Shown here in pieces: positions 1 through 32,056 of a stretch of DNA of 32,056 nt. Position 1 is the stretch's first letter; each line of letters begins with the position of its first letter. The DNA is from a virus. Position numbers and translations under genes: made by a program. Location: positions 1-32,056 of the IMG/VR virus record IMGVR_UViG_3300025887_000094, one strand, 5' to 3'. The notes under the pieces are model-generated. The model was not told the origin of the DNA. It saw only the letters and a program-made list of their open reading frames with translations, and made no database searches.

Positions 1-582
1 GTAATCAGTAGAGTCCGAAAAAGACAAATATTGAGTGCCGTCTACGAATGTTTTTGTTGTGCCACTACTTCTTGCAATTGCTATGTGCGCCCATCTACCC
101 AACATAGAGGGTGGCGTAAACGCACGGGTAGTACCATTAATATGTAATTGAAGAGCACCTGTATCTCCATATAGCCACAAATATAAAGTCGCTTGAGGTT
201 GAGAAGAACGATAATCAAAATAGGTTGTAGCAGATGGAAGTGTTGAATGATAAACAAAGAACTCAACAGTAAAATCACCAGTGCCTAAAGCAAAGTCGGC
301 TGAACTGGCAATTGATAAATAATCACCACTACCATCAAACGACACACCCCATTCACCATCAGGTCTAGCAAATGGCCCAAAGCTGCCTTGAGTTGCATTG
401 CCGTTGGCAGTGATTGTGTGGTTGCTGGCAGAGCCATCATCAAACACATTGTTTACACCGTTGTTTGCACCGTCAAAATGAGACAGAAAACTAACACGAT
501 TGAACTGATCGTCTGATGCCCCGCCAGCCGCACTAGAAGCGTTGGCCCCAAAACCTAAGACGTTATAACCAAAACCTGACAT
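1..582 (-). CDS. LamG/concanavalin-like domain virion protein (partial)
   Basis: An open frame of 194 codons starts at ATG 582 and runs without a stop off the left edge, so the C-terminus is missing. The start has an AGGGG-type ribosome site 6-7 bases upstream and sits 8 bases after the tail-fibre stop. The N-terminus is Gly/Ala/Ser-rich; from about residue 33 it follows the laminin-G/concanavalin-like jelly-roll pattern: FLSHFDGANN, then GVSFDGSGDYLSIASSADF, then DFTVEFFVY, then LGRWAHIAIARSSGTTKTFVDG. LamG_3-type domains bind glycans, and in phages they sit in fibres or other surface proteins. Being the gene after the fibre, it probably contributes to host-surface or polysaccharide binding. 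Family is seen from motifs; the virion role is inferred. Confidence 0.75.
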   Translation of the reverse strand, partial: MSGFGYNVLGFGANASSAAGGASDDQFNRVSFLSHFDGANNGVNNVFDDGSASNHTITANGNATQGSFGPFARPDGEWGVSFDGSGDYLSIASSADFALGTGDFTVEFFVYHSTLPSATTYFDYRSSQPQATLYLWLYGDTGALQLHINGTTRAFTPPSMLGRWAHIAIARSSGTTKTFVDGTQYLSFSDSTDY

Positions 583-590
583 ATCTTCCC

Positions 591-2678
591 CTACGCATCG
601 TTCGCTGCATCAGTCGTGAATAACAATTTAACACCCAATAACCGAGCATCTCCTGTTTGAGTATCCGCGCTAATGTCCCTGTTTATTTGAAAGAAACACA
701 TATCCGCCGCTGCGGGACTTCCCGCGATTGTTACTGCACCACTCTCTGCGCTTACCATCAAATCATTTGACGTACCAGAAAAGGCCAACGCCGTTGTTGC
801 TACCTGAGTGCCAAATGCTGTGTTAATAGATTCATCATTAGTTATAGCCACACCCGCTAATTGCCACGCTACCGTGCCTGTATTTGTCCCTGTTACCGTC
901 CAGAACGGCTGAAAGGTCACTGTGCCTTCATTCCAACTCTTAGGAAACGCTACACTGAACTGAGCAAAGTCATCAGCCCCGTCAGCAAAGTCCAACACTT
1001 TAAGATCAGGGCGAAGAGCCGTTGTCTCGACTTGCGTTAGATCAGAACATGGATTGGTCGTGCTGGGATACATAGCAGTTGCAGGGACATAAATGCTTTC
1101 TTTGCCAGCAACTTTGACCGACGCGCCACCTACGGTTGCTACGCCTGTTACCTCTACGCCCGTGGCTGTTGTGGATAGTTTAGTTGCATTGTCGTAATAT
1201 AAAGAAACTGCACCGTCTTTAAAAGCTCTCATCATGTAATCAGAGCCAGCAAATAAATCTATTTCCGCACCGTTAGTTTTTATTTGTAAATTACCCGTCC
1301 CAGCATCCTCTATGAACGAAGTTCCACCATCGTGATAAATCTGCAAATCTGAGCCAGCACCAAACACAGCCTTGGCATTGTCTGAAAATATCAAACTGTC
1401 TGCACTACTATCCCAAACAACATTCCTAGCAGCAGTATCGCCGTGCAATGTAACGTCATATCCTTGGTCGTTAGCGCCTACAGTGAAAGTGGCGTCTAGC
1501 TGAACTGCGCCATCAATATCTACAGCATCAAGGTTGGTCGTTCCATCAATATCTATGTTGCCGCTAATGTCTAAAGAACCAAAAGTTCCAACGCCTGTTG
1601 TGGTAATGTTGCTTGAACCGTTATTTATAGCTCCAAAGCCAGATGTAATAGACCCTGAGTTTAACGCGCCAGTAGTTACGATATTTCCTCCACCTACGCT
1701 GTGGCTGGAAAAGTAAGTAGATACAGTGTCTACGTTGGTCATACGCATTGTGCCAGCATCGTTGATTAGAATGCCGTCACCGCTTGCTACCGCCGTGGTT
1801 CCCCTAGCTGTACCACCATCTATTAAGTTAATTTCGGCAGTGGTGGTTGTAACCCCATCAAGAATATTAAGTTCAGTAGCTGTTGAGGTTACTGCTACAT
1901 CTTCATTAATTTTAGGCGCGGTAAGCGTTTTATTAGTAAACGTCTGCGTTGCGGCAATCCCTGCGATTGTATCTGTAGTCGCGGGTAACGTAAGCGTAGT
2001 ATTGCCACTAAAAGCACTGTGAGCGGGAGCTTGTATCTGAGCATAATGCGCGTTGCTGGACTCGCAATAAAACCTAACAACAGACTGTGATCCACCATTC
2101 TTTAGGTCAATAACACCCGTTGAAATGCCGACATTTGCAACATCAATACTGCCAACAAAATCAACGTTCGTGCCGCCTGTCGGTATAGAAATCACCGCAG
2201 TGTCCGCATCGTTCTTAATGGTTATGTCGTTCGTGCTGCCTTGACCCGTCAGAATTAAACCTTCTGCGCTGGTATAGCCCATAGCGGCATTGTCACCCGC
2301 AGCCGTGTCACTGGTTGCCTCTACCGTGCCACCCGTAATAACACCTGTCGTGGTTAGCGAAGTAGCTCCATCATTAACAAATATGTCCGCCGCAGATGCA
2401 GTGATAAACACCTCGGCACTGCCGCTAAGACTAATAGCACTGTCAGAATTAGAGCTTTCCGTAACAGAACGGGTAAGCGTTGTGCCGCTAGAGGTGTAAA
2501 CACCGCTTCCTATCTCAAAGTTAGTGCCGTCTTCTATCGCGTACCTGACCGTCTGACCATTAGTTATGCCAGCTTGTGCAAAGGTCTGATACCCGGACAG
2601 GGCGCTGCCCAAGGTAATCGTTCCAGTACCCGTGGTACTGGTGGACATTTTTGCACGATTTCCAAGAACAACTGCCAT
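591..2678 (-). CDS. Tail fibre / repetitive virion protein
   Basis: 695 residues. The first ~100 residues (AVVLGNRAKMSTSTTGTGTI through the SGTTLTRSV and EVFITASAADI segments) match a virion-anchoring head domain I recognise from many marine phage fibres. Residues ~100-440 are Thr/Gly/Ser/Asp-rich beta repeats with TTGVITGGTVEATS, TNITTTG-like and DISGNIDIDGTTNLDAVDIDG stretches, as expected of a trimeric beta-helical shaft. About residues 435-470 hold the marine-phage element GAGSDLQIYHDGGTSFIEDA. The C-terminal ~170 residues (from KESIYVPATAMYPS) form a compact non-repetitive domain that probably is the tip. No intramolecular chaperone or enzymatic motif is seen. Starts 1 base after the stop of the upstream gene and precedes the LamG gene, so it belongs to the distal tail module. 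Host-recognition role is inferred from family and position. Confidence 0.85.
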   Translation of the reverse strand: MAVVLGNRAKMSTSTTGTGTITLGSALSGYQTFAQAGITNGQTVRYAIEDGTNFEIGSGVYTSSGTTLTRSVTESSNSDSAISLSGSAEVFITASAADIFVNDGATSLTTTGVITGGTVEATSDTAAGDNAAMGYTSAEGLILTGQGSTNDITIKNDADTAVISIPTGGTNVDFVGSIDVANVGISTGVIDLKNGGSQSVVRFYCESSNAHYAQIQAPAHSAFSGNTTLTLPATTDTIAGIAATQTFTNKTLTAPKINEDVAVTSTATELNILDGVTTTTAEINLIDGGTARGTTAVASGDGILINDAGTMRMTNVDTVSTYFSSHSVGGGNIVTTGALNSGSITSGFGAINNGSSNITTTGVGTFGSLDISGNIDIDGTTNLDAVDIDGAVQLDATFTVGANDQGYDVTLHGDTAARNVVWDSSADSLIFSDNAKAVFGAGSDLQIYHDGGTSFIEDAGTGNLQIKTNGAEIDLFAGSDYMMRAFKDGAVSLYYDNATKLSTTATGVEVTGVATVGGASVKVAGKESIYVPATAMYPSTTNPCSDLTQVETTALRPDLKVLDFADGADDFAQFSVAFPKSWNEGTVTFQPFWTVTGTNTGTVAWQLAGVAITNDESINTAFGTQVATTALAFSGTSNDLMVSAESGAVTIAGSPAAADMCFFQINRDISADTQTGDARLLGVKLLFTTDAANDA

Positions 2679-2679
2679 A

Positions 2680-3114
2680 TTATGCTATCCGTATAATTGC
2701 GTTACTTGCGTCCGCTGTAGGAAAAACAATAGTAAAGTCACCAGAGCTTGCGCCCTTGTCCGCTCCAAAGTCTAGCACACAAACAGAAGGGTCACTCGTT
2801 GCAGCCTCGTTGTAAATTAACGCACCTCTTACAGAAGAAATTGTCACGTTGGAAAACACCTCGTCAGCAAAGTCTGTAAGCGCCGTTGTGCCGCTAGTAG
2901 TTGGCGTTACGCTTGTTAGAAAGTTTCCTTTAGCCGTGTAGTTCGTGCCAGTAACCTCATTGCTACTGGTGTAAGCAGTTGTTGCTGCGTTAAAACTGGC
3001 GCTGTTTGTATACAACGCCAACTTAAATTGATCGCTTGCTGCGGTGAAATTGTGTGTAGCCGTCATCAGTTCTTTTTTAAACGAGGTACACAAAAAGTTT
3101 CCTGAGAATGCCAT
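2680..3114 (-). CDS. Conserved small virion protein (144 aa)
   Basis: 144 residues. Starts MAFSGNFLCTSFKKEL, then HNFTAASDQFKLALYTNSA, and ends with LDFGADKGASSG and FTIVFPTADASNAIIRIA. I recognise this pattern as a recurrent structural protein of marine podo- and siphoviruses, without an assigned function. Beta-rich composition with FKLALYTN and GALIYN strands suggests a single compact beta domain. The stop codon is 1 base before the tail-fibre start and the ATG directly abuts the stop of the upstream 94-aa gene, so it is translated in the distal-tail part of the late transcript. It could be a fibre-anchoring or tail-associated protein; that is inference from position only. Confidence 0.7.
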   Translation of the reverse strand: MAFSGNFLCTSFKKELMTATHNFTAASDQFKLALYTNSASFNAATTAYTSSNEVTGTNYTAKGNFLTSVTPTTSGTTALTDFADEVFSNVTISSVRGALIYNEAATSDPSVCVLDFGADKGASSGDFTIVFPTADASNAIIRIA

Positions 3115-3399
3115 TTACATTTTCCTTATATATTCGGCCAACGTAGGATGACCCGCTTCTTTAATTGCATTATATACCGTAGTACGGTCACTTTGGATAG
3201 CCTGTTTCATATAGATGACCAACAGCTTCTCAATGCTATCTCGATAGGCAATTGCTTGATCTCGCAGCGTAGGATGCGCGTCTTCAGAGAAAGCAACGAT
3301 CTTACCTACGCAACGATGCGCCACTTCTTCAGGAGTTGCTCCACGATTGTTAGTGGTTTGAACGTCAACCTTAAACTCTCCGAAAGACATATTGTTCAT
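3115..3399 (-). CDS. Conserved small phage protein (94 aa)
   Basis: 94 residues, predicted mostly helical: MSFGEFKVDVQTTNNRGATP, EEVAHRCVGKIV, LRDQAIAYRDSIEKLLVIYM, KQAIQSDRTTVYNAIKEAG, and a C-terminal LAEYIRKM. This layout recurs in marine phages next to the head-tail adaptor; I know no function for it. No signal peptide, membrane segment or catalytic motif. The start ATG overlaps the adaptor stop as ATGA; an internal ATG nine bases downstream (3390) is an alternative start. Translation coupling with the adaptor suggests a connector, tail-assembly or minor virion role, which is inferred. Confidence 0.7.
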   Translation of the reverse strand: MNNMSFGEFKVDVQTTNNRGATPEEVAHRCVGKIVAFSEDAHPTLRDQAIAYRDSIEKLLVIYMKQAIQSDRTTVYNAIKEAGHPTLAEYIRKM

Positions 3400-4250
3400 G
3401 TTCTAGCTTTCCTGATCGGACCATAACGATACTCATCTGCAATTTCTTGGCCTTCGCCCAGGTTTTTAAGTCTAGACAAACCTTCTCTAAAACGGCCTTC
3501 GTACAAGGTCATGAGGTTCGCGTCCCCCTTCATAAAGGTGTATGCCTCGGAAAGACACCCGTACAACAAAGTCATACGACCATCGTCACTTAGCCAAGAA
3601 GTGGTGGCATCCTCTCCAATAACAGATAAAACGCCAGTGGCGCCGCTACTTGAACCCGTTAAAGTCTCACCAACCGTAAAAGATCCACTGGGTATTTTTA
3701 CCGTAATTGTCGTAGAAGAAGGAACCGCAGTAACCTCTGAGGATTGGCCGCTGCTTGAACCCGAAATTGTGTCAGAGGTTGTAAAGGTTCCTGACACACT
3801 CGTCATGGTTAATGTAAATGTACTCACCGTTAAACTGGCAGGTCTATAAAAATATGCAAGTTCTACAGCATAACTACTGTTTGGCGTTGGCCCCACGATA
3901 AAGTTGTCCGCATCAAATTGCGCGTAATAAATAGGGACACCTGTAGTAGTAGGGTCAGGAGTGTATGTCTGCACAAAGTCTAAATCTTTAAACAGCAAAA
4001 ATACCTTGTTGCTGCTAACGATGGTGCTAAGAGAAAACGGCGCAATAAAATCAGAAGGCGTTGTTAAGAACTGGTTGCCCGAGGTTAACGTTCCAGAGGC
4101 ATTCCGTTGAAACACTGAAAGTTGAACGTTTTTTAAAATGCGTTCCTCTGTCATTCTTATAAACAAAGGTAGATTACGAATGAACGCTGCTTCATCGTTA
4201 TCGGTATATTCTTGAATTGCTGTCTTAAGTGTGGAGTATGTGAAGCTCAT
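3396..4250 (-). CDS. Head-tail adaptor (SU10-adaptor type) with inserted repeat domain
   Basis: 284 residues. The N-terminal ~140 residues (TAIQEYTDNDEAAFIRNLPLF, MTEERILKNVQLS, TPSDFIAPFSL, YYAQFDADNFIVGPTP, AYFYRPASL) and C-terminal ~70 residues (SWLSDDGRMTLLYGCLSEAY, FMKGDANLMTLYEGRFREGL) fit the SU10-type adaptor family, which forms the ring below the portal in podovirus-like particles. Between them, at residues ~143-213, lies an extra beta segment made of two imperfect copies of GxFTxxxxxxGSSSG. ATGA overlap with the downstream 94-aa gene and with the upstream 110-aa gene shows tight coupling. The adaptor role comes from the family; the inserted domain could be surface-exposed decoration or a binding module. 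Confidence 0.75.
   Translation of the reverse strand: MSFTYSTLKTAIQEYTDNDEAAFIRNLPLFIRMTEERILKNVQLSVFQRNASGTLTSGNQFLTTPSDFIAPFSLSTIVSSNKVFLLFKDLDFVQTYTPDPTTTGVPIYYAQFDADNFIVGPTPNSSYAVELAYFYRPASLTVSTFTLTMTSVSGTFTTSDTISGSSSGQSSEVTAVPSSTTITVKIPSGSFTVGETLTGSSSGATGVLSVIGEDATTSWLSDDGRMTLLYGCLSEAYTFMKGDANLMTLYEGRFREGLSRLKNLGEGQEIADEYRYGPIRKART
3612..3824 (-). repeat. Two-copy Gly/Ser/Thr repeat inserted in the adaptor gene
   Basis: This segment codes for adaptor residues ~143-213. Two imperfect copies are visible: VSGTFTTSDTISGSSSGQSS and PSGSFTVGETLTGSSSGATG, about 35 residues apart. The pattern G-x-F-T-x-x-x-x-[IL]-x-G-S-S-S-G recurs as a small beta module in marine phage structural proteins. Boundaries are approximate, judged by where the adaptor-like sequence resumes at SWLSDDGRM. 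Confidence 0.6.
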
Positions 4251-4579
4251 GTTGTTACCGTGACCTTTCCAACAGAACCTTCTGCAATAAGATTATTAGG
4301 CGTTAAAACTCCATCCCCGCCACCAAAACTTCGCAAGCCAACAGGGTTAAAGCCGTATTGAATATTTCTTTGTGTGTCTAAATCTGACTCAGGGCGAGGG
4401 TTCTTCAAGGCTTGCGGATCTGGGCCAACCCTAGGAGGAAAGAGTTGCGGGTGCTTTGTTTCAAACTCGTCTTTACCTACCTTAGCTCCGGTCCACTCAA
4501 CACGCATGTCTTTCAGACGATACCGAAATCCGGATCGATCAGATATTCCATAAGCGTTTTTGTCAGAGGCGTATGGCAT
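4247..4579 (-). CDS. Conserved phage protein, probably virion-associated (110 aa)
   Basis: 110 residues: ASDKNAYGISDRSGFRYRLK, DMRVEWTGAKVGKDEFETKH, PQLFPPRVGPDPQALKNPRP, then a loose Gly/Asn-rich tail ending GSVGKVTVTT. I recognise the YGISDRSGFRYR...EW.G..VGKDEFE.KHPQ pattern from cyanophages and other marine phages as an uncharacterised conserved protein. No membrane segment or enzymatic motif. Lies between the two adaptor-like genes and overlaps the next start by ATGA, so a role in head-tail joining or on the virion is likely but unproven. Confidence 0.65.
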   Translation of the reverse strand: MPYASDKNAYGISDRSGFRYRLKDMRVEWTGAKVGKDEFETKHPQLFPPRVGPDPQALKNPRPESDLDTQRNIQYGFNPVGLRSFGGGDGVLTPNNLIAEGSVGKVTVTT

Positions 4580-4580
4580 A

Positions 4581-5246
4581 TTAGACCCTCAAGTATTGGA
4601 AGCTAGGCTGTAACTTTAACGGAACTCGGTCTTCATCCTCATCAGACGCTCGTTGGAACTCCTCCTCATAGACAGTCTTTAGCATTTGAATACGATCTGG
4701 CGTTCTCTTCATTGCAATGTAATACGCCAAGCCAGCTACCATACAAGGATAAAACCTAAACGGCATGTCCGTTGTATTAACCAGCGTATCTGCATCATCA
4801 ATGCGACGAACATAATGGTAAACCAGTTGATCTGTAGAGTTTTCAGGTGTTGCCCAAAGATTTAAGATAGGCGTAATCTGACGATCAAAATAAAACTGGC
4901 TGGGCCGACCCTGAGTAGTCTTGTCAGGAAGAGTGACATATTCCCCACGACTAATTCTTGTAATCTCAAAGTCTGTTCCATCTCGGCGCAACACAATCTC
5001 TAGGACATCAACAACATCCGCGGCCAACGTTACTGCGCTAGTCCCTTGCGTTAAAGTTACCGTTTCCGATTTAACCGTCCACATGTTAATCCCTCTGTTC
5101 GCCCAATCAGCGAACATAAGGTTTAACGATCTACGAGCGGTACGAGCATCATACCCAGTGCGAACTTCAATCCCGCAGCGTTCATATGCTTCTTCGATAA
5201 CCTCACCGACATCGAGGTTGAAGTCCCTGGATCCTGATACTGTCAT
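4581..5246 (-). CDS. Head-tail connector / adaptor-like protein (221 aa)
   Basis: 221 residues. N-terminal helices (VGEVIEEAYERCGIEVRTGY, ARTARRSLNLMFADWANRGI) followed by beta segments (TVTLTQGTSAVTLAADVVDV, EYVTLPDKTTQGRPSQFYFD) and a C-terminal helical part (FYPCMVAGLAYYIAMKRTPD). This two-helix start plus LN.ML..W...G and the GRPS.F..DRQ motif is shared with P22 gp4-like and T7 gp11-like connector proteins that sit under the portal. Together with the 284-aa adaptor it probably forms stacked rings. Start ATG 5246 is four bases from the preceding stop. Family is moderately sure; which ring it forms cannot be told from sequence. Confidence 0.7.
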   Translation of the reverse strand: MTVSGSRDFNLDVGEVIEEAYERCGIEVRTGYDARTARRSLNLMFADWANRGINMWTVKSETVTLTQGTSAVTLAADVVDVLEIVLRRDGTDFEITRISRGEYVTLPDKTTQGRPSQFYFDRQITPILNLWATPENSTDQLVYHYVRRIDDADTLVNTTDMPFRFYPCMVAGLAYYIAMKRTPDRIQMLKTVYEEEFQRASDEDEDRVPLKLQPSFQYLRV

Positions 5247-5250
5247 GGCC

Positions 5251-5538
5251 TTAACTCATATGTGGTTTCTGGTTGGTCTTAACCATCACTGCGCCGCCAT
5301 TTCTAAAGCCCTGAACCTTACCGCCCATTGCCATGCCTTTAGTGTTGACCTTGCCGCCCATTGCCATGCCCTTAGACTTAACTCGGCCACCCATAGCGTA
5401 ACCTTTGGACTTTACCTTGCCGCCCATTGCCATACCCTTGGCTTTGACCTTGCCACCGTTTTTCATGTAGCCCATTTTGTTACGAACCGCTGTAGGCAGT
5501 TTTTTCAAACCGGCTTGATCATCTGTAGGTTTTTTCAT
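5251..5538 (-). CDS. Basic Gly/Lys tandem-repeat protein (95 aa)
   Basis: 95 residues with a clear AGGAG ribosome site seven bases before ATG 5538. After a ~27-residue head (KKPTDDQAGLKKLPTAVRNK) comes a run of 11-residue repeats of form GGKVKSKGMAM, four full copies and one partial (residues 28-80), then GGAVMVKTNQKPHMS. Very basic, rich in Gly, Lys and Met, almost no acidic residues. Similar GGKV-type low-complexity proteins occur in marine phages without a known function. Sits in a cluster of basic proteins (5251-6629), so DNA contact or condensation inside the head is a reasonable guess, not shown. Confidence 0.7.
   Translation of the reverse strand: MKKPTDDQAGLKKLPTAVRNKMGYMKNGGKVKAKGMAMGGKVKSKGYAMGGRVKSKGMAMGGKVNTKGMAMGGKVQGFRNGGAVMVKTNQKPHMS
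5326..5457 (-). repeat. 33-bp coding tandem repeats
   Basis: Four 33-bp units plus a partial fifth encode GGKVKAKGMAM, GGKVKSKGYAM, GGRVKSKGMAM, GGKVNTKGMAM and GGKVQGFRN. On the plus strand the shared block TTGCCGCCCATTGCCAT recurs. The copies are close enough for slippage or recombination, so copy number may vary between related phages. Confidence 0.85.
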
Positions 5539-5550
5539 ATCCGTACTCCT

Positions 5551-5928
5551 TTAAAACTGACGCACCACGCCCTTGGTGCTTTTGCGCCTGTCGGCCATTA
5601 CCGCTCCGCAGCCTTTCGCGACCGCTTCGCCTTTTTTGCTTTTGCCTTGGTACGGCCTTTTTGCTCCGTTGACTTCTCCGCCGAGTCGGTATCCTTTGAC
5701 CTTGGCTTTTTTGGTGTTGCTGACAACGGTTTTTCCTTTTCTGCCAGCCGCCTTTTTTTTCTTTGCAGTATCAGATCTATCTTTTTTAGAAAGAGAACGT
5801 GCTTTAGCCAGCGGAAGGCATCGGTCAGGGTTCTTCTTGTCTTTTGAAGTACCGCACTCACCTTTAATCTTGCCATCGGTTCCTATCCTTACCCACTTCT
5901 GATCACGCCATTTCTTTAGCTCACCCAT
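5551..5928 (-). CDS. Basic conserved phage protein (DUF5872-like) with GCGAVM tail (125 aa)
   Basis: I start it at ATG 5928 (MGELKKWRDQKWVRIG), which overlaps the stop of the upstream gene as TAATG; the frame extends further upstream but only as overlap. Residues 1-75 (WRDQKWVRIG, GKIKGECGTSKDKKNPDRCL, PLAKARSLSKKDRSDTAKKK) fit a small conserved phage domain I know as DUF5872-like. It is followed by a Lys-rich linker and a C-terminal GYRLGGEVNGAKRPYQGKSK then KGCGAVMADRRKSTK, a motif that in other marine phages forms a separate short protein. Two Cys (CGT, RCLP) near the N-terminus and one in GCG. Strongly basic; function unknown, nucleic-acid binding is plausible. Confidence 0.7.
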   Translation of the reverse strand: MGELKKWRDQKWVRIGTDGKIKGECGTSKDKKNPDRCLPLAKARSLSKKDRSDTAKKKKAAGRKGKTVVSNTKKAKVKGYRLGGEVNGAKRPYQGKSKKGEAVAKGCGAVMADRRKSTKGVVRQF

Positions 5929-6188
5929 TACGCTCTCTTCTTCTTTTTGCCCTTTGCGCCTTTTGCATAGTTTGGGTCTTTGCAATACTTAGATGCAGCC
6001 ATGTTCGCATAAGCAGAGGGATATGTATCAAAGGTGCGCTGGGCCCAAGCCTTACCCTTTGGGCAAATTTTACTGCCTTTTGATTTAGCAGAAACACCGC
6101 CACCATTCTTGTAGTATACAAGACCCTTCGGTGTTTTACCGGGTGGCTTTGACACTTGCTGTTTCATCTGCCCTCGGGACATAGCCAT
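5928..6188 (-). CDS. Basic conserved phage protein (86 aa)
   Basis: Start chosen at ATG 6188 because GGAG lies seven bases upstream; a GTG two codons earlier (6194) is too close to that site. Sequence: MAMSRGQMKQQVSKPPGKTP, then LVYYKNGGGVSAKSKGSKIC, PKGKAWAQRTFDTYPSAYAN and MAASKYCKDPNYAKGAKGKK. The KICPKGKAWA.RTFD.YPSAYANMAASKYCKDP block is strongly conserved in cyanophage and other marine phage genomes but has no known role. Two Cys in the conserved block, 20+ basic residues, no membrane segment. Its 5' end overlaps the C-terminus of the membrane protein gene by 53 bases. Confidence 0.7.
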   Translation of the reverse strand: MAMSRGQMKQQVSKPPGKTPKGLVYYKNGGGVSAKSKGSKICPKGKAWAQRTFDTYPSAYANMAASKYCKDPNYAKGAKGKKKKRA

Positions 6189-6360
6189 AATCACGCTCCA
6201 TGTACAACTTTATGTACGATATCTCTGATGCAATAACTTCCGTTTTTTTATCTACAGAAATTAAAGTATTAGTTGCCCAACTTGCCCAGCTATAGGTAAC
6301 CGCGCCAACGCCGCCAATAAAAGCAGTAGCCACGATAACTATGAACTGCTTACCTAACAT
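6136..6360 (-). CDS. Small single-pass membrane protein (74 aa)
   Basis: Start set at ATG 6360 (MLGKQFIVIVATAFIGGVGA) with AAGGAAG eight bases upstream; it overlaps the previous stop by seven bases. The longer frame upstream merely shadows the basic gene at 6354-6629. One hydrophobic segment at residues ~5-27 with a short basic N-terminus, then VDKKTEVIASEISYIKLYME, suggesting an amphipathic helix, and a soluble tail ending KATR. It overlaps the next gene (6188) by 53 bases in a different frame, which is long for this operon. Could be an extra holin-like or virion membrane protein; no family recognised. Confidence 0.55.
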   Translation of the reverse strand: MLGKQFIVIVATAFIGGVGAVTYSWASWATNTLISVDKKTEVIASEISYIKLYMERDYGYVPRADETASVKATR

Positions 6361-6629
6361 TTCCAACGCTTCCTTGCTTGACGAAGCCTGCTGTTTGGAT
6401 CTTTTGCAGCCTTCGGAAACTTCTTCATCTGTCCCGCAGAACGAGCGCAATAAGACTTGCGCCTCTTCGCGTCCTTACTGCCCTTCTTAACCTTGCCGGT
6501 AACCGCGGTCTTTAACTTAGAACCAGGGTTGGCTCTTCGATGAGCCTTTACACCATCCTCAGTCATTCCCGCCCCAGACTTAGTGGGGCGGTAATTCTTT
6601 TTTGTGCGCCTGATCGGTTTATCACCCAT
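6354..6629 (-). CDS. Very basic conserved phage protein, DUF6321-like (91 aa)
   Basis: 91 residues with about one third Lys or Arg. Core MTEDGVKAHRRANPGSKLKT, AVTGKVKKGSKDAKRRKSYC, ARSAGQMKKFPKAAKDPNSR, LRQARKRWKC. This matches a small conserved phage family I associate with DUF6321, found from cyanophages to other marine phages. The KRRKSYCAR and terminal KRWKC parts carry the only cysteines. Function is unknown; charge and small size suggest DNA or RNA contact. Followed by an overlapping membrane protein and two more basic proteins in the same operon. Confidence 0.75.
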   Translation of the reverse strand: MGDKPIRRTKKNYRPTKSGAGMTEDGVKAHRRANPGSKLKTAVTGKVKKGSKDAKRRKSYCARSAGQMKKFPKAAKDPNSRLRQARKRWKC

Positions 6630-6634
6630 GACGA

Positions 6635-7036
6635 TTAGTACTCTTTACGCATCTCAAGAATAATAGTGTACGTGTCGGCGCTAGTATGCCCCACAGTGGT
6701 AAACATAATGTCACCGGTCTTCCCAGAACCCGAGTTGTTAGTCAGGCCCCCAAAGGTGGTGTAGTCATGATTGCCGCTTTGGTTTTCACCTAGCTCAATA
6801 CACAGAATGTCAGTAGTTGCATCCCATAGGATTTGCACCTTCATTCCAATACACTGCCACCAGATGCGCTCTATCACTACTCCAGTGCAGGCTGTGCCGT
6901 CAGAGTTAGAGGCCAACGCTGAAACATCGACCTTCTTTACCGCAGACTCACCAGTACCATCTGAGATGTTAGTAAACTTTTGAATGACCTTTTTTGAGCC
7001 ATCAAAAAGCGTTTGTGTAGCTACAGCATCAGCCAT
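6635..7036 (-). CDS. Conserved virion protein (133 aa)
   Basis: 133 residues with an AGGAG site six bases before ATG 7036. Sequence pattern: ATQTLFDGSKKVIQKFTNIS, GTGESAVKKVDVSAL, VVIERIWWQCIGMKVQILWD, then HDYTTFGGLTNNSGSGKTGD and TADTYTIILEMRKEY-like end. I know this all-beta protein from many marine phage structural modules; its role is not established, with decoration or head-tail joining as candidates. No signal peptide or transmembrane segment. Lies just downstream of the capsid region after the 182-aa protein. Confidence 0.7.
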   Translation of the reverse strand: MADAVATQTLFDGSKKVIQKFTNISDGTGESAVKKVDVSALASNSDGTACTGVVIERIWWQCIGMKVQILWDATTDILCIELGENQSGNHDYTTFGGLTNNSGSGKTGDIMFTTVGHTSADTYTIILEMRKEY

Positions 7037-7049
7037 CTCACACTCCTAT

Positions 7050-7598
7050 TTATGCAATTTGCACATACTCAATGATGAACGTAAATGAACCCGCTGTTGT
7101 GGCATCGACAGTATTAGTGATGTTGCAGTAGATTGTACGTTCTGCAGAGGTGTACTGAACAGAGGCTGGAGCAGTAGTGCCGTCCTGAGTTTGCAAAACC
7201 AACGCGGTTATAGTCACGTTATGCTCAACAACAGTCGTGCCGCCATCTAAGATTTCATCAGTCTGAGCCGCAACGATCTGTGCGCCAGAGCTAGATGTTC
7301 CAACTTCATAACCAATATCACCTGTGCCGATTACTGGCGAGGTATCACAGAAAATCTTAATGTCTGTGATGATTGTGTTTGCCGGTTGTGTGAACTCACC
7401 AATGGTCGGACTATCGCCTGCGGTAGTGTTTACAGTAACTCCTGTCGCAAAACCAACGTGCTTTACATACTTGTTGGTAACAATACCAGTAGACGCGGTG
7501 CTTGCCACAGTGGTTTCTGTACCTGTTGTGGAGTCTGTAGAAATTATTTGAAAACCGTTTTCAGACCGTACTGGTCCTGAAAATGTAGAATTACCCAT
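7050..7598 (-). CDS. Probable decoration-type virion protein (182 aa)
   Basis: 182 residues, first gene after the capsid terminator, with AGGAG seven bases before ATG 7598. N-terminus GNSTFSGPVRSENGFQ is a virion-type opening shared by several marine phage head or fibre proteins. The rest alternates short strands rich in Thr, Val and Ile (VGFATGVTVNTTAGDSPTIG, TQPANTIITDIKIFCDTSPV, SFTFIIEYVQIA), as in jelly-roll decoration proteins. No enzymatic motif. Head-decoration is inferred from composition and position next to the capsid gene. Confidence 0.6.
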   Translation of the reverse strand: MGNSTFSGPVRSENGFQIISTDSTTGTETTVASTASTGIVTNKYVKHVGFATGVTVNTTAGDSPTIGEFTQPANTIITDIKIFCDTSPVIGTGDIGYEVGTSSSGAQIVAAQTDEILDGGTTVVEHNVTITALVLQTQDGTTAPASVQYTSAERTIYCNITNTVDATTAGSFTFIIEYVQIA

Positions 7599-7674
7599 GA
7601 TTATCTCCTGTCTTGGGTTAAGTCAGATGCTTCATGCACCTGTCAGGGATACCGTGATTGTACAATACGTTTAA

Positions 7675-7707
7675 ACAAAAAGAAAGGGGCCATCCGAAGA
7701 CGGCCCC
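7675..7707 (-). terminator. Intrinsic terminator behind the major capsid gene
   Basis: On the minus strand the sequence is GGGGCCGTC, loop TTCG, GATGGCCCC, followed by TTTCTTTTTG. The nine-pair stem (one G-U) is closed by a C(UUCG)G tetraloop, an unusually stable loop, then a U-rich tract. It lies 33 bases after the capsid stop. Downstream, before the next gene, TACAAT at 7657-7662 on the minus strand could be a -10 element, but no good -35 matches it. The likely effect is to reduce transcription beyond the capsid gene. Confidence 0.85.
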
Positions 7708-7739
7708 AGTTTACAATACAGGGAGGTTGTATCGCAATA

Positions 7740-8645
7740 TTATACGCCAGGAGAACCAAAAACGCAACGAGGATCTGAGAACCCAAACGAGTAACGCTCA
7801 CGGGCTTTAAACCGCATGTTACCAGTGTCAAAGTCCGCTTCCATGTTGGTTGAAAGAGGCGTCCGCTCAAAGTGAATGAACCCGCGAGGAGCATCGGTCA
7901 AAACAAAAAACGCATCTGGATCTGTCAAAAAGTCGTTGACGGCGTAACCACCGGGCAACATTCCCATAGACTTCACTGCGTTTATATCGTTGTCCGAAGT
8001 GCCTACCCGAAGTTCAGTGTTGAGTATCCGTTGAGCTACAAACTGTAGCTGGCGCGGAATAATCATCTTCACACCACGAAGAGCAACCTTCAGGCCACGC
8101 TCATCAACGAAGCCAGCGATGTTGATAAGAGCGTCCTCAAGAGAGGTTTCGTTCAAATCAGCGGCTGACACGTTGTCGAGAGTTCCACCGTTAGTCAGTG
8201 GGTGGTTGGATGCACAAAGAGCAACCCCGTCACCACCTGCCGAAGCACCCGCAGTAAACGCATTGTTAAGAACCGCAGCGGCCTTAACTTGTTTACTGTG
8301 AGCCATCGAACGAGCAAGGGCTTTGGTATAGCGTGATCCAAGACGATCATAGAGATTGTCCTCAATTGCTTCTTCCGTAATCGAGAAGGCCAACGCCAGC
8401 GTTTCATGATTATAACGAGCGGTGTACGCTTCGTTAGCATCATCGTAACTTATGTTACTTCCCTCTGCCTTAGTGGGCGCAGCGCCAAATCCACTGAGCA
8501 TCACCTCTTCCTCGAACGCTCTGTCCGAAGATTCGGTTGTGTAGATTTCTGCGTGTTGACCCTCGTACCGGTCGTATTCCATTCCAAACAGTGCGTTTAG
8601 GCCGGGTTCTAGCTCTTTCGCTAGTTGTGCGCGAGAAATAGCCAT
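7740..8645 (-). CDS. Major capsid protein
   Basis: 301 residues, in the size range for HK97-fold capsid proteins without a delta domain. Features: N-terminal helix ISRAQLAKELEPGLNALFGM, then YTTESSDRAFEEEVMLSGFG and ALAFSITEEAIEDNLYDRLG (E-loop/spine region), AVLNNAFTAGASAGGDGVAL followed by CASNHPLTNGGTLDN (P-domain-like), and a C-terminal part MRFKARERYSFGFSDPRCVF typical of the A-domain end. The region SNHPLTNG..DN and the YSFG.SDPR end are known from marine phage capsids. Scaffold and two accessory head genes lie directly upstream; a terminator follows. Assembly needs scaffold and possibly the GroES-like protein of this operon. Confidence 0.88.
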   Translation of the reverse strand: MAISRAQLAKELEPGLNALFGMEYDRYEGQHAEIYTTESSDRAFEEEVMLSGFGAAPTKAEGSNISYDDANEAYTARYNHETLALAFSITEEAIEDNLYDRLGSRYTKALARSMAHSKQVKAAAVLNNAFTAGASAGGDGVALCASNHPLTNGGTLDNVSAADLNETSLEDALINIAGFVDERGLKVALRGVKMIIPRQLQFVAQRILNTELRVGTSDNDINAVKSMGMLPGGYAVNDFLTDPDAFFVLTDAPRGFIHFERTPLSTNMEADFDTGNMRFKARERYSFGFSDPRCVFGSPGV

Positions 8646-8660
8646 TATCTATACCCTTCC

Positions 8661-9305
8661 TTATACGCCAGTTGTTGAAACAGTGCCAGCTGCAATGGAG
8701 CCTGTCGGCGCATTGAAGTGGTTGTTTAAACGAACGATTAACGGGATACCAGCAGCGGTAAAGTCGCTATTTTCTGGGTCATCAAGAACACCCATAATAC
8801 GACAGAACAACGTGTTGGTGGTTGCGATGGTATTTAAATCCGCAGTTGCAGAAGAAATACCAGTGGTAGTAGAACCACTATTACCTGTAGCTAACGCAAT
8901 GTTAGCAAAGACCGCAGCACGAACTTCAGCCTCAGTGTTTGCCGCAGCAACAACGTTAGACGTTGCGATGGTAAACAGTTGAGCAGGATTGTCGTACACA
9001 AAAGCCTTTACAGGGAAGTTAGAGTCCGCTCCAGATCCAGGCCAATAGTTGGAAAAGATCTTTTCACCGGTAGTAGAAGACACGTATTCGCAACCGTTGA
9101 ACACACCAACCGTAGAAACGTTACCGCCAGCCGCAGCTTGCAGATCGTCAATTACTCCCGCAGCCAACGGAATAACCGCCATGCCTTGGAAGATTGGGTT
9201 GCTGTTATCTGATGCGATACGATATTCAGTTGTACCGGTGGTGTTAGCGGCCGAACCTAAAACACCATACGGGCGGAACCCGAAAGCGACATTAGAATTT
9301 GCCAT
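8661..9305 (-). CDS. Head-associated (probable decoration) protein (214 aa)
   Basis: 214 residues just upstream of the capsid gene, with GAGG ahead of ATG 9305. Begins ANSNVAFGFRPYGVLGSAAN, then YRIASDNSNPIFQGMAVIPL, VGVFNGCEYVSSTTGEKIFS, NYWPGSGADSNFPVKAFVYD, and PENSDFTAAGIPLIVRLNNH. The FGFRP.G...G....T.EY.I......I..GD/M pattern followed by GVF.GC.Y belongs to a conserved head protein family that accompanies capsid genes in marine phages. All beta, no membrane segment. A capsid-binding role is likely from position; exact site is unknown. Confidence 0.7.
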   Translation of the reverse strand: MANSNVAFGFRPYGVLGSAANTTGTTEYRIASDNSNPIFQGMAVIPLAAGVIDDLQAAAGGNVSTVGVFNGCEYVSSTTGEKIFSNYWPGSGADSNFPVKAFVYDNPAQLFTIATSNVVAAANTEAEVRAAVFANIALATGNSGSTTTGISSATADLNTIATTNTLFCRIMGVLDDPENSDFTAAGIPLIVRLNNHFNAPTGSIAAGTVSTTGV

Positions 9306-9321
9306 GATAGCACCTCAAATT

Positions 9322-9780
9322 TTATTCGGACCCGCTTCCGCGACCTCCGAAAGTTACACGGGATTGCCGGTTATTACTAATCGGCATTGAAGGATGTTGC
9401 TCCTTCATTAAGTCAGAATCTACAGCGACCATTTGATCTCGGGTCCGTAACCCGTAGTAATCGGCTCGTTCTTTCGCTGTTTCTTCAGGCAGTCTGCAAA
9501 GCATTAGTCCACCGTTACCGATTATCCCTGAATACTGACCCTCATCTATTGTGGGGTAAGCATGGTCGGGGTACTCATCTGCGCGAACAGGTTCCCATCC
9601 TTCACGAAATTTGGAATAGACATTTGTTTTGTCTTCCTCACCACGCATGGATATTCGGATCCATCGTTGCACATAACCCACCGGGGGGTCAGGAGCCTCT
9701 AATCGTTGGGGCGGAGCCCATGGTTTACGCCGCTCAGTTTTTTCGCGAGTTGAGCTTTCTCGAGTTTTTCTTTCAGCCAT
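9322..9780 (-). CDS. Conserved head-module protein (152 aa)
   Basis: 152 residues with an AAGGA site eight bases before ATG 9780. The N-terminus is charged and basic (AERKTRESSTREKTERRKPW), the middle reads VGYVQRWIRISMRGEEDKTN, VYSKFREGWEPVRADEYPDH, and IGNGGLMLCRLPEETAKERA, and the end is MPISNNRQSRVTFGGRGSGS. I know this layout from marine podovirus head operons between scaffold and capsid-accessory genes; no function has been assigned. Could be a minor capsid or assembly factor. Confidence 0.65.
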   Translation of the reverse strand: MAERKTRESSTREKTERRKPWAPPQRLEAPDPPVGYVQRWIRISMRGEEDKTNVYSKFREGWEPVRADEYPDHAYPTIDEGQYSGIIGNGGLMLCRLPEETAKERADYYGLRTRDQMVAVDSDLMKEQHPSMPISNNRQSRVTFGGRGSGSE

Positions 9781-9783
9781 GGT

Positions 9784-10674
9784 CTAATCCTTCACAAATT
9801 TTGCGTATTCAGCGAGAGGGACGTTAAGTTTCTTCGCCATAATAACTTGCCTCTGGGTCAGCCTGACCGACTTAGTACGCTTCTGGTTAGTGTTACGAGA
9901 GGCTGAGGATGCAGCAGAAGCGACCTGGGCACCCCCTCCCGATTTCTTAACGGCAAACTTATTTGGAAACTCCGAACGCATCCGCCTATCTACCTCTGTA
10001 TAGTAGTCATCGGACGTTGGGTCAAACCCTTCTTGAGTAACCATCCTATTGTGGATAGCAAACACAGACGCCGTCATTACGTCATCGTCACCAAACCAAG
10101 TGTTTTTCTTAGCCCAAGCATCTGCTTTAGGGTCTACTTGTGGTGCCTGTTGTTGTTGAGGAGCGGCCGGCTGTTGAACAGGTTGTTGCGCCTGTTGTTC
10201 TACCCGCTGTTTAGCAGCGGCAAAGCGGCTTTCATCGTATTGAGCCCTGTTTAAAGCCTTTTGCGCGGCCAACATTGCTTCAGTATCGCCCTCGTCCGCG
10301 GCTTGAAGATATGCTTTCTCCGCTGCGGAAGTCTCAGACTGAACACGATTTCCGTACTCATTGAGATACCCAGTATCTAATTGTTGAACTCTTGCCTGAA
10401 GCTGCCTGTTTTGCTCTGCTAGCTTTTCCGCAACCTTAGTCGCTTCTTCTCGGCTAACCTGTTCATCACGATACCGCTGGTTAAGTTGGCGTATGCGTTT
10501 CTGCACACCCTTACTATACTCATCCAGTTCCTCCGGATCTTCCGCTACAGGTTCAGGAACAATTTCAACTTCGGGCTCTGGTTCAGAAGAGGCCTTCGCT
10601 TCTTTAGGCTCCTCTTCTTGACCCTCAATCTCAACTTCAATTTCTTCTTCTACCTCGTTAGACATGTCTGACAT
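9784..10674 (-). CDS. Scaffold / head-assembly protein
   Basis: 296 residues from ATG 10674, chosen because GGAG lies seven bases upstream; ATGs at 10677 and 10665 are alternatives. Composition fits a scaffold: an acidic N-terminal third (NEVEEEIEVEIEGQEEEPKE), a helical coiled-coil stretch (residues ~60-125: GVQKRIRQLNQRYRDEQVSR, EEATKVAEKLAEQNRQLQAR), a Gln/Pro/Ala linker, and a basic C-terminus (NQKRTKSVRLTQRQVIMAKK) of the kind that binds the capsid inner surface. Overlaps the GroES-like gene by 17 bases and lies four genes before the capsid. It would guide procapsid assembly and leave before packaging. No protease motif is seen. Confidence 0.78.
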   Translation of the reverse strand: MSDMSNEVEEEIEVEIEGQEEEPKEAKASSEPEPEVEIVPEPVAEDPEELDEYSKGVQKRIRQLNQRYRDEQVSREEATKVAEKLAEQNRQLQARVQQLDTGYLNEYGNRVQSETSAAEKAYLQAADEGDTEAMLAAQKALNRAQYDESRFAAAKQRVEQQAQQPVQQPAAPQQQQAPQVDPKADAWAKKNTWFGDDDVMTASVFAIHNRMVTQEGFDPTSDDYYTEVDRRMRSEFPNKFAVKKSGGGAQVASAASSASRNTNQKRTKSVRLTQRQVIMAKKLNVPLAEYAKFVKD

Positions 10675-11125
10675 CATCTGGCTCCAACAATGTTGCAATT
10701 ACTTCATCGTCATTAAGAATACGAACTTCTCCACCCTCAATCTTAAATCGAGATCCGGAGTATCTGCCGATGCAAACCCATTGGCCTTCTTTACACCAAG
10801 GTGTGCCTTCAAACTTGTCTTGATCCTTATATGCCAAAGGGCCCAACTTGAGAACATATGCCACAACAGTAGCAACAGTTTCTCTTTCCCGAACCTCGTC
10901 CGGTATATGCAGGCCAGAAGCTGTCTTTGATTTTCCTTGATATGGCATGACCAAAACCCGCCATCCGGTAGGTTGTGGTAATCTTTCCATCAAGGTCTTG
11001 TCCAGAAGGGAAGGGTCTAACACCCGAGCTTCTGGGGGAACATACGCTGTTTCGGAAACATCTTTAGATCGATTGTCCTTAACTTTTTTAGCTACATGTT
11101 CAGGAAGAAATAATGTCTTCGACAT
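10658..11125 (-). CDS. GroES-like co-chaperonin
   Basis: 155 residues. From about residue 50 the sequence follows the Cpn10 barrel: TGWRVLVMPYQGKSKTASGL, HIPDEVRERETVATVVAYVL, KLGPLAYKDQDKFEGTPWCK, EGQWVCIGRYSGSRFKIEGG, EVRILNDDEVIATL. Residues ~64-78 (GKSKTASGLHIPDEV) occupy the mobile-loop position, with LHI where GroES has IVL, the tripeptide that contacts GroEL. A ~50-residue N-terminal extension is not part of the fold. By analogy with T4 gp31 it may replace host GroES so that GroEL folds the capsid protein; its location next to scaffold and capsid supports this. Overlaps the 70-aa gene by 26 bases. Confidence 0.85.
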   Translation of the reverse strand: MSKTLFLPEHVAKKVKDNRSKDVSETAYVPPEARVLDPSLLDKTLMERLPQPTGWRVLVMPYQGKSKTASGLHIPDEVRERETVATVVAYVLKLGPLAYKDQDKFEGTPWCKEGQWVCIGRYSGSRFKIEGGEVRILNDDEVIATLLEPDDVRHV

Positions 11126-11312
11126 CGTCTTGATTACTCTCCAACAGGGTCTTGATTTCTTCTTGCGCTAGGGAAAGGCCCCGAATTTCCCCGACAAGCA
11201 TCTTGTAGTCTTCCCAAGTTTTAACGCTACCTTGGGACATAGCGAATGCAATGTCACTCTCCCTTGCACGAAGAACTTTGTATAAGTACTTAGAAAAGTC
11301 TACGACATCCAT
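11100..11312 (-). CDS. Small helical phage protein (70 aa)
   Basis: 70 residues, mostly helix: VVDFSKYLYKVLRARESDIA, FAMSQGSVKTWEDYKMLVGE, IRGLSLAQEEIKTLLESNQD. Acidic C-terminus (DDVEDIISS). The SVKTWEDYK..VGEIRGL pattern recurs in small head-module proteins of marine phages; no function known. No membrane segment. It leads the GroES-like gene and overlaps it by 26 bases, so the two are probably co-translated. Confidence 0.65.
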   Translation of the reverse strand: MDVVDFSKYLYKVLRARESDIAFAMSQGSVKTWEDYKMLVGEIRGLSLAQEEIKTLLESNQDDVEDIISS

Positions 11313-11344
11313 GATTGTATCCGTATGGCCGTCTTATGACGTTG

Positions 11345-12019
11345 TCAATCGTCGTTGTATATATTGTCGAAGATTTTAGTAACGTCTAACGTGTAATCTA
11401 GGTCAGACTTAGAGTAGTGAATGTGCTGAGATGGGCGAAAGTCAGGGGCGCCCTCCCCCGTTTCAAACCAAGCAGGGTGCGTTACCCGCACTCGATTGTT
11501 AGGCAAAGCTACAATATTACCCGTATACTCACCCGCATCCAACAACTCCAATACATGGCTCTGCTTATGCTGGGCAGGATCATCAGCTATCTCGCTGTCC
11601 GTGTAATCCACTGTAAACAAATACTTTGCAGGATAGAACTCACTGTCTATCTTTGCCATCCAAGGACAAGGCGTTGCCCTGTCTAACTTGTAAACCGCAT
11701 GAGTATGCGATGAACAATCCCAAGGTTGGGCCGAATGTACCGGCATTGGCATAGGCCACTCCTCGTATGGAGTATCCGCCACTAACGCCGTGATTGGCAT
11801 TCTTGCCCACATTGCGCCACCATGCACGTTAGGTGTGTCTTCTATGTCAGCCTCACAACCAGTGAAGATAACCTGAAAACTTAAACACCTATTAGGCATA
11901 GTGGTGACGGCAATTGCCATCGCATGTAAAAACTCCCCGTGATACCCGTTATGATTATATGTATACTCTCTCCGTACCCAGCATTTAAAATGTGGGATAT
12001 TACTTTGAAGGTATGGCAT
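11345..12019 (-). CDS. Unknown conserved phage protein, His/Cys-rich (224 aa)
   Basis: 224 residues with a strong AAGGAG site before ATG 12019. It carries many His and Cys (HFKCWVRREYTYNHNGYHGE, CSSHTHAVYKLDRATPCPWM, HIHYSKSDLDYTLDVTKIFD), so metal binding is possible, but no recognised motif. The middle holds AKYLFTVDYTDSEIADDPAQ, which is a beta/turn-rich virion-like stretch. No signal peptide or membrane segment. I associate this gene with marine phage head operons but cannot name it. It follows the endolysin and the 71-aa gene and precedes the GroES region. Confidence 0.6.
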   Translation of the reverse strand: MPYLQSNIPHFKCWVRREYTYNHNGYHGEFLHAMAIAVTTMPNRCLSFQVIFTGCEADIEDTPNVHGGAMWARMPITALVADTPYEEWPMPMPVHSAQPWDCSSHTHAVYKLDRATPCPWMAKIDSEFYPAKYLFTVDYTDSEIADDPAQHKQSHVLELLDAGEYTGNIVALPNNRVRVTHPAWFETGEGAPDFRPSQHIHYSKSDLDYTLDVTKIFDNIYNDD

Positions 12020-12027
12020 TTTGCTCC

Positions 12028-12243
12028 TTAATAAATAGAATGTTTCGTTGGATCTTCTAAACGTGTCGGCACACAGTACGCTACAGCGCGATCTGATAAC
12101 CCAATCCCATGAGTAGAGTACCTCTTAACCAATGACTCAGCTACCTTGTTGCAGTAGTTTACCTGTTTAAAGTACATGTCATCAATAACTAAAGTACGCT
12201 CGTCCCCATACCCTAGATACAGCATGAGGACGAACACATGCAT
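12028..12243 (-). CDS. Small unknown protein (71 aa)
   Basis: 71 residues. The start ATG 12243 overlaps the endolysin stop by one base (TGATG). N-terminus MHVFVLMLYLGYGDERTLVI is hydrophobic for ~12 residues, which could be a weak membrane anchor or just a buried beta strand; the rest is soluble (DMYFKQVNYCNKVAESLVKR, THGIGLSDRAVAYCVPTRLE). Two Cys. By position right behind the endolysin it could belong to lysis as a small accessory or spanin-like protein, but no spanin pattern is present. Confidence 0.5.
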   Translation of the reverse strand: MHVFVLMLYLGYGDERTLVIDDMYFKQVNYCNKVAESLVKRYSTHGIGLSDRAVAYCVPTRLEDPTKHSIY

Positions 12244-12698
12244 CAGAACATGATCTCAAAATGTGGAGCATCGATAAAGGGCCTACGAGATTGAGATCTA
12301 CGGGTGTCTATGTAGGAAACCATCGCATGTTCCGCCGTTCCAGGGTAATCCCCTAGATCGTCAATAGTCCACGCAGCGCCCCACCGTAGTTTCACTCCCG
12401 CAGCCGCGGCGCCCTCCTTCATGGCATCAGCAATCTCGTCGTATAAGTTTAGCTCCCACCGGCCACCGCCCTCGCAGTAAGCCATCAAATCGACAGCGTT
12501 GCCGTCAATGTGTTTTGATTTCATGGTTTGCGAGGCCCCTTTTGCGACCAACGCCCTCTGTTCGTCTATCGTTCTCAGTCCGCAAATCACACTGAAGTCC
12601 TGCTTCGTAACGCCGATAGCGTACTTCACGACCGTTACCAGTTCTTCGTTGACACCTTCTAGCCTTGATAGGCTTCGCTTTCCTAACTTGTATCCCAT
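12243..12698 (-). CDS. M15-family peptidase endolysin
   Basis: 151 residues, matching L-alanyl-D-glutamate/D,D-carboxypeptidase-type endolysins of peptidase family M15 (as in T5 endolysin). Zinc-ligand pattern visible: H63 and D70 in SKHIDGNAVDLMAY, and H146 in FIDAPHFEIM. The fold is preceded by FSVICGLRTIDEQRALVAKG, the usual N-terminal helix and GLRT turn with Gln/Arg. Such enzymes cut peptide bridges of peptidoglycan and release the phage. No secretion signal, so passage to the wall depends on the holin-like proteins just upstream. Starts two bases after the stop of the 151-aa holin-like gene. Confidence 0.88.
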   Translation of the reverse strand: MGYKLGKRSLSRLEGVNEELVTVVKYAIGVTKQDFSVICGLRTIDEQRALVAKGASQTMKSKHIDGNAVDLMAYCEGGGRWELNLYDEIADAMKEGAAAAGVKLRWGAAWTIDDLGDYPGTAEHAMVSYIDTRRSQSRRPFIDAPHFEIMF

Positions 12699-12700
12699 AA

Positions 12701-13156
12701 TTATTTCCCCGCATATTTAGAGATTGCTCTATTTCCAAACCAAAAGGCCAATACTGCACTGAACAAACCAGAGGTTTCTCCATCCCACATTAGATCAACG
12801 GCCTGCATCCAATCACCGCCAGCCTGCGTAACCTTAACCATAATCACAACCTTCGTGGCTACGAACAATCCGAAAAAGGCATAAGTAACAATAGGACGAA
12901 CACTACCCCGAAGACCGTTGATAAATCCGCCAGCGTCGATAGATCGGTCATGCTCATACAATCCCTTCGTTTCCGCGATATCTGCCTGCTTATCTAACTC
13001 AACTAGCTTCATCTCAGAACGTTTCTGAGCAAGCTCTGTCTCTAGTTGCATCATCTCCATACGATGCTTTTGTTGTTGGTTAGCTTTAAAATAACTAAGT
13101 ACCTCGGGGAGAAATGAACTCCCAAAGCCTAGTAAACTGCCCAGTAATGCCATCAT
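12701..13156 (-). CDS. Holin-like membrane protein (3TM type, 151 aa)
   Basis: Start chosen at ATG 13156 (MMALLGSLLGFGSSFLPEVL); its ATG overlaps the stop of the 66-aa gene as ATGA, with AGGA upstream. The frame extends further upstream but only within the overlap. Features: an N-terminal hydrophobic/amphipathic part, a charged helical region (MEMMQLETELAQKRSEMKLV, ELDKQADIAE), RGSVRPIVTYAFFGLFVATK and LMWDGETSGLFSAVLAFWFG, i.e. two good hydrophobic segments near the C-terminus. The RGS.RP..TY....W.....FG.R pattern fits the GTA-type 3TM holin family. It would permeabilise the membrane for the endolysin encoded next. Confidence 0.7.
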   Translation of the reverse strand: MMALLGSLLGFGSSFLPEVLSYFKANQQQKHRMEMMQLETELAQKRSEMKLVELDKQADIAETKGLYEHDRSIDAGGFINGLRGSVRPIVTYAFFGLFVATKVVIMVKVTQAGGDWMQAVDLMWDGETSGLFSAVLAFWFGNRAISKYAGK

Positions 13157-13353
13157 TTTTCTGATCCTAACCATACGGCGAAGGCGCCCGTCATGGCGCC
13201 CGTTACGGTTGCAGTCAGCGCAGTAGCTTGCGTACTGACAACATCCTGCGGCAACGACATAAACCACTCAATCACACGAATATACATAACAGTCATCACC
13301 AACATCATAAGACGAGGCATAACCTTCCACGCCAAAAACTTCTCCATAGTCAT
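13153..13353 (-). CDS. Small two-pass membrane protein, holin-like (66 aa)
   Basis: 66 residues. Two hydrophobic stretches: KVMPRLMMLVMTVMYIRVIE at residues ~10-28 and ALTATVTGAMTGAFAVWLG at ~44-62, joined by a short polar loop, with few charges elsewhere. The start overlaps the preceding stop as TAATG and the end overlaps the next gene as ATGA. It fits a class II type holin or a holin partner (antiholin) for the neighbouring 151-aa protein. No family recognised beyond that; two holin-like genes in a row is itself typical of a lysis cassette. Confidence 0.65.
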   Translation of the reverse strand: MTMEKFLAWKVMPRLMMLVMTVMYIRVIEWFMSLPQDVVSTQATALTATVTGAMTGAFAVWLGSEK

Positions 13354-13619
13354 TAGAAACCTCCTTTCAGGCCATCTAATATCTCCGATAAACTAGGGCG
13401 TTTATCCTTCTTCTCATAAAGACAACTAAAAACCTTCGGACACTCTGAAAAACTCTTCGTAGGGTAATGATACCCCAAGCCACCATATCCCGCTGTGAAC
13501 CTATAAACACACACCTTTTGACCGTTTTCGGCTGTAAACCGTTTCCATAAGTGACACTGAACATGCGTGGGGTTGGCTACTCCCGCAAGAGCAACAGAAA
13601 GAATTAATGCATGGATCAT
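13353..13619 (-). CDS. Small secreted Cys-containing protein (88 aa)
   Basis: 88 residues. N-terminal hydrophobic stretch MIHALILSVALAGVANPTHV looks like a signal peptide; I see no lipobox. The mature part holds four Cys (VQCHLWKRF, QKVCVYRF, SECPKVFSCLYEKK), enough for two disulfides, and an aromatic middle TAGYGGLGYHYPTK. Start ATG overlaps the upstream stop as ATGA. A periplasmic lysis-associated role is suggested by position immediately before the holins, but an outer-membrane spanin normally carries a lipobox, so this is only a candidate. Confidence 0.6.
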   Translation of the reverse strand: MIHALILSVALAGVANPTHVQCHLWKRFTAENGQKVCVYRFTAGYGGLGYHYPTKSFSECPKVFSCLYEKKDKRPSLSEILDGLKGGF

Positions 13620-14095
13620 TGTGTAACCAACATTATTAAATACATACCACCACCTAAAACACCAATTATACCAAGACTTAACGCAGCAATAGCCATGTTG
13701 TTCTGTATCTGGCGTTTGGCTTCCATAGCCTTATATACAGTCTCTTCTCGTTCAGCGCGTATCTTGCGCCGCATACCCAACATCTCATCGTAAGTCCCCA
13801 AGCCAAACCTGTAGTCCAGCATGAACTTAATTTCTTTTTCTTTTTCAAGCAGGGTCTTTTTGCGGATCACGATATCCATAGCTTGCTGTTCTATGTTATC
13901 AGTTCCGTGCGTCTTCTTATCCAACCACGTAGGGTTTTTACGTTGTGTTTCTGCCTTGGAAATATCTGCAACAGCACAGTACCACTGCCCAAGCTGTTTG
14001 CTAACGTCCTGCATTTCACGGCCGGCGCCAACAAGCATTTTAACGCCTTTAAAGGCCGCGTTAGCTGCTGCAAAGGCTGTGACAGGATCTATCAT
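13616..14095 (-). CDS. Conserved phage protein with C-terminal membrane segment (159 aa)
   Basis: 159 residues. Opens MIDPVTAFAAANAAFKGVKM, a run of small hydrophobic residues with a Pro, then a long charged helix (QQAMDIVIRKKTLLEKEKEI, LGMRRKIRAEREETVYKAME), and ends in one hydrophobic helix AIAALSLGIIGVLGGGMYLI. This pattern recurs in marine podoviruses between portal and lysis genes. Likely membrane-anchored via the C-terminus; a coiled-coil body plus tail anchor could mean an ejection-related or lysis-regulating protein. Function unknown. Confidence 0.65.
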   Translation of the reverse strand: MIDPVTAFAAANAAFKGVKMLVGAGREMQDVSKQLGQWYCAVADISKAETQRKNPTWLDKKTHGTDNIEQQAMDIVIRKKTLLEKEKEIKFMLDYRFGLGTYDEMLGMRRKIRAEREETVYKAMEAKRQIQNNMAIAALSLGIIGVLGGGMYLIMLVTQ

Positions 14096-14116
14096 AACAC
14101 ATCTCTAACTAGGGAT

Positions 14117-16597
14117 TTACCCCCTACGAGCCATAGCTTGACGTTGAACGTCTATACGCTCCCGATTAACATCGTTCCTGTTTTGAGCAATCTCTTCAGT
14201 GCTTTCAATCCGAGCGGCATCCGTAACAGCGCGTTGCTCCATCTTAGCAGACTCAAGCATAATCTGGGCCTCGTCCTCTTGAGCCTTACGCTGAAGCTCC
14301 TTGTCCTTGATCTCCACCTCTTTCATGCGGATCTGTACCAATGGATCCGACATAGGATCTTGACCCGGAGGCGTAATCTCATCCAGAGTGGCTTTCATAA
14401 TCTCTAGCTCTTGCGCCGCAACAGCCTTCTCCATCTCAGCAGGGTTCTGCATTTGCTGCTGTACTTCTTGGATTTGCATCTGCGCCGCCATAGGATCGAT
14501 CAAACCTTGTTGTACCTGTTGCTGTACCTTTTGAACCAACTCTTGGATCTCTTGAACGATACTCGCCCTCGCCTTCATTGAAATATGTTCTTGAAGGTGT
14601 GCGTAAAACGTACCCATAACTTGTGGAGAAGTCATAATTAAAGGCGTTCTCATAAACATAACGTGAATAGCTATGTGAGTATCGTGGTCCTGTTCCTCAA
14701 AGGCCACCAGTATTTCACCCATCAAACCACGGGCGTTCTCAATAGCAGGGTCCAACGGCTTGGGCTTTGGTGCCGGCGGTAGTATCTCATCAATGTTCTG
14801 TACTTCCAACGCCTGATACATACGCCGGTATGCCGCGTGTAAGTTATGCATCTGAGGATTAGATTGCGCCAACTGCAACTGCGTTTGAGCCAAAGTAACC
14901 CGCTGCGCCATCGAAAAGATGTTAGGGTCCGACACTGGTATAACATCTACCCGACCGTCAAAGTCCTGCGCCTTAATGCTTCTCTCGCCACCAGCTACAT
15001 CATACGGATATTCCTGATCCATATTCTCTGCACAGATACGAGCCAGAATACGGAACTCATTCTTCTGAGCATAATGCAACCGCTTGTGAATGGCCGACAT
15101 CACTTTCATGCCACGCTCAAGCATAGCAACAGTCGTACCAACGGGTGTCTCTTGGTTCATATTACTGGTCTGTTCGTCAGCCAGTGATACAAAGCGGCGT
15201 CCGCCCTCCACCAGAGCGCCTAGAAGCTGTGCTAGAGTGGCACTAGGCTCCTTGTACGGCAATGGTATAATAGAGTCCCTAATGTTGCCCCCAGGGGCAT
15301 CTATATCACGCCACTCTCCGGGCTGTAATGGCTCGTCATCGTTGCGTAACCGCACACCCCGAGCCTTAAATCCAGCCGGCAGGTTTGCCAAAGTACCCGC
15401 ATCAATCAACTGGCGCAGAATACTGGTCGCAGCGCGGCCCAACCCGCCAATCATATGGATCAAACCAAAGCCATAGAACCCAAGACCGGGCATAAATCGG
15501 TAGTGAACAAAGAACTGACGCTTCTTAGCGAAGTCTGTTTCAGCCTCAAAGTTCCTGCGTATCGCTAGAACCTTGCCAGAAGCCTCGTCCAAAGTAACAA
15601 TGTAAGGCAGATGAATACCCGTTGGCTCCCCATCAGGAGACATGTCCTCAAAGCCCTCAACGTCCAGATCGACATGCATCTCCAACAACGTGTAGATTTC
15701 GTCCTGATAGGTGCGGGATGTACCCTGTATCTCGTCAACCTTCTGCCGAACCTCGTCAGGCTCCGCGTCAGACGCCTGTAACTCAATGTCCTTGAAGAAC
15801 CCAGCAACCTGCATCTTGCGAACTTGGTTGTAATCCATACGCAAAACATGAGTAACCCTAGATGCCGACTGTAAATCAGCCGCAGCGTAAGGAACAACTA
15901 AGTCTTGAGCCGGCACAAAGGTCGAAACAGCCCTTTGCTTGGACTCGTCAAAGTAAACCTTCTTGAACGTAGATCCGGACATAGGGAGATAAAACAACAA
16001 CTGATCCATCTCAGGATCGTATTCCTCCATCACTTCCGTAATCTGGTAATTCAAGTAATCCTTAACGCGATTAGCCTGCGCCTCAACCTCAGCGTCCTGC
16101 TTACCCAAAATCTGCGTTTGAACAGGGCCACCCGCCGGCAGCAACTCTTTGTATGCTTGCGATTGAAACTGAGTTACCGACTCTACAATCAAAGGATGCG
16201 TAACGCCCGAGGCACCCTCAAAGGGTTGGGTGCGATCCTCTTGCTTAATGCCTAACTGGTCTAAACCCCTGGTATATGTCTCTTCCCAATCTGATCGAGA
16301 CTCCAAATCATCCTCGTAAGAAGCACGAAGCTCACTTGATAACTCGCCCAAGTACCCATCATCCAAATATTCCGCTAAATTAGCGTCATGTGGAATGTCC
16401 TCGGGTATCTCGTCCCCCATAGCCTCTTCCAGAAGCTCCTCAATAGTAACACTGCCATCTTCGTTAGGAATAATCTCCGCACCCATGGCAAAATCCATCG
16501 GCTCCGGAACATCAACTTCCGTTTGCTCCCCAGTTACATCAAGGGGCATCAAAGATGGATCAACAAGAGATCCCATGGGTCGAGGTGGCAGGGCCAT
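14117..16597 (-). CDS. Portal protein
   Basis: 826 residues, in the size range of P22-type portals. After a short disordered acidic head (~80 residues) come portal-like blocks: ESVTQFQSQAYKELLPAGGP, VQTQILGKQDAEVEAQANRV, LLFYLPMSGSTFKKVYFDES, FVPAQDLVVPYAAADLQSAS, YGFGLIHMIGGLGRAATSIL and QTSNMNQETPVGTTVAMLER. The C-terminal ~250 residues are Gln/Glu/Met-rich and helical (IQELVQKVQQQVQQGLIDPM), matching the barrel of long portals. The ring at the head vertex is where DNA passes and where the adaptors in this operon dock. Start ATG 16597 overlaps the TerL stop by one base, with GGAG nine bases upstream. Confidence 0.92.
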   Translation of the reverse strand: MALPPRPMGSLVDPSLMPLDVTGEQTEVDVPEPMDFAMGAEIIPNEDGSVTIEELLEEAMGDEIPEDIPHDANLAEYLDDGYLGELSSELRASYEDDLESRSDWEETYTRGLDQLGIKQEDRTQPFEGASGVTHPLIVESVTQFQSQAYKELLPAGGPVQTQILGKQDAEVEAQANRVKDYLNYQITEVMEEYDPEMDQLLFYLPMSGSTFKKVYFDESKQRAVSTFVPAQDLVVPYAAADLQSASRVTHVLRMDYNQVRKMQVAGFFKDIELQASDAEPDEVRQKVDEIQGTSRTYQDEIYTLLEMHVDLDVEGFEDMSPDGEPTGIHLPYIVTLDEASGKVLAIRRNFEAETDFAKKRQFFVHYRFMPGLGFYGFGLIHMIGGLGRAATSILRQLIDAGTLANLPAGFKARGVRLRNDDEPLQPGEWRDIDAPGGNIRDSIIPLPYKEPSATLAQLLGALVEGGRRFVSLADEQTSNMNQETPVGTTVAMLERGMKVMSAIHKRLHYAQKNEFRILARICAENMDQEYPYDVAGGERSIKAQDFDGRVDVIPVSDPNIFSMAQRVTLAQTQLQLAQSNPQMHNLHAAYRRMYQALEVQNIDEILPPAPKPKPLDPAIENARGLMGEILVAFEEQDHDTHIAIHVMFMRTPLIMTSPQVMGTFYAHLQEHISMKARASIVQEIQELVQKVQQQVQQGLIDPMAAQMQIQEVQQQMQNPAEMEKAVAAQELEIMKATLDEITPPGQDPMSDPLVQIRMKEVEIKDKELQRKAQEDEAQIMLESAKMEQRAVTDAARIESTEEIAQNRNDVNRERIDVQRQAMARRG

Positions 16598-18063
16598 CAG
16601 TAATACTCCCGATTACGCGGTCTATATTCATCCTCATAAGTGTCATCTCCTTCCAAGGAAACAAACCCACCCTTACGAAAACGCATTAATGCTAAGGTCA
16701 TACTATCACAAAAGTCATCGTTGTCACCATTGGGAAATGAAACAACCTCCTCAATGACCTCTTCACTGAATTTCTTGGTAGTCGGAGCCCAAACCTTGCC
16801 AGCCTCAAACAACGGAGCAATCATATGCATACGAGTGGTCTTGTCCTGACCCTTACCGGGCGAAAACCCCAAAGCAGGAATGCCATGCAACCGTAATTCG
16901 TCAATCAAGGGTTGTCCCGTGGCTTTTGCTTCAACCAGAACCATATCTGGCTCCCAATATTCGTGTTCTTCAAACGCAACTTCCTTTAATTCTGGGAAAT
17001 TCCAGCGATCACGCCGCGCATCCATCAAAATTATGTTGTCTCCGGTCCCATCCTCGGGGTCAAAAATCCCCCAAGTTGTAATTGCGCTGTAATCCGCAGT
17101 CTCCTTCTTGGAAAACGCCGTGTCATACGCCTGAATTATGTATTTAATCGTGGGAATCTTCTTTTTGTCCCAATCACGCCACCATTCGCGCTTAATTATG
17201 GCCGATTCGGACGCAGTCGGGTTCTGTTGCCACTGAGCGTTCCACTTTTGAATGGGCAAAGACGCCTTAATCGAAAGCAAAGCGTCCTTATCCCAGAACT
17301 GAGGCCATAATGGGTTGTCACTGGGTAGTATTGCAGGAAATTCTACAACCTCCCATTGATCAGCCAGTATATCCTTGCCCTGTTCCGCCAACAAACGGCC
17401 TGTCAAATCCTTTTTACCCCAGCGGGTCATAACAACAATGATAGTTCCGCCCGGTTGCAAACGCTGACGAGGACCAGAAGTATACCACTCATACGCATGA
17501 TCAAACGCAGTCTCGCTTAATGCGTCCTGTTCCGAATGAGGGTCATCAATGACAAGCAAGTCCGCGCCGCGGCCAGTAATCGCAGCCCCAACACCCGCCG
17601 CAAAGTACTCCGCGCCCTTGTCAGTGCCCCACTTACCCGCGCCCTTGTTGTCTTCCTTGAGGTTAGTTTCAGGGAATATCTCTTTATAGGCTGGGTCATC
17701 AATCAAATCCCTTACTTTACGGCCAAACCGAACGGCCAACTCCGTGTTGTGCGTAGCCTGAATAATCTTGAGCTTCGGGTTCCTACCCAAAAACCAAGCA
17801 GGCATTAAATAACTGGCAAACTCAGACTTGGAATGACGAGGCGGCATGTTAATAATCAACCGCTTTAACTCGCCCCGAGCCACACGCTCCAGCTTCTCCG
17901 CAATAATCCGGTGATGACGGCCCTCGATGAAGTTCTCATACACATGATGAGCAAACGGCATAAAGTAATTCTCCGCCTGTTCGCGTATGTCTAACTTCCG
18001 TTTGGCCTCAGTTAGCGCCAAAATCTCTTTCAGCGCGTCCTCTGGTAATGCTTGTAAATTCAC
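16597..18063 (-). CDS. terL: Terminase large subunit (TerL)
   Basis: 488 residues, starting at GTG 18063, which overlaps the previous stop as GTGA. ATPase: Walker A-like MPPRHSKSE at residues ~73-81, Walker B LLVIDDP at ~169-175, and IIVVMTRWGKKDL at ~208-220 as the coupling motif. Nuclease (RNase H-like): D314 in QAYDTAFSKK, E378 in LVEAKATGQP, and D450/D453 in NDDFCDSMTLAL. All key acidic residues are present, so it looks active. It cuts and drives DNA into the procapsid through the portal encoded next. Its small-subunit partner is not adjacent: it lies at 27012-27581, beyond the plus-strand operon. I cannot infer cos or headful mode from this protein alone. Confidence 0.96.
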   Translation of the reverse strand: MNLQALPEDALKEILALTEAKRKLDIREQAENYFMPFAHHVYENFIEGRHHRIIAEKLERVARGELKRLIINMPPRHSKSEFASYLMPAWFLGRNPKLKIIQATHNTELAVRFGRKVRDLIDDPAYKEIFPETNLKEDNKGAGKWGTDKGAEYFAAGVGAAITGRGADLLVIDDPHSEQDALSETAFDHAYEWYTSGPRQRLQPGGTIIVVMTRWGKKDLTGRLLAEQGKDILADQWEVVEFPAILPSDNPLWPQFWDKDALLSIKASLPIQKWNAQWQQNPTASESAIIKREWWRDWDKKKIPTIKYIIQAYDTAFSKKETADYSAITTWGIFDPEDGTGDNIILMDARRDRWNFPELKEVAFEEHEYWEPDMVLVEAKATGQPLIDELRLHGIPALGFSPGKGQDKTTRMHMIAPLFEAGKVWAPTTKKFSEEVIEEVVSFPNGDNDDFCDSMTLALMRFRKGGFVSLEGDDTYEDEYRPRNREYY

Positions 18064-21000
18064 TGTGTGCTTGCTCTACGCCCAGGAACGTATGGTGTGT
18101 AATTACTCTCAATCATCTCCGGTACATAGTACGGACTGATCTTCGGACGCTCCGTTACCGGTATGTCAATCACAACACCATCCTCCTCCTCCTCTGCCTC
18201 TTCGGCAGGAGCCGCAGGACCGCCGGCAGAACCTTCTTCAATCTTGAGACAAATGTATCGACCCGTGGCAGGATCTAACACACGGCGATAACCGGGAGGA
18301 CAACCGCCATCTTCGCCATCGACAGTCTGCATCGGAGGTACAACGTCAGGCCGTCCATCACCTCCGGGACCACCACCCTCCCTCTCTTCAGGAGGAAGAA
18401 CATCGTCCGTGGGTAACTCAGGAAAGTATGGTGTTCCGCCGGCAGGGGGCATTACAGACTCGGTGTCAATCGTCTGTCCAGACAAGGAACGTAACGCGGC
18501 ATTTCTAGCCTTCTTACGATCTTGCTCAATCTTACTTTCTACATCTGCTGTCGGAGGTGTTATACGAGCCATTGCTGCATCTTCAGCCGCAGTCAAAGAA
18601 CCAATGCCTTGTGCTAAATCTTCAACAGTAGGTGTCGGACGATTAATCGTGCCTTCTACCGTTTGACCCGCAGTGGGATCAACTGTCTTAGTATCCTTTA
18701 CCGGATCAATCACTTCGCCCTCATATAAAAACGGATCCATGTCCGCACGGCCCATAGGGCTAGGAACTTGATTTAAATCAACCGCAACACCCTCAATGGT
18801 TTCGCTAGTAGGTGGAACCTCACCACGACCTCCTACGAAAGGACCAAGATCATCTAATATCTCACCCTCAAGCGGCGCTGTTTTAGGTGGAACAGTGGCT
18901 AACGAACCAATGCCATCCGCCTCTAATGCTGCCTTCCTACGCATTGCCGCAGCACGTTGACGATCACGCTGCATAGAAGCAGTGTCAGTGCCGGGTAAAG
19001 GTAAATCAGTCGGGAAGTTTCGCTGAAGACGCTGCAATCTCTCCGCTTGGCGCTGCCTACGAGCAAGCTGTTGGGCGGGAGTGTCAGTTCCGGGGCGCGG
19101 TAAATCAGACAGAAAGTTTCGATCTGGTATCTGACCTTCTTGCCGTCTACGTTGGTTTTCCAACTGACGGGCAACCCGCTCCTGTACAGTCTCAGTTAAA
19201 GGAATATTCGTATCAAAGTTCCGCATTATTTCAGCCATCGCCGCGTCTTCGCTTAAACCAGCGTCAAGACCCGCCTCAGAAGACCCGACAATCTGATCCG
19301 CAACAGCCGCTGCATCAACCGGTGGAACAATGCCAGAGGTGGAAACAGCCTCGGGCGCCGTAACCTCCGCCGCTGGTGAAGGGGTCGTGGGCTGAACAGA
19401 ACCATCCGCCGCTGGTGGATTGGTATCAGGATTAAAGAAGTTTCCAAGACCAGTACGCATTGCACGGTTTAATGCCTCTGTCTGGTTTTTAGTATCAATA
19501 TATTCCCTGTAAAGTTTTGTAGCTTCTCGAGCCTCATTAACCTGTTCAACCGCCGACTTGTCAGGACCGCCCTGATCCAAAGCATCAAGGGCCGCTTGCG
19601 CTCTGTTCTGAGGAGCCTGTGCAGCCTCTTCCGCAAGTCTACGAGCCCGAAGGGCCATGTCTAACTGATTAGCACGTTGCATATCAGCCCTCTGAGATGT
19701 GGTGTAAATCTGATCAGCGAGAGGAGAAAAACGACTTAACCCAGTGGTTTCAAAATTCGTAGGAACCCCGCCAGTAAACATCTTGCCACTTAAATCCAAA
19801 TTATCCAAAGCAAGACCGTCATCCAAAGCCGCCGCTTCCGTTTCGCCGCGTTGTAGGATCTCAGCAAGTTGGGCGTTCTCATCAATCAAACGAGTGGTAT
19901 CATCAACACGCGCTGCACCAATAGAACCATCGAATTTAGAAACGAGCTTAGGGCCTCGCTTATCTTGTTTCCTCAGTATATCTAATTTTTTCATTGCCGC
20001 TTGAGGGGTAACTACATCAGCTTCAGTCATAATTCCCTGATCAACCAAAAGCTGAACTTCATCTCGACTAGGGGTCATGATTGCCGACTTATCTATAATA
20101 GACTGAATTTTCTTATTCTCTGGTGATCCCAAGGCTCTAAGCATGTCCATATTATCACCGAAGGTTCCGTTTGGAAGTTGTTGAGGAAGACCACTCTTGT
20201 TAGCGGCAGGGCCAGTTTCTATATCCAAACCCGGTAATGTACCTTGAGCCGCCGCTTCAACAGGGGCCGTTTCTAAACCATCAGCCGTTGCCTCGTCACG
20301 CGCCGCTTTCGCGGCCAACTGATCCGCTAATGCATTGGGATTAGGAATAGTCCCGCGTTGCAATAACTCCGAAGCCAACCTCTCCCGTGCCGCAGCATCA
20401 GCGCCCTCCATGTCAATTGGATCTGTGCCAATATCATCAGGAGTAATCGCCGCCGCTTGCGCCCCAGAAGTGTCAACCTGAGAAGGATCAAAGCCCCGCT
20501 GGTTCTGTAAATTAGCCTGACCCACTGGATCGACAACCGTATCAGGGGGCGCAATCTGAAGAATATTAGGCGCAATATCCATCGGAGCCAACTGAACCGG
20601 AACAGAAGGAGCCGCTTGCGTCTTAGCCTTTAACTCAGCCTCGGCCCTTTTCCTAGCTAAATTGATTGCCAATACGTTAGGATCACCCTCTGGGGCGCCG
20701 CTAATAACACTAGCCGCAGCGTCAGACGTAGGCGTAGCCTGCTGCTGTTGAGCCGCGTTTCGCGCCAACTGATCCGCCAACTGGTTAGGAGAAGCGAACG
20801 GGTCAGGAGGAATGTTTCGTTGTTGAGTTAACATAGGATCAGTGCCAACTGCATCAATGTCCGCGGCCCTCTGAACAGTAGGCCCCTGTTGTCCCGCAGC
20901 CGTTAATGCCGTGGCCGTGCCACCACCGAGAATTGATCCTAGTAAAAAGTTCTGCCTGTCTTGAGCCGCAGTGGTTCGTAATGGATCGTAACCCGTAACC

Positions 21001-22982
21001 ATGCCGGGCAACTTACCCTCGGCATACTCTTGAAACCCCTCAACTGGAGCCTCCAAAACACCGGCCGTAGTGGCTCTAGCAGCGCGTTGACCCAATGGTG
21101 TCGCAATCTTCTTACCAATAAAGTTGTTCAGTAACTTAGGAGCGCCAGCTATGTTTAAAACCTTGTTAGTAACAACGCCACCAGCACCAGCAACCGCAGC
21201 AACATAAGGCGCCGCCTGATTAGCTAACTGACTTGCCATCGTCTGCTTGGCTGTCTCAGGATCAAGACCACCCTCAACCAACGCCTTAAACGCCTCTGTG
21301 TTCTGTAAATTACCAGACTTAAATTCAGCGTCTACCGTGTCATTAACCTGATTAACCAACCCGCCTATGCCTAACGTAACCCCCGCAGCAATCGCCGGCA
21401 CCAAACCAAACGTAGCCGCGCCAACAGATGCAGCAACAGGACCAGCATTCGCCGCAACCTGAGTGCCAACATTGTCCCAACTTAACTCAGCGTTAAGTTT
21501 GTCCTGCGTGTCTTGAGGAAGCCTACTCGTTATGTTCTCGTCAAAAGCCTTAGCCTTGTCCATCATGCTCTGAGAGAAATCCTGAGCCCCCTGACCAAAA
21601 GGCTGCGCCGCAAAATCAAGAGCGCCAGAACCCAATCGAGCCATGGTTGCAACGTTCTTCTTCAACAAATCCGTTTCGCCCGGAACAATGTTGCTAGTCT
21701 TGTTAATTCGAGGACGCAAACCTGTGTCGGGATCTATCGCGCCAAAACCCTGAGCATAAGCCTTAGCATCCGCCTCAGTAACAGCGCCCGGTACCGCATT
21801 GGCTATGGTCCCCGGACCATCCTGCCTACCAACACGGACAGGCAAACTCGCAACACCGCCACCAGATGTAGTCTCCAACTGTGTTTTATCACCCAAAACA
21901 TAGTCGTTTAAAAACTTCCCAAAACCAGTGTCACCAAACGCCGCTGTCTCATAAGTCTCATCGTCAATAAAAGTATCCTGACCACCGTCAGGAAAACTAT
22001 CCAACAAACGCTGCTCCTGCAAATACTCACTAGCACTAGGAGCCCGACGATAAACATCATCATCACTTACCCCGCCGCCACCGCTAACCTCGGCACCACG
22101 ACCACCTAACTGAGGCGGTAAAGAAGGAACACGGTCACCAGCATATGGATCACCAGCGTAACTAGGTCGATCCGCTAACATAGGATCACCACCACCAGGG
22201 AAAGAACTAGGACTATAAGTGCTAGGCCGAGGGCCAACCTGATAAGGACTCGTGAAAATCCCAGGATCACCGGTCATGCCAGGATCACCAGTGTACAATG
22301 TATCGTAATCAAGAGGGGCTGTGGTAGGCTTCGGCAAATCAGCAGGGCGTAACTTAGGACGTACAATCTTCTTAGGTACAACAGGCTGCTTAACAGGAAC
22401 ACGGTCACCACCACCAGAACGTACCGAAGCACGGTCATCAGCATTCTCAGCCATAATCTGATTAACTTGAGGGCTCCTAGACCACCGTGAACCAGCAACC
22501 GTAGCACTGCCATCCCGAGACTTAACAGTCCCCTGCTTGGTAACACTGTATCCAGCAGCCTCTAAAGCCTGACGCTGCGAATTGTTAATAGTCTTAAAAT
22601 TAGAAGCAGGACGATGAAAACTGTCAGTCCCGTCAAACGAACCCTTAATACGCTGCGCTATGGTCCGCGGACCGGGAATAGGCTCATAACGACCATCAGG
22701 ACCACGACCACCCGCAGTAGATACCGTCTTAGCAGCCTTGGCTACCGTGCCGCCACCACCACCGCCAGCATTCGCACTAACAGTAGCCATCCGCTGGTTG
22801 TAACTCTTGTCCGCAAACTCAACCTTCTGACGGCCCTTGCCCTTGATATTTACAGCCTTGCCATGCTGACCATCTTTCGCAGCCTCAGATAAACTGTTGT
22901 ACGTCTTGTCAGAACCGCCGCCGCCGCTGCCGCCCTCGTCACCGCCGCCGTATACAATTTGAGGTTTCCAAAAAATCATCAT
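18060..22982 (-). CDS. Very large low-complexity virion/ejection protein (1640 aa)
   Basis: 1640 residues. Residues 1-~430 are disordered, Gly/Pro/Asp-rich (YGGGDEGGSGGGGSDK onwards). Residues ~505-700 hold hydrophobic Gly/Ala-rich helices (VAASVGAATFGLVPAIAAGV, YVAAVAGAGGVVTNKVLNIA, LLGSILGGGTATALTAAGQQ) around GVLEAPVEGFQEY, a motif seen in large phage ejection and polyvalent proteins. Residues ~700-1640 are again repetitive, with PNxLAxxLA-type repeats (SPNQLADQLARNAAQQQ, NPNALADQLAAKAARDEA) and LPRPGTDT/LPLPGTDT pairs, then CPPGYRRVLDPATGRYIC near the C-terminus and PYYVPEMIESNYTPY at the end. No enzymatic motif. Upstream of TerL (GTGA overlap). Probable internal virion protein delivered with the DNA; function inferred. 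Confidence 0.65.
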   Translation of the reverse strand: MMIFWKPQIVYGGGDEGGSGGGGSDKTYNSLSEAAKDGQHGKAVNIKGKGRQKVEFADKSYNQRMATVSANAGGGGGGTVAKAAKTVSTAGGRGPDGRYEPIPGPRTIAQRIKGSFDGTDSFHRPASNFKTINNSQRQALEAAGYSVTKQGTVKSRDGSATVAGSRWSRSPQVNQIMAENADDRASVRSGGGDRVPVKQPVVPKKIVRPKLRPADLPKPTTAPLDYDTLYTGDPGMTGDPGIFTSPYQVGPRPSTYSPSSFPGGGDPMLADRPSYAGDPYAGDRVPSLPPQLGGRGAEVSGGGGVSDDDVYRRAPSASEYLQEQRLLDSFPDGGQDTFIDDETYETAAFGDTGFGKFLNDYVLGDKTQLETTSGGGVASLPVRVGRQDGPGTIANAVPGAVTEADAKAYAQGFGAIDPDTGLRPRINKTSNIVPGETDLLKKNVATMARLGSGALDFAAQPFGQGAQDFSQSMMDKAKAFDENITSRLPQDTQDKLNAELSWDNVGTQVAANAGPVAASVGAATFGLVPAIAAGVTLGIGGLVNQVNDTVDAEFKSGNLQNTEAFKALVEGGLDPETAKQTMASQLANQAAPYVAAVAGAGGVVTNKVLNIAGAPKLLNNFIGKKIATPLGQRAARATTAGVLEAPVEGFQEYAEGKLPGMVTGYDPLRTTAAQDRQNFLLGSILGGGTATALTAAGQQGPTVQRAADIDAVGTDPMLTQQRNIPPDPFASPNQLADQLARNAAQQQQATPTSDAAASVISGAPEGDPNVLAINLARKRAEAELKAKTQAAPSVPVQLAPMDIAPNILQIAPPDTVVDPVGQANLQNQRGFDPSQVDTSGAQAAAITPDDIGTDPIDMEGADAAARERLASELLQRGTIPNPNALADQLAAKAARDEATADGLETAPVEAAAQGTLPGLDIETGPAANKSGLPQQLPNGTFGDNMDMLRALGSPENKKIQSIIDKSAIMTPSRDEVQLLVDQGIMTEADVVTPQAAMKKLDILRKQDKRGPKLVSKFDGSIGAARVDDTTRLIDENAQLAEILQRGETEAAALDDGLALDNLDLSGKMFTGGVPTNFETTGLSRFSPLADQIYTTSQRADMQRANQLDMALRARRLAEEAAQAPQNRAQAALDALDQGGPDKSAVEQVNEAREATKLYREYIDTKNQTEALNRAMRTGLGNFFNPDTNPPAADGSVQPTTPSPAAEVTAPEAVSTSGIVPPVDAAAVADQIVGSSEAGLDAGLSEDAAMAEIMRNFDTNIPLTETVQERVARQLENQRRRQEGQIPDRNFLSDLPRPGTDTPAQQLARRQRQAERLQRLQRNFPTDLPLPGTDTASMQRDRQRAAAMRRKAALEADGIGSLATVPPKTAPLEGEILDDLGPFVGGRGEVPPTSETIEGVAVDLNQVPSPMGRADMDPFLYEGEVIDPVKDTKTVDPTAGQTVEGTINRPTPTVEDLAQGIGSLTAAEDAAMARITPPTADVESKIEQDRKKARNAALRSLSGQTIDTESVMPPAGGTPYFPELPTDDVLPPEEREGGGPGGDGRPDVVPPMQTVDGEDGGCPPGYRRVLDPATGRYICLKIEEGSAGGPAAPAEEAEEEEDGVVIDIPVTERPKISPYYVPEMIESNYTPYVPGRRASTQ

Positions 22983-22987
22983 GAGCC

Positions 22988-23380
22988 CTAGCCACCTTTG
23001 TTAGGATACCAACCATACCGTGAGCCGCGGTGCGACCAAACCGTCTCTACTTCCGGATACACCACCTTGAAATGTCTCCGCATGTACCTACAAATGTACA
23101 ATACATCAGATGTACCCCCCTTGGCAATCATATCTATAAAAACCAACCGGTCCCCACTGTCGCGTGAAAATACCTCCAAACCACAGTAATCTAAATTCTC
23201 ATACTCAGAAGCAGTCAAAAATGCCCAGGTTATAAAACCACGGTAACGATCACCGTCCCAAAAATGAAGTATCTTACCAGCAGCCTCAGCAGGCAATAAT
23301 CGCCAACCAATCGTCGCTGACCGAAAACCGCAATACGGCTCCTCACTGCACCACAACTCAATCGCATTCAATAAACCCAT
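22988..23380 (-). CDS. HlyC-like (toxin-activating) acyltransferase-fold protein
   Basis: 130 residues, first gene of the minus-strand block. It follows the RTX toxin-activating lysine acyltransferase layout: AIELWCSEEPYCGFRSATIG, WRLLPAEAAGKILHFWDGDR, YRGFITWAFLTASEYENLDY, DRLVFIDMIAKGGTSDVLYI, CRYMRRHFKVVYPEVETVWS. These align by eye with HlyC blocks LPAI..NQY, P.AY.SWA.L, WFIDWIAPFG and the following helix. D83 sits where HlyC has its essential Asp. Where HlyC has His23 (SPLHRNW), this protein seems to have Cys17 (EEPYCGF), so catalysis may be altered or lost. Such proteins occur in marine phages with unknown target. A GNAT-type fold with another role is the alternative. No clear ribosome site is seen. 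Confidence 0.65.
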   Translation of the reverse strand: MGLLNAIELWCSEEPYCGFRSATIGWRLLPAEAAGKILHFWDGDRYRGFITWAFLTASEYENLDYCGLEVFSRDSGDRLVFIDMIAKGGTSDVLYICRYMRRHFKVVYPEVETVWSHRGSRYGWYPNKGG

Positions 23381-23387
23381 ATGAAAC

Positions 23388-23417
23388 TATATACCGCATA
23401 TTTTGAAGACCAATCAA
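23388..23417 (-). promoter_or_regulatory. Possible promoter for the minus-strand late block
   Basis: On the minus strand TTGATT (23412-23417) and TATATA (23388-23393) are separated by 18 bases, a fair sigma70-type match. The predicted start site would be about 23381, directly at the ATG of the HlyC-like gene (23380), so the transcript would be leaderless or nearly so. That and the absence of a ribosome site keep confidence low. Confidence 0.4.
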
Positions 23418-23429
23418 GGACCATGGTCC
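23418..23429. promoter_or_regulatory. 12-bp perfect palindrome (operator candidate)
   Basis: GGACCATGGTCC is a perfect 12-bp palindrome immediately upstream of the putative minus -35 element. A dimeric regulator binding here would touch the polymerase. The related half TGGTCC recurs at 23624-23629. Confidence 0.4.
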
Positions 23430-23486
23430 CAAATGGAAAAATACCGGAATGAATTTACCGGACCTACTTTTACAGCCGGCTACGTG

Positions 23487-23524
23487 CGACCGTACCCCAG
23501 TTTAGGGGGGTGTGGGGTCGGTCG
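23487..23524. promoter_or_regulatory. Bulged hairpin in the divergent region
   Basis: CGACCG, a single unpaired T, ACCCC pair with GGGGT and CGGTCG across a 15-base G-rich loop, giving 11 base pairs with one bulge. No T-run follows on either strand, so it is not an intrinsic terminator. Could be a DNA cruciform site or a structured leader. Function unknown. Confidence 0.45.
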
Positions 23525-23648
23525 ATTGCTCTAGATTCCCATGGCATCGCGTCCAGTAACCCCTAGGCTTGTGCCGGTGTAGCGTATTGGTGCGCCGCTG
23601 ATACCGGTATTTTATTATCTATATGGTCCGATATGGTCGTTTATTGTG

Positions 23649-23677
23649 TTGACAGGGTGAGTCGTTTGCTATCTAAC
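23649..23677 (+). promoter_or_regulatory. Promoter of the left plus-strand operon
   Basis: TTGACA at 23649-23654 is a perfect -35. Seventeen bases on, TCTAAC (23672-23677) is a 4/6 match to TATAAT. Predicted start about 23684, with the first ATG at 23734 and AGGAA seven bases before it. The same TTGACA occurs at 27925 before the second plus operon. Confidence 0.65.
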
Positions 23678-23711
23678 TTTAGTTAGACGAACCGAAACGC
23701 GGTGAGTCGTT
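23656..23711. promoter_or_regulatory. Operator-like inverted and direct repeats at the plus promoter
   Basis: Inverted repeat TCTAAC-TTTA-GTTAGA at 23672-23687 covers the -10 region. Direct repeat GGTGAGTCGTT occurs at 23656-23666, in the spacer between -35 and -10, and again at 23701-23711, 45 bases later. Both are placed where a repressor would block or loop the promoter. No repressor gene is recognised in the window. Confidence 0.5.
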
Positions 23712-23733
23712 CAACTAGTAGATAGGAAAAGAC

Positions 23734-24069
23734 ATGACACTGATTAACCTAGTATCAGAAAAGACTCTTGAAGTAGTATCGCCAAGCGCAAGCGATCAAG
23801 CGATCCTCGCAGCACGTATTGACGCAATCAAAGCATTGCAAAAGAGCCTAGGCGCGATGCTTAAAGAGGATCAAGCGACGGCCGTCGCGAACGGTTTCGC
23901 AGAATATAAAGTGTCAGACGTTCGCACTGCGCCGAAAGTATCAGACTTTGAAACACTGGCACAGAACGGACACAGCGACCTAAGCAAGCTAGAGCTACGT
24001 GGCATCGCTAAGATGTTTGCTCTATTCGCTAAGACCGGAACACGGAACACGTTCCGCTGGATCGACTAG
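23734..24069 (+). CDS. Unknown small protein, first gene of left operon (111 aa)
   Basis: 111 residues, ATG 23734 preceded by AGGAAAAG. Mostly helical and soluble: ASDQAILAARIDAIKALQKS, LGAMLKEDQATAVANGFAEY, LSKLELRGIAKMFALFAKTG, ending RNTFRWID. No signal peptide, membrane segment, Cys or recognisable motif. First gene after the TTGACA promoter, so probably made early; a small regulator or host-interacting protein is possible but not supported by motif. Confidence 0.7.
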   Translation: MTLINLVSEKTLEVVSPSASDQAILAARIDAIKALQKSLGAMLKEDQATAVANGFAEYKVSDVRTAPKVSDFETLAQNGHSDLSKLELRGIAKMFALFAKTGTRNTFRWID

Positions 24070-24073
24070 GCGA

Positions 24074-24127
24074 TACATAGCCGGTACACTGGAAACAGTG
24101 TGCCGCACTATGTAGATCCTCTACATA
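24074..24127 (+). promoter_or_regulatory. Alternative RNA hairpins between first and second gene
   Basis: A strong stem-loop at 24082-24105 has 10 pairs (one G-U) closed by a GAAA tetraloop. Outside it TACATAG (24074-24080) pairs with CTATGTA (24108-24114). The latter segment can instead pair as TATGTAG (24109-24115) with CTACATA (24121-24127). The two outer pairings are mutually exclusive, as in attenuators or riboswitch expression platforms. No T-run follows, so the output would be ribosome-site access (GAGG at ~24164) or RNA processing. Confidence 0.5.
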
Positions 24128-24173
24128 AAACCGGCCGGATCACGGCCAACCCAGAAAAGAAAGAGGTAAAACC

Positions 24174-24413
24174 ATGCGAATTAAACTAGAGTATATTGAG
24201 GTCCAGATGCTTCTTAGTGGTCTAGATGCAATGCATCTACCTACGGCATCCCATGACGATATCAAGAAATCTTTGTATCGTCGCTTGGAAAGAATGGAAA
24301 GAGATTACACCGGTAGCTATGCCGATACTGCTATCGGCAAAAAGATTGAAGCGGCCGTCGATAAGGTCGATGCGAACGGCAAGATTAAATCCTGGACTGA
24401 GATCACAGTATAA
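24174..24413 (+). CDS. Unknown small protein (79 aa)
   Basis: 79 residues with AGAGG upstream of ATG 24174. Sequence: RIKLEYIEVQMLLSGLDAMH, DDIKKSLYRRLERMERDYTG, YADTAIGKKIEAAVDKVDAN, ending SWTEITV. Predicted alpha-helical, no Cys, no membrane segment. The gap before it holds alternative hairpins and the gap after it a perfect 10-bp hairpin. Unrecognised. Confidence 0.65.
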   Translation: MRIKLEYIEVQMLLSGLDAMHLPTASHDDIKKSLYRRLERMERDYTGSYADTAIGKKIEAAVDKVDANGKIKSWTEITV

Positions 24414-24421
24414 TCTAGACC

Positions 24422-24448
24422 GGCTAGCCTATGTGATGTAGGCTAGCC
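24422..24448 (+). promoter_or_regulatory. Perfect intergenic hairpin GGCTAGCCTA
   Basis: GGCTAGCCTA and TAGGCTAGCC form a perfect 10-bp stem with a 7-base loop, 9 bases after the stop of the 79-aa gene. No T-run follows, so it is probably an RNA-stability or processing element. Each arm contains the palindrome GGCTAGCC, and the CCGGCTAGC at the left arm recurs in the repeat array at 24853-24981. Confidence 0.6.
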
Positions 24449-24475
24449 ATACGTTAACCAGAAAGAGGAAAGACA

Positions 24476-24721
24476 ATGCCAGATATTTATTGCGGACACT
24501 GCGGCGAACCATGGGAAATGGACACGCTACACGATGTAGTAAGCGAGGGTAACGCAACGAACTATCGCGATGCTGCTCACAAGTTCACTAAGTTCGGATG
24601 CGGGATTATGATGTATCCCACGACCGGCACATGTACTAATCCAGTAGTGGATCAATACGCGGCCGACCGTGCAAGAGTGAACCATATCATGTCACCGCAT
24701 CCAGATGAATGGATGGAATAG
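24476..24721 (+). CDS. Small Cys-containing (zinc-ribbon-like) phage protein (81 aa)
   Basis: 81 residues: PDIYCGHCGEPWEMDTLHDV at the N-terminus, then NYRDAAHKFTKFGCGIMMYP and TTGTCTNPVVDQYAADRARV. A CxxC pair (residues 6 and 9) and two further Cys (about 42 and 53) plus His make a small zinc-binding fold likely. CGEPW.MD.LHD followed by a GCG segment resembles short zinc-ribbon proteins seen in phages. Ends seven bases before a strong terminator, so it is the last gene of the first transcript. Function unknown. Confidence 0.65.
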   Translation: MPDIYCGHCGEPWEMDTLHDVVSEGNATNYRDAAHKFTKFGCGIMMYPTTGTCTNPVVDQYAADRARVNHIMSPHPDEWME

Positions 24722-24727
24722 AACCAA

Positions 24728-24754
24728 GGGCGCCCTAGCGGCGCCCTTTTTTTT
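24728..24754 (+). terminator. Intrinsic terminator after the first three plus genes
   Basis: GGGCGCC, loop CTAGC, GGCGCCC, then eight T. It starts six bases after the stop at 24721. Strong stem and T-run make this a confident rho-independent terminator. The GC-rich repeat array begins about 65 bases downstream. Confidence 0.93.
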
Positions 24755-24819
24755 GTGCCGAGTTGGGCGCCTACCCCGTGCCGGTGATCCGCGCAGGGCG
24801 CGGCCGGCCGGCCACCGCG

Positions 24820-24981
24820 AGGGCGCAGGGCGCAGAACATGATAGAGATCGACCTGCTAGCGGGGGCGCAGGATATGCAAGCGACCGACCGGCTAGCGGG
24901 GGCGCAGACATCTATAGATATATACCGGCTAGCGGGGGCGCAGACATATCGGCCGGCCGGCCGGCTAGCGGGGGCGCAGAC
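24820..24981. repeat. GC-rich repeat array with exact 36-bp period
   Basis: Core GCTAGCGGGGGCGCAG starts at 24856, 24892, 24928 and 24964, exactly 36 bases apart. Extended 21-base units lie at 24853, 24889, 24925 and 24961, with 15-base spacers; copy 1 differs at two to three positions. Just upstream is a degenerate double copy AGGGCGCAGGGCGCAGA (24820-24836). Two of three spacers are self-complementary (ATCTATAGAT; CGGCCGGCCGG). Because 36 is divisible by 3 one frame stays open and would read RPASGGAD every 12 residues, but its only start is a TTG without ribosome site. Confidence 0.9.
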
Positions 24982-25130
24982 CGGCGCCCCTGGAATCGCG
25001 GGGCTCGATGTATAGACCAGCCGGCACCCGTTTATTTTTGACTATATAGACCTACAAATATGTTGCCGCTGCGCGACCGATACTATAGACTAAACCTACG
25101 TTAACTAGAAACAGGAAAGGAATCCGACTC
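24982..25130. other. Leader region before the 232-aa gene
   Basis: 149 bases without a gene. TTGACT at 25038-25043 could be a -35, with TATGTT 15 bases on as a poor -10, so a promoter here is only possible. Since a terminator lies upstream at 24754, the 232-aa gene needs some promoter, and this is the only stretch available apart from the repeats. The 23 bases at 25097-25119 match the leader before 24476 at 21 positions. Confidence 0.4.
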
Positions 25131-25829
25131 ATGAAATCCGGTATCATATACAAGGGGCAAAGCCTATTGGATAGTAAACCCGTTGTTGCGATCGCGACCT
25201 ATAGCGACCGCAACACAAAGACAGGCAAGGTTTTACAGACCTATATAATCCGGTCAGACATCTCCCCACTAGACGCAAGCAAAACGGGCGCAGACTTCTC
25301 TATATGCGGGGACTGTAAATTCAGGGGGACACCGACCGATGACCCTAAGCGCAAGCAAGCGGTCAAACGTGACTGTTATGTTAATCTCGGGCAAGGCCCG
25401 ACCATAGTATACAAATCATTTTTGCGGGGGACTTACCCCATGGCAGACAATAGGGGGGACCGTATGACACTCGGGGCCGGCCGTGTTGTTAGACTTGGCA
25501 CGTATGGGGATCCTGCCGCAATTCCATCATGGGTATGGGATCAACTCTTAACTAGTTGCGCGACGCATCTGGCATACACGCATCAGTCAGGATTTCGTCC
25601 AGATATTGCAATGCAAAGCGCAGATACTGAAGCGCAAGCGGTCGCACATTGGAACAACGGTCGGCGGACGTTCCGAGTCATTACTGACCTAGGCGATATC
25701 GTAAAAGGTAAAGAGATCCTTTGTCCCGCAAGCAAGGAAGCCGGCCGGCGCGTTCAATGTAACGCCTGTAAATTGTGCGGGGGCAATAGCACAAAGTCAT
25801 CTAAATCAATTGCCATTGTACAGCACTAA
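25131..25829 (+). CDS. Conserved phage protein with paired cysteines (232 aa)
   Basis: 232 residues. Blocks: DFSICGDCKFRGTPTDDPKR, DCYVNLGQGPTIVYKSFLRG, GAGRVVRLGTYGDPAAIPSW, LAYTHQSGFRPDIAMQSADT, HWNNGRRTFRVITDLGDIVK, EILCPASKEAGRRVQCNACK followed by LCGGN. I recognise the CGDCKFR ... CYVNLGQGP ... R.GTYGDPAA.P ... YTHQ ... CPAS.EAG...C..C..CGG order from many phages (I associate it with DUF7227; not certain). Eight Cys in pairs could hold zinc or an Fe-S cluster; a link to gp88-type radical SAM proteins is conceivable but the CxxxCxxC signature is absent. Role unknown. Confidence 0.75.
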   Translation: MKSGIIYKGQSLLDSKPVVAIATYSDRNTKTGKVLQTYIIRSDISPLDASKTGADFSICGDCKFRGTPTDDPKRKQAVKRDCYVNLGQGPTIVYKSFLRGTYPMADNRGDRMTLGAGRVVRLGTYGDPAAIPSWVWDQLLTSCATHLAYTHQSGFRPDIAMQSADTEAQAVAHWNNGRRTFRVITDLGDIVKGKEILCPASKEAGRRVQCNACKLCGGNSTKSSKSIAIVQH

Positions 25830-25831
25830 TG

Positions 25832-25863
25832 GCACAATCAACGCGGGGGCATTGTGTCCCCGC
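25832..25863 (+). promoter_or_regulatory. Competing intergenic hairpins
   Basis: GCGGGG (25843-25848) pairs with CCCCGC (25858-25863). Alternatively CACAAT (25833-25838) pairs with ATTGTG (25851-25856), which lies in the loop of the first stem. No T-run. The downstream ribosome site AGAGG (25871-25875) is close to the right arm, so translation of the 63-aa gene may depend on which stem forms. Confidence 0.4.
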
Positions 25864-25884
25864 ACTAGTAAAGAGGAAAACAAT

Positions 25885-26076
25885 ATGGACTATGAAGCAG
25901 CACGAAATCTAGCAGACCAAATAGAGAAAGAGGTGAATAAAAAGCCTGATTTCTGGACACAAGATATGTATTGGAACAAGTGTAGAACCATTGTTGAAAT
26001 GAGGCATCCTAAAATGGATGTCATGAAACAAGCCGAGCTTGTCGGCAAAATGATGCAAGAAAGGTTCCCGTCATGA
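25885..26076 (+). CDS. Small helical protein (63 aa)
   Basis: Start at ATG 25885, with AGAGGAAAA upstream; the frame is open further upstream but without a ribosome site. 63 residues: MDYEAARNLADQIEKEVNKK, PDFWTQDMYWNKCRTIVEMR, VMKQAELVGKMMQERFPS. Helical, one Cys, no membrane segment. Its stop overlaps the next start as ATGA. No family recognised. Confidence 0.65.
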   Translation: MDYEAARNLADQIEKEVNKKPDFWTQDMYWNKCRTIVEMRHPKMDVMKQAELVGKMMQERFPS

Positions 26077-26456
26077 TTATCGCAGAGATCTCTTGCGATG
26101 TCGCATCCCTTGCCATTGAGGCAGGGGACACGATCTTTACACTTCCAAACGACATAGGTTCAGACGGAGGTTTTCACATCTATATTTACTTGGACTATGG
26201 TCAAGTAAACGATACAGACCGAGATGAAATGATGGATGCACGCGCCGGCGCATGGTTCCAAGAGCTTATTGTCGGACCTAGACAGGCACGGATTTGTTGG
26301 TCTGATTGCTATGATCCTTACCAGACAGAAATGAACAAGGTGATCTATAAAGATCAAGGACGCAGCCCCTATGCTGCAACACTACAACAGGGCAGATGGG
26401 ATGTGTATCGATGGGGCGGAGATTGGCACTTTGTCCGGAAGGGGGATTTAAAATGA
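26073..26456 (+). CDS. Unknown protein, last gene of left operon (127 aa)
   Basis: 127 residues coupled to the 63-aa gene by ATGA. Beta-rich opening (IIAEISCDVASLAIEAGDTI), then GGFHIYIYLDYGQVNDTDRD, GAWFQELIVGPRQARICWSD, and a C-terminal GRWDVYRWGGDWHFVRKGDL. Rich in Trp and aromatic residues at the end. No membrane segment or recognised motif. Ends six bases before a strong terminator. Confidence 0.65.
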   Translation: MIIAEISCDVASLAIEAGDTIFTLPNDIGSDGGFHIYIYLDYGQVNDTDRDEMMDARAGAWFQELIVGPRQARICWSDCYDPYQTEMNKVIYKDQGRSPYAATLQQGRWDVYRWGGDWHFVRKGDLK

Positions 26457-26461
26457 CACAA

Positions 26462-26504
26462 GGGGCGGCGCTGGGGATTTCCCTGGCGCCGCCCCATTTT
26501 TTTT
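26462..26504 (+). terminator. Intrinsic terminator ending the left plus operon
   Basis: GGGGCGGCGC pairs with GCGCCGCCCC, extended inward by five more pairs (two G-U) around an ATTT loop, then A and eight T. A 15-pair stem makes it very strong. On the minus strand no T-run follows, so it should not stop transcription coming from terS. GC-rich repeats begin 20 bases downstream, as after the terminator at 24728. Confidence 0.93.
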
Positions 26505-26523
26505 ACACACACACATTAGAGCG

Positions 26524-26722
26524 AAGGCGCAGGGCGCAGACCGGTTGGCCGGCCACCTCGATCGGGGGCGCAGGGATCCGGAGAAGTTAACAAACATACC
26601 CCAAATGTTAACCAGCTAGCGGGGGCGCAGACATGCGGAGCCCGAACCCTGACGCGGGGGCGCAGAAACTAGGGCGCAGGGGCGCAGACACCTGCGTAAT
26701 GATTAAGCAAGCGGGGGCGCAG
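26524..26722. repeat. Second cluster of GC-rich GGGGGCGCAG repeats
   Basis: Copies of GGGGGCGCAG or shorter forms occur at 26524-26539 (double), 26564, 26615-26630 (full GCTAGCGGGGGCGCAG), 26656, 26671-26687 (double), and 26711. Spacing is irregular here. It opens with a double AGGCGCAGGGCGCAGA and a GGCCGGCCACC block, both also present at the head of the first array (24801-24836), so the two clusters share a common origin. The last copies overlap the 3' end of the nuclease gene (26669). Confidence 0.85.
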
Positions 26723-27091
26723 GGCCGTGAACACGGCACCAACGTCCCCGAAAACATGTCCAACCCCGCATTTCAACCCCTTTTCCATGAGGAATGGGCC
26801 TTGATCCCCCCCAAATAGATGCAAGGAACGGTCAGAGAGGCTCTTGACTAAGAAGAAACACGCGCCCCCTCGCGACCAATACTGCATATTCCACGCGACT
26901 TGATGAGATCGGAGATTGACTGCATTGCTTTTGCTTGTCTTCAATTCAATCCAGAAGGGTAATCCATCCCAGATTACATGCACATCGGGAACTCCCCCGC
27001 CATGTACGTTCTCAATCCGTGTCGCTGATGCCTTCGGAGGTAAGTTCTGCCTTATCGTGTTCCAAAAGTTCGCCTCTGGTCCCTTTGACAT
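26669..27091 (-). CDS. PDDEXK / VRR-NUC-type nuclease
   Basis: 140 residues. After a helix (SKGPEANFWNTIRQNLPPKA) come IENVHGGGVPDVHVIWDGLP and FWIELKTSKSNAVNLRSHQV: P35-D36 and E49-L50-K51 form the PD-(D/E)xK motif, with Q64 in the following helix, as in VRR-NUC and Holliday-junction-like phage nucleases. The catalytic set is complete. The start overlaps terS by 80 bases, an unusually long overlap in another frame. The last ~20 codons (ALRPRLLNHYAGVCAPAP) run into the GC-rich repeats, so the natural C-terminus may have been altered by repeat insertion. It may process packaged or recombination DNA; the function is inferred from the family. Confidence 0.8.
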   Translation of the reverse strand: MSKGPEANFWNTIRQNLPPKASATRIENVHGGGVPDVHVIWDGLPFWIELKTSKSNAVNLRSHQVAWNMQYWSRGGACFFLVKSLSDRSLHLFGGDQGPFLMEKGLKCGVGHVFGDVGAVFTALRPRLLNHYAGVCAPAP

Positions 27092-27581
27092 CTGTCACAT
27101 CCTTGAACTCAGCATCTATCACAAATGCTTGTGGGAATTTCTTTTGGAGATCCGCAAGCCGACCGACTATTTCATCACGGGACATGGTGTCGATGGTGTG
27201 TGTCTGTTCCCGCCTGTCTACAGTCAGACCACCAAGTGCTGATCGTATCTTTTCAGCATTGATAGCGGCAGAGAATTGACCTGCCTCTTCAGCCCCCTCG
27301 GACAGCTGGTGTAGGCGTTGCAGTTGTCCGATGGTTGACACCCCATACCGGCGTTCTCTTTCATCGCGCATCTCTTGTATATATTCTAGTACATGAGGAT
27401 AGTCCCGACCGTTTAGCAAACGAGAGGCGTGTTCTTGTGCAAGGGACGTTTTGTATCCGGCTTTTCTTGCACTCTCAGCATTGGAGTAGATGCCTTCCAC
27501 GATGTGCCGTGCAAAGGTCATTTGTCTGGGCGTCAGCGTTCTGGAGTGTGCTTTCTCGATCTTCTTTTTCAGCGATGCCAT
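27012..27581 (-). CDS. terS: Terminase small subunit
   Basis: 189 residues from ATG 27581, chosen because GAGG lies eight bases upstream and because a TATAAT promoter element (27607-27612) lies between it and the farther upstream starts. N-terminal DNA-binding part: LTPRQMTFARHIVEGIYSNA, ESARKAGYKTSLAQEHASRL, LNGRDYPHVLEYIQEMRDER, a helix-turn-helix of the Terminase_2-like kind. Then an oligomerisation region (GQLQRLHQLSEGAEEAGQFS, INAEKIRSALGGLTVDRREQ) and a charged tail ending LTSEGISDTD. It recognises the packaging site and stimulates TerL. It lies ~9 kb from terL with an opposite-strand operon between. Confidence 0.85.
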   Translation of the reverse strand: MASLKKKIEKAHSRTLTPRQMTFARHIVEGIYSNAESARKAGYKTSLAQEHASRLLNGRDYPHVLEYIQEMRDERERRYGVSTIGQLQRLHQLSEGAEEAGQFSAAINAEKIRSALGGLTVDRREQTHTIDTMSRDEIVGRLADLQKKFPQAFVIDAEFKDVTDVKGTRGELLEHDKAELTSEGISDTD

Positions 27582-27606
27582 AGCAAAATCCTCAATGTTT
27601 ACAGGC

Positions 27607-27635
27607 ATTATAGGTGTCGCTGCGCGGTGCATCAA
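27607..27635 (-). promoter_or_regulatory. Promoter of terS
   Basis: Minus strand: TTGATG (27630-27635), 17-base spacer, perfect TATAAT (27607-27612). Predicted start about 27600, giving a 19-base leader containing GAGG before ATG 27581. The in-frame ATG at 27608 falls in the -10 box, arguing against it. Confidence 0.7.
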
Positions 27636-27720
27636 GTTTACATATAGTGTTTTTTCCAGAGGAATTGGGACGGGTTGGACCGAAAAATCTAGGAGAGGGC
27701 AGTACGAGGCAACTGGTTAG

Positions 27721-27915
27721 GTGAGTACACCTGAGTACACCCTGAGTACACCTATCATTAGTATGGTGTACTCAGGGTAAAAACTGTTAACTCATTGTTC
27801 AGTAGTAATAAAATCGTGTATCATTGTGGGGTGAGTACAGTGAGTACACCAAAACCCAATAATTTTCAGTTCAAAAAGTTTTAAAATCTCCAGCAACTCC
27901 CTATAGTGTACTCAC
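27721..27915. repeat. GTGAGTACAC iterons and 14-bp inverted repeat
   Basis: Seven copies of the decamer: GTGAGTACAC 27721, CTGAGTACAC 27731 and 27742, inverse GTGTACTCAG 27766, GTGAGTACAG 27831, GTGAGTACAC 27840, inverse GTGTACTCAC 27906. Spacings of 10, 11 and 9 bases in the tandem copies equal about one helical turn. Copies at 27742 and 27766 form a perfect 14-bp inverted repeat (27739-27752 with 27765-27778). The last copy ends nine bases before the TTGACA of the right operon. Confidence 0.92.
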
Positions 27916-27924
27916 AGAAACATT

Positions 27925-27953
27925 TTGACATCGGGCCGTGCTGCGTTTAACTT
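27925..27953 (+). promoter_or_regulatory. Promoter of the right plus-strand operon
   Basis: TTGACA at 27925-27930 is perfect. The -10 is weak: TAACTT at 27948-27953 with a 17-base spacer. This suggests an activated promoter, with the adjacent GTGTACTCAC (27906-27915) as the activator or repressor site. Leader to ATG 28003 contains ACTAGTA at 27977, as before two other plus-strand genes. Confidence 0.55.
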
Positions 27954-28002
27954 GATTCGCGAGGCATGGTGCTTCGACTAGTAGTAGAGAGGAAGATAGA
28001 AG

Positions 28003-28413
28003 ATGGAACTCCAAGATATATTTAACAAGGCATCTGAGCATTTATCCGCGATGTCTGGTCCGTGTATGCGGAACCGTTCTTGTGTTTATCGTGATGGTAA
28101 GGGCGGCATGTGTGCTGTTGGTGTGTTCATTACTGATGAGCATTACACTCCGGAGATTGAGAGCATTGGCATTGCTGATGGCAACCGTGGTGATTTGGTT
28201 CGTGACGTTGTTGCGCGGTCTTTGGGTTTGAAAGCATTGACCCGTGATCAGTTGTCTTTGTTTGCTGCTTTACAGGATGTTCATGACGAGTGGGATTGTG
28301 ATGTTCGTTATGGTGTGGAAGATGATACGTTACATGAGGTCAATCACTCTGAGGTTATGCAGAGGAATTTAGAGAACGTCCGCAACCGTTTTGATTTGGA
28401 GTGCTTGTCATGA
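28003..28413 (+). CDS. Conserved phage/bacterial protein, unknown (136 aa)
   Basis: 136 residues, first gene of the right operon, with AGAGAGGAAG upstream. Pattern: LQDIFNKASEHLSAMSGPCM, then SCVYRDGKGGMCAVGVFITD, EHYTPEIESIGIA, and SLFAALQDVHDEWDCDVRYG. The layout IF......HL ... C.YR....CAVG.fI.DE.Y ... LQ..HD is a family I recognise from phages and prophages, with no known function. Four Cys/His could coordinate metal. TGA overlaps the next ATG (ATGA). Confidence 0.7.
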   Translation: MELQDIFNKASEHLSAMSGPCMRNRSCVYRDGKGGMCAVGVFITDEHYTPEIESIGIADGNRGDLVRDVVARSLGLKALTRDQLSLFAALQDVHDEWDCDVRYGVEDDTLHEVNHSEVMQRNLENVRNRFDLECLS

Positions 28414-28928
28414 ATTTGGAATTGAAATCTATTAAGTACACTGAGTGGATGTCTGAGGAGACATTGTGTTTTACTGCCAATCTTTGGGTAGATGGCAAGG
28501 TCTTTGCTGAGGTTAGCAATCAGGGTCATGGCGGTTGCACTGACGTTCGTCCCCACTCTAAATTCAAGTTAGATAGCACTGAGGGTGCGATGCCTTTTTA
28601 CCGTCAGTTAAAGAAGGTTGAGGCACATTGTAATGCGATGCCTAATCTTGAGCCGTGTGCTTTGTTTGGTGAGGGTTTGCCCATGGATTTGGAACTGTGG
28701 TGCAACATGGAGGTTGAGGCATTTTTGGCGCGGCGTGATATGAAGCGCAAGTTAAAGAGCCATGTTTTGTTTCAGATTAAGGGGCAGGACGGCATTTACC
28801 AGACCAAGTACCATCCTCGTAAGACTGACGGTTCGTGGACTGTGTTTGGTTCTGAGAAGCGGCGCATATTAAATGACATGCCTTTGGAAACGGCCTTGGA
28901 GATTTGGAATTCGCGAGGTTTTAACTGA
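28410..28928 (+). CDS. Unknown protein (172 aa)
   Basis: Start at ATG 28410, which overlaps the preceding stop as ATGA; a TTG at 28401 in frame is less likely. 172 residues: LELKSIKYTEWMSEETLCFT, ANLWVDGKVFAEVSNQGHGG, then PLETALEIWNSRGF at the end. The LWVDGK.FAEVSN.GHGG segment is seen in a phage protein family of unknown role. Several Cys (TLCF, GCTD, AHCN, PCALF, LWCN). No membrane segment. Confidence 0.65.
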   Translation: MNLELKSIKYTEWMSEETLCFTANLWVDGKVFAEVSNQGHGGCTDVRPHSKFKLDSTEGAMPFYRQLKKVEAHCNAMPNLEPCALFGEGLPMDLELWCNMEVEAFLARRDMKRKLKSHVLFQIKGQDGIYQTKYHPRKTDGSWTVFGSEKRRILNDMPLETALEIWNSRGFN

Positions 28929-29155
28929 TGCCATCTCTTTGGTTCACACCTACGGATCCTCGCAATACTGCGGGGGTTCGTGTTCACATGATTGCTGTAT
29001 ACGAGCGGTGGATGAAGGAAAATGGTTTTGCTGATTATGTTGGCGATGCCATGGATTTTGCTTTGGAAGAGGGGTCCAACCTGTCTCACTGTCAGCGCAA
29101 TTTCGTGAATGCATACATTCAATTATGGGAGGCTATGGACGATGGCGGTTATTAG
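28928..29155 (+). CDS. Unknown small protein (75 aa)
   Basis: 75 residues, ATG 28928 overlapping the previous stop by one base. PSLWFTPTDPRNTAGVRVHM, IAVYERWMKENGFADYVGDA, LSHCQRNFVNAYIQLWEAMD. Helical, one Cys, no membrane segment, no motif. Overlaps the next gene by 14 bases. Confidence 0.6.
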   Translation: MPSLWFTPTDPRNTAGVRVHMIAVYERWMKENGFADYVGDAMDFALEEGSNLSHCQRNFVNAYIQLWEAMDDGGY

Positions 29156-29537
29156 ATCTGAGCAATACGTTGAGTTGTACTCTGAATTAGCAGAGTTGAT
29201 GTTGGAAGCGAACAACGTTGATTTGCCGCCTGAGATTTTGTTGGTGACTGAGGCGAACGGCGATGTGCGTTACACTGACGCCGCGCAAGATCGGTTTAAC
29301 GATTACTGTGATGAGGTTGAGGCTGTTTTGTCGAAGAACAATATCATCAAGGTGTCTGATTTTGAGTACAACGTTTTGCAAGTTGCTCTTGATCACATGA
29401 TTGAGCATCAGGAAGGCCTTAAGTTGTACGAAATTGAGATAGATCCGTCTGATGATGTACCATGCGATGATGCTCAGTGGGATGACATTTGTGAGAGATT
29501 GGAAGCCGCCAAGAAATTGAAGGCGTTGTTTTCATGA
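29142..29537 (+). CDS. Unknown acidic protein (131 aa)
   Basis: Start at ATG 29142, with GGAGG nine bases upstream (29128-29132); the frame is open 11 codons further upstream but inside the previous gene. 131 residues, acidic (VIRSEQYVELYSELAELMLE, DAAQDRFNDYCDEVEAVLSK, EIEIDPSDDVPCDDAQWDDI). No recognised motif. Stop overlaps the methyltransferase start as ATGA, so the two are coupled. A DNA-mimic antirestriction role would be speculation. Confidence 0.6.
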   Translation: MAVIRSEQYVELYSELAELMLEANNVDLPPEILLVTEANGDVRYTDAAQDRFNDYCDEVEAVLSKNNIIKVSDFEYNVLQVALDHMIEHQEGLKLYEIEIDPSDDVPCDDAQWDDICERLEAAKKLKALFS

Positions 29538-30682
29538 GTGCGTATTACAATGAGATAGATCCGTTTGCCGCTGATTGGCTCCGCAACTTAATTGGTGCGG
29601 GGTTAATTGCGGATGGAGTAGTAGATACTAGGAGCATCAGTGATGTCAGACCAGAGGAACTTTTTGAATTTACTCAGTGCCACTTCTTCGCAGGAATTGG
29701 CGTCTGGAGCCACGCACTCAGGGGTGCGGGATGGGACGATGATCGACCTGTCTGGACGGGATCCTGTCCGTGCCAGCCTTTCAGCGGGGCAGGCAAGAGA
29801 GAAGGGGTTGCTGACAAGCGGCACTTATTCCCAGACTGGTTCCACCTCATCCGCGAGTGCCGCCCTGCAACGATCTTTGGAGAACAGGTTGCGAGTAAAG
29901 ACGGCCTTGGTTGGCTCGACCTTGTACAAGCTGACATGGAAGGAGAGGGCTACGCCTTTGCACCGTTCGATTTGTGCGCTTCGGGCTTCGGTGCGCCGCA
30001 CATCAGGCAACGATTGTGGTTCGTGGCCCACTCCGACCACACGGGATCACAAGGGCGGATATCAGGGTGGCCGCATTCGGAACGGCAAGATCAGCACGGA
30101 CACATTGGATGTGGCGGCACAGTTGACGGGATGGCCCACTCCGAATGCAACCAACAACGGTCAGGGCGAGGAACCGGACGCGAAGGTCAAGCGGGGCATG
30201 AATGCGGGGTTGAACCCAGCGGACGCGGCGAGATTGGCGGGATGGACAACGCCGGCGGCATCGGACGGGACGCGGGGCGGCACGGGAATTACGGCGGGGA
30301 TGTCCGGATCGAGTTTGACGCAACTGTCGAAGATGTCGGGCTGGCCCACTCCTCAAGTAGCGGACGACAATATGAGCCGAGTGTCAAATCCCCAAGAGTA
30401 CAGTCGCAAGAGATTGGAAACGAGGAACGCAGGCCAGAACTTGGCGGACACGGCTCAAGCCTTGGTTCAGGCGCAAAGACTAACGGTGTCTGGCGAGATG
30501 CAGACTGGCTCTATTGCAGGGATGGAAAGTGGAGGCCAGTTGAACCCAGCACTTTCCCGCTGGCTAATGGGATTGCCGGTCGCGTGGGACGATGCCGCGC
30601 CTACGGGAACGCGATTGTCTCGGAAGTCGCGCAAGGATTAATCAGTAGTTTTATGGAAGGAGAGAGAGATGGCACGATTTGA
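29534..30682 (+). CDS. DNA (cytosine-5) methyltransferase (Dcm-type)
   Basis: 382 residues. Motif [14 protein letters not shown] (51-56 core), motif [15 protein letters not shown] with catalytic C80, motif VI region [15 protein letters not shown] (E117), motif [17 protein letters not shown] (159-165), and motif [14 protein letters not shown] near residue 357. All catalytic motifs are intact, so it should transfer methyl from SAM to C5 of cytosine, perhaps protecting phage DNA against restriction. Between motifs VIII and X (residues ~166-320) where the target-recognition domain should be, the sequence is Gly/Ser/His/Arg-rich and low in complexity. This stretch overlaps another long frame (29643-30641). 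Its own ribosome site is weak; translation is probably coupled by ATGA to the 131-aa gene. Confidence 0.92.
29643..30641 (+). CDS. Overprinted protein inside the methyltransferase gene (332 aa)
   Basis: A second open frame of 332 residues, shifted +1 relative to the methyltransferase and wholly inside it. AGGAG (29630-29634) lies eight bases before ATG 29643. Pattern: [80 protein letters not shown], then GWPTP-type repeats ([48 protein letters not shown]), and [21 protein letters not shown] recognise this layout (SLE.RLR ... STL..LTWKER.TP ... ICALRAS.RRTS ... WPTP ... [18 protein letters not shown]) as a protein family repeatedly annotated with Dcm genes in phages and prophages. Function unknown. 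Whether it is translated is unproven. Confidence 0.7.
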
Positions 30683-30830
30683 GTGTGTAATAACAATTAA
30701 GGTAAATCCGGTACGTGAGGCGGAAAGCCGTGAGGAATTTATTGAAAAAATTATTGAGGAATACAACGATCAATGTTTTGGCTTGTTTGATATTGACGCA
30801 TCAGATTTGTCAGAAATTACAGAAGGATAG
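30669..30830 (+). CDS. Small acidic protein (53 aa)
   Basis: ATG 30669 with GGAGAGAGAG upstream, TAG ending at 30830; overlaps the methyltransferase end by 14 bases. 53 residues: [20 protein letters not shown], then REEFIEKIIEEYNDQCFGLF and DIDASDLSEITEG. A beta-beta-helix-like arrangement, two Cys, no motif recognised. Codon use is A/T-rich, unlike the overlapped gene. Confidence 0.65.
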   Translation: MARFECVITIKVNPVREAESREEFIEKIIEEYNDQCFGLFDIDASDLSEITEG

Positions 30831-30836
30831 AGAGAG

Positions 30837-31076
30837 ATGGCTGACGAATATGATTACAGAAAACGCATGAGTGCTTTAAACAACGCGGCGTATGCCGCTG
30901 TTGGGGTGTGTCCACATAAGTATCCGCACCCTACCTTTAAGGCCTTGGTTAAGATTTGTCATGAGATTGACGCTCTCATTGACGATGAGACATGGGGCAG
31001 GGACAACATGCCGCCTGATGAGTGGACCGCTGCGGGTGGATTGAAGGCATTTTGTAAACAGCAAGGAGAGAAGTAA
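30837..31076 (+). CDS. Unknown small protein (79 aa)
   Basis: 79 residues, six bases after the previous stop. ADEYDYRKRMSALNNAAYAA, VGVCPHKYPHPTFKALVKIC, HEIDALIDDETWGRDNMPPD. Cys and His (CPHKYPH, ICHEID) could form a metal site. TAA overlaps the next start as TAATG. Not recognised. Confidence 0.6.
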   Translation: MADEYDYRKRMSALNNAAYAAVGVCPHKYPHPTFKALVKICHEIDALIDDETWGRDNMPPDEWTAAGGLKAFCKQQGEK

Positions 31077-31528
31077 TGGGATTAGATGCATATTTAATTG
31101 CGGAGCGGAACAACACTACAACGAGTGTTGTGAAGGGAAAGTATGAGGCTGTTGACCGGCCAACGGAAGCGGTCGGTCACGTAAAGACGGGGGACGCAGA
31201 GTTGCGTCCTTCTGAGGTTTGCTGGCCTATTGCCTCGGTCCGGTTGGAGATCCAGTACTGGCGCAAGCACTGGGATTTGCATGAGTTAATTAACCAGAGC
31301 TATGCAAGCCCTGATGAGTACAACGAAAACCCTATGAAGGTGTATTTATCTTCTGATAATTTGCGGGAGATTGCGGCTAAGATCCGCGATGATTTAACGG
31401 AGGACGCAGACCCTCGGTATCGTCACCATACAGAAAGGGAGGAGTACGCTAAGAAGTTTGATTTAGCGGCTGATTGGATTGAGTTCGATGGGTGGAACAG
31501 ATCGGTTTATTATCGGGGAGATTTCTGA
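31076..31528 (+). CDS. MGLD/YWRK-family phage protein (150 aa)
   Basis: 150 residues: MGLDAYLIAERNNTTTSVVK at the N-terminus, then ASVRLEIQYWRKHWDLHELI, NQSYASPDEYNENPMKVYLS, SDNLREIAAKIRDDLTEDAD. The order MGLD.YL, YWRK...LH..I, EN...Y.LS...L is shared by a widespread phage protein family (some members carry doubtful enzyme names). Function unknown. TGA overlaps the next ATG (TGATG). Confidence 0.7.
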   Translation: MGLDAYLIAERNNTTTSVVKGKYEAVDRPTEAVGHVKTGDAELRPSEVCWPIASVRLEIQYWRKHWDLHELINQSYASPDEYNENPMKVYLSSDNLREIAAKIRDDLTEDADPRYRHHTEREEYAKKFDLAADWIEFDGWNRSVYYRGDF

Positions 31529-31710
31529 TGCTTGATTACACTTGGGGCGCAAGCACCGTTGCTACTAAGTACGTGCATCAACGGTTGCATGAGGTTTTGG
31601 ACATGGAGGATAATGACTCTATGTCCATAGCGTTGTCTCAGTTTTATGCTGAGTTAGCGGAAAACTATTACAAGGACACGGGTCAAAGGATTGGTGATCC
31701 GCATGATTGA
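31528..31710 (+). CDS. Unknown small protein (60 aa)
   Basis: Start at ATG 31528 overlapping the previous stop by one base; the frame is open upstream but only inside the 150-aa gene. 60 residues: LDYTWGASTVATKYVHQRLH, EVLDMEDNDSMSIALSQFYA, ELAENYYKDTGQRIGDPHD. Helical, no Cys. Not recognised; overlaps the next gene by eight bases. Confidence 0.6.
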   Translation: MLDYTWGASTVATKYVHQRLHEVLDMEDNDSMSIALSQFYAELAENYYKDTGQRIGDPHD

Positions 31711-31864
31711 GTGTCCGGAGTGCAGTTACACTGGTCACAAGGGCATGGTTGAGAAGACCTTGTACCAGCGGTTTGGCGAAACGTTAGAGCCGGTAGCTGA
31801 GTGGGTTGCTTGTGAGAATTGTGATGGTTCTGGAGAAGTGGAGCCTGAAGATGAGTACGCATAG
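31703..31864 (+). CDS. Small zinc-ribbon-like protein (53 aa)
   Basis: ATG 31703 to TAG 31864. 53 residues: MIECPECSYTGHKGMVEKTL, YQRFGETLEPVAEWVACENC, then DGSGEVEPEDEYA. Two CxxC pairs, CPEC and CENC, about 30 residues apart, with DGSG after the second as in DnaJ-type CxxCxGxG. A single zinc ribbon is likely. Function unknown; overlaps the neighbours at both ends. Confidence 0.65.
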   Translation: MIECPECSYTGHKGMVEKTLYQRFGETLEPVAEWVACENCDGSGEVEPEDEYA

Positions 31865-32056
31865 CGTTAAGGCAAAGTCGCGGCATCCAGGGGCGCCGCG
31901 ACAACATTTCAAGGTCGCTCATCTGACCTTTGAATTAACTGATACCACGTTTGCATTGATAGCTGGTGAGGCGGTCTTGGAGAAGGACCGCCGGCCATTG
32001 TTTACGGGTGTTATAACCAAGGGCATAGCCACTGAGTTGCGTAGGTTGGCCCATCA
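31851..32056 (+). CDS. Unknown protein (partial, right edge)
   Basis: ATG 31851 with GGAG seven bases upstream; runs off the right edge after 68 codons. Visible part: MSTHSVKAKSRHPGAPRQHF, KVAHLTFELTDTTFALIAGE, AVLEKDRRPLFTGVITKGIA, TELRRLAH. Basic N-terminus then a beta-rich domain. No motif recognised from the part seen. Confidence 0.6.
   Translation, partial: MSTHSVKAKSRHPGAPRQHFKVAHLTFELTDTTFALIAGEAVLEKDRRPLFTGVITKGIATELRRLAH

Follow-up and report, generated by a model that had tools for sequence, protein, structure and literature searches.

The viral DNA analysed here (hereafter the window; 32,056 bases, the entire IMG/VR record IMGVR_UViG_3300025887_000094 and possibly a fragment) encodes a cluster of small basic proteins between its major capsid and head-tail adaptor genes, three of which carry a short motif of the form aromatic-x-x-G-G-x-V (the GG tag). 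The motif lies outside the folded domains and is enriched in related marine loci, where the gene order of the cluster recurs; in other phages the same modules occur as fused proteins. We tentatively read the cluster as a set of basic head-cargo proteins that the GG tag docks to a common partner in the head, with a confidence slightly short of even.

All genes of the cluster are on the minus strand, with the gene for the major capsid protein (7740..8645, minus strand; PF25209, E = 6.7e-12; phrog_371, E = 1.7e-22) upstream and that for an SU10-type adaptor protein (4581..5246, minus strand; PF24175, E = 1.9e-12) downstream of ORF1. The scaffold and portal genes of the window are at 9784..10698 and 14117..16597, respectively. 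In the order of transcription they encode a DUF6321 protein (6354..6629; 91 aa, net charge +26), a small predicted membrane protein (6136..6360; 74 aa, net charge about 0.5), ORF3 (5928..6188; 86 aa, net charge +19), ORF2 (5551..5928; 125 aa, net charge +28) and ORF1 (5251..5538; 95 aa, net charge +20), the last being a Lys/Gly-rich repeat protein. The stop codon of ORF3 and the start codon of ORF2 share one base (TAATG), and the membrane protein gene overlaps the genes on both sides. A preliminary description of this DNA, made from the sequence, had placed a dense basic cluster inside a virion operon. The location between capsid and head-tail adaptor genes agrees with this, but the run of basic proteins is interrupted by the membrane protein, which is not basic and has relatives in 42 loci according to an HMM built here. 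The order capsid, DUF6321, ORF3, ORF2, repeat ORF and adaptor was seen repeatedly, with variations, in the 12 loci inspected; genes in related loci were greedy ORF calls made in this study and not annotations. Across 94 dereplicated loci, the position before ORF3 was occupied by DUF6321 in 72 and by RYW, another small basic Cys-containing family that acts as a replacement module, in 17; five loci had neither and none had both. The T7-like phage P-SCSP1a also has its DUF6321 gene between the capsid gene and gp11. No cluster gene is named in the accessible portion of a report on transcript timing in HTVC027P.

Three of the cluster proteins correspond to modules, A, B and C, that recur in other viruses. 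ORF3 contains module A (residues 39-79; phrog_27331, E = 9.5e-27; A HMM, iE = 1.2e-24). ORF2 contains module B (residues 2-67; phrog_23735, E = 8e-26; B HMM, iE = 4e-28), followed by a linker in which the GG tag lies, and has a C-terminal element of the form GCGxVMxxRRKxT. Module C is the DUF6321 protein, a member of PF19846, whose model it matches with 42.3 bits (cutoff 28.5; E = 1.2e-10); the DUF6321-like member proposed earlier therefore stands as a basic protein of this family, although it lacks the motif of its neighbours. DUF6321 was matched by 295 of 50,697 phage records. ORF1 had no match at E ≤ 1 in either Pfam or PHROGs, and an HMM built here found its relatives in 37 loci.

The modules were also found fused. 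By HMM, B+A occurred in 12 ORFs, A+C in six, A+B in one and B+A+C in one (P-TIM68), counts that include near-identical contigs. Pfam family DUF5872 (PF19197) corresponds to A and B in this order, A matching its first part and B its second half. Module A matched within positions 1-39 of the DUF5872 model, the A module from locus L307 aligning to positions 3-39 at 36.1 bits, above the cutoff of 27.5; a B module from locus L303 aligned to positions 53-112 at 25.0 bits, just under it, and an A+B protein from locus L160 spanned positions 6-109 at 20.7 bits, also under it. ORF3 and ORF2 of the window gave no direct match to the DUF5872 model at E ≤ 1, so the link runs via homologs. What is a single family in DUF5872 is thus represented by two separate genes in the window. 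Similarly, DUF6321 is free-standing in the window, whereas it is the C-terminal domain of bigger proteins in the T4-like cyanophages inspected. A common origin of A, B, C and RYW was considered and rejected: the best hhalign comparison, DUF6321 with RYW, had an E-value of 0.019 at 2.4% probability, ORF2 with ORF3 had an E-value of 0.41, and an overlay of A and B produced by MAFFT was taken as an alignment artefact.

The AlphaFold2 model of the DUF6321 protein has four helices (mean pLDDT 87.7, pTM 0.67). A Foldseek search with this model against the PDB returned three matches, none at E ≤ 0.001; when these three chains were realigned, the one listed row had a Z score of 2.5, and no DNA-binding fold was found by the structure search. 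Against BFVD, the model matched almost solely DUF6321 proteins. The ORF2 model (mean pLDDT 64.6, with residues 80-88 below 50 and the tag in the low-confidence linker) gave one unnamed BFVD match at E ≤ 0.001, and DUF6321 and DUF5872 proteins at E-values of 0.3 to 0.8. Searching the sequences in the PDB with ORF2, the capsid protein, DUF6321 or a profile of DUF6321 yielded nothing useful.

The preliminary description had reported four neighbouring proteins sharing a [YF][KR]xGGxV motif. All four motif copies are present, but they are distributed over only three proteins (all on the minus strand): GFRNGGAVMV near the C-terminus of ORF1 (5281..5310), YMKNGGKVKA near its N-terminus (5440..5469), GYRLGGEVNG in the ORF2 linker (5665..5694) and YYKNGGGVSA just N-terminal to module A in ORF3 (6087..6116). 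ORF1 also contains four [MY]AMGG[KR]V repeats and thereby holds six copies. Its motif repeats are encoded by 33-nt tandem repeats in the DNA (5296..5454, minus strand, in two overlapping rows), as might be expected if the motif arose simply from a composition rich in Gly and Lys, or by gene conversion among adjacent genes. This explanation, already disfavoured, is in our view highly improbable. The four window copies have just 11-17 of 30 bases in common pairwise and are therefore not recent DNA duplicates, and the shuffled and register controls described below also argue against it.

Enrichment of the motif across marine phages, a check suggested by the preliminary description, was borne out in marine loci related to the window, above shuffled and register controls. 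In the window, [YF][KR].GG.V occurs in three of eight small basic proteins and in one of 44 other genes (the terminase), with 0.02 expected from shuffling in each group. In the first 150 related loci, 56 of 343 family proteins had the motif where shuffling predicted 0.03, compared with 17 of 1704 others (0.6 expected). An independent group of 80 loci was retrieved by a query that lacked the motif, and 12 of its 394 small basic proteins contained it (0.12 expected); these shuffles, like the Fisher tests, take sequences as unrelated, a bias that is lowered in part by clustering. Because related copies inflate raw counts, proteins were clustered with the motif masked. The wider pattern [YF]..GG.[VIAT], which was chosen, like the size limits, after the data had been seen, then marked 33 of the 183 resulting clusters, against 3.9 expected, and in 27 of them at least half of the members had it (1.0 expected). 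When all GG contexts were masked before clustering, the small basic proteins of related marine loci formed 214 clusters; 53 of these had the wider pattern and two had its reverse. Among the same 214 clusters, the shifted registers Ar.GG.Al, Ar..GG..Al, ArGG.Al and Ar...GG.Al were found in 2, 8, 2 and 20, respectively, the last count being partly due to a YY doublet. The called genes of T7 contained no motif, and those of P22 contained two in 79, near expectation. No enrichment was seen in a further group of loci (L239-L318, discussed below), where the strict pattern was found in 0 of 771. The motif is thus a feature of a subset of marine phages.

Within the proteins that carry it, the GG motif sits outside the folded domains, at positions that differ between families: N-terminal to module A and C-terminal to module B. 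When ORF3 relatives were taken only from loci retrieved by queries lacking the motif, [YFM][KR].GG.[AVI] was present in 53 of 54 distinct proteins, just before the folded module and after a variable N-terminus; this count leaves out one locus set for which KNGGGVSA had been the search pattern and in which ORF3 counts are biased. Of 115 distinct ORF2 relatives, at least 109 have a GG motif in the linker that follows the module, its aromatic residue being mostly replaced by L, M or A; the linker pattern failed in the other six, missing at least one true case (L146). The tag was carried by 133 of 209 free A proteins of up to 200 aa, against one of 23 longer or fused A proteins. The DUF6321 protein of the cultured pelagiphage HTVC023P (gp43) has FKRGGDV ahead of its domain, while the tag was found in just three of 51 DUF6321 proteins of window-like loci. 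In HTVC027P, modules C, B and A are gp52, gp50 and gp49, respectively.

Several proteins sharing a short motif outside their folded parts might also suggest a proteolytic processing site, of the prohead protease or the double-glycine type, and a processing tag was among the functions proposed in the preliminary description. We found no support for it and consider it very improbable, since cleavage at six copies would fragment ORF1 and since the position of the motif differs between A and B. Moreover, no prohead protease was detected among the 10 window proteins scanned with Pfam, in a record that is possibly a fragment, and in PHROGs the capsid protein was the one match to the label 'head maturation protease'.

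Another account, which we regard as doubtful but worth weighing, is that the proteins serve to compact packaged DNA or to neutralise its charge, GG being a flexible hinge between Lys-rich stretches, without any protein partner. With net charges between +19 and +28 for lengths of 86-125 aa, the proteins could plausibly condense DNA, and ORF1-type proteins consist of Lys-rich tandem repeats whose copy number differs among loci. A comparison with bacterial histone-like Lys-rich DNA condensers would be one of charge and repeats. A hinge, however, needs neither an aromatic residue or Met at position -3 of GG nor V, I or A at +3, and both positions are enriched (aromatic at -3, 18% versus 6% in the background; V/I/A at +3, 57% versus 18%). 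Nor does a hinge explain why all of 100 ORF3 relatives picked for having the motif have Y at -4, whereas residues 8-20 upstream of GG are variable. Contact of the cluster proteins with DNA is suggested by their charge.

Evidence for virion location comes, indirectly, from homologs in cyanophages. DUF6321 proteins were counted as virion proteins in two of three cyanophage proteomes, those of S-CREM2 and S-SCSM1 but not that of S-SZBM1. In the available text on S-CREM2, ORF137 was found in purified virions by mass spectrometry with four unique peptides at a low coverage of 4.1% (PMC10665884); DUF6321 is the C-terminal domain of this protein, which is acidic overall. S-SCSM1 ORF29 (517 aa) has module B at residues 64-134 and module C at 448-517 by HMM; an A-like stretch can be seen by eye between them, to which the A HMM gave no match. 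ORF29 is labelled 'virion protein' in GenBank. The accessible part of the S-SCSM1 paper reports 45 virion proteins identified by mass spectrometry and names ORF91 but not ORF29 (PMC9602691); we took the label as detection because ORF91 bears the same one. The DUF6321 protein of S-SZBM1 (S-SZBM1_192) is absent from the 30 virion proteins in Table 1 of its report, as far as that source was available (PMC9146016), and no virion proteome was found in the portion of the P-SSP7 paper at hand, nor any for a window-like phage; the structure paper on P-SCSP1u likewise yielded nothing relevant. The idea that the cluster proteins are head proteins is consequently in agreement with two of the three cyanophage virion sets and with the location of the cluster between capsid and adaptor genes, but not with the S-SZBM1 list. 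This missing protein, and the fact that in both P-HM2 and P-TIM68 the DUF6321 gene is flanked by the genes for small and large terminase, would suit proteins that act in the infected cell as assembly helpers, packaging accessories or agents of host takeover and are not parts of the virion. We consider such an intracellular role unlikely, given the DUF6321 proteins in the virions of S-CREM2 and S-SCSM1 and the targeting-like N-termini of module proteins described next. From these homologs we infer that the proteins of the window are head cargo as well.

T4 internal proteins are basic, are present in many copies per head and are ejected, and ten residues of a capsid-targeting sequence (CTS) direct IPIII into the T4 head, according to the part of PMC9026906 available. 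The N-termini of IPII and IPIII read MKTYQEFIAEA and that of IPI reads MKTFKEFTST. A targeting-like start, MKTFKQYITEA, is present on S-SZBM1_192, though this protein is absent from its virion list, and module proteins of loci L239-L318 start with, for example, MKTFQEFINED or MKTFKQYLNEN. We examined whether these 80 loci were T4-like, and blastp with S-SZBM1 and S-SCSM1 proteins found no T4-like structural genes. Twenty proteins from seven CTS-bearing loci matched cytidyltransferase, endolysin, primase, reductase and virion structural families in PHROGs. On both counts we term the set large-phage loci and not T4-like. With a CTS pattern composed after the N-termini had been seen, a CTS-like start was found in 12 of 25 long and five of 61 short module proteins of the large-phage loci, versus five of 581 other genes. 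Window-like loci had none among 309 module proteins or 2052 other genes. As controls, the pattern found only IPII and IPIII in 28 kb of T4, missing IPI, and gave two matches in 94 kb of S-SCSM1, one of which is the virion-labelled ORF91; it matched one of the six DUF6321 proteins of cultured T4-like cyanophages inspected. When all module proteins are taken together, a CTS-like start was present in 15 of 93 in the large-phage loci versus 0 of 317 in window-like loci, and the GG tag in three of 93 versus 137 of 317 (the CTS counts of 17 of 86 called genes and 15 of 93 differ by dereplication). The two features are thus complementary in distribution, but tag type and virus lineage are confounded, and lineage alone could explain the pattern.

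If the docking reading is correct, modules A, B and C would be payloads of the head, which other phages make as fused proteins. The basic proteins would probably enter the head ahead of DNA packaging or while it proceeds, would be in contact with the packaged DNA and may exit together with it. The free A and B modules and the ORF1 repeats would present the tag, in the form aromatic or Met/Leu-x-x-G-G-x-V/I/A/T, in unfolded sequence, and the tag might dock them to one partner in the head, such as the inner face of the capsid, the scaffold or the portal. It would do the job that the N-terminal CTS does on T4 internal proteins: large phages would fuse the payloads or give them a T4-like start, and window-like phages would make them separately with another tag. 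DUF6321 proteins of window-like loci usually lack either tag, and so must reach the head otherwise, or this account is incomplete. The preliminary suggestion of a common docking tag fits a real, register-specific short motif that lies outside folded modules and complements the CTS-like start in distribution, a fit that names no partner.

The arrangement has a parallel in T4, in which IPI, IPII and IPIII are likewise several small basic proteins of one phage with a common short peptide outside the main body. It differs in that the window proteins gave no match to the CTS pattern, in that the GG tag is not limited to the N-terminus and can repeat, and in that no protease was found by the Pfam scan of 10 window proteins. 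A second parallel is provided by the cargo-loading peptides of encapsulins, in which a short tag on several cargo proteins docks inside a shell of the HK97 fold. Encapsulin shells contain no packaged genome. The likeness of these peptides to the GG tag is one of general description. In the literature, no paper on DUF6321 was found, and DUF5872 appeared merely as a table row; searches for PSAYAS/PSAYAN gave no phage paper by title, and pelagiphage combined with lysine-rich gave none (encapsidation tags in marine phages were not searched by name).

Short capsid-targeting tags are known from T4; another kind of tag, able to repeat and carried by the same payloads, would be a new variation on them. 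More broadly, it is possible, although we lean against it, that marine phages without the T4-type peptide have their own capsid-cargo address, in which aromatic-x-x-G-G-x-V loads separate basic modules and a multivalent repeat protein, while larger phages load the same modules by a T4-like sequence or as fused proteins. DUF6321 and DUF5872 are widespread viral families without known function. If the head-cargo reading of the cluster holds, both would be head cargo, a short sequence would predict which of the many uncharacterised small proteins in marine phages are carried in the virion, and the GG tag might serve as a cargo-loading tag for SAR11 phages.

The C-terminus of ORF2 (module B; window 5551-5650) carries an [RK]GCGx[VI]xxxRRK element that was conserved at the C-termini of 105 of the 115 distinct sequences related to ORF2. 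The element is possibly a second tag, besides the GG tag (the short aromatic-x-x-G-G-x-V/I/A/T motif of ORF1, ORF2 and ORF3). ORF1, the Lys/Gly-rich repeat protein, ends in a stretch, GGAVMVKTNQKPHMS (window 5251-5290), that is common to ORF1 and separate short proteins of related phage loci (L042, L054 and L063); ORF1-type proteins of other loci end in FKGxF instead. A short repeat protein preceded the adaptor gene in nearly all the loci read (L024, L038, L081, L133 and others). Its repeat units were KKMRGGGMV, KGMKMGGKVKP or KKKGYAKGGAV, sequences differing between loci and the style being similar.

The DUF6321 protein (module C) is replaced ahead of ORF3 (module A) by a second small basic, Cys-containing family, RYW, with the pattern RRKxFRARHNCD...ARYWSC (e.g. 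L125:5692-5979; further examples in L110, L106 and others). RYW occupied the DUF6321 position in 17 of the 94 loci compared, and the two families co-occurred in none. A further small basic family, with the sequence KVGTGKKPKGSGRRLYTDENP..., forms an insertion adjoining ORF3/ORF2 in 37 loci (L133:5663-5959 and 36 others).

Modules B and C also occur in other phages. At L264:365-2917, a B-type module is part of a protein of 851 aa that also contains a cytidyltransferase domain; the virion proteins of S-CREM2 (PMC10665884) and S-SZBM1 (PMC9146016) include cytidyltransferases. T7-like cyanophages encode an 84-aa DUF6321 protein between the capsid and gp11 genes (P-SCSP1a, L151, 11364-11618), followed by a 58-aa Lys-rich protein.

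Elsewhere in the window, a repeated LAGAQ/SGGAD/PPLAGRS unit makes up ORFs of either strand at 24763-25041 and 26608-26763, suggesting a short GC-rich DNA repeat. The virion operon also contains a GroES-like co-chaperonin gene (window 10658-11125), which was found as well in DSL-LC04, in HTVC027P and in the cultured pelagiphage HTVC023P.
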